A stretch of DNA of 64,000 nucleotides from Novosphingobium kaempferiae (GTDB taxonomy: Bacteria > Pseudomonadota > Alphaproteobacteria > Sphingomonadales > Sphingomonadaceae). The position numbers were made by a program, and so were the translations under genes. The stretch lies in contig NZ_CP089301.1 in NCBI RefSeq assembly GCF_021227995.1, forward strand, positions 1,302,001 to 1,366,000. Direction: 5' to 3'. Below the pieces are notes generated by a model that was not told the origin of the DNA, did no database searches, and worked only from the letters and a program-made list of their open reading frames with translations. Positions 1 to 64,000 of this stretch are shown piece by piece; the stretch's first letter is position 1; each line of letters begins with the position of its first letter.

Positions 1-111
1 GCCCGGCTCGAAGCGCCGTTCGGGGCCGCTCGCGAAGCGCCGGGCGGTCTCGACCTGCATCGGGTCGAGCACGGGAAACATCTGGTGCTGTCGCGTCGCC
101 CGCGTCGTCAT
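1..111 (-). CDS. N-terminus of a cNMP-binding / thioredoxin-reductase-like flavoprotein (partial)
   Basis: Only the first 37 codons lie in the window; the gene runs off the left edge. The peptide begins MTTRATRQHQMFPVLDPMQ and continues with an RRFASGPERRFEPG-like segment. That resembles the start of a Crp-type cyclic-nucleotide-binding domain, as found at the N-terminus of a family of FAD-dependent thioredoxin-reductase-like proteins. The start is an ATG on the minus strand at 111, 44 bp downstream of the stop of the flavin disulfide reductase gene, so it may be the third gene of that transcript. The family assignment rests on a very short stretch and is an inference; the catalytic part is outside the window. 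Confidence 0.45.
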   Translation of the reverse strand, partial: MTTRATRQHQMFPVLDPMQVETARRFASGPERRFEPG

Positions 112-155
112 GTTCCGCCTTTCGTCCTGCACGATGTCGGCCCGCTCCCCGGAAC

Positions 156-1523
156 CTACACCAGTTCTCCCGCGATGGTGGGAATGAGTTCGGCGACCGT
201 CGGGTGAATATGCACGGTCCGCCGCAGCCGGTCCGCCGTCGCCCCGTTCGCCATCATGTCGAGGATGGTGTGGATCGCCTCGTCGCCACCGGTGCCGAGG
301 ATGGTGCCGCCGAGGATCAGGTCGCTCTCGGCATCGACGACGATTTCCATGAAGCCGGTCGTCTCGTCCTTCTCCACCGCGCGGCCGACCCGCGTCATCG
401 GGCGATGGCCGACCCTCACCTTGCGCCCCGCCGCATGGGCCTGTCCCACGCTCATCCCCACCCGGCCGAGGGGGGGATCGGTGAACAGCGCGTAGCAGGG
501 GATGCGATCGCTCACCTTGCGGTCCGCGCCGTCGAGCAGGTTCTCGGCGACGATCTCGAAGTCGTTGTAGCTGGTGTGGGTGAAGGCGCCCCGCCCGTTG
601 CAGTCGCCGAGCGCCCAGATGCCGGGCACCGAGGTTTCGAGCCGGTCGTTCACGGTGATGTAGCCCCGTGCGTCCATCCCGACCCCGGCCTTGTCGAGCC
701 CGAGGTCGTCGGTGTTGGGCACGCGACCCACTGCCATGAGGACATGGCTGGCGAGCACGCTGTCGGCATCCTCCGTGCAGTCCAGACCCACTGCTATCCC
801 GTCGCTATCGCGGTGAAAACGGATGCATTCGGCTTTCGTGCGGATCGTCAGCCCTTCCGCCTCCAGCATCGCGCGGATCGCCTGCGAGACCTTCTCGTCC
901 TCGCGCGAGACGAGCCGCTCGCCCTTTTCCACGATGGTCACGCGGGCGCCGAGGCGGGCGAAGGCCTGGCCGAACTCCAGCCCGATGTAGCTGCCGCCGA
1001 CGACCACGAGATGCTCGGGAATGCTCGCCATCTCCAGCATCGAGCTGTTCGTGAGCAGCGGCACGTCGCGCGCGCCCGGCATGTCCGGGATCAGGGCGCG
1101 GCCGCCGACGTTGATGAAGACCTCGCCCGCTTCCAGCACCTCGTCGCCCACGCGCACGGTCTTCGCGTCCTCGAAACGCGCATGGCCGTAGAGGAGCGTG
1201 CAGCCCTTGAGGCCCTGCAGCCACTTCTCGTTGCGTGTCCGCGCATTGGTCGCGATCGCCTGCGTGCGGGCGTGGACGCGCGCCATGTCGATGAAGATGG
1301 GTCCGGTATGAACGCCGAAGTCCGCCCCCCGCCGCGCGATGTGCGCCGCATGGGCGGAGGCGACGAGGGTCTTGGTCGGCATGCAACCGGTATTGACGCA
1401 AGTACCGCCGACGAGGTGCCGCTCGACGATGGCGACCGTCCGCCCCGACGCGGCGAGCCGCGCCGCCAGCGAGGGACCGGCCTGCCCCGCACCGATGACG
1501 ATGGCGTCGAAGGATCGCCTCAT
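156..1523 (-). CDS. FAD-containing pyridine nucleotide-disulfide oxidoreductase (mercuric reductase-like fold)
   Basis: 455 aa class I flavin disulfide reductase. An FAD-binding GAGQAG motif lies near residues 10-16. The redox-active disulfide sits in GGTCVNTGCMPTK (about C42/C47), a second GGSYIG dinucleotide motif lies near residue 175, and the C-terminal dimerisation domain keeps the His-Pro-Thr-x-x-Glu signature (about H440/E445). There is no N-terminal HMA domain and no C-terminal vicinal cysteine pair, so it is probably not a true MerA. The usual annotation for this group is 'FAD-containing oxidoreductase' (RclA/dihydrolipoamide dehydrogenase relatives), and the substrate is unknown. 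The start ATG overlaps the stop of the upstream DUF4126 gene by four bases (ATGA), which indicates translational coupling. Confidence 0.88.
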   Translation of the reverse strand: MRRSFDAIVIGAGQAGPSLAARLAASGRTVAIVERHLVGGTCVNTGCMPTKTLVASAHAAHIARRGADFGVHTGPIFIDMARVHARTQAIATNARTRNEKWLQGLKGCTLLYGHARFEDAKTVRVGDEVLEAGEVFINVGGRALIPDMPGARDVPLLTNSSMLEMASIPEHLVVVGGSYIGLEFGQAFARLGARVTIVEKGERLVSREDEKVSQAIRAMLEAEGLTIRTKAECIRFHRDSDGIAVGLDCTEDADSVLASHVLMAVGRVPNTDDLGLDKAGVGMDARGYITVNDRLETSVPGIWALGDCNGRGAFTHTSYNDFEIVAENLLDGADRKVSDRIPCYALFTDPPLGRVGMSVGQAHAAGRKVRVGHRPMTRVGRAVEKDETTGFMEIVVDAESDLILGGTILGTGGDEAIHTILDMMANGATADRLRRTVHIHPTVAELIPTIAGELV

Positions 1524-1978
1524 GCGTGCAGCACGACGGCGACGCCGAGGACGAGCGCCACCAGATCCTCCACCAGAGCAGCGGGCATGTCGCGCCCGAA
1601 CACCCGCGCCAGCGCGCCGCGCGCAGCGGCGCCGCCGAACGTGCCGACCACGGCACCGATGGCGCCCGCGACGAGGCCGAGCACCCAGGCTCCGCCCGCC
1701 GCACCCACCGCCGCGCCCGAGAGCGCACCGGTGAAGATGCGCGTGCCGAACTGCTGTGGCACCTTGCGGCTGGGCGTGTTGGGCAGCTTGTCACTTACCA
1801 GCTCGGCCAGCGCCGCGATGGTCAGGATCCACGGCGTGAAGCGATAGCCGAGCCAGGCCAACCAGCCGCTCTTGAGCTCGATCAGGCCACCATAGGCGGC
1901 CCAGCTCACCAGCACGGGCGCCATCATGGCGCGCAGGCCTGCAACGATACCGATCAGGAAAGACAACAGGACGATCAT
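1520..1978 (-). CDS. DUF4126-type small integral membrane protein
   Basis: 152 aa, hydrophobic throughout. It begins MIVLLSFLIGIVAGLRAM, and the Gly/Ala-rich C-terminal half (GALSGAAVGAAGGAW, GAIGAVVGTFGGAAAR) has glycine-zipper character, as in DUF4126 proteins. About four membrane segments are expected. I chose the second in-frame ATG (1978), which gives the family-like N-terminus; an upstream ATG at 1996 would add six charged residues. The stop overlaps the start of the flavin disulfide reductase by four bases, so the two are co-transcribed and coupled. The function of DUF4126 is not known. Confidence 0.75.
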   Translation of the reverse strand: MIVLLSFLIGIVAGLRAMMAPVLVSWAAYGGLIELKSGWLAWLGYRFTPWILTIAALAELVSDKLPNTPSRKVPQQFGTRIFTGALSGAAVGAAGGAWVLGLVAGAIGAVVGTFGGAAARGALARVFGRDMPAALVEDLVALVLGVAVVLHA

Positions 1979-2296
1979 TCGCTCAATCCTCCGCAACGGG
2001 CTACCGGGGGTACGAAACGTCGCGGCGATGGTAGCGCCGCACCATGCTCCGGTCGAGCGGGATCGCAGTGGACGCGAGCGTCACTACCGAAATTGACCAT
2101 CTTTTACCGGGGATGGCTGGACCTTCCCCTTCACCAGGTGAAATCGGCATGCCCGAACCGCGTGAGTGGCCATCGGGCAACAACCAACAATATGAAATCT
2201 TTGCGTCATCGTAGTGCCAGAATGGCGTCATTCTTCCCCGCCATAGGCCCGCCGCATCGGTGCCATCCGGCACCCACGCCTCAGGGAAGATCTCCA
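1979..2296. other. Divergent intergenic region between DUF4126 and the TonB receptor
   Basis: About 318 bp with no convincing gene. It holds the divergent promoters of the DUF4126 operon and of the receptor operon. The only structured element seen is a set of 7-bp repeats at an 11-bp period at 2203-2231, described separately. Long open frames read through here on both strands but show no codon signal or family similarity. Confidence 0.6.
2203..2231 (+). promoter_or_regulatory. Candidate tandem Pho box
   Basis: Three heptamers (GCGTCAT, GTGCCAG, GCGTCAT) are separated by exactly 4 bp, giving the 11-bp period typical of PhoB sites (consensus heptamer CTGTCAT). Matches are 5, 4 and 5 of 7. A weak -10-like CATAGG follows about 11 bp downstream. 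Placed about 65 bp before the receptor start, it would put receptor plus phosphodiesterase under phosphate control. This is inference from pattern and gene content. Confidence 0.4.
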
Positions 2297-4750
2297 ATGT
2301 CCGCTCATTCGTCGCGCAAGCTGCTGCTCTGCGGTGTCGCCTCGCTGTCGTTCCTCGCCGCGGCTCCGGCCTTTGCAGAGGCCGCTCCTGCGGCAGACGC
2401 CGCCCTCGCCGATGACAGCAGCGTCGATGGTTCCGAAGTCGTCGTGACCGGCGTAAAGGCGACCCGTTCGGCCACCGCCATCACCGAGACGGAAATCCAG
2501 AAGATCCTCCCCGGCGTCTCGTCGTTCAAGGCGATCCAGACCCTGCCCGGCGTCATGTACGTGACCGCCGACCCCTGGGGCAACAACGAGCAGAACGCCT
2601 CGCTTTTCATCCACGGCTTCAGCGCGCAGCAGCTCGGCCACACGCTTGACGGCGTGCCGCTCGGCGACCAGAGCTACGGCAACTTCAACGGCCTGTCGCC
2701 GCAGCGCGCGGTGATCTCGGAGAACCTCGGCCGCGTGGTCGTGGCGACCGGCGCGGCCGAACTCGGCATGGCGTCCACCAGCAACCTCGGCGGCGGCATC
2801 GAGAACTTCACCAGCGACCCGCGCGCGAAAATGGGCGCGCAAGTAAACCACACCGTCGGCAGCTACGGCACCGCCCGCTCGTACCTCCGCCTCGACACCG
2901 GTGAATTCGGCAACGGCAACTCGGGCTACGTCTCGGTGCTGCGCCAGCGCGCCCGCGCCTGGGATTTCGACGGCATCCAGAAGGGCTGGCAGGTCAACGC
3001 CAAGTTCGTCCACGACGACGCCGTCGGCAAGCTGACCGCCTACTTCTCGTACTCGGACAAGCAGGAACCGAACGAGGACGCGACCACCGTCTTCAAGACC
3101 CCGGCCAACGCCGCGCAGGCCTACCAGCCCTACGTGCGCCCGTTCCTCTATCCCGACTTCGACGCGGCGGTCGCCTACCTCGACGCCAAGGGCAACGTGC
3201 CCGCCGCCGAGGCGCAGAACTATCGCAACTACTACAGCGCGGCACTGCGCACCGACTACCTCGGCTACGTCAAGTACCAGGCCCACCTGACCGACAACAT
3301 CGACTGGTCGACGCAGGCCTACTACCACCACAACGACGGCGCGGGCATGGTGGCCGGTCCGATCACCGTGGCCTCGCTGCCGACGCTCTTCGCGCTCTAC
3401 TTCCCCGGCCAGAATCTCAAGCAGGCGACCGGCGGCTCGGGCTACGCGATCCGCACCACCGAATACCGCATCGATCGCGGCGGCGTGCTCTCCACCGTCG
3501 ACGCGACGCTGGGCAACCACACCCTGCAGGCGGGCGCATGGTACGAGTACAACTCCTCGGCCGCCTATCGCCGCTGGTACGCGCTCGACGTCAACCGGCC
3601 GCGTGACTACAGCCCCTACAAGCTGCCCTCCGAAGACCCGATGTTCACGCAGTACGGCAGCGAGATGCGCACCAGCGTGCTCCAGTTCCACGTTCAGGAC
3701 GCCTGGCAGCTGATGCCGAGCCTGCTGATCCAGGGCGGCTTCAAGTCGAGCCTCCAGTTCGCCAGCGGCACCTTCCCGGTCCAGCCGATCATCGGCTCGC
3801 TGCCCGGCTCGTCCAGCGCGCTGCCCGAGGGCGAGATCAACACCAAACGCTGGTTCCTGCCCGCGCTCGGCGCCAAATGGGACGTGACCGGCCACGAGCA
3901 GCTCTACGTCAACGTCCAGAAGAACCTGCGCCAGTTCCAGCCCTACGGCGCGGGCGGCGTCACCCCGTGGAGCAGCGGCAGCCAGTCGGCGTTCGACAAC
4001 CTCAAGAACAACGGCCGCCCGGAAACGGCGTGGACCTACGAGGTCGGCTTCCGCACCAGCCGCACCATCGACACCGCGTTCCTCACCGGCATCGACGCTC
4101 AGATCAACTACTACCACGTCGACTTCCGTGACCGCCTGATCGGCATCACCCCGGCGGCGGCGATCGGCGGCATCGGCGGCGGCGGCATCTCGGGCGGCAC
4201 GCCTGCGGTGTTCAACGTCGGCGACGTGAAGACCGACGGCGTCGACGCCGCACTGACGCTGCGCTTCGGCCGCGTCTTCTCGCTCTACAACGCGGTGTCG
4301 TACAACAACTCGATCTACGACAGCGACTACAGCACCCGCACCGGCCAGGCGACCGGCACCCGCATCGGCGGCATCGCCACCGTCGACGGCGTCGTCCCCA
4401 CCGGCGGCAAGCAGATCCCGGTCAGCCCCAAGTGGATGAACAAGACCGTCGCCACGCTGACGGTGGGTGACTTCGACGCGCAGTTCGTCGGCGACTATGT
4501 CGGCCGCCGCTACGCCACCTTCACCAACGACGCCTGGGTCAAGTCCTACTTCCAGGCGAGCGCCCAGATCGGCTATCGTCTGCCTGCCGAAATCATCGGT
4601 CTGCAGAACGCCCGGATCAGCCTCAACGTGACCAACCTGTTCGACGAGAAGGGCGCCTCAACCGTTCAGGCGAGCGCCAACACGAACAACTACAACGTCT
4701 ACCCGATCCCGCCTCGGCAGTGGTTCGGTACCTTTTCGGTGCAGTTCTGA
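2297..4750 (+). CDS. TonB-dependent outer-membrane receptor (phosphorus-linked)
   Basis: 817 aa. The chosen ATG follows a purine-rich AGGGAAGA and gives a clear signal peptide (KLLLCGVASLSFLAAAPAFA); the open frame extends far upstream only because stops are rare at this GC. A TonB box-like segment (SEVVVTGVK) precedes a plug domain with the FIHGFSAQQLGHTLDGVPLG stretch and an NLGGGIENF motif. A long beta-barrel follows, ending in Phe (WFGTFSVQF), as outer-membrane porin-type proteins do. Its stop codon overlaps the ATG of a glycerophosphodiester phosphodiesterase (TGATG), so the two are translationally coupled. With the Pit transporter downstream, the likely substrate is a phosphodiester or other organophosphate, but no substrate residues can be read directly. 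Confidence 0.9.
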   Translation: MSAHSSRKLLLCGVASLSFLAAAPAFAEAAPAADAALADDSSVDGSEVVVTGVKATRSATAITETEIQKILPGVSSFKAIQTLPGVMYVTADPWGNNEQNASLFIHGFSAQQLGHTLDGVPLGDQSYGNFNGLSPQRAVISENLGRVVVATGAAELGMASTSNLGGGIENFTSDPRAKMGAQVNHTVGSYGTARSYLRLDTGEFGNGNSGYVSVLRQRARAWDFDGIQKGWQVNAKFVHDDAVGKLTAYFSYSDKQEPNEDATTVFKTPANAAQAYQPYVRPFLYPDFDAAVAYLDAKGNVPAAEAQNYRNYYSAALRTDYLGYVKYQAHLTDNIDWSTQAYYHHNDGAGMVAGPITVASLPTLFALYFPGQNLKQATGGSGYAIRTTEYRIDRGGVLSTVDATLGNHTLQAGAWYEYNSSAAYRRWYALDVNRPRDYSPYKLPSEDPMFTQYGSEMRTSVLQFHVQDAWQLMPSLLIQGGFKSSLQFASGTFPVQPIIGSLPGSSSALPEGEINTKRWFLPALGAKWDVTGHEQLYVNVQKNLRQFQPYGAGGVTPWSSGSQSAFDNLKNNGRPETAWTYEVGFRTSRTIDTAFLTGIDAQINYYHVDFRDRLIGITPAAAIGGIGGGGISGGTPAVFNVGDVKTDGVDAALTLRFGRVFSLYNAVSYNNSIYDSDYSTRTGQATGTRIGGIATVDGVVPTGGKQIPVSPKWMNKTVATLTVGDFDAQFVGDYVGRRYATFTNDAWVKSYFQASAQIGYRLPAEIIGLQNARISLNVTNLFDEKGASTVQASANTNNYNVYPIPPRQWFGTFSVQF

Positions 4751-5889
4751 TGCGCCTTTCGCGACGCGGCCTGTTGCGTTCGGGCGCGGACGCAGCCCTG
4801 CTGGCGAGCCTGGCGACCACCGGAGCAGGAGCGGCCATCGCCGCTCCCGCCACCCCGGAACCGCGCAAACGCCCGGTGCTCGTCGCGCATCGCGGCAGCT
4901 CCGCGCTGCGCCCGGAACACACGCTGGCCGCCTATGCCAAGGCGATCCAGGACGGCGCGGATTTCGTCGAGCCTGACCTCTGCTCCACGAAAGACGGCGT
5001 CCTCGTCGCCCGGCACGAGAACGACATCACCGAGACCACCGACGTCGCCTCCCGCCCGGAATTCGCGGCCCGCAAGGCGACCAAGACCATCGACGGCGAG
5101 AAGCTGACCGGCTGGTTCACCGAGGATTTCACTTTCGCCGAACTCAAGACCCTGCGCGCGAAGGAACGCCTCGGCGCGATGCGGCCCGAGAGCCAGAGCT
5201 TCGACGGCCAGTTCCAGCTCGTCTCGCTGGAGGAGATCGCGGACTTCGTGGCCGCCGAATCCGCCGCGCGCGGCCGGACCATCGGCCTCATCCCCGAGAT
5301 CAAGCACTCGACCTACTTCGCGGGCATCGGCCTACCGCAGGAAGATCGCCTGCTCGACCTCATCGGCCGCAGCCACCAGCTTTCCCATGCACCGCTGGTC
5401 ATCCAGTCGTTCGAAGTGGGTAACCTCAAGGCGTTGAAACCCAAGGTTTCAGGCATGACAAACGTCCAGCTGATGCAGCTGGTCGGCGATCCTACCCAGC
5501 CGCCGCCGGACTTCGCGGCAGAGGGCATCAAGCGTACTTACGGCAGCCTGCTCACCCCTGCCGGACTCAAGGACATGGCGACGTACGCCGACTGGCTGGC
5601 CCCGCCAACGCGCATGGTCATTCCGCTCGGCAAGGACGGCAGGCTCGCGCCGCCCTCTGGCATCGTCGAGGCGGCGCACAAGGCGGGCCTCAAGGTCGGC
5701 GTCTGGACCTTCCGCCCGGAGAACCATTTCCTCGCCGCCGATTTCCGCGACGGCAAGGGCGATGCCGCCCGCAACGCGGCGGGCAGCGTGGCCGAGATGC
5801 AGCGCTATCTGGAGGCCGGTCTCGACGGCTTCTTCACCGACGATCCAGGCCTCGGCAAGCAGGCCATAGACGCCTTCATGGCGCGCTAA
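4750..5889 (+). CDS. glpQ: Glycerophosphodiester phosphodiesterase, Tat-exported
   Basis: 379 aa. It hydrolyses glycerophosphodiesters to glycerol-3-phosphate plus an alcohol, in the periplasm. The N-terminus has a twin-arginine signal (LSRRGLLRSG followed by an alanine-rich h-region ending at AIAAPA). The GDPD catalytic motif HRGSSALRPEHT follows, with the metal-binding EPDLCSTKDGVLVARHE segment, and the C-terminal GFFTDDP motif of the TIM barrel is present. Length is usual for periplasmic GlpQ. The start ATG overlaps the stop of the TonB receptor by one base. This suggests a receptor that brings in the diester and an enzyme that splits it, with released phosphate taken up by the Pit transporter downstream. 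Confidence 0.93.
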   Translation: MRLSRRGLLRSGADAALLASLATTGAGAAIAAPATPEPRKRPVLVAHRGSSALRPEHTLAAYAKAIQDGADFVEPDLCSTKDGVLVARHENDITETTDVASRPEFAARKATKTIDGEKLTGWFTEDFTFAELKTLRAKERLGAMRPESQSFDGQFQLVSLEEIADFVAAESAARGRTIGLIPEIKHSTYFAGIGLPQEDRLLDLIGRSHQLSHAPLVIQSFEVGNLKALKPKVSGMTNVQLMQLVGDPTQPPPDFAAEGIKRTYGSLLTPAGLKDMATYADWLAPPTRMVIPLGKDGRLAPPSGIVEAAHKAGLKVGVWTFRPENHFLAADFRDGKGDAARNAAGSVAEMQRYLEAGLDGFFTDDPGLGKQAIDAFMAR

Positions 5890-5913
5890 GGCCAAACGTT
5901 CCGCGCCACACCA

Positions 5914-5931
5914 CTGTCACTTAACCGACCT
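5914..5931 (+). promoter_or_regulatory. Candidate Pho box upstream of the Pit transporter
   Basis: CTGTCAC, a 4-bp TTAA spacer and CCGACCT match the Pho-box layout (7/4/7) with 6 and 5 of 7 consensus bases. It lies 36-53 bp before the transporter ATG, in the short gap after glpQ. No -10 can be assigned confidently. Confidence 0.4.
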
Positions 5932-5966
5932 AACCTCGGGCATCCGCAAGTTGCCCGAGGTTTTTC

Positions 5967-7568
5967 ATGAGTGCCAGTATCGCCGCCGGTCAGTTCGAGC
6001 GTCCGCAGCTCGACAAGGGGCTGGGCCTCGCAGGCAAGATCGGCTTCGGCGCGGCGATTCTGGCCGCCATCGCCTACGTGGCTTACAGCGTGAACGCGGA
6101 CGCCAGCGCAGCGGGCGTTCCGGCTCTGGCGATACTGCCCTTCATCCTGCTCTTCGTGGCCCTGCTGATCGCGCTCGGCTTCGAGTTCGTGAACGGCTTC
6201 CACGATACCGCCAACGCCGTCGCCACGGTGATCTACACCAATGCGATGCCCGCCAACGTGGCTGTCGTGTGGTCCGGATTCTTCAACTTCCTCGGCGTGC
6301 TGCTCTCGACCGGCGCAGTCGCGTTCGGCATCGTCTCGCTGCTGCCGGTGGAACTGATCCTGCAGGTCGGATCGAACGCCGGTTTCGCGATGGTCTTCGC
6401 GCTGCTGATCGCGGCGATCGTCTGGAATCTTGCGACCTGGTGGCTGGGCATCCCCTCCTCATCCTCCCACACGCTGATCGGCTCGATCATCGGCGTCGGC
6501 GTCGCCAATGCCCTGATGCATGGCAAGAGCGGCACCGCCGGGGTCGACTGGACCAAGGCGACCGAGATCGGGCAGGCGCTGCTCGTCTCGCCGCTGATCG
6601 GTTTCGGCGTGGCCGCGCTGCTCTTCCTCGCGATGAAGGTACTGATCCGCAACAAGGCGCTCTATCAGGAGCCCAAGGGCAACACGCCGCCCCCGCTTTG
6701 GATCCGCGCACTTCTGATCTTCACCTGCACGGGCGTCAGCTTCGCCCACGGTTCCAATGACGGCCAGAAGGGCATGGGCCTCATCATGCTGATCCTGATC
6801 GGCACCGTGCCTACCGCTTACGCGCTCAACCGCGCCGTTCCCGCCAGCTACACGCAGGAATTCAACCAGCGCGCGGACGCCGCCTATGCCGCGCTCGACG
6901 GCGGGCCCGCGCCCCTCCTGCAGCCCGCCGCCGCCCGGATCGCGGTGACGTCTTACATCGCCGACAAGACTTTCCAGCCCGCCACCGTCCCCGCTCTCGC
7001 TGCGTTGATCGGCGACATCGACCGTCAGGTCGGCGAATACGGCTCGCTCGCCAAAGTGCCCGCCGCCGCGACCGAGAACGTGCGCAACGACATGTATCTC
7101 GCCTCCGAAGCCATCAAGCGCATCTCGAAGGACGAGGCTGCGAACCTCGACGACGGCCAGAAGGCGGCTCTCGGTGACTTCAAGAAGTCCCTCGACGCGG
7201 GCACGCGCTTCATCCCCACCTGGGTGAAGGTGGCGGTTGCCTTCGCACTCGGCCTCGGCACGATGGTGGGCTGGAAGCGCATCGTCGTCACCGTGGGCGA
7301 GAAGATCGGCAAGTCGCACCTCACCTACGCGCAGGGCGCTTCCGCCGAACTGGTGGCAATGGGCACGATCTTCGCCGCCGACAGCCTCGGCCTGCCGGTC
7401 TCGACGACGCACGTGCTGTCCTCGGGCGTGGCGGGGACGATGGCGGCCAACCGCTCCGGCCTGCAGATGAGCACCGTGCGCAACCTGCTGATGGCGTGGG
7501 TTCTGACGCTGCCTGTGTCGATCCTGCTGTCAGGTGTGCTATATGCCCTGTTCGCGATGATCTTCTGA
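5967..7568 (+). CDS. pit: Inorganic phosphate transporter, PiT family
   Basis: 533 aa polytopic inner-membrane symporter. Both PiT signature repeats are present: GFHDTANAVATVIYTNAM near residue 75 and SFAHGSNDGQKGMG near residue 258. The last segment carries TTHVLSSGVAGTM. The halves are joined by a soluble region of roughly 130 residues (about 290-420). It follows glpQ by 77 bp with a candidate Pho box between, and precedes a ZntB-like transporter. PiT proteins move phosphate, usually as a metal-phosphate complex, with protons. The low-affinity nature typical of Pit means Pho-box control would be slightly unusual for enterics but is known in other groups. Confidence 0.94.
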   Translation: MSASIAAGQFERPQLDKGLGLAGKIGFGAAILAAIAYVAYSVNADASAAGVPALAILPFILLFVALLIALGFEFVNGFHDTANAVATVIYTNAMPANVAVVWSGFFNFLGVLLSTGAVAFGIVSLLPVELILQVGSNAGFAMVFALLIAAIVWNLATWWLGIPSSSSHTLIGSIIGVGVANALMHGKSGTAGVDWTKATEIGQALLVSPLIGFGVAALLFLAMKVLIRNKALYQEPKGNTPPPLWIRALLIFTCTGVSFAHGSNDGQKGMGLIMLILIGTVPTAYALNRAVPASYTQEFNQRADAAYAALDGGPAPLLQPAAARIAVTSYIADKTFQPATVPALAALIGDIDRQVGEYGSLAKVPAAATENVRNDMYLASEAIKRISKDEAANLDDGQKAALGDFKKSLDAGTRFIPTWVKVAVAFALGLGTMVGWKRIVVTVGEKIGKSHLTYAQGASAELVAMGTIFAADSLGLPVSTTHVLSSGVAGTMAANRSGLQMSTVRNLLMAWVLTLPVSILLSGVLYALFAMIF

Positions 7569-7605
7569 CGAGCGGCATACGGACAAGCGCACGACCACAC
7601 CCGCC

Positions 7606-8613
7606 CTGGATTTCAGCGCCGCGCTCGGCAAGACCGGCGCGGCGAGCGGCGGGACTGCACCCGGCCTGATCTGGGGGCTCGACTTCACGCCCGATGGCTC
7701 GCACGAGAGCGCACCCTGCGGCCCAGCGCCCGAGGGCTGCTTCCGCTGGCTGCACCTCAACCTCGCTGACCACGGCACGCGTCTTTGGATCGAGCAGTCG
7801 GCGCTGTTTCCGGCGGCGGCGCGCGAACTGCTACTATCCTCGGATTCCCACCAGCGCGCGCTGGTCGAGGGGGGTGCGGTCTGCTGCATCCTCCATGACT
7901 TCGAGCGTGATTTCGACGTGCGCGACACCGCCCGCGTCGGCGCGCTGCGGGTGGCGATGCTCGGCAGCCTGATCGTCACCGCCCGCCGCCATCCCCTTGG
8001 TGCTGCCGACATCGTCATGCAGCGCGTCGCCAATGGCGCCCGCGTCGAAGGGCCTGCGGGAGCGCTGGACCTGCTGGTCGGCGCCCTGACGCAGAACATC
8101 GACACGGTGATCCGCAACCTTTCCGCCGACATGCAGGCGGCAGAGGACGCCTTCCTCGAAGGCCGTCATCCACCCACCAGCCGCCAACTCCTCGACATCC
8201 GCCGCCGCCTCGCCCAGATTCACCGGATGCTCGACGGCGCCCAGCGCGTGTTCCGCCGCCTCGAACAGGACGACGACCTGCCCGAAGCGCTGCAACCCAC
8301 CGTGGAGAAGCTCTCCCAGCGCCTGCAAGGCCTCGACGCAGACGCGCTGGCGGTCCAAGGCCAGCTTCGTCTCCTGCGCGACGAACTCGACCTCCAGCAG
8401 GACCAGCGGACCAACCAGAACCTCTACCTGCTGTCAGTGATGACGGCGCTGATGCTGCCCGCCACGCTGGTGACCGGCCTTTTCGGTATGAACACCGGTG
8501 GACTGCCCTTCAATGGCCCCCACGGCACCCTCATCGCCACCGGCCTCGCCGCAGGCACGGCGCTCGCAACTTATCTATTCCTGCGCAGCAAGGGTTTCTT
8601 CAGGCAGGGTTGA
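7606..8613 (+). CDS. ZntB/CorA-family divalent metal transporter with uncertain start
   Basis: The frame encodes a ZntB-like protein: a soluble N-terminal domain (GLIWGLDF, FRWLHLNLADHGTRLWIE), a helical stalk (LDIRRRLAQIHRMLDGAQRVFRRLEQ) and two C-terminal membrane segments around the GMNTGG pore motif. The family similarity begins at about base 7665. In this frame a TGA occurs at 7558-7560, and there is no ATG, GTG or TTG before the GTG at 7918, which lies well inside the domain. The CTG at 7606 is listed as the most upstream plausible start, without a clear Shine-Dalgarno. Alternatives are an ATC/ATT-type start, re-initiation after the Pit stop at 7568, or a sequence error. The encoded family is secure; the start is not. 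Confidence 0.7.
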   Translation: MDFSAALGKTGAASGGTAPGLIWGLDFTPDGSHESAPCGPAPEGCFRWLHLNLADHGTRLWIEQSALFPAAARELLLSSDSHQRALVEGGAVCCILHDFERDFDVRDTARVGALRVAMLGSLIVTARRHPLGAADIVMQRVANGARVEGPAGALDLLVGALTQNIDTVIRNLSADMQAAEDAFLEGRHPPTSRQLLDIRRRLAQIHRMLDGAQRVFRRLEQDDDLPEALQPTVEKLSQRLQGLDADALAVQGQLRLLRDELDLQQDQRTNQNLYLLSVMTALMLPATLVTGLFGMNTGGLPFNGPHGTLIATGLAAGTALATYLFLRSKGFFRQG

Positions 8614-8652
8614 GTCGGCACCAAAAGCGCACATTTGCGGAAGCAGGACAGC

Positions 8653-8680
8653 AAAAAGCCCGGACCAAGCCGGGCTTTTT
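8653..8680 (+). terminator. Rho-independent terminator after the ZntB-like gene
   Basis: Perfect 11-bp inverted repeat AAAAAGCCCGG / CCGGGCTTTTT with a 6-nt loop and a T-run, 40 bp after the stop. The A-run on the left arm lets it work on the minus strand as well, where it would terminate the tRNA-Leu transcript. Confidence 0.9.
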
Positions 8681-8708
8681 CTACTGCGATTACCTCCAAA
8701 GAGGTGAA

Positions 8709-8795
8709 TGGTGCCCAGAAGAGGACTCGAACCTCCACGCCCTTGCGAGCGCCGCCACCTGAAGACGGTGCGTCTACCAATTCCGCCATCTGGGC
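8709..8795 (-). tRNA. tRNA-Leu (anticodon CAG)
   Basis: 87 nt including an encoded CCA. The acceptor arm GCCCAGA pairs with TCTGGGC, the D-arm contains GGAATTGGTAGACGC, and the anticodon stem CCGTC/GGCGG holds the loop TTCAGGT, giving anticodon CAG (reads CUG). A long variable arm (GGCGCTCGCAAGGGCGT) marks a class II tRNA, and the T-arm contains GGTTCGAGTCC. CUG is the dominant leucine codon in this high-GC genome. It is a single gene, with a terminator-like hairpin immediately downstream on its strand. Confidence 0.96.
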
Positions 8796-9033
8796 ACTTT
8801 AGCGAGGGGGCGAAGTGCCGTCCCCGCTGGGTAGGAGGGCGCCTCTAAGGGGCCGCCGCGGGGTTGTCAACACCATCGAGGGCAACAATTTTCATTCTGC
8901 GCGTTTGAGCCCTCTGGGGCGGTGGGAGCAACTGGCCGGTTGCCCCATTCCCGGCCTTGTGGCAGGGGCAAACTGCATGTGCTGCAGCGCGGGACACGTC
9001 GCGCGCGGAGCGACCGAAGGACCGAAATTCACC

Positions 9034-9987
9034 ATGACCACCGACCCCATCTCCGGCAAGATCGTCACCATCCTGGGCGGCAGCGGCTTCGTCGGCCGTC
9101 ATCTCGCGCAGGAGCTTCTGGCGCGCGGCGCCCGCCTGCGGATCGCCAGCCGTCATCCGAAGAAGGCCTTCGTGATCAAGCCGCTCGGCAATCTGGGGCA
9201 GGTTCAGTTTGCGGGCGTGGACGTGACGAAGAGCGATTCGCTCGCGGCGGTGCTGGCCGGGTCGGACGCGGTGGTGAACCTCGTCGGCGCATTCTCCGGC
9301 AATCTCGATGCGCTGCAGGGCAAGGGTGTAGGCGAAGTCGCCGCTGCGGCCAGGGCTGCCGGTGCAACGGCGTTCGTCCACGTCTCGGCCATCGGCGCGG
9401 ACGCCAGTTCGGACGTCGCCTATGCGCGCACCAAGGCCGAGGGCGAGCAGGCCGTGCTCGCCGCCTTCCCCGAAGCGACGATCGTGCGTCCTTCGTTGAT
9501 GTTCGGGCCGGACGACAATCTGGTGAACATGTTCGCCAACCTGATCGCCCGCATGCCCGCCATGCCGGTCTTCGCACCGCAGGCAAAGCTGCAGCCGGTC
9601 TTCGTCGACGACGTGGCGGAGGCGATTGCCAACGCCCTTTCCGACGCTTCCGCGCAGGGCAAGACCTTCGAACTGGCAGGGCCGGAAGTCGTGACCATGC
9701 TCGAACTCAACGAGCGCATCGCCAATGCGCAGGGCCGCTCGCGCGCATTTGCCGAGCTTCCCGATGCGGTGTCCGGCCTGATCGCGTCGGCGACCGGCTG
9801 GCTGCCGGGTGCGCCGATCACCAGCGACCAGTTCAAGCTGCTCCAGGCAGGCAGCGTCGCCGGCGGCGCGCTTCCGGGCATCGCCGACCTTGGCGTGACG
9901 CCGCGCCCGCTCGGCCTGTTCCTCGACCGCTGGATGGTGCGTTTCCGCAAGCATGGCCGCTTCGGCGCCAAGACCGCCAGCGCCTGA
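9034..9987 (+). CDS. Complex I NDUFA9-like NAD(P)-dependent epimerase/dehydratase
   Basis: 317 aa atypical short-chain dehydrogenase. The N-terminal Rossmann motif is GGSGFVGRHLAQ (GxxGxxG). A central HVSAIGAD segment and a YARTKAEGE stretch with the Y-x-x-x-K spacing follow, then VRPSLMFGPDDN. This combination is typical of the NDUFA9 subgroup, whose mitochondrial member is an accessory complex I subunit; in alphaproteobacteria the free protein is thought to act on ubiquinone- or electron-transport-related processes. The start at 9034 (MTTDPISGK) gives the family N-terminus. It is convergent with the cupin gene, the stops being only 3 bp apart. Confidence 0.87.
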   Translation: MTTDPISGKIVTILGGSGFVGRHLAQELLARGARLRIASRHPKKAFVIKPLGNLGQVQFAGVDVTKSDSLAAVLAGSDAVVNLVGAFSGNLDALQGKGVGEVAAAARAAGATAFVHVSAIGADASSDVAYARTKAEGEQAVLAAFPEATIVRPSLMFGPDDNLVNMFANLIARMPAMPVFAPQAKLQPVFVDDVAEAIANALSDASAQGKTFELAGPEVVTMLELNERIANAQGRSRAFAELPDAVSGLIASATGWLPGAPITSDQFKLLQAGSVAGGALPGIADLGVTPRPLGLFLDRWMVRFRKHGRFGAKTASA

Positions 9988-9990
9988 TCC

Positions 9991-10452
9991 CTATTTCGCC
10001 CGCGTGGCCGGTAGCACGAAAGTGACCAGCCGCGCGGGCGCTTCCGACAGGTTGCGCCAGCCGTGCATGACGCCGCGACACAGGCCTGAATCGCCTGCGC
10101 GCAGGACCACTTCTTCCTCTTCCAGCACCAGCACGACTTCGCCTTCGATCACATGGAAGTGATCGACGGTGTCGGTGAAGTGCATCCCCGGATCCTCGCG
10201 ACCGAGGCCCGGCGCATATTCCGCGACCATGAAGCCGTAGACCGGCTCGGCCAGCTGTTCGAAGCGGAAAGGCGCGGTCGAGGCCGCCACGGGCGCGGCG
10301 TTGTCGGCCCGGGCCTCGATGCCGCCGTTCCACATCTGCGCTATCGTGATGTGGCCGAGCGACAGGCCCTCCGCCCTCTCGTCAGCGACGACGCGGCTGC
10401 GACCGTCTTCGCCCAGACCCGCGATCACGCGGCGGTATTGGCGCGATGCCAT
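9991..10452 (-). CDS. Cupin-domain protein
   Basis: 153 aa. The double-stranded beta-helix motif is visible as HFTDTVDHFHVIEGEVVLVLEEEEVVLRAGD (first cupin motif, metal-binding H-x-H) and GVMHGWRNLSE (second motif). The start ATG at 10452 has a strong Shine-Dalgarno (GAGGAG, about 6 nt spacing). It is probably a small metal-binding enzyme or a ligand-binding protein; cupins of this size are often linked to aromatic or sugar metabolism. Nothing in the neighbourhood points to a substrate. It is divergent from the DUF2171 pair. Confidence 0.8.
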   Translation of the reverse strand: MASRQYRRVIAGLGEDGRSRVVADERAEGLSLGHITIAQMWNGGIEARADNAAPVAASTAPFRFEQLAEPVYGFMVAEYAPGLGREDPGMHFTDTVDHFHVIEGEVVLVLEEEEVVLRAGDSGLCRGVMHGWRNLSEAPARLVTFVLPATRAK

Positions 10453-10524
10453 GTGTTTCTCCTCTCGTTCCTGCTCCCACGGAACCGGCCGCACCGGCGG
10501 GATTTGTTCTTCTCCGGAGGCAAT

Positions 10525-10812
10525 ATGCCCCGCAGCAGAGGGAGTATTCGCGTGACCACCCCATCGACGCAATGGAGCAGCGGCGAAAACGCCTGGACGT
10601 CGCAGCAGGGCACGATCCGCAAGGGCATGAAGGTCATCACCGCCGACGGCACCTGCATCGGCACGGTAGCGGCGCTGGATGGCGAGGAACTGATGCTGGA
10701 AGGCGGCAGTCATGACTTCGTGGCGATCACCCAGGTCGGCGGGATCAGCGGCGACTCGGTGCTCCTGTCCGACCGTGGCGATGCGACGTTCGGGCTCGGC
10801 GCGACGCCCTGA
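10525..10812 (+). CDS. DUF2171-type small protein, first of two
   Basis: 95 aa. The C-terminal two thirds (IRKGMKVITADGTCIGTVAALDGEELML) form a PRC-barrel/DUF2171-like fold. These are small beta-rich proteins that typically start with a 'set the property, report the value' GxxIGTV motif. The ATG at 10525 follows a perfect GGAGG with a short 4-nt spacer; a GTG at 10552 is an alternative. Another DUF2171 gene follows 106 bp downstream, so the two look like a tandem duplication that has diverged. Function is unknown; such proteins are often abundant and stress-associated. Confidence 0.7.
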   Translation: MPRSRGSIRVTTPSTQWSSGENAWTSQQGTIRKGMKVITADGTCIGTVAALDGEELMLEGGSHDFVAITQVGGISGDSVLLSDRGDATFGLGATP

Positions 10813-10918
10813 AGGAGCCGAACCGGCGAGGCGTTTCCGGGCCGGGACGAACGCCGGAACGTCCTCCCGAGGCTCTCCGTTTCAGTGTCAGAAGCCCCCG
10901 AAACACTGGAGAGACCTT

Positions 10919-11146
10919 ATGTTCGAGAAGCTGCGCATCCGTGAGCACATGGAAGTCACGACCAGCACCGGCCAGCATGTCGGCACCGTCGACGATGTGA
11001 AGGACGACCAGATCAAGCTCACCCGTTCGGACAGTTCCGACGGCGCCCATCACTACATCGCGTTCGAGAACGTCGACAAGATCGAGGACAACCGCGTGTA
11101 CCTGAAGCAGGGAACGCCCATCCCGATGGGCGTCGGCGCGAACTGA
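10919..11146 (+). CDS. DUF2171-domain small protein, second of two
   Basis: 75 aa, almost entirely a DUF2171 domain: IREHMEVTTSTGQHVGTVDDVKDDQIKLTR, then HHYIAFENVDKIEDNRVYL, ending KQGTPIPMGVGAN. The ATG sits at 10919-10921. It is related in layout to the upstream 95-aa protein. A strong terminator follows about 90 bp after the stop, so the pair probably makes one short transcript. Confidence 0.85.
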   Translation: MFEKLRIREHMEVTTSTGQHVGTVDDVKDDQIKLTRSDSSDGAHHYIAFENVDKIEDNRVYLKQGTPIPMGVGAN

Positions 11147-11234
11147 AAACAGCGGCACTGAACTGCACCTAGAGTGACCTGAAGCCCACCGAAGCAGGAC
11201 AGAGCGTCCCCCTCGCGCACTGTCCTTCGCGAGA

Positions 11235-11268
11235 CCCCGGCCTTGCTGCGTGCAGGGCCGGGGTTTTT
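11235..11268 (+). terminator. Rho-independent terminator after the DUF2171 pair
   Basis: Stem CCCCGGCC / GGCCGGGG (8 bp, extendable by TTGC/GCAG) followed by TTTTT, 88 bp after the stop. Confidence 0.88.
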
Positions 11269-11401
11269 GCGTGCGTAGCCGATGCCATCCCCGAGGCGAT
11301 GCATCGTCAGTTATGATACACCATGAACAGCATCTCTTCCCAAGGTTCGACCCCGCTGATAGTCCGGCAGGCAAGAACGGACGGGATGAGAGGACGAGGG
11401 C

Positions 11402-13834
11402 ATGGTTTCCGGCTTCGGCAGGTTCACAATCAGACTGATGCCCGTGCTGGCGTTGATGCTGGCGCCGCTTTCGCTCTCTTCGTGCAACCGTCCCGCCCAG
11501 CCGATCGAGGAACTGACCGTCGCCGATCCGGACGAGTGGCCGAGCTGGGGTCGCACCGGGACCGAGACGCACTATTCGCCGCTCGACGAGATCGACACCG
11601 GCAATGTCTCCGGCCTCAAGCTCGCGTGGCATTTCGATCTGGAGCCGGGCTATTCGCCGACGACGCCGCTGATGGCCGAGGGCAAGGTGTTCATCACCAC
11701 CGGCCATTCGCATATCCGCGCGCTCGATGCCGTGACCGGCCGGCAGCTGTGGGAGTACGACGGCGGCACGCGCGAGCGGGCGAAGACGGCGCTGCAGATG
11801 TCGTGGGGCAGCAAGGGCATCGCCTATGACGCCGGGCACGTCTTCCTCGTCACCACGGACGGCTACGTCGTCTCGCTTGATGCGAAGACCGGCAAGGAAG
11901 CGTGGAAGACGATGGACTTCCCTGACGACGCCCCGCGCAACGCCAACGGCGCGCCGCGCGTGTTCGGGGGCAAGGTCATCACCGGCTTCGGCGGCGGCGA
12001 CATCAGCCCGGCGCGCGGCTTCGTCAGTGCCTATGACGCCAGGACCGGCAAGCTGGCCTGGCGCTTCTACACCACCCCCGGCGACGAGGTGACGCCCGTC
12101 AACCGGAAGGCCGAGGAGATCATGCGCAAGACATGGCCCGGCGGCTGGAAGAAGCCCGACGGCACGCGGCGCGGCGGCGGCGGAACGGCGTGGAACGCCT
12201 TCGCCTATGATGCGGACCTGCGCCTCGTCTACCTCGGCGTCGGCAACGGCTTTCCCTACAACCAGACGCTGCGCAGCCCGGAGGGCGGCGACAACCTGTT
12301 CCTCGCCTCGGTCGTCGCGGTCAACGTCGATACCGGCGAGTATAAGTGGCACTACCAGCTCTGCCCCGCCGAACAGTGGGACTGCACCGCCACCGCCGAC
12401 ATGACGCTCGCCACGCTCGACATCGACGGCAAGGAACGCAAGGTGCTGATGCAGGCGCCCAAGAACGGCTTCTTCTACGTCCTCGACCGCGCCACCGGCC
12501 AGTTCATCTCCGCCGAGAAGATCGCCAAGGTCACATGGGCCGAGCGGATCGACCCGAAGACCGGCCGCCCGGTGGAGAACCCCGGCATCCGCTACAGCGG
12601 CAAGCCCGGCCTGTTCGAGCTGTGGCCCGGGCCGACCGGCGCCCATTCGTGGCAGCCGCAGGCCTACAGCCCGCAGACCGGCCTCGTCTACGTGCCGATC
12701 ATGGACCTGCCCGCACTGATCGGGGACGGCCAGAAGGGCGGCGGCGAAGTGGCGGCGGGCATGGGCGTGACGCTGATCCCCGAAGTCGAACTGCCCGGCG
12801 GCCACCGCAGCTACCTCAAGGCATGGAACCCCGTCACCCAGACCGAGGCGTGGCGGGTGGATCTACCGGGCACATGGCCGGGCGGCGTCATGGCCTCGGG
12901 CGGCGGACTCGTCTGGCAGGGGCAGATCGACGGGAAGTTCGTCGCCCGCGATGCGATGACCGGCAAGGAGCTGTGGTCGTTCAGGACCGAAAGCCCGATC
13001 GTCGGCGCGCCGATCTCCTACCGGGTGAACGGGCGGCAGTACGTCACCGTGCTCACCGGCGCGGGCGGTCAAGGTGCAGGCATGCAGACGCTGGGCAATG
13101 CCCAGTACCGCACCGATTATCGCCTGCCGCGCCGCGTGCTGACCTTTGCGCTGGACGGCAAGGACACGATCCCGCCGTTCACGATGCCGCCGCTGGAGCA
13201 GGTCTCCGATCCCGACTTCAGCCCCGATCTCGCCCGGGCACAGGCCGGGGCGATGCTGTTCGGCACCCGGTCGTGCATCGTGTGCCACGGCTGGAATGCG
13301 GTAGCCGGCGGCGCGGCGCCGGACCTGCGCTACTCGCCGACGATCACCGATGCCGCCACCTTCAAGGCGATCGTCAAGGACGGCGGGCTCAAGCTGAACG
13401 GCATGCCGCCTTTCCCGCAGTTCACCGATGACGATCTGGAGACCTTGCGCTTCTATCTGCGCTCTCGCGCTCAGGCCGCGCCCGCAGAGCAGAAGGCGCT
13501 GCTCGAAAAGGCGAAGGCGGCCAAGGCCAGCAACGCGAAGCCGCAGGACTTCGCGGGGCGCTGGAACGTGACCATCCAGTCCCCCGTCGGGCCGCAGAAA
13601 GCGGTGATGGAGCTTAAGGTCACGGGTAACGTCGTGACCGGCAAAGTCACCGCTGAACAGGGCACGATCACCGTCGCCGGAGGGGTGAAGGACGGCCGCG
13701 CACGGTTCGAGGGGAAGGCCTCGATGCCCATGCCGATCACCGTCAAATACGACGTCACGGTGCGCGACGGCGAGCTTGTCGGCGAAAATTCCAACGGTCC
13801 TTTTGGAACTTTTCCCGTCTCGGGCGTTCGTTGA
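11402..13834 (+). CDS. PQQ-dependent dehydrogenase, quinohaemoprotein type, predicted lipoprotein
   Basis: 810 aa. The signal peptide ends in a lipobox (LSLSSC, Cys28), so the enzyme is predicted to be membrane-anchored on the periplasmic side. An eight-bladed PQQ propeller spans about residues 45-600, with W-motif repeats (DAVTGRQLWEYDG, DAKTGKEAWKT, DARTGKLAWRF) and a GGTAWNAFAYD...GVGNGFPYN calcium/PQQ region. The catalytic Asp lies in WDCTATADM (D327). A cytochrome c domain follows with CIVCH (C625-H629), then a C-terminal beta-rich extension of about 110 residues. The vicinal Cys-Cys of classical methanol/ethanol dehydrogenases is missing; the aligned stretch reads ALQMSWGSKGIAY. Two other cysteines (C321, C328) flank the catalytic loop. 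The substrate, probably an alcohol, cannot be read off. Confidence 0.9.
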   Translation: MVSGFGRFTIRLMPVLALMLAPLSLSSCNRPAQPIEELTVADPDEWPSWGRTGTETHYSPLDEIDTGNVSGLKLAWHFDLEPGYSPTTPLMAEGKVFITTGHSHIRALDAVTGRQLWEYDGGTRERAKTALQMSWGSKGIAYDAGHVFLVTTDGYVVSLDAKTGKEAWKTMDFPDDAPRNANGAPRVFGGKVITGFGGGDISPARGFVSAYDARTGKLAWRFYTTPGDEVTPVNRKAEEIMRKTWPGGWKKPDGTRRGGGGTAWNAFAYDADLRLVYLGVGNGFPYNQTLRSPEGGDNLFLASVVAVNVDTGEYKWHYQLCPAEQWDCTATADMTLATLDIDGKERKVLMQAPKNGFFYVLDRATGQFISAEKIAKVTWAERIDPKTGRPVENPGIRYSGKPGLFELWPGPTGAHSWQPQAYSPQTGLVYVPIMDLPALIGDGQKGGGEVAAGMGVTLIPEVELPGGHRSYLKAWNPVTQTEAWRVDLPGTWPGGVMASGGGLVWQGQIDGKFVARDAMTGKELWSFRTESPIVGAPISYRVNGRQYVTVLTGAGGQGAGMQTLGNAQYRTDYRLPRRVLTFALDGKDTIPPFTMPPLEQVSDPDFSPDLARAQAGAMLFGTRSCIVCHGWNAVAGGAAPDLRYSPTITDAATFKAIVKDGGLKLNGMPPFPQFTDDDLETLRFYLRSRAQAAPAEQKALLEKAKAAKASNAKPQDFAGRWNVTIQSPVGPQKAVMELKVTGNVVTGKVTAEQGTITVAGGVKDGRARFEGKASMPMPITVKYDVTVRDGELVGENSNGPFGTFPVSGVR

Positions 13835-13946
13835 TTCCGCCGCATCCGTTCACCTGAGCGGATGCACAGTCGGCCCGAATCGCGTTGTCCAATCATGATG
13901 GCTGGGCTTGGAGCGAGTCGGTCTAGTTGACCGTTAGGAGAATTCG

Positions 13947-14249
13947 ATGTCGCCCACCTTCAAGAAAATCGCCCCGGCCGTGGTCATTCTGGCCGGCTCC
14001 ATGGGCCTCGGCGGCTGCGCCACCAAGGGTTTCGTCCGTGAGCAGGTCGCGGTCGTGAACCAGCGCGTCGATGCGCTCGACGCCAAGCTGCAGACCACCG
14101 ACGCGACCGCGCAGGCGGCCCGTTCGGAAGCCCAGGCCGCTTCGGGCCAGGCCGCGCAGAACGGTCAGCGCATCGACCAGCTCAACGCCCGCGTCGACGG
14201 CGTCGAGCAGCGCATGGCCGAATCGCAGCGCAAGCGCCCGCGCAACTGA
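13947..14249 (+). CDS. Small coiled-coil outer-membrane lipoprotein
   Basis: 100 aa. The signal peptide has a lipobox (MGLGGC, Cys near residue 24). It is followed by a continuous amphipathic helix rich in Ala/Gln with heptad character (VVNQRVDALDAKLQTT, RIDQLNARVDGVEQRM) and a basic tail (KRPRN). This is Lpp-like in architecture, and the basic C-terminus could contact peptidoglycan. The start follows a TAGGAG Shine-Dalgarno. It is followed by a terminator and then an L,D-transpeptidase gene, the class of enzyme that can attach lipoproteins to peptidoglycan in some bacteria. A functional link is an inference. Confidence 0.8.
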   Translation: MSPTFKKIAPAVVILAGSMGLGGCATKGFVREQVAVVNQRVDALDAKLQTTDATAQAARSEAQAASGQAAQNGQRIDQLNARVDGVEQRMAESQRKRPRN

Positions 14250-14282
14250 CGCGAGCAAACATAGAATACCTGTGATATCCCG

Positions 14283-14320
14283 CGTCGGCGCTCCTCCCCC
14301 CGAGAGCGCCGACGGTTTCA
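14283..14320 (+). terminator. Rho-independent terminator after the coiled-coil lipoprotein
   Basis: Perfect 11-bp stem CGTCGGCGCTC / GAGCGCCGACG with a 10-nt loop, then GTTTCATTT. It would separate the lipoprotein transcript from the transpeptidase gene that starts about 25 bp later. Confidence 0.8.
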
Positions 14321-14342
14321 TTTCCTGAGTACTTCCGACGCG

Positions 14343-15095
14343 ATGAACAAGGTTCTCCTGGCGCTTGCCGGTTTCGTATCTGCCGGTCTGGCGCTGAACA
14401 CCGCTCCCGCATGGGGCGTGGAGAAGGCCGCGACCGCGAAAGCCGCGAGCAGGAAGCCCGCAGCGAAGAAGCCCGCAGCCCGGAAGAAGCCTGCCGTTGC
14501 GCCTGCGAAGACCAGTGATGAAATCGCGCTGGCCCAGTCGGAGGATGCCACCCGCGTCTCCGCCTGGGTCGCCGCTTCGGGCGACAACCACGCCTTGCCC
14601 TATGCCATCGTCGACAAGAAATCGGCCTCGCTGCTGCTGTTCGACGCCACCGGCAAGCAGGTCGCCCACGTCCCCGTCCTCCTCGGCATCGCGCCCGGCG
14701 ACGACGCCAGCCCCGGCATCGGCAGCAAGAACCTGTCCGAGATCGGCCCGGCCGAGAAGACCACGCCCGCAGGCCGCTTCCTCGCGAAGTTCGGCGTCGC
14801 GGCGGGCAAGCAGCGCGTACTGTGGGTGGACTACGCAACGTCGGTGGCGCTCCACCCGATCCCCAAACCCGGCAAGCCCAAGGAAAAGCGGCGCGAGCGG
14901 ATGCTGTCCCCCGCCATCGACGACAACCGCATCACCTTCGGCTGCATCAACGTGCCGATCGCGTTCTACACCAGGAACCTCAGCCCGATGTTCGCGAAGA
15001 AGGGCGGCTACGTCTACGTCACCCCGGACGTGAAGGCACTGGAAGACGTGTTCCCGCGCATCCGCATCCAGTCGTTTGCGAATACAGGCGGCTGA
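14343..15095 (+). CDS. L,D-transpeptidase family protein
   Basis: 250 aa. A signal peptide (VLLALAGFVSAGLALN) is followed by a Lys/Ala/Pro-rich linker of about 35 residues (KAASRKPAAKKPAARKK) suited to contacting the cell wall. A YkuD-like catalytic domain comes next, with an upstream ALHP histidine and the nucleophile in ITFGCINV (S/T-x-G-C-x-N). Such enzymes form 3-3 peptidoglycan crosslinks or attach proteins to peptidoglycan. The motif has Phe where the canonical family has His (SHGC), so it belongs to a divergent subgroup. It is convergent with nrdA across a repeat-rich spacer. Confidence 0.85.
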   Translation: MNKVLLALAGFVSAGLALNTAPAWGVEKAATAKAASRKPAAKKPAARKKPAVAPAKTSDEIALAQSEDATRVSAWVAASGDNHALPYAIVDKKSASLLLFDATGKQVAHVPVLLGIAPGDDASPGIGSKNLSEIGPAEKTTPAGRFLAKFGVAAGKQRVLWVDYATSVALHPIPKPGKPKEKRRERMLSPAIDDNRITFGCINVPIAFYTRNLSPMFAKKGGYVYVTPDVKALEDVFPRIRIQSFANTGG

Positions 15096-15146
15096 GGCGC
15101 GGGTCTCGCATCCCTCACGCCAAAACTTCAGTCTCACAATTCTAGC

Positions 15147-15281
15147 CGTCACCCTGAACTTGTTTCAGGGTCCATCGAGCCCGTAGCTCGGTTTTGCGAT
15201 TGGCGAACCGACAGTGCGGCCTGCGATCCAACGATCCGGCACCAACCGCCCGATGGATCCTGAAACAAGTTCAGGATGACG
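15147..15281. repeat. Large imperfect inverted repeat (type C)
   Basis: Two 31-nt arms (15147-15177 and 15251-15281) are inverted copies with only two differences, built on CCCTGAACTTGTTTCAGGG. The arms are themselves near-palindromic, so each could fold alone. A 73-bp variable centre separates them. It lies between the convergent L,D-transpeptidase and nrdA genes, the usual place for REP/BIME-like elements. Confidence 0.85.
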
Positions 15282-15324
15282 GAGCGGACGGAGCGGCCCT
15301 TACCCCAGGCGCTCACTCCCCACC

Positions 15325-15352
15325 CCGCTCAGGCTGAGCCTGTCGAAGCCCC
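15325..15352. repeat. Short dispersed repeat (type D)
   Basis: Contains GCTCAGGCTGAGCCTGTCGA, the same unit that recurs at 45705-45812 as two opposed copies. Probably a REP-like element in the nrdA 3' region. Confidence 0.65.
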
Positions 15353-15380
15353 CGGCGGCCGTGGCGCCTCACCCCAAACG

Positions 15381-15410
15381 AAAACGGCCTCCCGGTTTCC
15401 CGGAAGGCCG
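15381..15410 (-). terminator. Rho-independent terminator of nrdA
   Basis: On the minus strand the stem CGGCCTTCCGG / CCGGGAGGCCG is followed by TTTTCGTTT, about 20 bp after the nrdA stop. Confidence 0.85.
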
Positions 15411-15431
15411 CTCTCGGTGAACTCTAGCGCC

Positions 15432-17453
15432 TTACTGGCAGGCGAGACACTCGTCGTAGTCGGTGCTTTCGCCGCTCGCCGCGAGGTTGAACTTGGGCAG
15501 TTCGCTGGTGTTGTCCGCCTCGACGCCGCCCGCGAAACCGGCGCGCTGCACCGACTTGGAGCGCAGGTAGTAGAGCGACTTGATGCCCCGCTCCCACGCC
15601 TGGTAGTGCAGCATCATCAGATCCCACTTGTCGACGTCGGCGGGGATGAACAGGTTCAGCGACTGCGCCTGGTCGATGTAGGGGGTGCGGTCCGCCGCGA
15701 ATTCGAGCAGCCAGCGCTGGTCGATCTCGAAGCTGGTCTTGTAGATCGCCTTCTCCTCCGGGGAGAGGAAGTCGAGCTGCTGCACCGAACCGCCGTGCTC
15801 GAGGATCGAGTTCCACACGTTGGTGGAATCCTTCGACTTCGAGGCCAGCAGCTTCTGCAGGTAGGGGTTCTTCACCACGAAGCTGCCCGAGAGCGTCTTG
15901 TGGGTGTAGATGTTGGCCGGGATCGGCTCGATGCAGGCCGAAGTGCCGCCGCAGATGATCGAGATCGACGCGGTGGGCGCGATCGCCATCTTGCAGCTGA
16001 AGCGCTCCATCACGCCCTGATCGGCGGCGTCCGGGCACGGCCCGCGCTCGTTCGCCAGCAGCATCGAGGCCTCGTTGGCCTTCTGGTTGATGTACTGGAA
16101 CATCTGCAGGTTCAGCGCCTTGGCCATCGCGCTCTCGAAGGCGATGCCGCGCTTCTGCAGGTACGAGTGATAGCCCATGACGCCCATCCCGACCGAACGC
16201 TCGCGCGCGGCGGAATACTTGGCGCGGGCCATCTCGTCCGGCGCGCGGTCGATGTAGTCTTGCAGGACGTTGTCGAGGAAGCGCAGCACGTCCTCGACGA
16301 AGCGCTTGTCGCCCTTCCACTCTTCCCAGGTCTCCAGGTTGAGCGAGGAGAGGCAGCACACCGCCGTGCGGTCGTTGCCGAGGTGGTCGCGGCCGGTCGG
16401 CAGCGTGATTTCCGAGCACAGGTTCGAGGTCGAGACCTTGAGGCCGAGATCGCGGTGATGCTTGGGCATCATGCGGTTCACGGTGTCGGAGAAGACGATG
16501 TAGGGCTCACCCGTGGCGAGGCGGACCTCGACCAGCTTCTGGAACAGCGAGCGCGCATCGACCTTGCCGCGCACCGAGCCGTCCTTCGGGCTCTTCAGCT
16601 CGAACTCGGCGCCATCGCGCACGGCGGCCATGAACTCGTCGGTCAGCAGCACGCCGTGGTGCAGGTTCAGCGCCTTGCGGTTGAAGTCGCCCGAGGGTTT
16701 CCGGATTTCGAGGAACTCCTCGATCTCGGGGTGCGAGATGTCGAGGTAGCAGGCGGCCGAACCGCGACGCAGCGAACCCTGCGAGATCGCAAGGGTCAGC
16801 GAGTCCATCACGCGCACGAAGGGGATGATGCCGCTGGTCTTGCCGTTGAGGCCCACCGGCTCGCCGATGCCGCGCACCGCGCCCCAGTAGGTGCCGATGC
16901 CGCCGCCGCGCGAGGCGAGCCAGACGTTCTCGTTCCAGGTGGCGACGATGCCTTCGAGGCTGTCGTCCACCGAGTTCAGGTAGCACGAGATCGGCAGGCC
17001 GCGACCGGTGCCGCCGTTCGACAGAACGGGGGTGGCGGGCATGAACCACAGGCGCGAGATGTAGTCGTACAGGCGCTGCGCGTGCTCCTGATCGTCCGCA
17101 TAGGCGTCGGCCACGCGGGCGAACAGATCCTGGTACTTCTCGCCGGGCAGCAGGTAGCGGTCGTCCAGCGTCTCCTTGCCGAAATCGGTCAGGAGCGCAT
17201 CGCGCGAAGCGTCGGTGACGATGGTGAAGCGGCGGTCATGGATCGTCTTGGAATCCACCGCCTTCTTCTTCGGAGCTTCCACCAGATCGGCGGTCGCGCT
17301 GTCGGTCTTGTCCATCACGACGGCCGAACCTTCCTTCTTCTTGCGGGGCGCAGGGTCATGCGAGGCGAGCAGCGCCTCCATGTCGACCTGTGCATCCGCG
17401 TAGCTCACATCCGAGTCAGACACCTGATCTTCGCTTCCGTTTCTGAAATCCAC
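15432..17453 (-). CDS. nrdA: Ribonucleoside-diphosphate reductase alpha subunit, class I
   Basis: 673 aa catalytic subunit that reduces ribonucleoside diphosphates to deoxy forms. The family residues are visible: the catalytic NLCSEI (Cys and Glu of the active site), AVCCLSSLNL with the partner cysteine, SCYL for the other redox cysteine, the radical-transfer YY pair in KSLYYLRSKS, and the C-terminal shuttle CLACQ. The roughly 80-residue N-terminus has no recognisable ATP-cone, so overall dATP inhibition through a cone is not expected from this subunit. The start is a GTG at 17453 after a GGGGG tract; a second GTG at 17420 is possible. nrdB is not adjacent, and the downstream gene is a convergent transpeptidase. 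Confidence 0.95.
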   Translation of the reverse strand: MDFRNGSEDQVSDSDVSYADAQVDMEALLASHDPAPRKKKEGSAVVMDKTDSATADLVEAPKKKAVDSKTIHDRRFTIVTDASRDALLTDFGKETLDDRYLLPGEKYQDLFARVADAYADDQEHAQRLYDYISRLWFMPATPVLSNGGTGRGLPISCYLNSVDDSLEGIVATWNENVWLASRGGGIGTYWGAVRGIGEPVGLNGKTSGIIPFVRVMDSLTLAISQGSLRRGSAACYLDISHPEIEEFLEIRKPSGDFNRKALNLHHGVLLTDEFMAAVRDGAEFELKSPKDGSVRGKVDARSLFQKLVEVRLATGEPYIVFSDTVNRMMPKHHRDLGLKVSTSNLCSEITLPTGRDHLGNDRTAVCCLSSLNLETWEEWKGDKRFVEDVLRFLDNVLQDYIDRAPDEMARAKYSAARERSVGMGVMGYHSYLQKRGIAFESAMAKALNLQMFQYINQKANEASMLLANERGPCPDAADQGVMERFSCKMAIAPTASISIICGGTSACIEPIPANIYTHKTLSGSFVVKNPYLQKLLASKSKDSTNVWNSILEHGGSVQQLDFLSPEEKAIYKTSFEIDQRWLLEFAADRTPYIDQAQSLNLFIPADVDKWDLMMLHYQAWERGIKSLYYLRSKSVQRAGFAGGVEADNTSELPKFNLAASGESTDYDECLACQ

Positions 17454-18098
17454 TGGTTCGCCCCCAATGTGCCTTCAAACCTGTCATCGGACCGCCATCG
17501 AGACGGTCCACGCTGCTTTCGGCGGCAGGACAGACCGGCACCGAGTCGAAGGGTCGCATCAGACGTCCCGACTATCAGAACCAGCACAAAAAGAGAACGA
17601 CATTCCCTGTCATACCACCGGCGCGCCTTTGCGAAGGGCCCTGCCCCAAGACCCCCGGACGGCTGCCCGAGCCTTTCGGCATCCGGCGGCGGCATCGCTA
17701 GGTATTGAGGCCCCTCGATCGGCGCGACACAACCTATAGTGCCCTTTCCTGCGCGAGATTCAATGGGGGCACTCGAAACTGCATCGGGCGGCGGGAGCAT
17801 CCTGCACGCCTGAACAGCCGCTCGCGACGCGCGGGCTTTCCTTGCCTTTCGATCGCGCAAGAGGCTTCGTGACCCTTGTGGTGCTAAATTTTTCCACATG
17901 AAATCACCGACCAAGCGAATCGCACGCGCGACGAACCGAGCGGTCAAGTCCGGCTGGCGGAGTCTTCCCCATCCATCCGCTCGACTTCCGTCGAATCCTT
18001 TCGGTCGCCTGCCGATCGCTTGCAACCGACACGCGACTGGTCGCTTATGAGGCTCGTTGCGAAGGCGCTGCGGCGCGCAAGGGGAGTGCAAGGGTCAC
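17454..18098. other. 645-bp spacer: nrdA leader/promoter and glsB promoter
   Basis: No supported gene was found. The nrdA side contains one NrdR-box-like palindrome (17727-17742) and about 270 bp of GC-rich sequence that would form a long 5' leader. The other half leads to the GlsB-type gene and has a short inverted repeat, TGTGG...CCACA, near 17880-17900. Open frames here lack coding character. Confidence 0.6.
17727..17742 (-). promoter_or_regulatory. Candidate NrdR box
   Basis: ACACAACCTATAGTGC matches 13 of 16 positions of the NrdR-box consensus (ACACWATATATWGTGT form). NrdR normally binds two boxes about 31 bp apart; I could not find a clear second one, so this is suggestive only. Confidence 0.45.
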
Positions 18099-18341
18099 AT
18101 GTTCAACATCATCGGCGCCATCATCAGCGGCCTTATCATCGGATGGCTGGCCCGCTGGGTCTATCCGGGCGCGGTGCCCATGGGCTGGATCTCGACGATC
18201 CTGCTGGGCATCGGCGGCTCGCTGGTCGCGGGCCTCGTCACCAGCCGCGGCAGCCGCGACTTCAGCCGCGCCGGCTGCCTCGCCTCGATCCTCGGCGCGA
18301 TCGCGCTGATCTTCATCGGGCGGCTGCTGCATATCGGGTGA
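18099..18341 (+). CDS. GlsB/YeaQ/YmgE-family stress response membrane protein
   Basis: 80 aa with three hydrophobic segments. The family pattern is clear: IIGAIISGLIIGWLARWVYPG, then GWISTILLGIGGSLVAGLV and a C-terminal ILGAIALIFIGRLL. These small inner-membrane proteins are induced by general stress in many bacteria; the molecular role is not known. I chose the ATG at 18099, which gives the family N-terminus MFNIIG; the open frame extends 14 codons upstream. A REP-like palindrome directly follows the stop. Confidence 0.9.
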   Translation: MFNIIGAIISGLIIGWLARWVYPGAVPMGWISTILLGIGGSLVAGLVTSRGSRDFSRAGCLASILGAIALIFIGRLLHIG

Positions 18342-18359
18342 GGCAACGCCTTCACCGAT

Positions 18360-18436
18360 CGTCATTGCGAGCATAGCGAAGCAATCCAGCGCAGCGCCAT
18401 GCCGCTCTGGATTGCTTCGCTATGCTCGCAATGACG
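18360..18436. repeat. REP-like palindrome, type A, copy 1
   Basis: 29-nt arms begin CGTCATTGCGAGCATAGCGA and end with its exact inverse, around a 19-nt centre. It lies between the convergent glsB and nadB genes. Six more copies are in the window. Confidence 0.93.
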
Positions 18437-18454
18437 AGGGTTGTGTCGGAGCCC

Positions 18455-20095
18455 TCAAGGCACCAGCACCGTGTCCAGCGGCTCCGCGTCCGCCGCCGGA
18501 TAGTCCAGCGTGTAGTGCAGGCCCCGGCTCTCGTGCCGCTTGAGCGCGGATTCGACGATCAGTTCCGCGCTCTGGAGCAGGTTGCGCAGTTCGATCAGGT
18601 CGGTCGAGACGCGGAAGTGGCGATAGTATTCCTCGATCTCGCCGTTCAGCATCTGGATGCGGTGCATGGCGCGCTCCAGCCGCTTGGTGGTGCGCACGAT
18701 GCCGACGTAGTTCCACATGAACCGGCGGATCTCGGTCCAGTTCTGCTTGATGACGACTTCCTCGTCCGGCTCGGTGACGCGGCTCTCGTCCCAGGCGCGG
18801 ACCGGCGGCACCGCCTCGAAGCTGTCCCACTTCGCAAGGATGTCCGCCGCCGCCGCCTCGCCGAAGACGAAGCATTCGAGCAGCGAGTTGGAAGCGAGGC
18901 GGTTGGCGCCGTGCAGCCCGCTCTCGGTGCATTCCCCGGCGGCATAGAGCCCTGGCAGGTCGGTCCGCCCATCGAGGTCCACGAGGATGCCGCCGCAGGT
19001 GTAGTGCTGCGCCGGGACGACCGGGATCGGCTCCTTCGTCATGTCGATGCCGAGGCCGAGCAGCTTCTCATGGATGTTCGGGAAGTGCTCGCGCACGAAT
19101 TCTGGCGGCTGGTGGCTGATGTCGAGGTGGACGTAGTCGAGGCCGAAGCGCTTGATCTCGGAGTCGATGGCGCGGGCCACGACGTCGCGCGGGGCCAGTT
19201 CCAGCCGCTCAGGATCGTAAAAGGTCATGAACCGCTTGCCGGTGCGCGGGTTGATGAGGTGCCCGCCCTCGCCGCGCACGGCCTCAGTTATGAGGAAGTT
19301 CTTGACCTCCAGATTGTAAAGGCAGGTCGGGTGGAACTGCATCATCTCCATGTTGGAGACGCGCGCGCCCGCCCGCCAGGCCATGGCGATGCCATCACCC
19401 GTGGCGCCGCGCGGGGCGGTGCTGAACTGGTAGACGCGGCCGGCCCCGCCCGTGGCGAGGACGGTGGCGCGGGCGGTGAACGCCTCGACCCTGCCGGTTT
19501 CCTCGTTCAGCGCATAGACGCCCCAGACCCGGCCCGAGCCCGAATAGCGCTGCTCGTGCCGTCCGGTGATGAGGTCGATGCAGGAGCGGCCGGGCAGCAG
19601 CGTGATGTTGGGATGCGCCTCAGCGGCCTGCAGCAGCGCCTGCTGCACCGCCCAGCCGGTCGCATCGGCGACGTGGACGATGCGGCGGTGCGAATGGCCG
19701 CCCTCGCGCGTGAGGTGAAGCGTCTCGCCGTCGGTGTTGAACGGCACGCCTAGTTCCACCAGCCGCTCGATCGCATGCGGCGCGCGTTCGATCACGAATT
19801 CCACGGTGTCGCGGCGGTTGAGCCCCGCGCCCGCCACCATGGTGTCGTGGACGTGCTCCTCGAAGGTATCGCCCGCGTCGAGCACCGCGGCGATGCCGCC
19901 CTGCGCCCAGGCGGTCGATCCGCCGGTCAGCGTCCCCTTGGCGAGCACCCCGACGCGAACCTTGTCGGCCAGCGCGAGTGCGGCGGTAAGGCCTGCCGCG
20001 CCCGACCCGATCACGAGAACATCGTAGGTCGCGTCGGCGGACAATGCGGTCGGCGTATCGGCGCCGGAAGGGGCTGCGCTGGATGGCGTTTCCAT
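18455..20095 (-). CDS. nadB: L-aspartate oxidase
   Basis: 546 aa flavoprotein that oxidises L-aspartate to iminoaspartate, the first step of de novo NAD synthesis. Visible features: FAD motif VIGSGAAGLTAALAL near residue 28, STAWAQGGIAAVL, the active-site HFHPT-like region (MMQFHPTCLYN), the EAVRGEGG motif and the CTESGLHGANRLASNSLLE signature near the end of the FAD domain. The ATG at 20095 has an excellent Shine-Dalgarno (AGGAGG, 7 nt) and is preferred over an upstream start that would add 21 residues. nadA and nadC are not adjacent. A partial nadE is at the far end of the window, unlinked. The upstream region has a small inverted repeat that could be an operator. Confidence 0.95.
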   Translation of the reverse strand: METPSSAAPSGADTPTALSADATYDVLVIGSGAAGLTAALALADKVRVGVLAKGTLTGGSTAWAQGGIAAVLDAGDTFEEHVHDTMVAGAGLNRRDTVEFVIERAPHAIERLVELGVPFNTDGETLHLTREGGHSHRRIVHVADATGWAVQQALLQAAEAHPNITLLPGRSCIDLITGRHEQRYSGSGRVWGVYALNEETGRVEAFTARATVLATGGAGRVYQFSTAPRGATGDGIAMAWRAGARVSNMEMMQFHPTCLYNLEVKNFLITEAVRGEGGHLINPRTGKRFMTFYDPERLELAPRDVVARAIDSEIKRFGLDYVHLDISHQPPEFVREHFPNIHEKLLGLGIDMTKEPIPVVPAQHYTCGGILVDLDGRTDLPGLYAAGECTESGLHGANRLASNSLLECFVFGEAAAADILAKWDSFEAVPPVRAWDESRVTEPDEEVVIKQNWTEIRRFMWNYVGIVRTTKRLERAMHRIQMLNGEIEEYYRHFRVSTDLIELRNLLQSAELIVESALKRHESRGLHYTLDYPAADAEPLDTVLVP

Positions 20096-20198
20096 GACGG
20101 GCCTCCTAGCCCCGCCATCGCCCGGACCGCAACTGTTTGCTCTATCAGGCACTTGCATGTTGCGGTGCGGCAGACTTGGCCTATAAGAATAGACGAAA

Positions 20199-20219
20199 AG
20201 ATTACAAACACCGTAATCT
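20199..20219. promoter_or_regulatory. Inverted repeat between nadB and the zinc-ribbon gene
   Basis: AGATTAC (7-nt spacer) GTAATCT, followed closely by a further ATTAC. It is AT-rich and about 105 bp upstream of nadB and 75 bp upstream of the divergent small gene, so it could be an operator for either. No regulator can be named. Confidence 0.35.
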
Positions 20220-20294
20220 GCGACAAATTACGAACTTGCAAAGCGTTGTTATTAGTCTAGTCAGCTTCCGCTCCAGACCGAGGAAACCGTTTTC

Positions 20295-20465
20295 GTGGCG
20301 ATATCGATCCCTCTATGCTTTGCCAATAGGCATGAACCGCTGCGCAATGGCGTAAAATGGGACGGTATCAGCTACGTCGGTACATGCAAAAACTGCGGTA
20401 AAACTATACGCAGGAAGAAGCGCAAGGTATGGAAACTTGACGAAGATGAAGCAGGCGCAGAATAA
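20295..20465 (+). CDS. Small zinc-ribbon-like hypothetical protein
   Basis: 56 aa, GTG start, preceded by GAGGAAA about 10 nt upstream; an in-frame stop at 20253 bounds the frame. The sequence has a plausible metal-binding pattern: PLCFANRHEPLR (Cys and His) and VGTCKNCGKTIRR (C-x2-C), with WDG-SYVG between and a basic C-terminal half (RRKKRKVWK) before an acidic tail. The layout (Cys...His-Glu-Pro, Trp-Asp-Gly, C-x2-C, Arg/Lys cluster) looks like a constrained protein rather than a random frame. Base composition is more AT-rich than the neighbours. Divergent from nadB. Function unknown; nucleic-acid binding is possible from the basic cluster. Confidence 0.65.
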   Translation: MAISIPLCFANRHEPLRNGVKWDGISYVGTCKNCGKTIRRKKRKVWKLDEDEAGAE

Positions 20466-20720
20466 GTAAGAATACTTAGTATCGCTCGACGGCCTTCCGG
20501 CCTCGCGAATATTGCCCTCCCGGAATCCAGTGGGGATTTTTGACTGGACGCGCTGCTAAAGCACGGTGAACGATAGTTAATCGCTCTCCTGCGCCGGGAT
20601 GCCTTATGAAGCGGCCCTGTTAACGAGTCCGACGGGTCGCAACCGCACTGCAGCAAGCCGAATCGACGCGCTCACGCGCCGAATCGATTCGCAAAAACAA
20701 CAAAAGGAAATCCCTGCGGA

Positions 20721-21683
20721 TCAGCCCGCGACGCGGGGATCGCTGGTCAGGCTGACGAAAACGTCTTCCAGATCCGCCTCTCGCGTCGTCACGTCGACGA
20801 TCGCGAAGCCCTGCGCCTGCAGCGCGGACATGATCTCGCCCGCGTTGGCGCGATCCTTGTCGTAGGTGATCTCCAGCACCCGCTCGCCGGTTCTCGCGCA
20901 CTTCACGAAGCCGGGGTGGCTGGGCAGTTCGGTGACGTCGCGATCCAGCGTCAGGACGATGATCTTCTCGCGCGCCATGCCGACGAGTTCGCGCGTCGGC
21001 TTGTTGGCGATCAGTTCGCCGTGGTTGATGATGGCGATGCGGTCGCACAGTTCCTCGGCTTCCTCGAGGTAGTGCGTGGTCAGCACGATCGTCGCGCCTT
21101 CCTTGTTGAGTTCGGTGACCAGTTCCCAGAGCTGGCGGCGCAGTTCCACGTCGACGCCTGCGGTCGGCTCGTCCAGCACCAGCACCGGCGGGCGGTGGAC
21201 CAGCGCCTTGGCGATCAGCAGGCGCCGCTTCATGCCGCCCGACAGCGTGCGCGCATAGGCGTCGCGCTTGTCGGCAAGATGCACCGCGCGCAGCAGGTCT
21301 TCGGAACGGCGCAGGGTCTTGGCTATGCCGTAGAGCCCCGCCTGAATCTCCAGCACCTCGAAAGGCGTGAAGAACGGGTCGAACACGATCTCCTGCGGGA
21401 CGATGCCGATCGCGCGCTTGGCGTTGCGCTGGTCCCGGTCGATGTCGAAGCCCCAGATATCGACCGAGCCCGAAGTCTTCATCACCATGCCCGCAAGGAT
21501 GTTGATGAGCGTGGACTTGCCCGCGCCGTTGGGGCCGAGCAGCCCGAAGATCCCGCCCTCCGGAACGTCGAACGAGACGCCCTTCAGCGCCAGCTTCCCC
21601 TCGCCCGACCCGGCCGGGGCGTAGCGCTTGACGAGGTCACGGATCGCGATGGCGGGAGTGGCGGAAGGAGTCGGCGTGCTCAT
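20721..21683 (-). CDS. ABC transporter ATP-binding protein
   Basis: 320 aa. Walker A GPNGAGKST, signature LSGGMKRRL, Walker B VLVLDEPTAGVD and the switch His in TTHYLEEAEELCD are all present. The C-terminal region of about 80 residues (REKIIVLTLDRDVTELPSHPG...DLEDVFVSLT) is the regulatory extension seen in drug/lipid or gliding-type ABC-2 exporters. The start at 21683 (MSTPTPSATP) is preferred to an upstream one that adds 24 unlike residues. No ABC-2 permease is adjacent on either side, so the partner must be elsewhere. It is divergent from the P450. Confidence 0.9.
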   Translation of the reverse strand: MSTPTPSATPAIAIRDLVKRYAPAGSGEGKLALKGVSFDVPEGGIFGLLGPNGAGKSTLINILAGMVMKTSGSVDIWGFDIDRDQRNAKRAIGIVPQEIVFDPFFTPFEVLEIQAGLYGIAKTLRRSEDLLRAVHLADKRDAYARTLSGGMKRRLLIAKALVHRPPVLVLDEPTAGVDVELRRQLWELVTELNKEGATIVLTTHYLEEAEELCDRIAIINHGELIANKPTRELVGMAREKIIVLTLDRDVTELPSHPGFVKCARTGERVLEITYDKDRANAGEIMSALQAQGFAIVDVTTREADLEDVFVSLTSDPRVAG

Positions 21684-21736
21684 GGTGCGTGCATGTGGGC
21701 CATGATCGCCCCCGCGTAAAGGCCGAGCACACCGCG

Positions 21737-21765
21737 TTGACGCATGGCCCGGCACACAATATGAT
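21737..21765 (+). promoter_or_regulatory. Sigma-70-type promoter of the P450 gene
   Basis: TTGACG (-35) and TATGAT (-10) are separated by 17 bp, a near-consensus housekeeping promoter, 54 bp before the ATG. An inverted repeat overlaps the -10 edge. Confidence 0.7.
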
Positions 21766-21778
21766 ACACACTATATCA
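21762..21778 (+). promoter_or_regulatory. Candidate repressor operator at the P450 promoter
   Basis: TGATA (7 nt) TATCA, overlapping the 3' half of the -10 and the expected start site. That position fits repression. The nearest regulator genes are an HxlR protein (23097-23510) and a TetR protein (26696-27277). Confidence 0.45.
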
Positions 21779-21818
21779 CTAATGGCCGACGCAGAGCGGC
21801 CACCACGGGAGAACGACC

Positions 21819-23087
21819 ATGGCCACCGCCGCGCCGACGATCGAGAAGGACTACTTCACCGACCATTCGGTGCTGCTCGATCCCTACGACTACTTCGAGA
21901 CGATCCGCGCGCACGGCCCGGTGTACCAGATGCAGGGGCGCGACGTGATCGTCGTCACCGGCTTCGCCGAGGCGCTGGAAGTGCTGCTCAACAAGCGCGA
22001 CTTCTCGTCCTGGCTGAACCCCGACCCGCTGGTGCCGCTGCCCTTCGCGGTCGAGAGCGACGACATCTCGGCCCTGCTCGACGCCAATCCCAGCGGGCAG
22101 ATGGAACTGATGGTCTCCTACGACGGGGACAAGCACCTCGCCGCGCGATCATTGCTCAACCCGCTGTTCGTGCCCTCGCGGCTGAAGGCGAACGAGGCGT
22201 TCATGCGCGCCTATGCCGACGACATGGTGCGCGAGGTCGTGGCGGCGGGCGGCTGCGAACTGGTGAACCGGGTGGCGACGCCCTTCGTCACCATGGTCAT
22301 CGCCGACCTCCTCGGCGTCCCCGCCGACGACCGCGAGGCGTTCCGCCGTATCATCGACGAGGCCCCGCCGCCGGGCAACATGGACACGCCGGATGGGCAG
22401 AGCATCCACCCGCTGATGGTCATGGCGGGCTACTTCGCGCGCTACATTGCCGAACGCCGCGCCCAGCCGCAGGACGACGTGATGACCGAGATGGCCATGG
22501 CCAGGTACCCCGATGGCTCGACGCCCGACGCGATGGAAGTGGTGAAGTCCGCCATGTTCCTTTTCGCCGCCGGGCAGGACACCAGCGCCAAGCTCATCGG
22601 CAACGCCCTGCGCCGACTGTGCGAGGATCAGGCGATGCAGCAGGCCCTGCGCGAGGATCGCAAGCTGATCGGGCCGTTCCTGGAGGAAGTGCTGCGCGTC
22701 GAAGGTTCCACCAAGGCCACCTTCCGCATCGCCGCGCGCGCCACGAAGATCGGCGACACGGACGTTCCTGCGGGCAAGCGCGTGGTCGTCGCGCTATCCG
22801 CCGCCAACCGCGACCCGCGCCGGTGGGACGACCCCGACGAATTCCGCATCGGCCGCCCGAAGATCAAGGAACATGTCGCCTTCGGGCGCGGCGCACACAC
22901 CTGCGCCGGGGCGCCGCTCGCCCGCGCGGAAGTGGCGGTGCTGCTCGACCGGCTGCTGGAGCACACCCGCGCCATCACGCTCGACGAGGCGCAGCACGGC
23001 CCGGCCGGGGCGCGCACCATCGCGTATGAGCCGAGCTACATCATCCGCGGGCTGGCGAACCTGCATGTGCGGTTCGAGGGGGTCTAA
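21819..23087 (+). CDS. Cytochrome P450
   Basis: 422 aa soluble bacterial P450. The I-helix oxygen-activation motif AGQDT is at about residues 251-255, the K-helix E-x-x-R is in LEEVLRVEGS, and the haem-ligand loop is FGRGAHTCAGAPLAR with Cys362. The size and the AHTCAG haem loop fit class I P450s that need a ferredoxin and a reductase; neither is adjacent. The N-terminus (MATAAPTIEKDYFTDHSV) has no membrane anchor. Substrate cannot be predicted; sphingomonad relatives act on terpenoids, fatty acids or aromatic compounds. Its own promoter and a palindromic operator are visible upstream. Confidence 0.95.
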   Translation: MATAAPTIEKDYFTDHSVLLDPYDYFETIRAHGPVYQMQGRDVIVVTGFAEALEVLLNKRDFSSWLNPDPLVPLPFAVESDDISALLDANPSGQMELMVSYDGDKHLAARSLLNPLFVPSRLKANEAFMRAYADDMVREVVAAGGCELVNRVATPFVTMVIADLLGVPADDREAFRRIIDEAPPPGNMDTPDGQSIHPLMVMAGYFARYIAERRAQPQDDVMTEMAMARYPDGSTPDAMEVVKSAMFLFAAGQDTSAKLIGNALRRLCEDQAMQQALREDRKLIGPFLEEVLRVEGSTKATFRIAARATKIGDTDVPAGKRVVVALSAANRDPRRWDDPDEFRIGRPKIKEHVAFGRGAHTCAGAPLARAEVAVLLDRLLEHTRAITLDEAQHGPAGARTIAYEPSYIIRGLANLHVRFEGV

Positions 23088-23096
23088 GCGGCGCCC

Positions 23097-23510
23097 TCAA
23101 ACCCCGTCGTGCTGGCTGTCGAACGCGGTCCGGCTCGCCTCGATCGCGGGACGCGCGCCGACCGCCCACGCCCCCAGCGCCTCGACCGGGCCCGCCAGCG
23201 AGCGCCCGAGGTCGCTGAGCGCATATTCCACCCGCACCGGCACCCCGAAGTGGACGGTGCGCGCCACCAGCCCGTCGCGCTCCAGCGCGCGCAGCGTGCG
23301 TGAGAGCATCTGCTGCGACACGCCCCGGATCGCACGCTTCAACTCGTTGAAGTGCAGCGGCTTCTCCAGCAGCGTCATCACCACCAGCATCGACCACTTG
23401 TCTCCCACCCGGGCGAGGATGTCGCCAACGAGGCGGCAGTCCTTGCTGGCGGGGTCGTGGACGGGAGGCGACGACGGCAGGTCAGCCTCGTCAAACGTGG
23501 TCAGCTTCAT
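23097..23510 (-). CDS. HxlR-family transcriptional regulator
   Basis: 137 aa winged-helix protein. An N-terminal region with a single Cys (DPASKDCRLVGDIL) is followed by the HxlR core: RVGDKWSMLVVMTLLEKPLHFNELKRAIRGVSQQMLSRTLRALERDGLVARTV, then YALSDLGRSL. The single cysteine before the first helix resembles redox/electrophile-sensing HxlR proteins such as YodB and QorR. The ATG at 23510 is chosen over an upstream start that would overlap the divergent promoter. It is divergent from an FMN azoreductase with a 91-bp gap, the classic arrangement of a quinone- or thiol-stress regulator with its target. Confidence 0.9.
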   Translation of the reverse strand: MKLTTFDEADLPSSPPVHDPASKDCRLVGDILARVGDKWSMLVVMTLLEKPLHFNELKRAIRGVSQQMLSRTLRALERDGLVARTVHFGVPVRVEYALSDLGRSLAGPVEALGAWAVGARPAIEASRTAFDSQHDGV

Positions 23511-23601
23511 GGTACCAGGTTCCGAAAATATGCGTTCTTGGCGGGCTTGCTCCAGCAACATAGCTAGACCTGGTCATTTTTCCAGACTGAGGTATCCCCC
23601 A
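23511..23601. promoter_or_regulatory. Shared divergent promoter region of hxlR-type gene and azoreductase
   Basis: 91 bp containing inverted ACCAGGT (23514-23520) and ACCTGGT (23568-23574), plus CTGG-8 nt-CCAG next to the azoreductase start. These are good candidate HxlR sites for joint control of both genes. Confidence 0.45.
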
Positions 23602-24168
23602 ATGAAGCTCCTCCATCTCGATTCCAGCATCCTCGGCGAGAACTCGGCCAGCCGCGCCATCTCGGCCGCCATCGTTTCCTCGCTGACCGCCGCCGATCCC
23701 GCGATCGAAGTCACCTACCGCGACCTCGCCGCCGACGCGCTGCCGCATCTGACGCTCGACGTCCTCGGCAACCCGGATGGCAATGCCGAACTGGCCGAAT
23801 TCCTCGCCGCCGACATCGTCGTGATCGGCGCGGGCATGTACAACTTCACGATCCCGACCCAGCTCAAGGCATGGATCGACCGCGTGCTGATCGCGGGCAA
23901 GACCTTCCAGTACACCGCCGAAGGCCCGCAGGGTCTGGCCGGCGACAAGAAGGTCTTCGTCGCCCTCGCCCGCGGCGGCTACTACGGCGAAGGCCCGGCT
24001 GCCGTCATGGAGCACGCCGAGACCTACCTGCGCGCCGCGTTCGGCTTCATCGGCATCGCCAACCCGACCTTCGTCCTCGCCGAAGGCATCGCCATCGACG
24101 CCGAGACCCGCGCCAAGTCGGTCGCCGCCGCGATCGAGGAAGCCGGTTCGCTGGCGGTTTCGGCCTGA
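23602..24168 (+). CDS. azoR: FMN-dependent NADH-azoreductase / NAD(P)H quinone reductase
   Basis: 188 aa flavodoxin-fold enzyme. Typical stretches: MKLLHLDSSILGENSASR (phosphate-binding loop for FMN), the central PMYNFTIP-like segment GAGMYNFTIPTQLKAWIDRV, and ARGGYYGEGP. AzoR proteins reduce azo bonds and quinones with NADH and protect against electrophilic stress. The divergent HxlR gene is the probable regulator. Followed by a type B inverted repeat rather than by another gene of the same function. Confidence 0.93.
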   Translation: MKLLHLDSSILGENSASRAISAAIVSSLTAADPAIEVTYRDLAADALPHLTLDVLGNPDGNAELAEFLAADIVVIGAGMYNFTIPTQLKAWIDRVLIAGKTFQYTAEGPQGLAGDKKVFVALARGGYYGEGPAAVMEHAETYLRAAFGFIGIANPTFVLAEGIAIDAETRAKSVAAAIEEAGSLAVSA

Positions 24169-24173
24169 TCCTT

Positions 24174-24257
24174 CGTCGTCCCGGACTTGCTCCGGGACCG
24201 CTGGCCGCACCTTATGGTGTTCATGGCCAGCGGTCCCGGGTCGAGCCCGGGACGACG
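24174..24257. repeat. REP-like inverted repeat, type B
   Basis: Arms built on CGTCGTCCCGGACTTGCTCC and its inverse (GGTCCCGGGTCGAGCCCGGG) around a short centre. A half copy with the same core is at 54405-54434. It sits just after azoR. Confidence 0.85.
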
Positions 24258-24310
24258 AGTTGCATTCCCATCTGGAAATCCGCAGCGACCCTTGGTAATC
24301 CGGCCCCACC

Positions 24311-24508
24311 ATGACCAACCCGCCCGAAACCATCTTCACCGATTCCCATCGCGTCTCCTGCGACGGGGCCACCGACATCCGTGGCGGAGCCGCGCTCGGC
24401 CATCCGCGCGTGTGGCTAGAAATCGACGAGAAGGGCTTCGTCGAATGCGGGTACTGCGACCGCCGCTTCGTCCTGAAGGGCGGACCTGCGGATCAACAGG
24501 CCGCCTGA
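24311..24508 (+). CDS. CHCC-type zinc-finger protein (NDUFS6-like)
   Basis: 65 aa. The motif VSCDG...GHPRVWLEI...[13 protein letters not shown] gives Cys-His-Cys-Cys ligands of the zf-CHCC family, the same fold as the complex I accessory subunit NDUFS6. Bacterial members are short and stand alone. A role in complex I assembly is likely by family but cannot be shown from this window. It is 43 bp upstream of tldD, so probably co-transcribed. Confidence 0.9.
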
Positions 24509-24551
24509 TCCCCACTTCCGCAAGCGCGGGCAGCCCCCTATATCCCGGGGC

Positions 24552-25970
24552 ATGACCATGACCGACCCGCGCTCGCTCCTCTACACCCAGCTCTCGCCCG
24601 ACGAAGCGCAGGCGCTCGCCGCCGAGACGCTCAAGGCTTGCGAGGACGGCGAACTGTTCATGCAGTTCGTCGCCAGCGAGGCGTTCGGCTTCGACGACGG
24701 ACGGCTCAAGACCGCCGACTATTCGCGCGACGCGGGCTTCGGCCTGCGCGGCGTTTCGGGCGAGATGACCGGCTTCGCCCACGCCAACGAGATTTCCCCC
24801 GCCGCCATCCGGCGCGCCGGGGAGACGCTGCGCCTGCTCGATCCCGCGACCGGGGTGCGCCCCCTCGCGCCGCAGCGCACCAACGCCAAGCTCTACACCG
24901 ACGCCTCCCCGCTCGACCTCGTGCCGTTCGCCGAGAAGGTGCGCCTGCTGGAAACCATCGACGCCGCCGCCCGCGCCCGCGACCCGCGCGTCTCGCAGGT
25001 CAGCGCCAGCCTTTCGGGCTCGTGGTCGGTGGTCGAGATCGTGCGCCCCGACGGCTACATCGCCACCGACGTGCGCCCGCTGGTCCGCCTCAACGTCTCG
25101 ATCGTGGCGGAAAGCAACGGGCGGCGCGAGACCGGCGCCTTCGGCATGGGCGGGCGCTACCTCTACGACGACCTGTTCAAGCCCGAGAACTGGAACGACG
25201 CCATCGACCAGGCCCTCGCCACCGCGCTGGTGAACCTTGAAAGCATCGATGCTCCTGCCGGAGAGTTCCCAGTGTTGCTCGGCCCCGGCTGGCCCGGCGT
25301 GATCCTGCACGAAGCCATCGGCCACGGGCTTGAGGGCGACTTCAACCGCAAGGGCACCTCGGCTTTCTCCGGTCGCATCGGCGAGCGGGTGGCCGCGCCC
25401 GGCGTCACCATCGTCGACGACGGCTCGATCCCCGGCCGGCGCGGCTCGCTCACCATCGACGACGAGGGCACCCCCACGCGCGAGACGGTGCTGATCGAGG
25501 ACGGCATCCTCAAGGGCTACATGCAGGACCGCCTCAACGCGCGCCTCATGGGCGTCGAGCCCACCGGCAACGGCCGCCGCGAGAACTACGCCCATGCCCC
25601 GCAGGTGCGCATGACCAACACCTTCATGAAGGCGGGCAACGACGATCCCGCCGAACTGCTCGCGGGCATGAAGAAGGGCATCTTCGCCAAGAACTTCGGC
25701 GGCGGTCAGGTGGACATCGTCTCCGGCAAGTTCGTGTTCTCCTGCACCGAGGCCTACATGGTCGAGGACGGGAAGATCGGCGCCCCGATCAAGGGCGCGA
25801 CGCTGATCGGCGATGGCCCTTCGGTCCTCACCCGCGTCAAGGGCATCGGCAACGACCTCGAACTCGATCGCGGCGTCGGCGTCTGCGGCAAGGGCGGCCA
25901 GAGCGTGCCTGCGGGCGTGGGCCAGCCGACGCTGCTGATCGACGGGATCACGGTGGGCGGCACGGCGTAA
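24552..25970 (+). CDS. tldD: Metalloprotease TldD
   Basis: 472 aa. TldD with its partner TldE/PmbA forms a zinc protease that degrades unfolded or modified peptides. The HEAIGHGLEGD motif (His253, Glu254, His258) is the TldD zinc site, followed by DDGSIPGRRGSLTIDDEGTP and the C-terminal region with GGGQVDIVSGKFVFSCTEAYMVEDGKIG. The start is MTMTD; the second ATG, six bases later, is an alternative. No pmbA in the window. A type A repeat follows directly. Confidence 0.95.
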   Translation: MTMTDPRSLLYTQLSPDEAQALAAETLKACEDGELFMQFVASEAFGFDDGRLKTADYSRDAGFGLRGVSGEMTGFAHANEISPAAIRRAGETLRLLDPATGVRPLAPQRTNAKLYTDASPLDLVPFAEKVRLLETIDAAARARDPRVSQVSASLSGSWSVVEIVRPDGYIATDVRPLVRLNVSIVAESNGRRETGAFGMGGRYLYDDLFKPENWNDAIDQALATALVNLESIDAPAGEFPVLLGPGWPGVILHEAIGHGLEGDFNRKGTSAFSGRIGERVAAPGVTIVDDGSIPGRRGSLTIDDEGTPTRETVLIEDGILKGYMQDRLNARLMGVEPTGNGRRENYAHAPQVRMTNTFMKAGNDDPAELLAGMKKGIFAKNFGGGQVDIVSGKFVFSCTEAYMVEDGKIGAPIKGATLIGDGPSVLTRVKGIGNDLELDRGVGVCGKGGQSVPAGVGQPTLLIDGITVGGTA

Positions 25971-25987
25971 GTCGGCGTCCAGTCACG

Positions 25988-26062
25988 CGTCATTGCGAGC
26001 GTAGCGAAGCAATCCAGCGACAGGGTGCAACTTGGGATTGCTTCGCTACGCTCGCAATGACG
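25988..26062. repeat. REP-like palindrome, type A, copy 2
   Basis: Left arm CGTCATTGCGAGCGTAGCGA..., right arm the inverse with TCGCTACGCTCGCAATGACG. The GTA/TAC difference from copy 1 is compensated in both arms. It lies between tldD and the secreted hypothetical gene. Confidence 0.93.
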
Positions 26063-26170
26063 TCAAATGTGGCCCGCTACTTTAGGAAAGCCCCAAACAG
26101 TCAGCACGAGTTCAGACGAATCGTGCTACATGCAGGATCGACGCGGGGTGCGTTACTAAGGAAGAAGGCC

Positions 26171-26587
26171 ATGAAGACGCTTGCGATTGCCGCGACGTTC
26201 GCCGTCGCTTCGCTGCTCGCCATGCCTGCCGCAGACGCCCGCACCAAGCTGACCGGAGAGCAGCAGCTTTCCAAGATGCTGGAAGGGCGCGAAGCCGGCA
26301 AGCCAGTGAGTTGCATCCCCACTTCGATGACCCAGAACTCGACCGTGATCGACAAGACCGCGATCGTCTACAAGGTCGGCAGCACGCTCTACGTGAACCG
26401 CCCGATCAATGCCGATCGGCTCGACGACGACGACCTGATGGTCACGCGGCTCTACTCCTCGCAGCTCTGCCGCCTCGATACCGTGCAACTGCATGACCGC
26501 TACGGCAGCTACATGTGGAACGGTTTCGTCGGCCTGCGGGACTTCGTGCCGTACAAGAAGGTCAAGACGGTCGCCTCCGCCAACTGA
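26171..26587 (+). CDS. Secreted hypothetical protein
   Basis: 138 aa. A clear Sec signal peptide (KTLAIAATFAVASLLAMPAADA) precedes a mature part with two cysteines about 60 residues apart (VSCIPTSM and SSQLCRLD) that could form a disulfide. A repeated Tyr/Val pattern (VYKVGSTLYVNRPINADRLDDDDLMV) suggests a small beta-rich domain. I do not recognise a named family. It was started at 26171 because the upstream extension has no signal-like features. A 7-bp hairpin (AGCACGA...TCGTGCT) precedes it, and a strong terminator follows. Confidence 0.75.
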   Translation: MKTLAIAATFAVASLLAMPAADARTKLTGEQQLSKMLEGREAGKPVSCIPTSMTQNSTVIDKTAIVYKVGSTLYVNRPINADRLDDDDLMVTRLYSSQLCRLDTVQLHDRYGSYMWNGFVGLRDFVPYKKVKTVASAN

Positions 26588-26610
26588 GGCGTGACGGCTG
26601 ACTGCGGGAG

Positions 26611-26645
26611 AAAGCGGTCGGGGCACCTCCCCGGCCGCTTTCCTC
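26611..26645 (+). terminator. Rho-independent terminator after the secreted hypothetical
   Basis: AAAGCGGTCGGGG / CCCCGGCCGCTTT stem (one mismatch) followed by TTTCC. Confidence 0.82.
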
Positions 26646-26695
26646 GTTTCGGCGCTCGGGTTTGCAATCCTCCGCCCTTTGCATAGACTGCCGCG

Positions 26696-27277
26696 ATGGT
26701 TGCCAACCGCGGATATACCTCGACCAGCGCCGCCACGCGGCTCAAGCTGATCGAGGCCGCCTCCGACCTGCTGGATCGCGAAGGCTACCCCGCCTTCACC
26801 GTGCGTCGCATCGCCGCCCATGCCGGGGTCAAGCCGCAGCTCGTCCACTACTACTTCCGCTCGATGGAGGAACTGGTGGTGACGGTGTTCCAGCGCTCGT
26901 CCGCCAGCTATTTCCGGATGCACGACGAAGCGCTGTCCGGCCCGCGTCCGCTCCATGCGCTGTGGCACCTTAACTGCAACCTGCCCGAAGCGCGGCGCGT
27001 GATGGAATACGTCTCGCTCGCCAAGATCTACCCCGCCCTGCGCGAAGCGATGCGCGGCACGGGCGAGAGCTTCCGCGCGCTCCAGGTCGAGGCGATCGAG
27101 CGGATCTGCGAAGCGCGCGGCCTGACCGACCCGCCGCTGCCGCCACACGCCCTCGCAGCGCTGATCTCCGCCCTCGCCCGCGCCATGCTGATCGAGGGCA
27201 ATGTCGGCATGAACACGGGGCATGAGGGCCTGCGCACCTTCGTCGAGGCGACGCTGCGTTATTACGAGCCCGACTGA
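26696..27277 (+). CDS. TetR/AcrR-family regulator
   Basis: 193 aa. N-terminal TetR helix-turn-helix: AASDLLDREGYPAFTVRRIAAHAGVKPQLVHYYFRSMEELV, typical including the H-Y-Y-F end. The C-terminal half is the variable ligand domain. It is 254 bp upstream of, and in the same direction as, a TonB-dependent receptor, so it may regulate that gene. The intergenic region has repeated GTGTAC units at the receptor promoter. The ligand is unknown. Confidence 0.9.
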   Translation: MVANRGYTSTSAATRLKLIEAASDLLDREGYPAFTVRRIAAHAGVKPQLVHYYFRSMEELVVTVFQRSSASYFRMHDEALSGPRPLHALWHLNCNLPEARRVMEYVSLAKIYPALREAMRGTGESFRALQVEAIERICEARGLTDPPLPPHALAALISALARAMLIEGNVGMNTGHEGLRTFVEATLRYYEPD

Positions 27278-27384
27278 TCGCTTCGGCGATACCCGAAGCA
27301 TTCCGGCAATTTAGCACCCTTTCCGGGTGAAACCCACTGCGTCTGAGGGCAAAACCCAGCGCACGACCAGACGCCTGCCCTTCC

Positions 27385-27416
27385 TTGACAGGTGTACAGT
27401 CACAAATAATGTGTAC
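27385..27416 (+). promoter_or_regulatory. Promoter with repeated GTGTAC units before the TonB receptor
   Basis: TTGACA, 16 bp, TAATGT gives a good sigma-70 promoter. GTGTAC occurs at 27392-27397 inside the spacer and again at 27411-27416 over the -10 end, 19 bp apart, as expected for a dimer-binding operator. Confidence 0.55.
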
Positions 27417-27531
27417 GATTGAAAGCGGCGAACCCGATGGCGGCAGATAACAGGCCGCCCAATCGCAACCGCGTATACGACGACCCGGAAGAGACAAATA
27501 CCGCGGCGTCACTGGAGGAGAGGAAGAGACG

Positions 27532-29808
27532 ATGGCTCATCGCACCGATCGCCTGCGCCTGCGCGCCTGGCTTGCCGCCGCATCCACGAGCACGCTGGCC
27601 CTGGCCGCGCCCGCGCTGGCGCAGGACGCCACGCCGCAGGCGGAATCCCAGTCTTCCGCCCAGTCTTCCGGCGGTCTGGACGAGATCATCGTCACCGCGC
27701 AGCGTCGCGCGGAGAACCTTCAGGAAGTCCCCATCGCCATCGCCGCCGTCACCGCCGATGTGCTGAGCAAGGCGGGTGTCAACGACACCAACAGCCTCAG
27801 CCAGGTCGTTCCCTCGGTGAACTTCCAGCGCTCGGGCGCATCGGGCCTATTCTTCGTGCGCGGCGTCGGCACCACCAACGCCTCGGTCGGCGACGAGGGA
27901 TCGAACGCCTTCTATGTCGACGGCGTCTACATTCCCGACCTTTCGGGCACCGTCACGCAGTTCAACAACATCGCCCGGATCGAGGTGCTGAAAGGCCCGC
28001 AGGGCACGCTGTTCGGGCGCAACGCCTTCGGCGGCCTGATCCACATCATCACCAAGGAGCCCGGCGACGTCTTCGAGGCGCAGGGCGAAGGCGGCTATGG
28101 CAATTACGAGACCGCACAGGGCAAGCTCTACGTCGGCGGCCCGATCGCGGACGGGCTGTCGATGGACCTCGCCCTTACCGGCTACGACCAGGACAAGGGC
28201 TGGGGCCGCAACGTCACGCTGAACCGCGACATCAAGAAGATGCAGTACTGGGGCGCCCGCTCGAAGCTGGTCTGGAAACCGAGCGACGCGGTGAAGGTCA
28301 CGCTGTCCGGCGACTATTACGACATGGACGACAACACCTCGATCGGCTGGTCGGTGGACGAGGACTTCCCGGTACGCGGCCTGACCGGCCCGATCTATTC
28401 CATCGGCAGCATGGACACCGCGTCCGACCAGTATTCGATGACCCACCTCAAGATGTGGGGGGCCAGCGCCACGGTGGAGGCGGACCTCGGCTTCGCGGAC
28501 CTCACCAGCATCAGCTCGATCCGCGACAGCACCAACAACTCCGACTTCGACGTGGACGCGACTCAGGTGCCCTGGCTGCGCATCACCTTCGAGTCCGGAT
28601 CGCGCGCCTATCAGCAGGAACTGCGCCTCGCCTCAGCCGACACGGATCCGCTGAGCTGGCAGATCGGCGGCTTCTACCTGCGTTCCGAGGTCGATAACGC
28701 CTCGCGCTTCCGGGGGCTCGGCGTCGGCGGCGTGCGCGGCGGGACGTTCATCGACGCGACGCTGGACACCGATTCCTACGCGGCCTTCGGTGAACTGAGC
28801 TACAAGCTGACGCCGACCACGCAGATCACCGGCGGCGTGCGCTACACCAAGGACAAGCGCAAGCTGGGCGGCGGGCAGTACGTCGTCGCCAACGATGTGC
28901 TCGGCGCCTTCACGCCCACTGTCAGCAGCATCGACTATGGCCGCTTCACCTGGCGCGCCGCGATCCGGCAGGAACTGACCGACGACCTCAGCGTCTACGC
29001 CTCCTACAACCGCGGCTTCAAGGCCGGCACCTACTCGCTCCAGAGCCCGACCAACCCGGCGGTCCAGCCGCAGTACATCAACGCCTACGAGCTTGGCGTG
29101 AAGTCCGAGCTGTTCGGCCGCCGCCTGCGCCTCAACGCGGCAGTGTTCCACTACGACATCTCGAACTACCAGATCCGCTCCGCCGCCGCCGGAGCGCTGG
29201 GCGCGGCGGTGCTGCTCAATGCCGCCTCGGTGAAGGTCGACGGACTCGACGTGGAGTTCGACGCCGCGCCGACCGACAACCTGCGCATCTTCGGCGGCTT
29301 CAACTGGCTCAATTCGCGCTTCAGCAACTTCGGCAAGCCGGGCTCCGATTATCTCGCGCCGTTCATCTACCCCAACCCCGCCACCTGCGACGCGATCGGC
29401 ACCCGCGATCCGGGCACCACGACCGGGCCGCTGGCGGGCGGCTTCACCACCTGCCTCGGCGACGCATCGGGCTTCCAGACCCCCGGCGCGCCCGACTTCA
29501 CCGCCAGCCTCGGCGCCAGCCTGACGGTGCCGCTGAACGAGGAGGGCCGCGAACTGCGCTTCAACCTGCTGGGCAACTACAACAGCGGCTTCCCGTTCGA
29601 ATCCGACGGCGTGCTGCGCCAGAAGGAATACGCCCTGCTCAACGGCTCGGTCGCCTACTGGCTCAACGAGCACTGGGGCGTCGAACTCTGGGGCAAGAAC
29701 ATCACCGGGACCAAGTACTTCCAGCAGAAGATCTCCACCGGCCTCGGCGCCACCACCAACCGCGCCGCACCCGCGACCTACGGGGTGACGGTGAAGTTCG
29801 ATTACTGA
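27532..29808 (+). CDS. TonB-dependent receptor
   Basis: 758 aa outer-membrane receptor. A signal peptide (AAASTSTLALAAPALAQ) is followed by the TonB box LDEIIVTAQRRAENLQEVP and the plug domain. The barrel begins after VLKGPQGTLFGRNAFGGLIHIITKEP, and the last residues are GVTVKFDY, ending in an aromatic residue. This plug type (VTAQRRAENLQDVP, GPQGTLYGRNA) is the large CirA-like group expanded in sphingomonads, often for plant- or aromatic-derived nutrients. No fixed substrate gene is adjacent. The stop overlaps the end of the sensor kinase gene on the other strand by 7 bp. Confidence 0.95.
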   Translation: MAHRTDRLRLRAWLAAASTSTLALAAPALAQDATPQAESQSSAQSSGGLDEIIVTAQRRAENLQEVPIAIAAVTADVLSKAGVNDTNSLSQVVPSVNFQRSGASGLFFVRGVGTTNASVGDEGSNAFYVDGVYIPDLSGTVTQFNNIARIEVLKGPQGTLFGRNAFGGLIHIITKEPGDVFEAQGEGGYGNYETAQGKLYVGGPIADGLSMDLALTGYDQDKGWGRNVTLNRDIKKMQYWGARSKLVWKPSDAVKVTLSGDYYDMDDNTSIGWSVDEDFPVRGLTGPIYSIGSMDTASDQYSMTHLKMWGASATVEADLGFADLTSISSIRDSTNNSDFDVDATQVPWLRITFESGSRAYQQELRLASADTDPLSWQIGGFYLRSEVDNASRFRGLGVGGVRGGTFIDATLDTDSYAAFGELSYKLTPTTQITGGVRYTKDKRKLGGGQYVVANDVLGAFTPTVSSIDYGRFTWRAAIRQELTDDLSVYASYNRGFKAGTYSLQSPTNPAVQPQYINAYELGVKSELFGRRLRLNAAVFHYDISNYQIRSAAAGALGAAVLLNAASVKVDGLDVEFDAAPTDNLRIFGGFNWLNSRFSNFGKPGSDYLAPFIYPNPATCDAIGTRDPGTTTGPLAGGFTTCLGDASGFQTPGAPDFTASLGASLTVPLNEEGRELRFNLLGNYNSGFPFESDGVLRQKEYALLNGSVAYWLNEHWGVELWGKNITGTKYFQQKISTGLGATTNRAAPATYGVTVKFDY

Positions 29809-32800
29809 GAAGGGACCGCTCTTCTCCTGAACCACTGCCCCGCCGCATGTCGCAGCATGGCGAGCCTTCCTCCCCTGTACGCCACGCGTCCGGGCACCGT
29901 CAGCACGACCTCCGTGCCACCTTGGGCCAGTGGGCGGACGAGGAGATCGCCATGCAACTTGCGCGCCCTCTCGCGCATGCCGGGAAGCCCGAAATGGCCT
30001 TCCCGGCCACCCTTCGCCAGAACCGCGGGGTCGATCCCGATCCCGTCGTCAGCGAACCTCATGCGAAAATTCGCGTGGAACTCGATGTCGATCGTCACGC
30101 TGCGCGCCCGTGCGTGCCTCTGGATATTGAAGATCGCCTCCCCGACGATCCGGTTCAGTTCGTCCAGTACCAAGGGGTCGAGCGGTCGCGGAGAGCCGGA
30201 GGTGGCAACCGTCACGCGCGCTTCGGGATCAAGGGCATGGGTTTCGAGCGTGTCGGCCACCATCTGCGCGACATCGTTCGGCCCCTGGAACGGACGCAGT
30301 TCACGGACCCGATCGCGGCCTTCGGCGATGACCCGGTCGGCGCGATCCAGCGCCCCTTCCAGCGCCGGCCGTGCAGGCTCCTGCGCGGGCAGTTCGTCGA
30401 CCGCAAGCTGCACGCTGAGTGTCAGGGCCTGCACTGACTGCAGAAGGGTGTCGTGCAGTTCGCGGGCGATCCTCTCCCGCTCGTCCATGCGCTCGGTGAT
30501 ACGCAGGCGGATCCGGTTCGCGACTGCGCGCAGGCGCAGCGAGTATGCCAGCCAGAGCAGACCCGCCAGGGCGATTCCACACAAACCCCGGAATATCCAG
30601 CTCTGGAAGAACGTCGGCCGTATCTCGAACTCCAGCGCGGCGCCCTTGCGGTTCCACACGCCGTCGTTGTTCGCCGCGACCACCTGGAATCGATAACGGC
30701 CCGGACCGAGGTTCGCATAGGAGGCAAGCCGCCGTGCACCGGGATCGACCCAGCCCTCATCCACGCCCTCCAGCCGATAGCGGAAGCGCACGCGCTGCGG
30801 GACGGCCATGCTCAACGCGGCGTAGGCGATTTCCAGCGAGCGCGTGCCGGGCGGCAGCACGATCGAACGCGGATCGCTCCACGTCCTGCCGCGAGCGGAC
30901 AGCGAGCGGATCAGGACGTTGGGCGCCAGTCGATTGCGCGTCAGCCTTGCGGTATCGACGAACGACGCACCAAAGCGGTTGAGGAACCACAGCCTTCCAT
31001 CCCCGCCAAGCACCGCCTGAATACCGGTGTAGCCGGTATGCTGCGCCCCGCTGACAAGGCCATCACGGGAGTCCAGCGTCCTCACCGGCAGCGGGCCATG
31101 GTCGTCGAAGGCCCGGTCGAGATCCGCCGTACGCACTTTGTGAACACCGGCCTCGCTCGTCATCCAGGTATCGCCGGACGGCGTCTGGACCAGCGATCTG
31201 ATCTTGGCGAGCCATGGATAGCGCCTGCCGTCCAGCCTTTGCAGCCGACCGTCGCGAAAACGCGCGAGCATGCCGTTCCCGCGCAGGAAGATATCCCGCG
31301 TACCGGCCTGGATCATCGCCACCCGCCGCAGTTCGTAGGGGGCGAGCCTTATCGCGGCCATGCGATCACCCCGCGCGATCACCAGGTCTTCGGGAGTGGT
31401 GAACGCGATATCGCCATCCGGCGTCGCGATCAGATCCCAAACCGGCGTGTGCGAAAGCGGCCCCCTGGGCGGATGCCATCCGCCGCTATCGCGTTGCATC
31501 ATCGTCAGGTCGGCCAACCCGACCCACAGTCGTCCGAAGCGATCCTCCGCGCAGTTGGCCGGCTGCGACTTGAAAGGATATGTCGGGAAGGATTCCTGCC
31601 GTTCCCCGTGTACGTGGATCAGCCTCTCGGGGTGGATCACCCAGAGCCCTTCCTTCCGCGCCGCGCAGATCACGTATGCGCCGGAGTCCAGGACCGGCCG
31701 GGGCCGTCGTCCGGGCGAGACCGCGTAGATTCTTTGCGGAGCCATGACATAGACCGTGCCGTCGTTCGCCCGGTCGATCATCATCCCTTCGGCGGGATCG
31801 TGAACGATCGTCGGCTCCGGAACGATGTCGGCAGGCCGGAACTGGTCGAGGCCGAGGTCCGTACCGAACCAGACATTGCCTTCCCGATCGGCGTAGACGG
31901 CGAAGGCAATATCGGACGTGAAACCATCGGTGGCGCGGAAACGCGCAACCTGGGGATACGATCGTTCACCGGCGTTCAGGGGCCCCGGGCTATAGACGGC
32001 GCCTCCCCCCAGCGCGGCGCCCCATACTCCCCCTTTCCCGTCGAATTCCAGAACGACGCTGCGTGCCTTTGGGGCCAGTTGAAACCCATCTGGCCGCCCG
32101 AAAGGTTTGCCGACGTGCCTGGCCGGCACGCGGATCCCGTACTGATCGGCGATCCACAATTTGCCGTCAGGTGCCACTTTCATGGCCGGACGGTTCGTTA
32201 TCCGCTCCGCGCTGATCCGGAACCGATCGTCGTGCAAGGGCAGGTAGAGCAATTGGGCCGACTGCGCTTCGGGCTGTACCAATGCCGTCCACAACGTCCC
32301 GTTGCCATCGACTTCGGGGCTGGTGAGTTGTCCCGCCGGTAGCCGCAATCGTTCATCCACCTGCTCCCAGCGACCATCCGACAGGCGCCAGACGCGGTTC
32401 TCCCATCCGCCGTGAACAGCCCAGACGGCGCCATCCGGCGTCTCCGCGAGGCCGCTGATGGACGGTGGCGGCTTCGGCATGGCCATGTTCTGCAATCGGC
32501 CATCTCGAAGCACGGCCACGCCGCCGCTGTTGGCGTACCCCACCCACAACTCGCCCTTTCGACTGACCAGCAGTTTCGTGGGCTCTGCCCGTTCCATCGG
32601 AGAGCCGGCCGGGGGCGGCACGCGCTCGAACGTCACACCGTCGAAACGGACGAGGCCTGCGCTTGCCGCGATCCAGAGGAAGCCGTCCGATGTCTGGGTT
32701 ATGCTGGATATCCCCGAGGGCGCACCTTCGTCCGCCGTCCATCGGGTATGCTTGAACCGCTTGAATCCGAACGATGTTTCTGCGGGAGTCGCGGGAACAT

Positions 32801-32909
32801 CGGCAACCGCAGCAACGGTGAACAGCAGCAGGAACACCAGCGCAATGCACCGCCCCGCGCGCGCGACCTTCCCGCTGCCAAAAGCACTTTCCTTGGAGGC
32901 CCTGCCCAT
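29802..32909 (-). CDS. Sensor histidine kinase with two-bladed periplasmic propeller domain (Reg_prop/Y_Y_Y/HisKA_3)
   Basis: 1035 aa. An N-terminal membrane/signal segment (CIALVFLLLFTVAAV) leads to a large periplasmic part with many propeller repeats of the form DGxLWxxxxxGL (for example DGFLWIAASAGL, EGNVWFGTDLGLDQF, DGRLWFLNRFGASF). A Y_Y_Y domain (FRYRLEGVDEGWVDPG...LGPGRYRFQVVAANNDGVWN), a transmembrane helix near residue 780 and a HisKA_3 dimerisation segment with ELHDTLLQS follow. The HATPase has NIQRHARA, FADDGIGID and GHFGLPGMRERA. This is a NarX/LytS-type kinase. No response regulator is adjacent, so it is an orphan in this window. Such propeller sensors in other phyla often sense polysaccharide-derived sugars; whether this one does is not evident. 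Confidence 0.92.
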   Translation of the reverse strand: MGRASKESAFGSGKVARAGRCIALVFLLLFTVAAVADVPATPAETSFGFKRFKHTRWTADEGAPSGISSITQTSDGFLWIAASAGLVRFDGVTFERVPPPAGSPMERAEPTKLLVSRKGELWVGYANSGGVAVLRDGRLQNMAMPKPPPSISGLAETPDGAVWAVHGGWENRVWRLSDGRWEQVDERLRLPAGQLTSPEVDGNGTLWTALVQPEAQSAQLLYLPLHDDRFRISAERITNRPAMKVAPDGKLWIADQYGIRVPARHVGKPFGRPDGFQLAPKARSVVLEFDGKGGVWGAALGGGAVYSPGPLNAGERSYPQVARFRATDGFTSDIAFAVYADREGNVWFGTDLGLDQFRPADIVPEPTIVHDPAEGMMIDRANDGTVYVMAPQRIYAVSPGRRPRPVLDSGAYVICAARKEGLWVIHPERLIHVHGERQESFPTYPFKSQPANCAEDRFGRLWVGLADLTMMQRDSGGWHPPRGPLSHTPVWDLIATPDGDIAFTTPEDLVIARGDRMAAIRLAPYELRRVAMIQAGTRDIFLRGNGMLARFRDGRLQRLDGRRYPWLAKIRSLVQTPSGDTWMTSEAGVHKVRTADLDRAFDDHGPLPVRTLDSRDGLVSGAQHTGYTGIQAVLGGDGRLWFLNRFGASFVDTARLTRNRLAPNVLIRSLSARGRTWSDPRSIVLPPGTRSLEIAYAALSMAVPQRVRFRYRLEGVDEGWVDPGARRLASYANLGPGRYRFQVVAANNDGVWNRKGAALEFEIRPTFFQSWIFRGLCGIALAGLLWLAYSLRLRAVANRIRLRITERMDERERIARELHDTLLQSVQALTLSVQLAVDELPAQEPARPALEGALDRADRVIAEGRDRVRELRPFQGPNDVAQMVADTLETHALDPEARVTVATSGSPRPLDPLVLDELNRIVGEAIFNIQRHARARSVTIDIEFHANFRMRFADDGIGIDPAVLAKGGREGHFGLPGMRERARKLHGDLLVRPLAQGGTEVVLTVPGRVAYRGGRLAMLRHAAGQWFRRRAVPSQ

Positions 32910-33030
32910 TCCCCGTCAACATTCCCCGATACCGCCCAAGGAGCAGTGATAGCAGCAGGCGACATTGGCTATAAGGAACAAGCGGTTAGACTTGCCGCGA
33001 ATTTCTGCAACTGGCTATTGCAAGGCTGCA

Positions 33031-33067
33031 AACGAAAGGGAGCGCGACCGTCTCCGACCGCGCTCCC
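33031..33067 (-). terminator. Rho-independent terminator of guaA
   Basis: GGGAGCGCG / CGCGCTCCC perfect 9-bp stem with a 12-nt loop, then TTTCGTTT on the minus strand, about 25 bp after the guaA stop. Confidence 0.8.
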
Positions 33068-33090
33068 TGTTCAATGCAAATCCGGAAGGA

Positions 33091-34650
<1,560 letters not shown>

Positions 34651-35078
34651 GGCGGGCACCTAATCGCGCGCGCGTTTGCTGTCCAGCCCTGCGGGGTGGG
34701 GAATGTAGGGAGGCGGCGGCAGGGAATTGCGGGAAGATGGGACTCAAGCGGGCATTGAGCGACCGCACAATGACGATGTGCCTAAAATTTAGGCATACAC
34801 CGCCACTGCGATCACCTGCCACTTAGGGTACAGACTTCAACGGCGCGATCCGCAGAGAAGCGAATGGTCTCGCACTTCACACAAATCTCTGGATTTTCGC
34901 TACCTCACTTGAGCGTCTTGCACCGAAAATGACAGTTTTATTGCACATTCTGCAACTCAGGTTGCTGCTTTTGAATTTGCGCAAATTTTAGGCATCGCTA
35001 TTTGCCGCGTCGCAGCACGGAGCGCCGGAACGCTCTGTACATGCGATAGAACGAAAAGAATGTTTGCAGGAGCTTTTT
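34651..35078. other. 428-bp AT-richer spacer upstream of guaA and the 26-aa peptide gene
   Basis: No supported gene. GC content is visibly lower than in flanking genes. It contains a perfect 17-bp palindrome at 34779-34795, a near-repeat of its right half at 34983-34994, and the inverted repeat GCAAC-TCAG-GTTGC at 34952-34965. It probably holds the promoters of guaA and of the small gene. Short frames in the region are not convincing. Confidence 0.55.
34779..34795. promoter_or_regulatory. Perfect palindrome, candidate operator
   Basis: TGCCTAAAATTTAGGCA, two 8-bp arms around a single central A, about 130 bp upstream of guaA. A second AAATTTTAGGCA lies about 200 bp further on, matching the right half at 11 of 12 positions. 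The regulator is unknown. Confidence 0.5.
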
Positions 35079-35159
35079 ATGACCCTCGTGCATCGCACGT
35101 TCGGGTTCGCCGCCGCGCTGGGCACCAGCGCACTGGCGTTCGCGCTCACCCTCGCCTGA
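35079..35159 (+). CDS. 26-aa hydrophobic peptide
   Basis: ATG after a good Shine-Dalgarno (GCAGGAG, 6 nt). The peptide starts MTLVHRTFGFAAALG and ends in a hydrophobic AFALTLA, so it resembles a tiny membrane or signal-like peptide. A strong terminator 40 bp later gives it a compact transcript with its own start and stop. Small peptides of this shape occur beside other sphingomonad genes; I cannot name a function. A real product is supported by ribosome-binding site plus terminator, not by homology. Confidence 0.5.
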   Translation: MTLVHRTFGFAAALGTSALAFALTLA

Positions 35160-35198
35160 GACGTCAGGCCTGAGGGGGCGAAATCCGAATTACCCACG

Positions 35199-35227
35199 AA
35201 AAGGGCGGCCTACGGGCCGCCTTTTTT
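35199..35227 (+). terminator. Bidirectional terminator between the 26-aa peptide and the acyltransferase
   Basis: AAAAGGGCGGCC-TACG-GGCCGCCTTTTTT. A-run and T-run on opposite sides let it serve the small gene on the plus strand and the acyltransferase on the minus strand. Confidence 0.9.
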
Positions 35228-35238
35228 GTTCGTGCCGC

Positions 35239-36288
35239 TCAGACAGGAGCCAGAGCGGGTGCGGACTGGCGCGCCGGGAACCGGAAGCGCGGCAGGTCGA
35301 ACAGCCACCCGCCCCTCGCCCGCATGAGCACGGCATGGATGGCGAGCGAGACTCCCACCACCAGCGGAACCGCGAGGATCGGGTAGGCCAGCCCCAGCCA
35401 GAAGCTGCCGAGCAGCGGCGCCGCATGGCGCCCGACGAGATAGGCCAGCAGCGGCAGCACAAGGAAATGCAGGAGGTAGATCGGCAGCGTCCGCCCCGCC
35501 AGCCACATCGCCGGCGCCTTCAACGCCGCGATCCGCCTTGCCGCGACCGCGCAGAGCGATGCTCCCGCCGCCACCGCCAGGACGTCCACCGGCAGGAGGA
35601 AGGTGTTGTACTTCAGGCAGATCAGCGCCCCTGCGACGAAGCCCGCGCACAGCGGCGCGGCGCGCAGCAGCGTCGCGCGCGCCACGAATTCGAGCACCGC
35701 ATCCTTCATGCGCACCCCGGCGACGAAGAAGAATGCGCAGCGCAGCACCTTGTGCTGATGCCCGATGAGATCCGGACCGTAGATCGTGCCGAGAGCCGAC
35801 AGTCCCGCACACAGCGCCAGGATGACGGGAAGCGGAAGCGGCAGGGTCACGCGCGTGAAGACGTAGTAGATGCCGAGCGCGGCGAGATACCACGACATGA
35901 CCACCAGCATCAGGATCGGCAGGAAGGCATTGTCGATCGAGAGCGTGAACCACGTCGGCTCCGCCCCCAGCGGCATCAGCAGCTGATAGGCCACGCCCCA
36001 GGCCATATAGAGGTACAGCGGCCGCACCAGACGGTTGCGCCGCGTATTCTCGCGCGGGCGCACGATCGAATCCGAGGCGAGCAGGCCGGAGACAAGGAAG
36101 AACAGCGGCATCCGCACCGGGCGGATGAAGCCGTTGACCATGAGCCACCCGTGCGCGAGCTGGTCCTTGTGCGCCCAGGGCAGCGTCAGGATGTGATCAC
36201 CGCTGTGCATCATCACCACGAGCAGGATGCACGCGGCCTTGGCCACGTCAGGCCAGACGAGGGCCTGCATCGTACGCTGGTCTTGCAT
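35239..36288 (-). CDS. Acyltransferase family 3 membrane protein
   Basis: 349 aa with about ten hydrophobic segments. The N-terminal segment (VWPDVAKAACILLVVMMHSGDH) has the His-containing loop of acyltransferase-3 proteins, and an R-x-x-R element is seen in RPRENTRRNRLVRPLYLY. The C-terminal part includes PIYLLHFLVLPLLAYLVG. These enzymes O-acylate surface sugars or peptidoglycan. It is at the edge of an AT-rich gap before gyrB and is transcribed away from it. The substrate is unknown. Confidence 0.9.
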   Translation of the reverse strand: MQDQRTMQALVWPDVAKAACILLVVMMHSGDHILTLPWAHKDQLAHGWLMVNGFIRPVRMPLFFLVSGLLASDSIVRPRENTRRNRLVRPLYLYMAWGVAYQLLMPLGAEPTWFTLSIDNAFLPILMLVVMSWYLAALGIYYVFTRVTLPLPLPVILALCAGLSALGTIYGPDLIGHQHKVLRCAFFFVAGVRMKDAVLEFVARATLLRAAPLCAGFVAGALICLKYNTFLLPVDVLAVAAGASLCAVAARRIAALKAPAMWLAGRTLPIYLLHFLVLPLLAYLVGRHAAPLLGSFWLGLAYPILAVPLVVGVSLAIHAVLMRARGGWLFDLPRFRFPARQSAPALAPV

Positions 36289-39135
<2,847 letters not shown>

Positions 39136-39145
39136 CGCATTTACA

Positions 39146-39180
39146 GCGGGCGGGGGAAACCTCGCCCGCCGTCTGTTTCT
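39146..39180 (+). terminator. Terminator-like hairpin after gyrB
   Basis: GCGGGCG / CGCCCGC stem with a 10-nt loop, followed by GTCTGTTTCT, about 10 bp after the gyrB stop. Confidence 0.7.
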
Positions 39181-39312
39181 GCCGCTTTGCAGTGCAGCAA
39201 TCCTGAGGCATCATCGCGATCTCAGGAAAGGACGCGGGACCGGCGCACGGGCGCAGTTCCGCATGGCCACCGCGCTCCCCCTGCCGTTTTCGTCGTGCAG
39301 CAGGAGACGCCC

Positions 39313-40482
39313 ATGGACCAAGCCGCCGCCCCCGCATTTACCGATGAGATCAGCGACGACCTGATCGCGCGCGGGTACAGCCGCCGCAGCTTCGGGCGCG
39401 TCGCCGCGCTGCTGGGCGGAGGGATCGCCGCCGCGCAGGCCGCGCCGGGGCTGGCGCAAGTGCCCACCGCAGCACCGGGCGCCATCCGCCTCGACAGCAA
39501 CGAGTGCTGGACCGGCCCCTTCCCCGCCGGGGTCGACGCGGCGATGCGGATCGTGTCGCAGGGCAACCGCTACGAGCCCGCCGGCGATTACTTTCGGCTG
39601 CTGGAGACTTTCTCGAGAATCGAAGGCGTGCCGATAGAGCGCATCACCGCGTGGCCCGGCTCCAGCGATCCGTTCCTGCGCAGCGCCGTCACGTTCGCCT
39701 CGCCCACGCGCGGTATCGTCACCGCAGACCCGACGTTCGAGCCGATCTGGGCGGCGGGTGCATGGCTCGGCGCCAAAGTATCGAAAGTTCCGCTGACCGC
39801 CGACTACCGCCATGACGTGCGCGCCATGCTGACCGCCGATCCCAACGCCGGGCTCTACTACGTCTGCTCGCCCAACAATCCCACCGGCACGCTGACCCCG
39901 GTGGAGGACATCGCCTGGCTGGCCGAGAACAAGGCGAAGGACGCGGTGCTGCTGGTGGACGAAGCCTATATCCACTTCGCCGACGCGCCCAGCGCCATCC
40001 GGCTTGCCGCCACGCGCGACGACGTGATCGTGATGCGCACCTTCTCCAAGCTCTTCGCCATGGCGGGGATGCGCCTTGGCATGACGGTGGCGGGCAAGGG
40101 GCTGCACGATCGCATGATGCGCTACGACGGCATGCTGGTGACGAGCATGCTGCCGATGACCGCCGTGGCCTGCGGCACCGCCTCGCTCCCGCTTGCGAAC
40201 GAGATCGCCACGCGCCGCACGCAGATGGCGGCGGTACGCGACGACACGGTGGCGCACCTGACCCGGCGCGGGCTGAAGGTGCTGCCCGGCAGCCGCGCCA
40301 ACATGCTGATGGTCGAGTGGAAAGACCGCACCCCCGCGCAGATGGTCGCCGCGTTCCAGCAGCAGGGTATCCAGATCGGCCGGTCGTGGACCGCCTATCC
40401 GAAGATGTCGCGCATCACCGTCGGCTCGACCGAGGAAATGGCGAAGTTCCGGCTGGCGCTGGACCGGATTTTGATGGGGTGA
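39313..40482 (+). CDS. Tat-exported PLP-dependent aminotransferase (class I/II, histidinol-phosphate-aminotransferase-like)
   Basis: 389 aa. The fold-type I PLP enzyme shows SPNNPTGTLTP (Asn contact), DEAYIHF (Asp for the pyridine N) and the Schiff-base Lys in TFSKLFAMAGMRLG (K246). Before this comes a twin-arginine signal (GYSRRSFGR with RR at 24-25, then VAALLGGGIAAAQAAPGLAQ), so the enzyme is predicted to fold in the cytoplasm with its cofactor and be exported. The closest fold relatives are HisC/CobD-type aminotransferases, but HisC itself is cytosolic, so the substrate is probably not histidinol phosphate. The ATG at 39313 gives the signal peptide in full. It ends just before a type A repeat. 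Confidence 0.85.
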   Translation: MDQAAAPAFTDEISDDLIARGYSRRSFGRVAALLGGGIAAAQAAPGLAQVPTAAPGAIRLDSNECWTGPFPAGVDAAMRIVSQGNRYEPAGDYFRLLETFSRIEGVPIERITAWPGSSDPFLRSAVTFASPTRGIVTADPTFEPIWAAGAWLGAKVSKVPLTADYRHDVRAMLTADPNAGLYYVCSPNNPTGTLTPVEDIAWLAENKAKDAVLLVDEAYIHFADAPSAIRLAATRDDVIVMRTFSKLFAMAGMRLGMTVAGKGLHDRMMRYDGMLVTSMLPMTAVACGTASLPLANEIATRRTQMAAVRDDTVAHLTRRGLKVLPGSRANMLMVEWKDRTPAQMVAAFQQQGIQIGRSWTAYPKMSRITVGSTEEMAKFRLALDRILMG

Positions 40483-40533
40483 GGTTGGGGCTTCGGCCCT
40501 TCGATGCTTCGGCAGGCTCAGCACTCAAACCTT

Positions 40534-40620
40534 CGTCATTGCGAGCGTAGCGAAGCAATCCAGCGGCCCAATGCAAGATAGGGGCCGACCGTGGATTGCT
40601 TCGCTACGCTCGCGATGACG
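40534..40620. repeat. REP-like palindrome, type A, copy 3
   Basis: Arms CGTCATTGCGAGCGTAGCGA... and its inverse ending CGCGATGACG (one mismatch), around a longer centre. It lies between the convergent aminotransferase and UbiH-type genes. Confidence 0.9.
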
Positions 40621-40636
40621 ACGAAGGGGGCTCCCC

Positions 40637-41878
40637 TCAGGCCTGCAGCAGTTCCGGCAGCTTGCCCGACATGCCGCGCGCCTCGTCCATGAAGAAGCGC
40701 TTGAGCAGCGGAGTGCGCTGGACCGTCCCCATGCCGAGGCGGCGCACGGCGCTGGCCGCGCGACCGGGGACGCCGAACAGGCGGGTCAGCCCGTCGGTCG
40801 CGGCCATGACCATCAGGGTGTCGAGGCTGCGCCACTTCTCGTAGCGCGCCAGCATCTGCGCATCGCCCGGTTCGAGGCCGAGGCGCATGCCTTCGACCAG
40901 CACTTCCACCAGCGCGCCGACGTCGCGCAGGCCAAGGTTCAGGCCCTGCCCGGCGATGGGGTGCATGCCGTGGGCGGCATCGCCGATCACCGCGAGGCGC
41001 TGCTCCACCACGCGGCCCGCGTGATGGAAGCGCAGGGGATAGCTCATGCGCGGGGCGGACAGTTCGATCTTGCCGAAGACGCCGTGCATCCGCTCGAACA
41101 CTTCGTTGACGAACATAGCGTCGGGCATGGCGATCACGCCCGCAGCGTCCTTTTCCGCGACGGTCCAGACGAGCGCGCTGCGGTGGCGGCCCTGATCGTC
41201 GTCGAGCAGCGGCAGCAGCGCGAAAGGCCCTGCCGGATAGAAGATTTCCCAGGCGGTGTTGCCGTGCGGTTTCTCGTGGAACAGCCCGGTCACGAAGGCG
41301 CGGTGGTTGTATTCCCACTTGGCGAGCGCGAAGCCGGCCTCGTCGCGGGTGGGCGACTGGCGGCCTTCCGCCGCGACCAGCAGCGAGCCGGTGATGACGC
41401 GCCCGTCCGAAAGCTCCACCTCGACGCCGTGGGCGCCGCGATCCTTGCGCACGGCTTCGGTGCGGACGTGCCAGGCGATGTTCGGTTCCTGCCGTGCGGC
41501 ATCGAACAGGGCGATGCGCAAGTCGCGGTTGGCGAACATGCGGCCCAGCGAACCTTCTTCCGGCTTGGGCGTGAAGTCGATCCGGCCCGGCTTCATCCCG
41601 TCCGTCACCGCGATCGAATCGATCGGGCAGCCCAGCTTCTCCAGCGCGGGCGCGAGGCCGATGTTGGCGAAGAGGTTCCAGCTGGCAGTCGAGATCGCCG
41701 AGGCGCGCCCGTCCGCGCCTTCCGCCACCAGATCGGCGGGGTCGGCGCGGTCGATCACATGGGCGGTGATCCCGGCCCGGGCAGCGGCGAGCGCCAGCGT
41801 CATGCCGACGAGGCCGCCGCCCAGGATGATCAGGTCGCGGCGTTCGGCCGCAGCGTTACCGGTATTCGAGTCGCTCAT
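40637..41878 (-). CDS. UbiH/UbiF/COQ6-family FAD monooxygenase
   Basis: 413 aa. FAD motif ILGGGLVGMTLALAAARAG near residue 18, the DG...R region, and the second FAD motif in RLAVIGDAAHGMHPIAGQGLNLGLRD, which is diagnostic for the ubiquinone hydroxylase family. It hydroxylates an intermediate of ubiquinone synthesis; which of the ring positions (C5, C6 or C1) cannot be read. The start overlaps the stop of the PhoK-like gene by four bases (ATGA), so the two are translated as a coupled pair. Confidence 0.92.
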   Translation of the reverse strand: MSDSNTGNAAAERRDLIILGGGLVGMTLALAAARAGITAHVIDRADPADLVAEGADGRASAISTASWNLFANIGLAPALEKLGCPIDSIAVTDGMKPGRIDFTPKPEEGSLGRMFANRDLRIALFDAARQEPNIAWHVRTEAVRKDRGAHGVEVELSDGRVITGSLLVAAEGRQSPTRDEAGFALAKWEYNHRAFVTGLFHEKPHGNTAWEIFYPAGPFALLPLLDDDQGRHRSALVWTVAEKDAAGVIAMPDAMFVNEVFERMHGVFGKIELSAPRMSYPLRFHHAGRVVEQRLAVIGDAAHGMHPIAGQGLNLGLRDVGALVEVLVEGMRLGLEPGDAQMLARYEKWRSLDTLMVMAATDGLTRLFGVPGRAASAVRRLGMGTVQRTPLLKRFFMDEARGMSGKLPELLQA

Positions 41879-43563
41879 CGCGAGCAGCTATCGGCCTCCC
41901 CGGCGTAGATGTCGAGGCACCTTCCGTCCCACGTACCGACGGGCGCGGTCAGGCCGATCAGCGCGGCAAGGGTCGGGGCGATGTCCACCGTCTCGACCGG
42001 CTGGGCCTGCTCCATGCGGGTCATGCCGGAACGCCAGAACAGCATCGGCACGCGGCGATCGTAGTCCCACGGGCTGCCGTGCGTCGCGGTGTAGCCGGGG
42101 ACCGCCTTGGTGCCCGGAACGACGGCGCGCTTGGTCATCATCAGCACTTCGCCCGAACGCTCGGGATAGAACGAGGCGGCGACGCGCTCGATCTCGGTCC
42201 AGTCCTGCGGGTGGCCGCTCGGCACCTTGACCTTCTTGAGTTCGTCGGCGGTGTAGACGCCCGAAATCTGCGGATTGGCCTTCAGTTCGGCGACCAGTTC
42301 GGCGATGACCTTCTGGCGCTGCTTCGCATCGAGCCCGGCATTGAGCCAGATGTCGCCCGAGGAACCCGCGCCGTAGAGCAGCGGGCCGTCCTTGACGGTG
42401 ATGCCGGTGGCCTTGGAGACCGAAGCCGACAGCGCATCGCCGGTCAGCGCCGGATCGAGGCGGCTTGCGTCGGGCACGCCCTGCAGCTTCATGCGCTCGG
42501 GCGCGTCGGCGCCGCCGTGGTCGGCGCTCAGCACCACGGCATAGTCGATGCCGCGCGCGTCCAGCGCGTTCAGCAGCTTGCCGATGGTCTGGTCAAGCGT
42601 GTTCATCTGGATGCACATCTCGACACCCTCGTTGCCGAAGGCGTGGCCCACCTTGTCGGTGGCCGAATAGCTGACCGAGAGCACGTCGGGCACGTCGTCC
42701 TTGCCGAGCGGCATTTCGTCCAGCATGCGGATGGCCATGTCGGTGGTCATCTCGTCGGTGCGCGGGCTGTTGAAGTAGCCCTTGAAGTCACCGGCCTTGA
42801 ACGGGAAGCGGAAGGTGCCGATGGTGAAGCCGCCCACGTCGACGGCATGGTCCACGCCGCCACACCAGTCCGGCACCGGCATGTCGCCCGACCCCGTCGC
42901 CACCGCGCTCGCGATCGCGGTGTTCTGCGCGACCACGGCAGGGGTGATCTTGCGGTCCGCGTAAGTGACGAAGCCCTTGCCCTTGATCCAGTAGGCGGCA
43001 TCGGTGGTGTGGCCGCCCATCATCACCACCGCGCGGTCCTTGAACGAGACGGCAGCGTTGATCGACTTGGGGTTCTTCGCCTTCATCAGGTCGCCCAGCG
43101 TCGGCGCCTTGAGATGGTCCGGCTTGATGACCGAATCCTCGGAACTGCTCTTGGGATCGCTCTCGTCCTCCGAGCAGTAGACCTTCTTGTCGGCGCGGGC
43201 GATGCCGGGGACGAACCAGTCGTTGGCGACGATGCCGGTGCGGTTCGGATGCACGCCGGTCAGCAGCGTCGAATGGCCGGGGCAGGTCTCCGTCGCCGCG
43301 TGCGACTGGAAGCCCGAGGGGAACACCGCGCCCTGCAGCAGCCGGTTGAGGCCCTTGGTGTACCGCTCGCGATACTGCTGGAACAGGTCCGCCGAATACT
43401 GGTCCACCGAGATCGCGACAATCAGCTTCGGCGGCGTCTGCGGAGCAGGTGCCGAAGTCGGGGCGGCGGGAGCAGGTGCAGCGGGCGCGGCGTCCTGCGC
43501 GAAGGCAGGGATGGCCGAGCCGAGCGCAAGGGCCACAACGAGCGAGGAGAGCGGCAGGCGCAT
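41875..43563 (-). CDS. PhoK-like secreted alkaline phosphatase
   Basis: 562 aa. A signal peptide (LSSLVVALALGSAIPAFA) precedes an Ala/Pro-rich linker and an alkaline-phosphatase-superfamily domain. It has the metal Asp in AISVDQY, the Thr-nucleophile motif AATETCPGHSTLLTG (about T91-T93), an LSADHGG metal-binding segment and a YTATHGSPWDYDRRVPM segment. A Thr rather than Ser nucleophile is the mark of the PhoK/PafA group, first described from Sphingomonas. It hydrolyses phosphate monoesters in the periplasm or outside. It is coupled to a UbiH-type gene by a 4-bp overlap and is divergent from the DsbD-like gene. No Pho box is evident. Confidence 0.9.
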   Translation of the reverse strand: MRLPLSSLVVALALGSAIPAFAQDAAPAAPAPAAPTSAPAPQTPPKLIVAISVDQYSADLFQQYRERYTKGLNRLLQGAVFPSGFQSHAATETCPGHSTLLTGVHPNRTGIVANDWFVPGIARADKKVYCSEDESDPKSSSEDSVIKPDHLKAPTLGDLMKAKNPKSINAAVSFKDRAVVMMGGHTTDAAYWIKGKGFVTYADRKITPAVVAQNTAIASAVATGSGDMPVPDWCGGVDHAVDVGGFTIGTFRFPFKAGDFKGYFNSPRTDEMTTDMAIRMLDEMPLGKDDVPDVLSVSYSATDKVGHAFGNEGVEMCIQMNTLDQTIGKLLNALDARGIDYAVVLSADHGGADAPERMKLQGVPDASRLDPALTGDALSASVSKATGITVKDGPLLYGAGSSGDIWLNAGLDAKQRQKVIAELVAELKANPQISGVYTADELKKVKVPSGHPQDWTEIERVAASFYPERSGEVLMMTKRAVVPGTKAVPGYTATHGSPWDYDRRVPMLFWRSGMTRMEQAQPVETVDIAPTLAALIGLTAPVGTWDGRCLDIYAGEADSCSR

Positions 43564-43661
43564 CGGGGGAGGTTCCTTGAAAAGTCCGGGCGTTGGGGGC
43601 AGATGCTTCGATGACCGGATCGCCGCCCGAAGGCAAGGGCCGCCAAACGCCACGGAGCACC

Positions 43662-45689
43662 ATGCAAAGCCGCCGCTACTCCCTGCCTGTGACGGTTCTG
43701 TGTCACGCTCTCGCACTTCTGTGTGCCGCTTGGTTCCTTTCAGTACCGGCCCGAGCAGCCCCCAACCACATCGCCGCAGAGCTTGTCTCGGGCACGGAAA
43801 GCAGCGGAAAAGCGACGCTTGCGATCCGCATGACGCCCGAAAAGGGCTGGCACGGCTATTGGGTCAACCCGGGCGACGCGGGCCTCGGCATGCAGCTGTC
43901 ATGGGAGCTTCCGGAGGGCGTGAAGACCGGCGATCCCCGCTATCCGGTGCCACGCACGCTGGTCGTTCAGGGGCTGATGAACCACGTCTACGAAAGCGAG
44001 TACGCGGTGCTCGTCCCGGTCACGTTTCCGGCGGATTCCGGCCGGTTTCCGGTGCGCGTGAAGGCGCAGTGGCTGGCCTGTACCGAGCAGATCTGCGTCC
44101 CCGAACGCGCCGAACTCGCGACCGAGATCGTCCCCGGCGCACCGCACGACAAGCGCTTCGACGAATGGACCCGCGCCCTGCCTGCCCCGCTCGACGCGGC
44201 GGCGCTGTTTTCCTTGAACGACAAGCTGTTACGCCTTGCCATCCCGCTTCCGGCATCGGTCGCGCTGGAGGCCCCGCACCTCTTCGTCGCGCAGGACAAG
44301 CTGGTCGACTACGCCGCCGCGCAGACTTTCAGCCGCAAGGGCGACGTCCTGCTGGTGACGATCCCGCGCGCGAAGTTCGCACCGCAGGATGCCGCCGGCA
44401 TCGACGCGGTTCTGCGGCTCGACGGCGCGGGCAATGGCATCGCGCTGAGCGCGAAGCCCGGGCAGGTGCCCACCAGCGGCACCCCGATCGCGGGCTCCGA
44501 GGCGCCCGAACTCCCCGCGCTGCCCTGGCTGCTGCTGGCGGCGCTGGCGGGCGGGCTGCTGCTCAACGTGATGCCCTGCGTCTTCCCGATCCTTTCGCTG
44601 AAAGCCCTCAGCCTCGCCCGCGCCGGTGAGAGCGAGGCCCATGCGCGGATCGAGGGGCTGGCCTATGCGGCGGGCGTGATCGCCGCCTGTCTGGCGCTGG
44701 GCGCGGCGCTGCTGGCGCTGCGCGCGGGCGGCGAGCAGGTGGGCTGGGCCTTCCAGCTGCAGGAGCCCGCCGTCGTCGTCGCGCTCTTCGCACTGGCAGT
44801 GGCGATCACGGCCAACCTGCTGGGACTGTTCGAGTTTTCCGTGCCCGGCTTCGCCTCGGCAGGCTCCCCGCAAAGCGCCTTCGCGACCGGCCTCCTCGCC
44901 GCCTTCGTCGCAACGCCCTGCACCGGGCCGTTCATGGCAAGCGCGATGGGCGCGGCGCTGCTGCTGCCGGTCGTGCCCGCCATGGCGCTGTTCGCGACGC
45001 TCGGCCTCGGCATCGCGCTGCCTTTCCTTGCCGTCGCCTTCGTGCCCGCCCTGCGCGCACGCCTGCCGCGTCCGGGCCAATGGATGGTGACGTTCCGGCG
45101 GATCATGGCGGTGCCGATGGCGCTGACCGCCGCCGCGCTGGCGTGGCTGGTCTGGCGGCTCGGCGGCACGGCCTCGCTTTCCTACGTGCTGGCGCTCGCC
45201 GCGCTGACGCTGGCGCTGCTCGGCCTCGTCGGGCGGGCGCAGCGGCGCGGAAACCGGGCGGTCATGCCCGCCTTCGCGACGCTGGCGGTGCTTGCCGTCG
45301 GCGTGCTGACAATGCCTGAGCCGCGCCCCGACGCGCAGGAAACCGCCTCGATCATCGCCGCCCGGCCCTTCACCCCCGAGGCGCTGGCGGAGGCTCGAGC
45401 GAGCGGCAAGCCGGTCTTCGTATGGATGACCGCCGACTGGTGCCTCACCTGCAAGGTCAACGAAGCCGCCGCCATCGAGCGCGAAGACACCAGGGCCGCG
45501 TTCGAGAAAGCCGGGGTCGTCGTCCTGCGCGGCGACTGGACCCGCCGCGACCCGGCGATCACCCGCTACCTCACCGAACAGGGCGCGGCGGGCGTGCCGC
45601 TCTACGTCTGGTACGGGCGGGACGGCAGGGCCGAAACGCTGCCGCAGGTGCTGACGCCTGCGCTGCTGGCGGAGAAGGCGGGGACGTAG
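43662..45689 (+). CDS. DsbD/ScsB-family thiol:disulfide interchange protein
   Basis: 675 aa. The signal peptide is followed by an N-terminal periplasmic DsbC-like domain with a Cys pair (ACTEQICVPE). A membrane domain with about eight segments carries the redox cysteines MPCVFP (C306) and ATPCTGP (C420), and a C-terminal thioredoxin domain has CLTC (C594/C597). It passes electrons from cytoplasmic thioredoxin to periplasmic proteins. The large N-terminal domain is closer to ScsB (copper-tolerance type) than to enteric DsbD. The ATG at 43662 is chosen; longer starts add non-signal residues. It shares the promoter region with the PhoK-like gene. Confidence 0.92.
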   Translation: MQSRRYSLPVTVLCHALALLCAAWFLSVPARAAPNHIAAELVSGTESSGKATLAIRMTPEKGWHGYWVNPGDAGLGMQLSWELPEGVKTGDPRYPVPRTLVVQGLMNHVYESEYAVLVPVTFPADSGRFPVRVKAQWLACTEQICVPERAELATEIVPGAPHDKRFDEWTRALPAPLDAAALFSLNDKLLRLAIPLPASVALEAPHLFVAQDKLVDYAAAQTFSRKGDVLLVTIPRAKFAPQDAAGIDAVLRLDGAGNGIALSAKPGQVPTSGTPIAGSEAPELPALPWLLLAALAGGLLLNVMPCVFPILSLKALSLARAGESEAHARIEGLAYAAGVIAACLALGAALLALRAGGEQVGWAFQLQEPAVVVALFALAVAITANLLGLFEFSVPGFASAGSPQSAFATGLLAAFVATPCTGPFMASAMGAALLLPVVPAMALFATLGLGIALPFLAVAFVPALRARLPRPGQWMVTFRRIMAVPMALTAAALAWLVWRLGGTASLSYVLALAALTLALLGLVGRAQRRGNRAVMPAFATLAVLAVGVLTMPEPRPDAQETASIIAARPFTPEALAEARASGKPVFVWMTADWCLTCKVNEAAAIEREDTRAAFEKAGVVVLRGDWTRRDPAITRYLTEQGAAGVPLYVWYGRDGRAETLPQVLTPALLAEKAGT

Positions 45690-45704
45690 CGTCCTTGCAC
45701 GCCG

Positions 45705-45812
45705 GGGCTTCGACAAGCTCAGCCTGAGCGGAAACAAGAAAAAGGGAGAGAGGCACCAGCCTCCCTCCCGATCTCAAACCAACCCCGCTCGCCCTGAGCC
45801 TGTCGAAGGGCT
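45705..45812. repeat. Inverted repeat, type D, two opposed copies
   Basis: GGCTTCGACAAGCTCAGCCT...GAGCGG (45705-45731) faces CCGCTCGCCCTGAGCCTGTC...GAAGGGC (45785-45812). It lies between the convergent dsbD-like and M16 genes. The same unit is at 15325-15352. Confidence 0.8.
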
Positions 45813-45829
45813 AGGCGCAACGGCGGTCC

Positions 45830-47224
45830 TTACTTCTTCGGCAGCTTCGGCGCGATCTCGGCCACCTTCTCCAGCTGCGGACGCACGCTTTCCAGCGGGC
45901 CGACGACGATCACGCTGAGCCCGTCCACCGGCAGTTCGCGCTTGGTCGAGGTCTGGAAATCGGCGGCCTTGATCGCGCTCGCCTTGCCGACGTAGCCGTT
46001 GAGGTAGTCGACACCCAGCCCCTGCACGTCGAGGTTCGCCAGCGACCCCGCCAGCCCGTCGCGCGACGACAGACCGAGCACGAAGGTGCCGTTCATGTAG
46101 TTGCGGATGCCCTGCACTTCCGCGTCGGTCGGCAGGGTGTCCTGCATGCGCCGGATCTCCTTGAAGATCTCGGTGATGGCGGGACCGGTCGATTCGGCGG
46201 TGATGTCCGCGTCCTCCACCCAGTTCGAGCCCTGCACCCGCTGCGTCAGCGCCGCGCCGGGCGAGTAGGTGTAGCCCTTGTCCTCGCGGATGTTGCGGGT
46301 GATGCGCGAGGAGAAGTAGCCGCCGAGCAGCGTGTTGGCCGCCCGGAAGTCGAGGTCGTAGCGCTGCTTCGCCACGCGCTTGCCGATCCACACGGTCGAC
46401 TGCGGCGCGCCGGGACGGTCGAGCAGCACCACCTTCGCGCCGGGATCGGCAGGCACCGGAAGATCGCTGGGCGCGGAGCCCGCCTTCCAGCCGCCGAACG
46501 CCTTCTCCACCGCCGCGCGAACGGTCGCGGGATCGAAGCGGCCGACGATGTAGAGGTGCGTGCGCGCCGCTCCGAAGTTGGCGGCATGGAACGCCTTCAC
46601 CTGATCGAGCGAATAGCCCGAAAGCTGCTCCGGCGTCGGGAAGGTGCGGCCATAGGGATGCTCAGGATAGAGCGCCGCCGCGAAAGCCTCCGCCGCGATC
46701 GAGCCGGGCGTGGACTTGGCCACCATCAGGTTGCGCAGCATGTCGGCGCGCACCTTCTCCAGTTCCGCCGCGCTGAAATCCGGGCGCTGGAGCAGGTCGG
46801 CAGCGAGCGCCACGGCCTCGGGCGCGGATTCGCTCAGCACGTCGATCGTCGCCGAGGATGAATCGAGCCCGGTCGAGAGCGACAGCGCGCCGCCCATCCC
46901 CGCCGCAGCGTCAGCCAGTTGCGAGGCGTCCTTGCCGCCCGCGCCCTTCTGCATGAGGCCGCCGGTCAGGTCGGCGAGCCAGACGTTGGTGCCGTCGTCG
47001 ATGTTGCCGGTGCGCACGCTGGCGACGATCGTCACCTTGGGCACGTTGCCGTGCTGCGCCATCGTCACCTTCATGCCATTGGCGAGAGTGAATTCGGTCA
47101 ACGGCGGCAGCGCGAAGGGCTTGGCCGGAGCGGCGGCAGGCGGCGCTTCCCGGGCGATGGCGGGCGTAGCGGTGAGTGCCAAAGCGCTGGAAAGCACGGT
47201 CGACAGGGCGAGAATGCGGATCAT
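45830..47224 (-). CDS. M16 peptidase family protein lacking the zinc motif
   Basis: 464 aa. A signal peptide (ILALSTVLSSALALTATPAIA) and two M16-type domains are present, but the zinc-binding H-x-x-E-H is absent: the corresponding N-terminal part reads NIDDGTNVWLADLTGGLMQ. A substrate-contact R-Y equivalent remains in the second half (YFSSRITRNIREDKGYTYSPG). Such inactive partners pair with an active M16 subunit, which is encoded directly upstream (17 bp apart). The second ATG (47224) is preferred because it leaves 8 nt to the GGGAG site; the first at 47230 leaves only 2. Confidence 0.93.
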   Translation of the reverse strand: MIRILALSTVLSSALALTATPAIAREAPPAAAPAKPFALPPLTEFTLANGMKVTMAQHGNVPKVTIVASVRTGNIDDGTNVWLADLTGGLMQKGAGGKDASQLADAAAGMGGALSLSTGLDSSSATIDVLSESAPEAVALAADLLQRPDFSAAELEKVRADMLRNLMVAKSTPGSIAAEAFAAALYPEHPYGRTFPTPEQLSGYSLDQVKAFHAANFGAARTHLYIVGRFDPATVRAAVEKAFGGWKAGSAPSDLPVPADPGAKVVLLDRPGAPQSTVWIGKRVAKQRYDLDFRAANTLLGGYFSSRITRNIREDKGYTYSPGAALTQRVQGSNWVEDADITAESTGPAITEIFKEIRRMQDTLPTDAEVQGIRNYMNGTFVLGLSSRDGLAGSLANLDVQGLGVDYLNGYVGKASAIKAADFQTSTKRELPVDGLSVIVVGPLESVRPQLEKVAEIAPKLPKK

Positions 47225-47241
47225 GGTCATGGCTCCCTCCC

Positions 47242-48672
47242 TCACTTCGCGGCCGCAGCCGGGGCCGCGGCGCCGGGCTTCAGCGTGATGATCGTGCGGT
47301 TGGTGGGGCGCAGGTATTCGCGCGCGGTCTTGCGGATGAGGTCAGGCGTGACCTTCTCGATCTCCGCATCCAGCCGGTTGATGCGCCCCGGATCGTCCTC
47401 GAACAGCGCAAAGCTGGCGAGCAGGTTGACGAGGCCGAAGCGATAGCCCTCGCCCACGGTGTCGTAGAGTTCCGAGCGGGCCTTGGTCTTGGCGCGGGCG
47501 AGTTCGGCGGGAGTGACGAGGTTGTCCTGCAGATCCTTCACCACCGCATCGATGTCCGCCAGGATCGCATCGTCGGTCACTTCCGGGCCGTGGATCAGGA
47601 ACGCCGACCACAGCATCGGGCCGTTGTAGTCGTAGGCGCTGCCGAGCGGCCAGTTGATCCCGCCCGAAACGTTGCCCGAATAGCCCTTCTCGTTGACCAG
47701 CACCTTGGTCAGCCGGCTGTCCGCGCCCTGGATCAGCATGAGGTCGATAAGGCGCATCGCGGTCCATTCCGGCGTGCCCTTGGGCGGGACGTGGTAGGCC
47801 CACGACAGCGCCGGCTGCGGAGCCAGCGCGTCAGTCTTTTCCGAGCGCTTTTCCGCCGTCTGGCGCGGTTCGGAGATGTCCGGGAACTTGAGGTTGGCCG
47901 AGGCCGGGATCGGCCCGAAGTACTTCTCGGTCCAGGCCATGACCTGCTTGGGATCGACATCGCCCGCGACCACCAGCACCGCGTTGTTGGGCGCGTAGAA
48001 GTCCTTGAAGAACTGCTGCACATCGGTCAGCGTCGCGGCGTCGATCTCCTTGAGGTCGCCGTAGAAGTTATGCGCATTGTACCAGTTGGTGTTCGCCAGC
48101 TGCGGCAGGTCGAGCCACGGGAAACCACCGTAGGGCTGGTTGATGACGTTGACCTTGACCTCGTTCTTCACGACGCCCTGCTGGTTGGTCAGGTTGTCCT
48201 GCGTGATGTCGAGGCCCTTCATGCGGTCCGCCTCGGCCCACAGGAACGTCTCGGTCGTGTTGCTGGGGATCGCCTCGTAGTAGTTCGTGAAGTCGAACCG
48301 GGTCGAGCCGTTGAGCACGCCGCCGTTGGCGTTGACGAGGCCGATGAACTCCGCCTTGCCGAGGTTCTTCGAGCCCTGGAACATCATGTGCTCGAACAGG
48401 TGCGCGAATCCGGTGCGCTCCTTCGGCTCGATACGGAAGCCGATGCCGTAGTAGACGCCGACGGTGGCGGTAGGCACCGAATGGTCGGGCGAGATCACCA
48501 CTTTGAGCCCATTGGCGAGCTTGTGGTATTCGACCGGCACTTGCGCCTTGGCGGGGGCGGTGGTGGCAGCCTTGGGCGCGGCCAGCGCAGGCGTAGCCAG
48601 GATCGGCGTGGAAAGTGCCGCCAGCGAGGCGGCGGCGAGAAGAACGGCGCGACTAACGGTGCCGAGTCTCAT
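47242..48672 (-). CDS. M16 zinc metallopeptidase (active subunit)
   Basis: 476 aa. Signal peptide LLAAASLAALSTPILATPALA; then the inverted zinc motif HLFEH (His91, Glu94, His95) in GFAHLFEHMMFQGSKN, with the third ligand Glu about 75 residues later (NEVKVNV). Together with the downstream inactive partner it should form a periplasmic heterodimer related to mitochondrial processing peptidase and to bacterial PqqF-like proteases. The pair is probably used to degrade peptides. The ATG at 48672 gives the signal peptide; upstream codons lack signal character. Confidence 0.93.
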   Translation of the reverse strand: MRLGTVSRAVLLAAASLAALSTPILATPALAAPKAATTAPAKAQVPVEYHKLANGLKVVISPDHSVPTATVGVYYGIGFRIEPKERTGFAHLFEHMMFQGSKNLGKAEFIGLVNANGGVLNGSTRFDFTNYYEAIPSNTTETFLWAEADRMKGLDITQDNLTNQQGVVKNEVKVNVINQPYGGFPWLDLPQLANTNWYNAHNFYGDLKEIDAATLTDVQQFFKDFYAPNNAVLVVAGDVDPKQVMAWTEKYFGPIPASANLKFPDISEPRQTAEKRSEKTDALAPQPALSWAYHVPPKGTPEWTAMRLIDLMLIQGADSRLTKVLVNEKGYSGNVSGGINWPLGSAYDYNGPMLWSAFLIHGPEVTDDAILADIDAVVKDLQDNLVTPAELARAKTKARSELYDTVGEGYRFGLVNLLASFALFEDDPGRINRLDAEIEKVTPDLIRKTAREYLRPTNRTIITLKPGAAAPAAAAK

Positions 48673-48828
48673 GACGGTGGTGCTCCCGGAAATGTCCCTG
48701 TTGCTGCGCGCCTTGCACGAACGCGCAATCGCACGGCGATGCCAGACTATCGGAGCATTCCCGGATTTCAATCGACGAGCGACATTGCCGCATCGACCAA
48801 CGGCTTGGGTTGACCGTCCCCCTCAGTT

Positions 48829-48903
48829 CGTCATTGCGAGCGCAGCGAAGCAATCCACGGTCGGTCCGCTACGCTGGATTGCTTCGCTGCGCTCGCAATG
48901 ACG
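48829..48903. repeat. REP-like palindrome, type A, copy 4
   Basis: CGTCATTGCGAGCGCAGCGA... with inverse TCGCTGCGCTCGCAATGACG; the GCA/TGC change is matched in both arms. It lies upstream of the M16 operon and downstream of the DUF2306 gene. Confidence 0.93.
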
Positions 48904-48913
48904 AACGGAAGTT

Positions 48914-49414
48914 CTACCCGAACAGCCAGTGCCCCAGCAGGCGGTTGAACGGGAAGGTGAAGAACCCCGCGATCAGCAGCGCGCCGATGATGAGGCCGCG
49001 CACGGTGCGGCGGTGGCGCGCCACGTTGCCGCGACGGGCGGCGAGCACCAGCACGGGGACCATGATGATCGTGAAGACCGAGAGCAGGTGGATCGGGCTG
49101 AAATGGCCGGGCTTGGTCGTCACCAGCAGGCTGTCGAGCGCGGTGAGGAACATCGCGCCTGCCCAGACATAGCCGATCTGGCGGTGTCCCGGCGTCCCGC
49201 GCGGCTTCCACAGCAGCACCGGGGTCAGCGCCAGCGCGACGACGATGGTGGCCAGATGCAGCCAGATGACGGCGGGGATGTTGCCCCATTCCGCCATGCC
49301 CTTGACCACCGCGACGGCCACGAAACCGAGCATGACGAGGGACAGGCCGCCCAGCGCCTTCTCCAGCCGATCAGGCGCGACCGAATTCATGCGCCCTTGC
49401 GCTGCCGTCGCCAT
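48914..49414 (-). CDS. DUF2306-type membrane protein
   Basis: 166 aa with four predicted membrane helices: GLSLVMLGFVAVAVVKG, VIWLHLATIVVALALTPVLL, AGAMFLTALDSLLVTT and SVFTIIMVPVLVL, then a basic loop and GALLIAGFFTFPFNRLLGHWLFG. The HRQIGYVWAG stretch fits DUF2306 proteins. The start overlaps the stop of the MidA-like gene by one base (TGATG), so it is translated as the third member of the lgt-MidA operon. A later ATG at 49390 is an alternative. Function unknown. Confidence 0.8.
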   Translation of the reverse strand: MATAAQGRMNSVAPDRLEKALGGLSLVMLGFVAVAVVKGMAEWGNIPAVIWLHLATIVVALALTPVLLWKPRGTPGHRQIGYVWAGAMFLTALDSLLVTTKPGHFSPIHLLSVFTIIMVPVLVLAARRGNVARHRRTVRGLIIGALLIAGFFTFPFNRLLGHWLFG

Positions 49415-50472
49415 CAGAAGGCCGCGCCGTTCGGCCAGCCCTGCGCGGCAAGGCCCATCACCTTGAACAAAGTCCCCATCTGCCCCTCATCGATCAAGCG
49501 ATCCCGGGCCGAATTTATGGCAGAAGATTGCTGCGGTGCAACGCCGCTCAGTTGCGCGGCGCGCATCTCGATGCCGAGCGCGCGCAGGAAGGCCCCCTGC
49601 GTCACCGTGCCGAGGTGTTTCGCCCCGCCCGCGACGGCTACCTGCGCCGCGGTCGCGAAGTCGACGAGGCAGGTGAGGTCCGCCTCGCCGGGCATGGCAA
49701 AGGGATCGACCTTCCGGTGCGCGCTGATCGCCTGCAGGGTGGAGCCGGTCTGCGGCTCGGCATAGCCATAGTCGATCAGCAATGCCGCGCCGCCCTGCCG
49801 CGACAGGCGACCGGCGATCTCGTCCACCACGGCGGCGGCGCCGGGGCAGGACTCGATCAGGGTCTGGTCGGGCGCGTCGATCAGGTGTTCGGGCACGGCG
49901 GCGTCCATCGGGCGGTCCCCGGCGACGGGCACGAGCCGGCGTCCTTCGAGGCCGACCATGCGCTCACGCCAGCCTTCGGGCGTCTTCACCATCTGGCGCA
50001 CCGGCAGCGCATCGAGGAATTCGTTGCCGACGAGAAGGATCGGCGCGTCGCCCGGCAGGCTCGCCATGTCGTCATGCCACTGCGCGTCAGGGACCAGCTT
50101 CGCCTGCTCCGCCCGCAGCGCCGCCGATCCTTCGACGAGGTGGACCTGCGGGGACAGGCCCTGCCGTCGCATCACCCGCAGCGCATCGCGCGCCAGCGTG
50201 CCGCGACCGGGGCCGAGTTCGACGTAGTGGACTTTGGCCGGAGCACCTGCGCGCATCCAGATGTCAGTCAGCCACAGGCCGATCAGTTCGCCGAACATCT
50301 GGCTGATCTCGGGCGCGGTGATGAAGTCCCCCGCGCCGCCGAGCGGATCCTTGCCCGCGTAATAGCGCGCGTTCGATTCGCCCATGTACTTCTGGAGCGA
50401 GATCGGCCCGTAGTTGGCGATCAGCCGCCGGAAGACGGCCGCCAGCGACTCGTCCGCCGCCTCGTCGGTCAT
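49414..50472 (-). CDS. MidA/NDUFAF7-like SAM-dependent methyltransferase (DUF185)
   Basis: 352 aa. The SAM motif is VELGPGRGTLARDALRV near residue 80, preceded by GDFITAPEISQMFGELIGLW and followed by GNEFLDALPVRQ. These are the diagnostic stretches of NDUFAF7, which methylates an arginine of a complex I subunit. The start ATG overlaps the lgt stop by one base, and its own stop overlaps the DUF2306 start. lgt, this gene and the DUF2306 gene are therefore a coupled trio. A complex I role is likely by family. Confidence 0.93.
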   Translation of the reverse strand: MTDEAADESLAAVFRRLIANYGPISLQKYMGESNARYYAGKDPLGGAGDFITAPEISQMFGELIGLWLTDIWMRAGAPAKVHYVELGPGRGTLARDALRVMRRQGLSPQVHLVEGSAALRAEQAKLVPDAQWHDDMASLPGDAPILLVGNEFLDALPVRQMVKTPEGWRERMVGLEGRRLVPVAGDRPMDAAVPEHLIDAPDQTLIESCPGAAAVVDEIAGRLSRQGGAALLIDYGYAEPQTGSTLQAISAHRKVDPFAMPGEADLTCLVDFATAAQVAVAGGAKHLGTVTQGAFLRALGIEMRAAQLSGVAPQQSSAINSARDRLIDEGQMGTLFKVMGLAAQGWPNGAAF

Positions 50473-51365
50473 CAGGTGATCTCGATCGGCCGCCGCGTCG
50501 AAAGCTCGGGCCGGGTCAGCGCGCGGCCGACCATGAACAGGCCGAGCAGGATCAGCGGGATCGTCAGCCACTGGCCCATCGACAGCCCGGTCGCCTGCGC
50601 GAAGTGCTGGAGCTGGGCGTCGGGCTCACGGAAGAACTCGACGGTGAAGCGGGCCGAGGCGATGCCTGCGGTGAACACGCCGACCAGCAGGCCGGGGCGG
50701 AACCGCGCGCGCGTCTTCCAGAACAGCGGGATCATGATAAGGATCATCAGCAGGCCCTCCAGCGCGGCTTCGTAAAGCTGGCTGGGGTGGCGCGGCAGCG
50801 GCCCGGCATCGGGGAAGACCATCGCCCAGGGCAGCGGCCCGGAAACGACGCGGCCCCACAGTTCGCCGTTCACGAAGTTCGCAAGGCGACCGAACAGCAT
50901 GCCGAACGGCACGCAGACCGAGATGTAGTCCGCCACGCGCACGAAGCTGAGCTGGTTGCGCCACGACACCCACAGCATCGCCAGCAGCACGCCGATCAGG
51001 CCACCGTGGAAGCTCATGCCGCCGTGCCACAGCTTCACCAGTTCCGCCGGATGCAGCCACAGGCTCGGGATGTCGGAACTGCCGCCGGTGTAGAACGTGG
51101 CGTAGCCGAGGCGTCCGCCCAGGATGATGCCGATGGTGCAATAGAAGAACAGGTCGTCCGCATGGCGCTGCGCCAGCGGCGCACCGGGCGACTTTATCAT
51201 CCGCGACAAGTGCCAGTAACCCAGCACGATCCCCGCCAGATAGGCCAGCGAGTACCAGCGCAGCTCGAAGCTGCCGAGGCGGAAGAGATAGTTCTTGAGG
51301 CCGAGGTTGACCCAGTAGATGGGCTCGGGCGCCTGAGCGGCGGCGGCAAGCAGTGTCAGCGACAA
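50472..51365 (-). CDS. lgt: Prolipoprotein diacylglyceryl transferase
   Basis: 297 aa, seven membrane segments. It adds diacylglycerol to the lipobox Cys of prolipoproteins. The family motif HGGMSFHGGLIG, the GRLANFVNGELWGR signature with conserved Arg/Asn/Glu/Gly, and ARFTVEFFREPDAQ are present. There is no ATG near the family N-terminus; the TTG at 51365, with a GAGG site 8 nt upstream, gives MSLTLLAAAAQAPEPI and is the best start. Longer open-frame extension is not supported. Two later genes are coupled to it by overlapping stop/start codons. Confidence 0.93.
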   Translation of the reverse strand: MSLTLLAAAAQAPEPIYWVNLGLKNYLFRLGSFELRWYSLAYLAGIVLGYWHLSRMIKSPGAPLAQRHADDLFFYCTIGIILGGRLGYATFYTGGSSDIPSLWLHPAELVKLWHGGMSFHGGLIGVLLAMLWVSWRNQLSFVRVADYISVCVPFGMLFGRLANFVNGELWGRVVSGPLPWAMVFPDAGPLPRHPSQLYEAALEGLLMILIMIPLFWKTRARFRPGLLVGVFTAGIASARFTVEFFREPDAQLQHFAQATGLSMGQWLTIPLILLGLFMVGRALTRPELSTRRPIEIT

Positions 51366-51501
51366 GCGGTGGACCTCGCGTGAATCAATCCTGGCGGGCC
51401 CTTCGCGGGGCCTTCGATGCGCGGCCTTCTGGCATAGGCCGGGATGCGATGGTAGCGGCCTTTTCACTTTCGGGCGGTTATGATCGGTCCGAACCAAGGT
51501 T

Positions 51502-51576
51502 CGTCATTGCGAGCGAAGCGAAGCAATCCGGGCGGTTTGCGCATCACTGGATTGCTTCGCTTCGCTCGCAATGACG
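51502..51576. repeat. REP-like palindrome, type A, copy 5
   Basis: CGTCATTGCGAGCGAAGCGA... with inverse TCGCTTCGCTCGCAATGACG; GAA/TTC is matched in both arms. It lies in the divergent gap between lgt and glnD, which is unusual because most copies are at gene ends. Confidence 0.93.
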
Positions 51577-51647
51577 AATGAAAGCAAAATCTCCGGCTCC
51601 AAGGCATTACTTTCCCTCCGCAATCCCAGTCACTAGATCAGGGCACC

Positions 51648-54401
51648 ATGAGCAGCGTCATCCGAATCCCGCACCCCCGTTCCGTCATCGACCGCCGCGA
51701 TCTGGTGGCGAGCATCGAGGCCGTGGTGGCGGAATGCGGCGCGGTGAAGGGCCGCAAGGCCATCGTCGAACTGCTGCGCGCCGCGCTGGAGACCGGCCGC
51801 GCCGAGATCGCCCGGCGGCTCGTGGAAAAGCCCTCCGCCGGGCACGAGGTGGCCGAGGCGCAAGCGTTCCTGACCGACCAGCTGATCCGCGTGATCCACG
51901 ATCACATCGTCGCCAACGTCTATCCGGCCAGCAACCGTTCCAAGGGCGAGCGGCTGACGATCATGGCGGTCGGCGGCTACGGCCGGGGCGAGATGGCGCC
52001 GCATTCCGACGTCGACATCGCCTTCCTCACCCCGATCAAGCAGACGCCGTGGTGCGAGCAGGTGATCGAGGCGATGCTCTACTTCATGTGGGATCTCTCG
52101 CTGAAGATCGGCCATTCCAGCCGCTCGCTCGACGACATGGTGCGCATGTCGAAGTCCGATCTTACGATCCGCACAGCGATGCTGGAAGGCCGCTACGTCT
52201 GGGGCGACCAGGACCTGTACGAGGAGGCGCGCGCCCGCTTCTTCAAGGACGTCGTCTCCGGCACCGAGCGTCAGTTCGTGGTCGAGAAGCTGGCCGAGCG
52301 CGAGGAGCGGCACAAGCGCATGGGCGACAGCCGTTACGTGGTCGAGCCCAATGTGAAGGAGGGCAAGGGTTCCCTGCGCGATCTCCACACGCTCTACTGG
52401 ATCGGCAAGTACATCCACAAGGTCCGCTCGCCCGCCGAACTGGTCGACGTGGGACTGCTCACCGCCAAGGAATATCGCAGCTTCCGCCGCGCCGAGAACT
52501 TCTTCTGGGCGGTGCGCTGCCACCTCCACACCATCACCCGCCGCGCCGAAGACCGGCTGACCTTCGACCTCCAGCGCGAGGTGGCGGGCCGGATGAACTT
52601 CTCCGACCGTCCCGGCAAGAGCGCGGTGGAACGGTTCATGCAGATGTTCTTCCTGCAGGCCAAGGTCGTCGGCAGCCTGACCGGGGTGTTCCTCGCCCAG
52701 CTGGACGAGCAGTTCGCCAAGCGCCAGCCGCGCGGTCTCCTTGCCGGTTTCCGGGCGCGCGAACGGGTCATCAAGGGCTACAAGGTCTTCGGCGGCCGCC
52801 TGCGCGCGCCGTCGGACGACTGGTTCGCCAACGACCCCGTCCGCCTGATCGAGATCTTCGTCCTCGCCGAGCGCGAGGGGCTGGAGATCCACCCCGAGAC
52901 GCTGCGCCTGATCTCGCGCGATTCGGCGCTCATCCGCGACGAGGTTCGCGACGACCGGCGCGCCAACGACCTGTTCATGGAACTGCTCACCAGCCGCCGG
53001 AACCCCGAAGTCGCGCTGCGCAGCTTCAACGAGGCGGGCGTGTTCGGGCGCTTCGTCACCGAGTTCGGCCGCGTCAACGCGCAGATGCAGTTCGACATGT
53101 ACCACCACTACACGGTGGACGAGCACACCATCCGCGCCATCGGCCTCGTCTCGCGCATCGAGAAGGGGGAACTGAAGGACGACCACCCGCTCGCGCATGA
53201 GGTGATCCAGAAGATCCGCTCGCGCCGGGCGCTCTACGTCTCGGTGCTGCTCCACGACATCGCCAAGGGCCGCAAGGGCGACCACTCGGTGCTCGGCGCC
53301 GAGATCGCGCTGAAGCTGTGCCCGCGCTTCGGGCTGGACGAGGAGGAGACGGAACTCGTCTCCTGGCTGGTGCGCCACCACCTGCTGCTCTCGGCCACCG
53401 CGATGAAGCGCGACCTTTCCGACGGCAAGACCATCGCCGACTTCGTGGAAGTCGTGCAGTCGGTCGACCGCCTGCGCCAGCTGACGGTGCTCACCATCGT
53501 CGATATCCGCGCGGTCGGGCCGGGGACATGGAATTCGTGGAAGCGCCAGCTCATCGCCACGCTCTACGGCGCTGCGGAGGAACGCCTGCGCCTCGGCCAC
53601 GCGGAGTTCGGGCGTCCCAAGCGGGTCGAGGCCAAGAAGGCCGCAGTGGAGGCGATGGGCGGGGACTATCCCGCGCTCATCGAGAAGGTCGGCGGCAAGC
53701 TGGGCGACGCCTACTGGATCGCCGAGCCCGAGGACGTCATCGCCCGCAACCTCGTCCAGCTCGACGCCTCGGACGACGAGCCGCTGTCGATCTCGACCGA
53801 ATACTACCCCGCGCGCGGCGCGACGCTGGTGACGGTGATCGCCTCCGACCACCCCGGCCTGTTCTACCGGATCGCCGGCGGCATCCATCTTGCGGGCGGC
53901 AACATCATCGACGCGCGCATCCACACCACCCGCACCGGCCGCGCGGTGGACAACTTCCTCGTGCAGGATCCGCTGGGCCGCCCGTTCATGGAGCATGGCC
54001 AGCTGCGCCGCCTCGAATTCACCATCGAGAACGCGCTTGCCAACCGCATCAAGATCCTGCCGCAGCTGGTCGCCAAGCCCGACGCCCGCCCCCGCGCCGA
54101 CGCCTTCGAGGTGCGCCCGCGCGTCCTGTTCGACAACAAGGCGTCCAACCGCTTCACCGTGGTCGAGATCAACGCGCGCGACCGCCCGGCCCTGCTCAAC
54201 CGGCTGGCCCACGCGCTGTTCGAATCGAAGCTGATGGTCCACTCCGCCCACATCGCCACGTATGGCGAGCGCGCAGCGGACACCTTCTACGTCACCGACC
54301 TGCTCGGCGAGAAGATCACCGCCGTACCCCGCCTCAAAGCCATCGAACGGCGGCTGCTTGAGGCGACCAGCGAGACTTCGGTGGAAGAGGAGATGGCGTG
54401 A
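51648..54401 (+). CDS. glnD: [Protein-PII] uridylyltransferase / uridylyl-removing enzyme
   Basis: 917 aa. It senses glutamine and uridylylates or de-uridylylates PII. Domains in order: nucleotidyltransferase with GGYGRGEMAPHSDVDIAF near residue 110; a helical middle with EGKGSLRDLHTLYW; an HD hydrolase domain with DEHTIRAIG and LLHDIAKGRKGDHS near residues 485-545; and two ACT domains (TVIASDHPGLFYRIAGGIHLAGGNI about 725, and VEINARDRPALLNRLAHALFESKL about 840). The C-terminus is complete. It ends immediately before a run of REP-like repeats. Confidence 0.97.
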   Translation: MSSVIRIPHPRSVIDRRDLVASIEAVVAECGAVKGRKAIVELLRAALETGRAEIARRLVEKPSAGHEVAEAQAFLTDQLIRVIHDHIVANVYPASNRSKGERLTIMAVGGYGRGEMAPHSDVDIAFLTPIKQTPWCEQVIEAMLYFMWDLSLKIGHSSRSLDDMVRMSKSDLTIRTAMLEGRYVWGDQDLYEEARARFFKDVVSGTERQFVVEKLAEREERHKRMGDSRYVVEPNVKEGKGSLRDLHTLYWIGKYIHKVRSPAELVDVGLLTAKEYRSFRRAENFFWAVRCHLHTITRRAEDRLTFDLQREVAGRMNFSDRPGKSAVERFMQMFFLQAKVVGSLTGVFLAQLDEQFAKRQPRGLLAGFRARERVIKGYKVFGGRLRAPSDDWFANDPVRLIEIFVLAEREGLEIHPETLRLISRDSALIRDEVRDDRRANDLFMELLTSRRNPEVALRSFNEAGVFGRFVTEFGRVNAQMQFDMYHHYTVDEHTIRAIGLVSRIEKGELKDDHPLAHEVIQKIRSRRALYVSVLLHDIAKGRKGDHSVLGAEIALKLCPRFGLDEEETELVSWLVRHHLLLSATAMKRDLSDGKTIADFVEVVQSVDRLRQLTVLTIVDIRAVGPGTWNSWKRQLIATLYGAAEERLRLGHAEFGRPKRVEAKKAAVEAMGGDYPALIEKVGGKLGDAYWIAEPEDVIARNLVQLDASDDEPLSISTEYYPARGATLVTVIASDHPGLFYRIAGGIHLAGGNIIDARIHTTRTGRAVDNFLVQDPLGRPFMEHGQLRRLEFTIENALANRIKILPQLVAKPDARPRADAFEVRPRVLFDNKASNRFTVVEINARDRPALLNRLAHALFESKLMVHSAHIATYGERAADTFYVTDLLGEKITAVPRLKAIERRLLEATSETSVEEEMA

Positions 54402-54404
54402 TTG

Positions 54405-54434
54405 CGTCGTCCCGGACTTGATCTGGGACCGCTG
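54405..54434. repeat. REP-like repeat, type B, half copy
   Basis: Contains CGTCGTCCCGGACTTGATCT, the same core as 24174-24257, without the second arm. Confidence 0.7.
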
Positions 54435-54467
54435 ACCATCTTCAGGCGCGACCTCGTTTCCTTTCCC

Positions 54468-54554
54468 CGTCATCCCCGCGAAGGCGGGGATCCAGCTGAT
54501 GCCGGTGCAACAGGCTCCGTCAGGAGATGGGTTCCCGCCTTCGCGGGAATGACG
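54468..54554. repeat. REP-like inverted repeat, type E
   Basis: Arms CGTCATCCCCGCGAAGGCGG and the inverse (CCGCCTTCGCGGGAATGACG). Internal GCGAAGGCGGGG is itself part of a hairpin. Found after glnD only. Confidence 0.8.
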
Positions 54555-54607
54555 GGTGAGATTTCAGCCAAATCCCCAAGCCGCAAGCGCTCACCTGTAG
54601 CCAGCCT

Positions 54608-54683
54608 CGTCATTGCGAGCGCAGCGAAGCAATCCGTGCGACATGGCGCAACGCCGGATTGCTTCGCTGAGCTCGCAATGACG
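54608..54683. repeat. REP-like palindrome, type A, copy 6
   Basis: CGTCATTGCGAGCGCAGCGA... with right arm containing GCTGAGCTCGCAATGACG; here one arm position is not compensated, unlike in copies 1, 2, 4 and 5. Confidence 0.9.
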
Positions 54684-54754
54684 AGGAAGGGGGAAAACGA
54701 CGCCCGCGACGAACACCTTGCAAGGAACCTCCCCCTGCCCCACAAGTTGCCCGG

Positions 54755-55969
54755 ATGCTGCAACGCAACAGGGTTCCTCTCGTACAGGACGGCTCCGTGA
54801 ACGCACCTGATCCCGATCCCCAATCCGTACTCGTCCTGCAGGGCGGCGGCGCCCTCGGCGCCTATCAGGCCGGTGTCTACGAGGCGCTGGCCGAGCGCGA
54901 CATCGTCCCCGAATGGGTCGCGGGCATATCCATCGGCGCGATCAACGCCGCGCTGATCGCGGGCAACGCCCCGCAGGACCGCCTCCCCGCGCTCAAGCGC
55001 TTCTGGCATGGCATCTCGCGGGAGTTGCAGTACAAGCTGGACGAGCCCATCGGCTTCGCCCGCCGCGCCTTCAACGAGGCTTCGGCCCAATATGCCGCGA
55101 CGATGGGCCTGCCCGGCTTCTTCACCCCGCGCTGGCCGATGCCCTTGCCGGAGTGGCCGGACCACCTCTCGCGCCTCAGCTACTACGACACCACGCCGCT
55201 GCGCGGGACATTGCTGGAACTGGTGGACTTCGACCGCCTCAACCGCGCCGAAACCCGCTTCAGCGTCGGCGCGGTGAACATGCTCAACGGCAACTTCGCC
55301 TATTTCGACAACACCGAGCGCACGATCGGGCCTGAGCACATCATGGCCAGCGGCGCGCTGCCGCCGGGCTTCCCGCCGGTGGAGATCGACGGCGAATGGT
55401 ACTGGGACGGCGGTCTCGTCTCCAACACGCCGCTGCAATACGTGCTCGACAACCGCTCTCTCCAAGAGATGAACGTCTACCAGGTGGACCTGTTCTCCTC
55501 GCGCGGGATCGTGCCGACGTCGATGGCCGACATCGCCCAGCGCGAGAAGGACATCCGCTATTCCAGCCGCACCCGGCTCAACACCGATACCTCCAAGGCG
55601 CTCCAGAAACTGCGCGCCGCCGCCAAGCGCCTCGCCCGCAGGCTACCCGAGGAATTTCAGGACGATCCCGACCTGACCCGCCTGCTCGACTGCCGTCCGG
55701 CGGGCGCGGTGGCGGTGATGCACCTCATCAACCGCGCGCGCGGCTACGAGACGAACTCAAAGGACTACGAGTTCTCCCGGATGACGATCGACGAGCACTG
55801 GCGCTGCGGCCATTTCGACGCCGAGCACTCGCTGCGCCACCCGGACTGGGTGAACCGCGACGTCGATCCGGACGAGATCGTCACCTTCGACCTTTCCGGC
55901 GACCGCCCGAACGCGCGCCTGCGCCGCCCGCTCGCGTCAGATTCCGGCAACGTTTCGACTTCACCCTGA
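54755..55969 (+). CDS. Patatin-like phospholipase (DUF3734 type)
   Basis: 404 aa from the ATG at 54755; a GTG at 54797 is an alternative 14 codons in. Oxyanion [11 protein letters not shown] near residue 31, nucleophile Ser in GISIGAIN, and the catalytic DGG in [10 protein letters not shown] give a Ser-Asp dyad hydrolase. The C-terminal domain carries the DUF3734 region ([32 protein letters not shown]). Such proteins often sit beside 3-hydroxybutyrate dehydrogenase genes, as here (68 bp gap), and some are thought to act on polyhydroxybutyrate-related lipids. Substrate not shown. Confidence 0.92.
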
Positions 55970-56036
55970 CCGTCATTCCCGCGCAGATGCGGATGATGGA
56001 GGGGACCATTCCCGGTTTTCCATTCGGAGAAGCAGC

Positions 56037-56816
56037 ATGAAGCTCAAGGACAAGGTCTGCATCGTCACCGGCGCCGCCAGCGGCATCGGCAAGGCCATCG
56101 CCGACATCTACGCAGGCGAAGGCGGCAAGATCGTCATCGCCGACCTCAACCTCGACGCCGCGCAGAAGGCCGCGGACGACATCGTGGCCAGCGGCGGCAC
56201 CGCCATGGCCGTCGCCATGGACGTCACCAGCGAGGAGCAGGTGAACGCGGGCGTCGCCAAGGTGGTGGAGGCATGGGGCACGGTGGACGTGCTCGTCTCC
56301 AACGCGGGCATCCAGATCGTCAACCCGGTCGAGAACTACGCCTTCTCCGACTGGAAGAAGATGCTCGCGATCCACCTCGACGGCGCGTTCCTCACCTCCA
56401 AGGCGGTGCTGCCGCACATGTATGCGCAAGGGTCGGGCTCGGTGATCTTCATGGGCTCGGTCCACTCCAAGGAGGCGAGCCCGCTCAAGAGCGCCTACGT
56501 CACCGCCAAGCACGGCCTGCTCGGCCTCAGCCGCGTGATCGCCAAGGAAGGCGGCAAGAAGGGCGTGCGCACCAACGTGATCTGCCCCGGCTTCGTGCGC
56601 ACCCCGCTGGTGGACAAGCAGATCCCGGAGCAGGCCAAGGAACTCGGCATTTCCGAGGACGAGGTGATTTCGCGCGTCATGCTGGGCCAGACGGTGGACA
56701 GCGAATTCACCACCGTCGCCGACATCGCCGAAGTCGCGCTGTTCTTCGCCAGCTTCCCGACTAACGCGCTGACCGGCCAGTCGCTGGTGGCCAGCCACGG
56801 CTGGTTCATGGAGTGA
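56037..56816 (+). CDS. 3-Hydroxybutyrate dehydrogenase (SDR)
   Basis: 259 aa. It oxidises 3-hydroxybutyrate to acetoacetate with NAD. Coenzyme motif [13 protein letters not shown] near residue 12, NAG in VLVSNAGIQ, and the catalytic Ser-Tyr-Lys in [21 protein letters not shown]. The Shine-Dalgarno GGAGAAG precedes the ATG. It lies 68 bp downstream of the patatin gene and probably belongs to the same transcript. A terminator hairpin and a repeat follow. Confidence 0.94.
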
Positions 56817-56820
56817 GCCC

Positions 56821-56853
56821 AATTCCTCCCCGAGACAAGCTCGGGGAGGAATT
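56821..56853 (+). terminator. Hairpin after 3-hydroxybutyrate dehydrogenase
   Basis: AATTCCTCCCCGAG-ACAAG-CTCGGGGAGGAATT, a perfect 14-bp stem just after the stop, followed by TGC rather than a long T-run. It works as a stable 3' end on either strand. Confidence 0.75.
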
Positions 56854-56864
56854 TGCACCTCATT

Positions 56865-56948
56865 CGTCATTGCGAGGCGGCGAAGCCGTCGAAGCAATCC
56901 AGCGGCGCCGGACCAGTTGCGGATTGCTTCGCTCCGCTCGCAATGACG
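56865..56948. repeat. REP-like palindrome, type A, copy 7 (variant)
   Basis: CGTCATTGCGAGGCGGCGAA... with right arm GCTCCGCTCGCAATGACG. The arms are more diverged, with an insertion, but the ends CGTCATTGCGAG and CTCGCAATGACG are kept. It lies between the 3-hydroxybutyrate dehydrogenase gene and the asd stop. Confidence 0.85.
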
Positions 56949-56955
56949 GACGGGC

Positions 56956-57987
<1,032 letters not shown>

Positions 57988-58043
57988 CTATGCGTCTCCT
58001 ACTTCATTAGTGGAGCAGCGCGAGGGTCTTCGTGTCTTCATCT

Positions 58044-58073
58044 GGAGAACCCCGCGTGCCGTTTGCTGCGGGG
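58044..58073 (-). terminator. Attenuator terminator hairpin upstream of asd
   Basis: On the minus strand CCCCGC (58073-58068), a 12-nt loop and GCGGGG (58055-58050), extendable by an A-T pair, then TTCTCC. Weak T-run, consistent with a conditional terminator. Its left arm can instead pair with the leader (see the attenuator entry). Confidence 0.7.
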
Positions 58074-58093
58074 TGGGTGTCGTTAGGTGCAGT

Positions 58094-58171
58094 TCAGTAC
58101 ATGCACGCCGACGCCCACCGCGCGGTCACGGTCGGTTTCGGGGTGGTAATAATGATCGGCATCACGAACAT
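58094..58171 (-). CDS. 25-aa leader peptide of asd
   Basis: ATG at 58171, stop TGA at 58096-58094, 26 codons. It starts MFVMPIIITTPKPT, with three consecutive Ile codons (ATC ATT ATT) and two Thr codons (ACC ACC), then further Thr at 14 and 16, and ends CMY. Ile and Thr are end products of the asd pathway. The gene begins about 35 nt after a CATAAT -10-like element at 58213-58218. No strong Shine-Dalgarno is visible. The peptide has no other recognisable function. Confidence 0.6.
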   Translation of the reverse strand: MFVMPIIITTPKPTVTARWASACMY

Positions 58172-58212
58172 GGACGCGCCACTAGCGGCAAGCGCAGGCG
58201 GTGTAAACGGGA

Positions 58213-58218
58213 ATTATG
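58213..58218 (-). promoter_or_regulatory. Possible -10 element of the asd leader
   Basis: CATAAT on the minus strand, just after the gltX stop. The upstream -35 region is weak. It would place the start near 58206, giving a 35-nt leader before the 25-aa peptide. Confidence 0.35.
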
Positions 58219-58233
58219 TTGCGCGCCGAAGCA

Positions 58234-59565
58234 TCAGGTCCGGGACGACAACCGCTCCAGCGCAGCATCGCGGCCGATCAGCGGCAGCAGCGCCGCCATG
58301 TCTGGACCATGCTCCATCCCAGTAAGCGCCTGACGAAGCGGCAGAAACAGCGCCTTGCCCTTGCGCCCGGTGGCATCCTTCAACGCCCCGGTCAGCGCCT
58401 TCCAGATCCCCGCGTCCCAGGCCAGCGAACCCAGCATTTCCGCGGCCTGCGCGCAGTAGGCGCGGTCCTCTTCCGACAGTTCCGGCGCCGCCACCGGCCC
58501 GGTCACGACGGCCCACCAGTCCGCCGCCTCGGCCATGCGCGAAAGGTTCGGGCGAACCGCCTCCCACGCCGCCGCATCCATACCCTCAGGCAGTCGCGAA
58601 GCCACTGAATCGAAAGGTAAAGCATGGACGATCGCGGCGTTCACACGCTCCAGTTCCGCCTCGTCGAACCGCGCCGGAGCACGGCCGAACCGCGACAGGT
58701 CGAAGGCCGCCGCCAGTTCCTCCAGACCCAGCGAAGGATCGACCGGATCGCTCGTCCCCAGCCGCCCGAGCAGCGCCACCAGCGCCTGCGGCTCGATGCC
58801 CGAATCGCGGAAATGCGCGGCCCCGAGCGAACCCAGCCGCTTCGACAGCTTGCCCTCGGTCCCCACCAGGAGCGCTTCGTGCGCGAACTGCGGCACCGGC
58901 GCGCCGAGCGCGGTGAACATCTGCACTTGCGCCGCCGTGTTGGAGACGTGGTCCTCGCCCCGCAGGATGCTGGTGACACCCATCGCCACGTCGTCGATCA
59001 CCGAGGGCAACATGTAGAGCCACGATCCGTCGGCGCGGCGAACGACCGGGTCGCTCATCTGCGAAGCCTCGAATTTCTGGGCCCCTCGCACCCCGTCCTC
59101 CCACGCAATCGGCTCGTCATGGTCGAGCAGGAAGCGCCAGTGCGGCAGGTCTCCGGCAGCGATCTTCGCGGCCTTCTCCTCTGTCGAGAGCTTCAGCGCC
59201 GCGCGGTCGTAGATCGGCGGAAGTCCACGCCCCAGCAGCACCTTTCGGCGCAGATCCAGTTCCTGCGGCGTCTCCCAGCACGGATAGACGCGCCCCGCCG
59301 CCTCAAGCTGCGCGAACGCCTCCTCGTAGATCGCGAAGCGCGCGGACTGGCGCTCCTCGCCCTCGGGATGGAGGCCCAGCCACGCCAGATCGGCGCGGAT
59401 CGCCTCGACATACTCCTCCTTCGAGCGCGCCGCGTCGGTATCGTCGATGCGCAGCAGGAAGCGCCCGCCGGACTGTTTCGCCAACAGGAAGTTGTGCAGC
59501 GCCGTGCGGATATTGCCAACGTGGAGGTGCCCGGTGGGCGAGGGTGCGAAGCGGGTGACGGTCAT
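58234..59565 (-). CDS. gltX: Glutamate--tRNA ligase
   Basis: 443 aa. Class I catalytic signature FAPSPTGHLHVGNIRTAL (HIGH equivalent), the tRNA-Glu recognition region and the KMSKS equivalent KLSKRLGSLGA are present. It is shorter than canonical GltX (about 470-490). Alphaproteobacteria usually carry two GltX forms, and this one may be the second, possibly with GlnRS-like specificity, but the anticodon-binding residues do not allow a firm choice. The start is close to the benE stop region. The asd leader starts right after its stop. Confidence 0.95.
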   Translation of the reverse strand: MTVTRFAPSPTGHLHVGNIRTALHNFLLAKQSGGRFLLRIDDTDAARSKEEYVEAIRADLAWLGLHPEGEERQSARFAIYEEAFAQLEAAGRVYPCWETPQELDLRRKVLLGRGLPPIYDRAALKLSTEEKAAKIAAGDLPHWRFLLDHDEPIAWEDGVRGAQKFEASQMSDPVVRRADGSWLYMLPSVIDDVAMGVTSILRGEDHVSNTAAQVQMFTALGAPVPQFAHEALLVGTEGKLSKRLGSLGAAHFRDSGIEPQALVALLGRLGTSDPVDPSLGLEELAAAFDLSRFGRAPARFDEAELERVNAAIVHALPFDSVASRLPEGMDAAAWEAVRPNLSRMAEAADWWAVVTGPVAAPELSEEDRAYCAQAAEMLGSLAWDAGIWKALTGALKDATGRKGKALFLPLRQALTGMEHGPDMAALLPLIGRDAALERLSSRT

Positions 59566-59598
59566 GGCGCCCGCGATTACGAGGCGCAGGCGGGCAGG

Positions 59599-60780
59599 TC
59601 AATTTTGCCCGTAATGTCTGGGCGCAAAAGCCCACTTCGCCGCCAGCGCCGCAAACCCCGCCAGCAGGCCCCAGAACGCCGATCCCACGCCCATCAGCGA
59701 GACGCCCGAGGCCGTCGCGGCGAACGTCAGGATCGCGGCGTCGCGCTCGGTCTTCTCGACCAGCATCTGCTCGACCGCACCGGTCAGCGGGGCGATGAGG
59801 GCGATGCCCGTCAAAGCGGCGATGGCGGTGGCAGGCATGGCGAGGAAGAACAGCACCAGCGGGGTCGAGAACAGCGCCAGCACAAGGTAGAATCCCGCAT
59901 AGATCACGCCCACGATCCAGCGCCCCTCTGCCTCGGGGTGCGCATCGGAGCCGGTGCAGATCGCCGCCGTGATCGCGGCAAGGTTGACGCCATGCGCCCC
60001 GAACGGCGCAAGCAGCAGGCTCGCGAGACCGGTCCCCAGCAGTAATTGGCGGGGCGGGGGCGCATAGCCCGCGGAGCGCAGCACGACGAGGCCGGGCAGG
60101 TTCTGCGACACCAGCGTCACCAGGAACAGCGGCAGCCCTACGCTCATCACCGCGCGCCAGTCGAACACCGGCACGACCGGCTCCAAAGCGCCCAGCAGCG
60201 GCCCGCCGTCAAGGCCCCGAAGGTCGCCGCGCAGCAGCAGCACGGCGATACCCGCGCACAGCACGAGCAGCAGCGCATAGAGCGGCAGCCGCTGGCGGGC
60301 GATGACGAAGACCACGAGCAGCACGCAGACCAGCAGCGCATCGCTTTCCAGCGTGCGGAACAGTTGCAGACAGAACGGCAGCAGCACGCCCGCCAGCATG
60401 GCCGAGGCGACAGAAGCCGGAATCCGCTCCGCCAGCCGCCCAAGCGCCGGGACCACCGCGAGCACGCACATCATCGCCGCGGCTGCCAGGAACGCTCCGA
60501 TGGCGACGGGCCACTGCACTGTCCCGGCACTCGCCACCAGCAGCGCCGCTCCCGGCGTCGACCACGCCAGCACCACCGGCACCCGCGTGCGCAGCGACAG
60601 CAGCCCACCGCAGACCGCAATGCCGAGGCATAGCGCTGTAACCGACGAACCAACCTGTGTCGTGCTCGCGCCCAGCCCCTGCATCGCCCGGACGACCAGC
60701 GGAACGATGCCTCCGAACCCCACGACGGCGGCGATGAAGGCGGAAGTCCAGGCGGCGAGCGGCGGCATTCGTAAGATCAT
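59599..60780 (-). CDS. benE: BenE-family benzoate/H+ symporter
   Basis: 393 aa, about twelve hydrophobic segments. BenE hallmarks: a start with MILRMPPLAAWTSAFIAAVVGFGG, a repeated GGLLSLRTRVPVVLAWSTPGAALLV stretch, LTGIALIAPLTG and the C-terminal SGVSLMGVGSAFWGLLAGF. The usual role is import of benzoate or related aromatic acids. No ben/cat catabolic genes are in the window, so the actual substrate is unproven. The start at 60780 is chosen over an upstream one because the extension lacks family character. It is divergent from the siderophore-type receptor. Confidence 0.9.
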   Translation of the reverse strand: MILRMPPLAAWTSAFIAAVVGFGGIVPLVVRAMQGLGASTTQVGSSVTALCLGIAVCGGLLSLRTRVPVVLAWSTPGAALLVASAGTVQWPVAIGAFLAAAAMMCVLAVVPALGRLAERIPASVASAMLAGVLLPFCLQLFRTLESDALLVCVLLVVFVIARQRLPLYALLLVLCAGIAVLLLRGDLRGLDGGPLLGALEPVVPVFDWRAVMSVGLPLFLVTLVSQNLPGLVVLRSAGYAPPPRQLLLGTGLASLLLAPFGAHGVNLAAITAAICTGSDAHPEAEGRWIVGVIYAGFYLVLALFSTPLVLFFLAMPATAIAALTGIALIAPLTGAVEQMLVEKTERDAAILTFAATASGVSLMGVGSAFWGLLAGFAALAAKWAFAPRHYGQN

Positions 60781-60830
60781 CGCGGCGCTATGGGCGGGTT
60801 CGGCGCGGATGGAAAGCGCGGGCTCACAAT

Positions 60831-60849
60831 AATGCGATTGACTCGCATT
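60831..60849 (+). promoter_or_regulatory. Candidate Fur box upstream of the siderophore-type receptor
   Basis: AATGCGATTGACTCGCATT, two 7-bp arms (AATGCGA, TCGCATT) around TTGAC. A 19-bp palindrome of this layout is typical of Fur sites in alphaproteobacteria. It lies 56-75 bp before the receptor ATG, in the gap shared with benE. Confidence 0.5.
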
Positions 60850-60905
60850 TGCATGAAATCTAGGTGCTCGGCAAAAGTTCAGCAACAATGATGATGAGGG
60901 TTCAT

Positions 60906-63059
60906 ATGCGCCTGCCCGTCCGGCACGCCCTGCTCGCCACCACTCTCCTGATCGCGCCCAGCCTGTGCGGCGCGGCCCATGCCGAGGAGGCCGAGGCGGC
61001 GCCTGATCCGGCGGGCACCATCATCGTCACCGCCGGGCTGGAGCAGTCCAGTTCCGCCACGGCCCTCGCCTTGCCGGTCAAGGACACGCCGCAGTCGGTG
61101 ACGATCATCGACCGCAAGCGGATCGAGGATTTCGCCATCACCAACGTCAACGACCTGCTGGAACAGGCCGTGGGCATCAACGTCGAGCGGGTCGAGACGG
61201 ACCGCACCTACTTCTCCTCGCGCGGGTTCGACGTCTCGAACTTCCAGGTCGACGGCATCGGCCTGCCGCTCGCCTGGGGCATCCAGTTCGGCGACCTCGA
61301 CACCGCGCTGTTCGAGAACGTGGAGATCGTGCGCGGCGCCAACGCGATCATGACCGGCATCGGCAACCCCTCCGCCACCGTGAACTACGTGCGCAAGCGC
61401 CCGACCGACGAATTCAAGATCACCGGCTCCGCACAGGTCGGCAGCCGAGACTACTGGCGCGTCGAGGGCGACGCCAACGTGCCGCTGACCGACACGCTTT
61501 CGGTCCGCGCGATCTACGCGCACGAGGATCGCGACGGCCACCTCGCCTACAACCACGTCAATCGCGACGTCTATGGCGCCATCCTGCGCTGGCAGGCGAC
61601 GCCCAGCCTGCGCGCCACCGTGGGTTATACCCGGCAGGAGAACGACGCGGACGGCGTGCTGTGGGGCGCGATCCCGCTGGTCTACACCGACGGCACCCGC
61701 ATCCCGCTGTCACGCTCGGCCACGACCTCGGCCGACTGGACCTACTGGAACACGCGGGACCAGAGCCTGTTCGGCGAACTCGTCTACGATTTCGGCGGAG
61801 GCTGGTCGGCAACCGGCATCGCCACCTACCGCCGCTTCCAGGAGCATTCCAAGCTGCTCTACGCCTACGGCTACCCCGACCGGGAGACCGGCGAGGGCGT
61901 CTACGGCATGAGCGGCATCTACCCCTCGGACTACAAGCAATACCTCGGCGACGTGTACCTCTCCGGCCCGTTCCAGTTGCTGGGCCGCGAGCACAAGCTG
62001 GCGCTCGGCGTCTCGGTCTCGAAGTCCGACGCCAAGGAGATCGAGGACTTCTCGACCGACACGATCGTCTATCCCGGCCCGTCCGAATGGGGCGAGACCG
62101 GGATTCCCGAGCCCAGCTACCCCGGCGGCTATGTCGCGGCGGACTATTCCGACCGCCTGACCCGCGTCTACGGCGCGGCGCACCTCAACCTGACCGACCA
62201 GCTCAAGGCCGTCGTCGGCGCGAGCGCGATGTGGATCAAGTCGACCGGCGAATCCTACGGCACCAGCCAGGCGCGCAAGGACAGCAAGGTCAGCCCCTAC
62301 GTCGGCGCGATCTACGATCTGACGCCGAACCTCTCGTTCTACGCCAGCTACACCGACATCTATAACCCGCAGTCCGAGATCGGCATCGACAACCGCCGCC
62401 TCGACCCCGCCAAGGGCACCAGCCTGGAAGCGGGCATCAAGAGCACCTGGTTCGGTGGCAGGCTCTATGCCACCGCCGCAGTCTTCAAGGCCAAGCAGAA
62501 GGGCCTCGCCGAATATGCCGGCAACTTCGACGAAAACGGCTGCGCGCCCGGCCAGACGAGCGACTGCACCGGCAAGGCCTTCGACAGCTACTATGACCCC
62601 ACCGACACGACATCCAAGGGCTTCGAGGTGGAACTGGCGGGCAATGTCACCGAGAACTGGCGCCTCAGCGGAGGGTTCACCCTCCTCAATGTCGAGAACG
62701 CCGACGGCGAGGATACCCGCACCTGGATCCCCACCCGCTCGCTCAAGCTGTCCTCGACCTACACGGTGCCCGAGTTCAACGACCTCAAGCTGGGCGCGCA
62801 GCTGCGCTGGCAGAACGCCACGACCGCGATCGTCAGCGACCTCGCCACTTACGGCGGCGTCGAGGGCGACGTGACGCTGCGCCAGAAGGACTACGCGATC
62901 CTCGACCTCATGGCAGGCGTGCGCATCGTCGACCACCTGCGCGCCAGCCTGAACCTGCGCAACGTGACCGGCACCAAGTACCTCAACAGCCTCAAGTGGG
63001 GCCAGGCGTTCTACGGCGCCCCGCGCAGCGCGGTGGTGTCGCTGAACTTCGAGTATTGA
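60906..63059 (+). CDS. TonB-dependent siderophore receptor
   Basis: 717 aa. The start at 60906 (MRLPVRHALL) follows GAGGGTTCAT, a good Shine-Dalgarno; upstream ATGs in the frame (60864, 60888-60894) add non-signal residues. A signal peptide (LLATTLLIAPSLCGAAHA) is followed by the TonB box region GTIIVTAGLEQ. The plug has DTPQSVTIIDRKRIEDFAI, YFSSRGFDVSNFQVDGIGLP and VRGANAIMTGIGNPSATVNYVRKRP, a pattern of ferric-siderophore receptors (FhuE/FpvA type). The barrel ends in VVSLNFEY. A Fur-like palindrome upstream supports iron control. The stop is 10 bp from the convergent nadE gene. Confidence 0.95.
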   Translation: MRLPVRHALLATTLLIAPSLCGAAHAEEAEAAPDPAGTIIVTAGLEQSSSATALALPVKDTPQSVTIIDRKRIEDFAITNVNDLLEQAVGINVERVETDRTYFSSRGFDVSNFQVDGIGLPLAWGIQFGDLDTALFENVEIVRGANAIMTGIGNPSATVNYVRKRPTDEFKITGSAQVGSRDYWRVEGDANVPLTDTLSVRAIYAHEDRDGHLAYNHVNRDVYGAILRWQATPSLRATVGYTRQENDADGVLWGAIPLVYTDGTRIPLSRSATTSADWTYWNTRDQSLFGELVYDFGGGWSATGIATYRRFQEHSKLLYAYGYPDRETGEGVYGMSGIYPSDYKQYLGDVYLSGPFQLLGREHKLALGVSVSKSDAKEIEDFSTDTIVYPGPSEWGETGIPEPSYPGGYVAADYSDRLTRVYGAAHLNLTDQLKAVVGASAMWIKSTGESYGTSQARKDSKVSPYVGAIYDLTPNLSFYASYTDIYNPQSEIGIDNRRLDPAKGTSLEAGIKSTWFGGRLYATAAVFKAKQKGLAEYAGNFDENGCAPGQTSDCTGKAFDSYYDPTDTTSKGFEVELAGNVTENWRLSGGFTLLNVENADGEDTRTWIPTRSLKLSSTYTVPEFNDLKLGAQLRWQNATTAIVSDLATYGGVEGDVTLRQKDYAILDLMAGVRIVDHLRASLNLRNVTGTKYLNSLKWGQAFYGAPRSAVVSLNFEY

Positions 63060-63069
63060 GTGATGCCGC

Positions 63070-64000
63070 TCACCCGCTCCGGAAGGCGTGGGTGAGCGGA
63101 TAACGCCGGTCGCGCCCGAAATTGCGCGCGGTCAGCTTCACACCGGGCGGCGACTGGCGGCGCTTGTATTCAGCGCGGTGGAGCAGGCATTCGACGCGCG
63201 CCACGGTGGCGCGCTCGAAGCCCTCGTTGACGAGTTGCTCCACGCTCTTGTCGTGCTCCACGAGGCCGATGAGGATCGGATCGAGCACCTCGTAGGGTGG
63301 CAACAGGTCGCTGTCGCGCTGGCCTTCGTGCAGTTCCGCCGTCGGTTCGCGCGTCAGCACGCCCTCGGGGATAACCTGCCCCGAAGGCCCGAGGCCGATC
63401 CGCGCAACGTTGCGATTGCGCCAGTTCGCCAGTGCGTAGACGGTGGTCTTGTAGGCGTCCTTGAGCGGGTTGTAGCCGCCCGCCATGTCACCGTAGATGG
63501 TGGCATAACCCACGCTCAGCTCGCTCTTGTTGGCGGTGGCGAGCAGCATCGGGCCGAACTTGTTCGACAGCGCCATCAGCGCCGCACCGCGCACCCGCGA
63601 CTGGAGGTTCTCCTCCGCCAGATCGCGCGGCAGCCCGTCGAACGCCTCGCCCAGCATCGAATCGAAGCCGTCTACCGCCGCGCCGATCGGCATCTCGGCA
63701 TAGCGAATGCCCAGCATCCGGGCGCAGGCAGCGGCATCCTCGCGGCTCTGCGTGCTGGTGAAGCGCGAGGGCATCATCACCCCCCACACCCGGTCCGCGC
63801 CGAGCGCATCGACGGCGATGGCGGCGCAGGTCGCCGAATCGATCCCGCCCGAAAGCCCCAGCACGACGCCGGGGAAGCCGTGCCGCTCCACGTAGTCGCG
63901 CAAGGACAGGACCATGGCGCTGTAGATGTCCTCGGGGTTCTCGGCGAGCGTCTCCACGGTGCCGCGATCACAGCGCCAGCCCTTTGCGGTCTTGGTCCAG
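63070..64000 (-). CDS. nadE: NAD+ synthase, glutamine-dependent type, C-terminal part (5' end outside window)
   Basis: The frame is open to the right edge, so the gene is truncated at its start: the peptide upstream of the first possible start (GTG at 63957) continues in frame as GWRCDRGTVETLAENPEDIY. The synthetase domain shows the P-loop GLSGGIDSATCAAIAVDALG, then SNKFGPMLLATANKSELSVGYATIYGDMAGGYNPLKD, and ends RRYPLTHAFRSG. This terminus and the interior match the large NadE with an N-terminal glutaminase domain, which should lie beyond 64000. It forms NAD from nicotinate adenine dinucleotide. Confidence 0.94.
   Translation of the reverse strand, partial: WTKTAKGWRCDRGTVETLAENPEDIYSAMVLSLRDYVERHGFPGVVLGLSGGIDSATCAAIAVDALGADRVWGVMMPSRFTSTQSREDAAACARMLGIRYAEMPIGAAVDGFDSMLGEAFDGLPRDLAEENLQSRVRGAALMALSNKFGPMLLATANKSELSVGYATIYGDMAGGYNPLKDAYKTTVYALANWRNRNVARIGLGPSGQVIPEGVLTREPTAELHEGQRDSDLLPPYEVLDPILIGLVEHDKSVEQLVNEGFERATVARVECLLHRAEYKRRQSPPGVKLTARNFGRDRRYPLTHAFRSG

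Follow-up and report, generated by a model that had tools for sequence, protein, structure and literature searches.

The window, that is, the whole 64,000-nucleotide stretch of Novosphingobium kaempferiae DNA that was analysed (genome 5.70 Mb, one contig), carries on its minus strand an asd gene (56956..57984) for a 342-residue aspartate-semialdehyde dehydrogenase, which scored above the cut-offs of NCBIfam NF011456 (464 bits) and TIGR01296 (411 bits). This is a second, divergent Asd; the canonical asd copy lies at G000:C1:300865-301857, and the two are 52% identical. Among 149 family genomes 9 have a gene of the window type (at least 70% identity), and among 149 same-genus genomes 39 do, the window's own genome being included in both counts, and the closest named relative of the window's Asd is that of Novosphingobium kunmingense (85%). 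In a tree of 64 selected Asd proteins, the window type grouped with Caulobacter, Hyphomonas and actinobacterial Asd in a clade of 31 rows, while the canonical type (16 rows) and a third type (17 rows) were separate, each across a well-supported branch. In the same-genus genomes G540, G611, G655, G659 and G673, most of them draft or incomplete, only an auxiliary asd was found at E ≤1e-60 and the canonical gene is apparently missing. Just downstream of the window's asd, at 56865-56950, an inverted repeat was seen by eye (GCGAAGCAATCC ... GGATTGCTTCG and TCATTGCGAG ... CTCGCAATGA); dispersed repeats like it are known in sphingomonads.

Ahead of asd on the same strand lies a leader ORF of 25 codons followed by TGA (58094..58171, minus strand; MFVMPIIITTPKPTVTARWASACMY), the frame of which is conserved in relatives. 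Its 5' codons are ATG TTC GTG ATG CCG ATC ATT ATT ACC ACC CCG AAA CCG ACC, and the original prediction of a minus-strand 25-codon frame with three Ile and two Thr codons was exact at 58171-58094. The putative control codons, Ile-Ile-Ile-Thr-Thr (ATC ATT ATT ACC ACC; 58142..58156, minus strand), were assigned from codon enrichment in sphingomonad leaders. The codon counts do not include L210, which lacks a stop, or L182, which lacks a start, and the 48 sphingomonad leaders were reduced to 42 distinct ones. In the control regions of these 42 (421 residues before the KPT motif), Ile made up 25.7% and Thr 24.0%, against a gene background of 4.6% and 5.8% (33 long high-GC3 frames of the window), so that the two together account for 49.7% of control residues versus 10.4% in genes. 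Enrichment was 5.6-fold for Ile, 4.1-fold for Thr, 1.9-fold for Lys and 1.6-fold for Met; each leader has 2–7 Thr and Ile codons ahead of the KPT motif (median 5), and the other two frames of the leader DNA encode just 2.1 and 3.7% Thr, Ile, Lys and Met. The idea that the leader responds to every end product of the pathway, Met, Thr, Ile and Lys alike, was considered and rejected, since the sphingomonad leaders are strongly enriched for Ile and Thr only. The 18 leaders of other families contain 28.7% Thr, 13.8% Ile and 11.5% Lys, and with that share Lys might matter in non-sphingomonad leaders. Leader Ile codons are mostly the rare ATT (75 ATT and 33 ATC, versus 25 ATT and 710 ATC in genes); weaker RNA structure or slower wobble decoding can be suggested only as guesses. 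Ile and Thr occupy codons 6–10 and segment 1 of the RNA (see below) begins at codon 12, a layout that is alike in alignments A2 and A3; the predicted control codons are placed where a stalled ribosome would cover segment 1. At L210:262-388 the usual leader stop is lost and the frame continues to 59 codons; at L182/L139, which belong to one genome, the leader start is not clear.

A promoter was predicted from the sequence and its relatives at 58179..58207 (minus strand), with a -35 box TTTACA (58207-58202), a 17-nt spacer and a -10-like TAGTGG (58184-58179), the T of which is 13 nt ahead of the leader A. A -35-like box 35–38 nt and a TA 12–15 nt upstream of the leader start were present in 47 of 48 sphingomonad and 17 of 18 other leaders, and both elements occurred in 0.6 and 0.9% of shuffled upstream DNA; exact TTTACA or TTGACA was found in 42/48 and 8/18, respectively. 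A sigma-70 consensus scan did not pick up the predicted leader promoter. A Shine-Dalgarno-like word lies upstream of the leader start in 9 of 66 leaders. Judged from the promoter spacing, transcription would begin on the leader ATG or no more than 2 nt from it, and the leader ORF is predicted to be leaderless. Leaderless mRNAs are common in Caulobacter (375 in the portion of PMC4117421 available), and the S. meliloti trp leader is described as leaderless in the accessible part of PMC10117765.

Four segments were delimited on the minus strand: segment 1 (58124..58138, AAACCGACCGTGACC), from the pair counts of A2 and the 1:2 region of the window (-13.3 kcal/mol); segment 2 (58110..58123, GCGCGGTGGGCGTC), with segment 1 or 3 as partner, from the 2:3 fold and the pairing over 27 loci; segment 3 (58068..58081, GACACCCACCCCGC), with partner 2 or 4, from sequence, pairing and fold; and segment 4 (58050..58056, CGCGGGG), with partner 3 or 5, from 3:4 pairing over 27 loci. 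The terminator-like CCCCGC-N12-GCGGGG hairpin of the original prediction is present (CCCCGC at 58073-58068, 12 nt, GCGGGG at 58055-58050, minus strand); its distance to the asd ATG (57984) is 65 nt, not 60. The predicted fold of the 128-nt leader comes to -49.5 kcal/mol (z -2.73; 199 of 200 dinucleotide shuffles were less stable) and contains the 2:3 antiterminator (-31.5 kcal/mol in the window), with the leader stop codon in the tip of the 2:3 hairpin; the 3:4 region of the window reaches -14.8 kcal/mol. On A2, which comprises the 27 loci where the leader had been noticed and only these, 87.7% of 1:2 cells and 97.9% of 3:4 cells are paired (slid controls 40–54%). Taken together the two helices are 92.5% paired, with double changes at 6 pairs, and 0 of 500 shuffles reached as high. 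The 2:3 core is paired to 93.7% over the 27 loci (slid controls 40–50%; 0/500 shuffles as high), with double changes at 2 pairs (4 cells); this double-change pair count was reached by 21/500 shuffles and the pair-type count by 497/500. RNAalifold predicted 1:2 and 3:4 unaided from 42 sphingomonad leaders, with 3 of 13 pairs double-changed, and the covariation term in the run on A3 was small (-0.22). Across these alignments the mutually exclusive 1:2, 2:3 and 3:4 pairings are conserved as predicted helices. The claim that GCGCGGTGGGCGTC (58123-58110) can pair with GACACCCACCCCGC (58081-58068) is borne out by the conserved 2:3 pairing.

The small ORF could also encode a peptide that acts in trans, as reported for peTrpL, with RNA structure being secondary. 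The C-terminal leader residues are partly conserved (KPTRxRGAV), and a precedent exists in S. meliloti (PMC7298713, as far as that source was available). The conserved residues coincide with RNA segments 1 and 2, however, and the window's clade has lost RGAV and kept 2:3 through changes on both strands, seen by eye as GGTGGG with CCCACC (in L151, GGTCGGTGTC with GACATCGACC), which makes a trans-acting peptide very improbable.

Relatives were collected via the Asd protein, not via the leader. The covariance model R1 was built from 27 training rows, the window among them; in the window's genome it matched the window at E 5.8e-12, and the next match had E 0.26. The leader is present at 38/38 assessable of the 39 same-genus loci with window-type asd, a total made up of the window, 28 of the 29 loci L149-L177, which match R1 (L174 starts at a contig end), and 9/9 of L207-L215, which also match; among these at least L158, L170 and L213 repeat R1 training rows. 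By eye, the leader ORF was seen ahead of 9/9 family loci. In the wider search, for which the upstream regions of 27 of 80 asd loci were read, the leader was legible at 20 of 23 further non-actinobacterial, non-Burkholderiales loci (L065 is from the same genome as L010), including Caulobacter, Asticcacaulis, Hyphomonas, Sphingosinicella and a Reyranella bin. No leader was seen in the three actinobacterial upstream regions and the one from a Burkholderiales bin that were inspected, and the related asd loci L040 (identical to L178), L041, L046, L179-L181, L183 and L184 are without such a leader. Canonical asd had no R1 match in 11/11 same-genus genomes checked and, among 19 class loci, a single weak one (L199, E 0.006). 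That match (L199:1305-1418) contains a small Thr/Lys-rich frame, MTTTATKTTGKKTGS. The comparison across sphingomonads called for by the original prediction thus found the frame, the Ile/Thr codons, the antiterminator and 3:4 conserved, also beyond sphingomonads.

R1 was also run on 385 class genomes, 51 of which had a match at E ≤0.01; this is a rough figure, as 8 candidates were scored per genome, so that real ones are missed, and there are false matches at this threshold. Of 57 rows, 50 were examined: 24 lie before asd (5 of the window type, 19 of the third type), 12 before thrS and 14 before neither, and all 22 rows with E <1e-5 precede asd or thrS. In other alphaproteobacterial families, Thr-rich leader ORFs with a similar layout precede thrS at L132, L134, L138, L142, L144, L147, L227-L230, L234 and L236; 9 of these 12 align from residue 1 of a ThrS of about 400 residues and L134 matches TIGR00418, and at L144, L227 and L234 the short ThrS query aligns about 1 kb past the leader, which fits a full-length ThrS with a start that is not fixed. 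Examples of leader peptides are MNAMRQNPSTTTTTTASGGRSCGRAR (L229, thrS) and MMRFATKTTTTKTTTFGGPARTCA (L123, asd), and four genomes (G198, G313, G377 and G409) have one leader before asd and one before thrS. Third-type asd loci were gathered through R1 searches and have leaders by selection. In the R1 search of 149 family genomes, ten matches had E <1e-10, namely the 9 known asd, which are training rows, and L255, a third-type asd with the leader MSQPIVTRIITKTPAPADVLWRAR. The original prediction was right that the leader precedes asd, yet the gene is the second paralogue and not the canonical one, and thrS of other families has a related leader.

GC-rich DNA easily forms hairpins, and R1 yields the odd false match: the next one in the family search, in G146 (E 1.1e-5), is followed by neither asd nor thrS. 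A chance ORF over a GC-rich stem is nevertheless hardly credible, because relatives found through the Asd protein keep the frame, the Ile/Thr codons with their enrichment, and the paired stems.

In the window the 3:4 stem is followed by TTCTCC, a poor U-run, and a simple terminator scan of 57000-60000 (loops 3–8, 5 T in 8 required) called none; over 62 of the 66 leaders the mean T content after 3:4 is 2.95 in 8. Judged by its sequence, the window's 3:4 hairpin is a poor intrinsic terminator. A good U-run stands after 3:4 in the thrS relatives (mean 5.7 T in 8, 9 loci), for example TTTTCTTTT after the stem ACGACGGGGCC in L229; third-type asd leaders have 3.2 T in 8 there (17 loci). These hairpin values come from 9/9 thrS loci (the 12 except L144, L227 and L234) and 17/20 asd loci (L127, L240 and L246 dropped; segment 4 of L131 looks misplaced). 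For the window, the odds that 3:4 termination plays a part are about even.

Past the 3:4 hairpin a C-rich stretch, segment 5, follows in most leaders; it mirrors segment 3 and continues into an anti-Shine-Dalgarno sequence. In the window, segment 5 was placed at 58009..58026 (minus strand, CCCTCGCGCTGCTCCACT) from duplex and alignment, its 5' part being complementary to segment 4 and its 3' part to the asd Shine-Dalgarno region; segment 6 (57992..58003, minus strand, AGTAGGAGACGC) was placed from sequence and contains the asd Shine-Dalgarno AGGAG (58000-57996). Since segment 5 has two possible partners, arm 4 and the Shine-Dalgarno region of asd, stalling may affect translation besides or instead of termination. 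Identical regions were merged for the local Shine-Dalgarno and duplex tests, which gave 61 loci. The 4:5 duplex of the window was calculated at -19.6 versus -13.0 shuffled, 2 of 100 shuffles being as good; over all loci it beat shuffles with a mean z of -2.5, and 48/61 were at ≤5 of 100. On A4 (62 sequences) 4:5 is 91.2% paired (slid controls 46–72%), with 13 cells changed on both sides (0/500 shuffles). Other covariation measures of 4:5 did not exceed shuffles (the double-change pair count was reached by 257/500, the pair-type count by 124/500), and RNAalifold on A4 predicted no consensus pair.

The Shine-Dalgarno is held tighter than in shuffles (mean z 1.67; 26/61 loci at ≤5 of 100); the opening energy of the window taken alone is unremarkable, 21/100 shuffles being as high. 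In local folds of the window, opening costs 4.8 kcal/mol with segment 4 unavailable versus 2.3 with segment 4 available. Freeing segment 4 cut the local opening energy by a median of 4.75 kcal/mol, by more than 1 in 61/61 loci; mean release in the controls was 2.17 kcal/mol with segment 4 shuffled and 0.71 kcal/mol with the intervening DNA shuffled. Local release exceeded shuffled intervening DNA in 54/61 loci (≤2 of 40), and shuffled segment 4 in just 29/61 (≤2 of 40; window 4 of 40); a shuffled segment 4 is often nearly as effective because any G-rich strand competes for the C-rich segment 5. Among the relatives, release by segment 4 exceeded shuffles in 9/17 third-type asd and 5/9 thrS loci. 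Whole-leader folds covered 65 of the 66 leaders (L007 omitted). With crude ribosome masks, in which the 3' half of segment 1 stayed free to pair with segment 4, median release was 0.37 kcal/mol (>1 in 24/65, < -1 in 7/65), and with the ribosome at segment 1 it was 1.4 kcal/mol (>1 in 42/65, < -1 in 7/65; window 4.5 vs 2.7). In L042, one wrong-direction case, segment 3 seems to fall under the OFF mask. The evidence for a translational arm is moderate, gating of the Shine-Dalgarno in the folds being strong locally and modest or weak on the whole leader; we regard such an arm as somewhat better than an even prospect.

A purely transcriptional classical attenuator, with 3:4 as terminator and an incidental helix over the asd Shine-Dalgarno, would account for the textbook 1:2/2:3/3:4 layout and for the U-runs of the thrS relatives. 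It is rather doubtful for the window, where the tail is poor; conservation past the supposed stop point also extends to segment 5 and its match to segment 4, for which a switch acting on transcription alone has no evident use. The opposite possibility is a purely translational attenuator, with a 3:4 helix that is no terminator and merely keeps segment 4 from segment 5; the poor tail and the gating fit it, but the 3:4 region of the window folds well, thrS relatives have a U-run and gating on the whole leader is modest or weak, and it appears unlikely. The name 'Thr/Ile-type transcription attenuator' of the original prediction is upheld in its first part by the conserved frame, codons and stems; 'transcription' is perhaps half of it, in view of the poor tail and the Shine-Dalgarno evidence.

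Rfam searches at gathering thresholds found a tRNA elsewhere in the window only and nothing in five relatives; on 57950-58260 at E ≤10, three matches far below the cut-offs were obtained, none of them a leader family. The enterobacterial thrL-thrABC attenuator (Rfam Thr_leader) has a Thr/Ile-rich leader peptide and alternative hairpins. The present leader resembles it in its Thr/Ile codons, alternative hairpins and downstream aspartate-family gene, and differs from it in preceding asd alone, in the predicted leaderless start, in a probable Shine-Dalgarno relay and in the absence of an Rfam match. ermC is a translational attenuator. By analogy with it, and with the ileS T-boxes and the actinobacterial LEU element, a ribosome or tRNA state would decide whether a hairpin hides the Shine-Dalgarno; unlike in those systems this would be combined here with a classical 1:2/2:3/3:4 attenuator. 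An alphaproteobacterial ilvIH/ilvB attenuator was reportedly described by Vitreschak et al. in 2004, a paper cited in PMC1273637. It is likewise a case of classical ribosome-mediated attenuation with Ile codons in the same class, and differs in the operon and in having Ile and Val codons. An ilvL attenuator of Caulobacter is given in PMC4117421, where the part of the text available names nothing beyond a rho-independent terminator, and the LEU element and ileS T-boxes are treated as Shine-Dalgarno-sequestering elements in the available part of PMC1262725.

In the accessible part of PMC10117765, the S. meliloti SEP5 is described as a small ORF that is translated and contains six Thr and three Lys codons, 'possibly a leader peptide'; it lies in the 5'-UTR of a gene called aspartate dehydrogenase by the authors; it differs from the present leader in being reportedly restricted to Sinorhizobium, and no RNA structure is described there. 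The S. meliloti rnTrpL/peTrpL is likewise a leaderless leader ORF in an alphaproteobacterial attenuator, for Trp, and a segment 5/6 relay is not mentioned in the parts available of PMC10117765 and PMC7298713. The cysS uORFC-8-2 motif of Rhodobacterales, a proposed ribosome-mediated attenuator, precedes an aminoacyl-tRNA synthetase gene, as the thrS leaders here do, and differs in its Cys codons and in the order (PMC8632094, available portion). In the available parts of PMC1273637, PMC2965389, PMC8632094 and PMC4833913 the word asd is absent, and no such asd or thrS leader was found by term. Searches of the open PMC literature turned up no Thr/Ile leader of asd in alphaproteobacteria; subscription papers and supplements (such as the Caulobacter CDS tables of PMC4117421) lie outside this search and may list the leader. 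Within that literature the view that the mechanism is not established for asd in alphaproteobacteria holds, and the nearest published item is the one-paragraph suggestion on SEP5 in the portion of PMC10117765 available. The kind of attenuator is known; the asd target, the predicted leaderless start and the probable Shine-Dalgarno relay were not found described there.

From the elements, their conservation, pairing, partial covariation and codon enrichment we infer a sensor of Ile and Thr that works through stalling, termination and release of the Shine-Dalgarno. Control by a ribosome that depends on Thr and Ile is highly probable on these sequence comparisons, and the leader is likely, with slightly less assurance, to be a ribosome-mediated Thr/Ile attenuator of the second asd with the full mechanism as follows. 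The supply of charged Ile- and Thr-tRNA would set the expression of the second Asd. From the promoter in the gltX-asd gap, the mRNA would start at or 1–2 nt before the leader AUG and the peptide would be read leaderless. With plentiful Ile- and Thr-tRNA, the ribosome would reach the stop codon in the tip of 2:3, so that 2:3 is blocked and 3:4 forms; transcription would then partly stop, and segment 5, pairing with segment 6, would cover the Shine-Dalgarno of asd. When Ile or Thr is scarce, the ribosome would stall on the Ile/Thr run just ahead of segment 1 and segment 2 would pair with segment 3; segment 4 would be free to pair with segment 5, the Shine-Dalgarno would open, and asd would be transcribed and translated.

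More tentatively, and at slightly less than even probability, the leaders may represent an undescribed, class-wide alphaproteobacterial RNA family, in which leaderless Thr(/Ile) ORFs and a six-segment relay control auxiliary Asd and thrS, not the housekeeping asd. In such a relay one stalled ribosome would prevent 3:4 and, via 4:5 against 5:6, open the Shine-Dalgarno of the gene. If the proposed control is true, alphaproteobacteria would use a leader peptide to control an early branch point on the way to Thr, Ile, Met and Lys. This suggests a reason for the presence of two Asd enzymes in some of them, of which one would be constant and one induced on Thr or Ile shortage. If the Shine-Dalgarno relay is real, a single stalled ribosome would act at both levels, transcription and translation, by means of an element that occurs in many families of the class.
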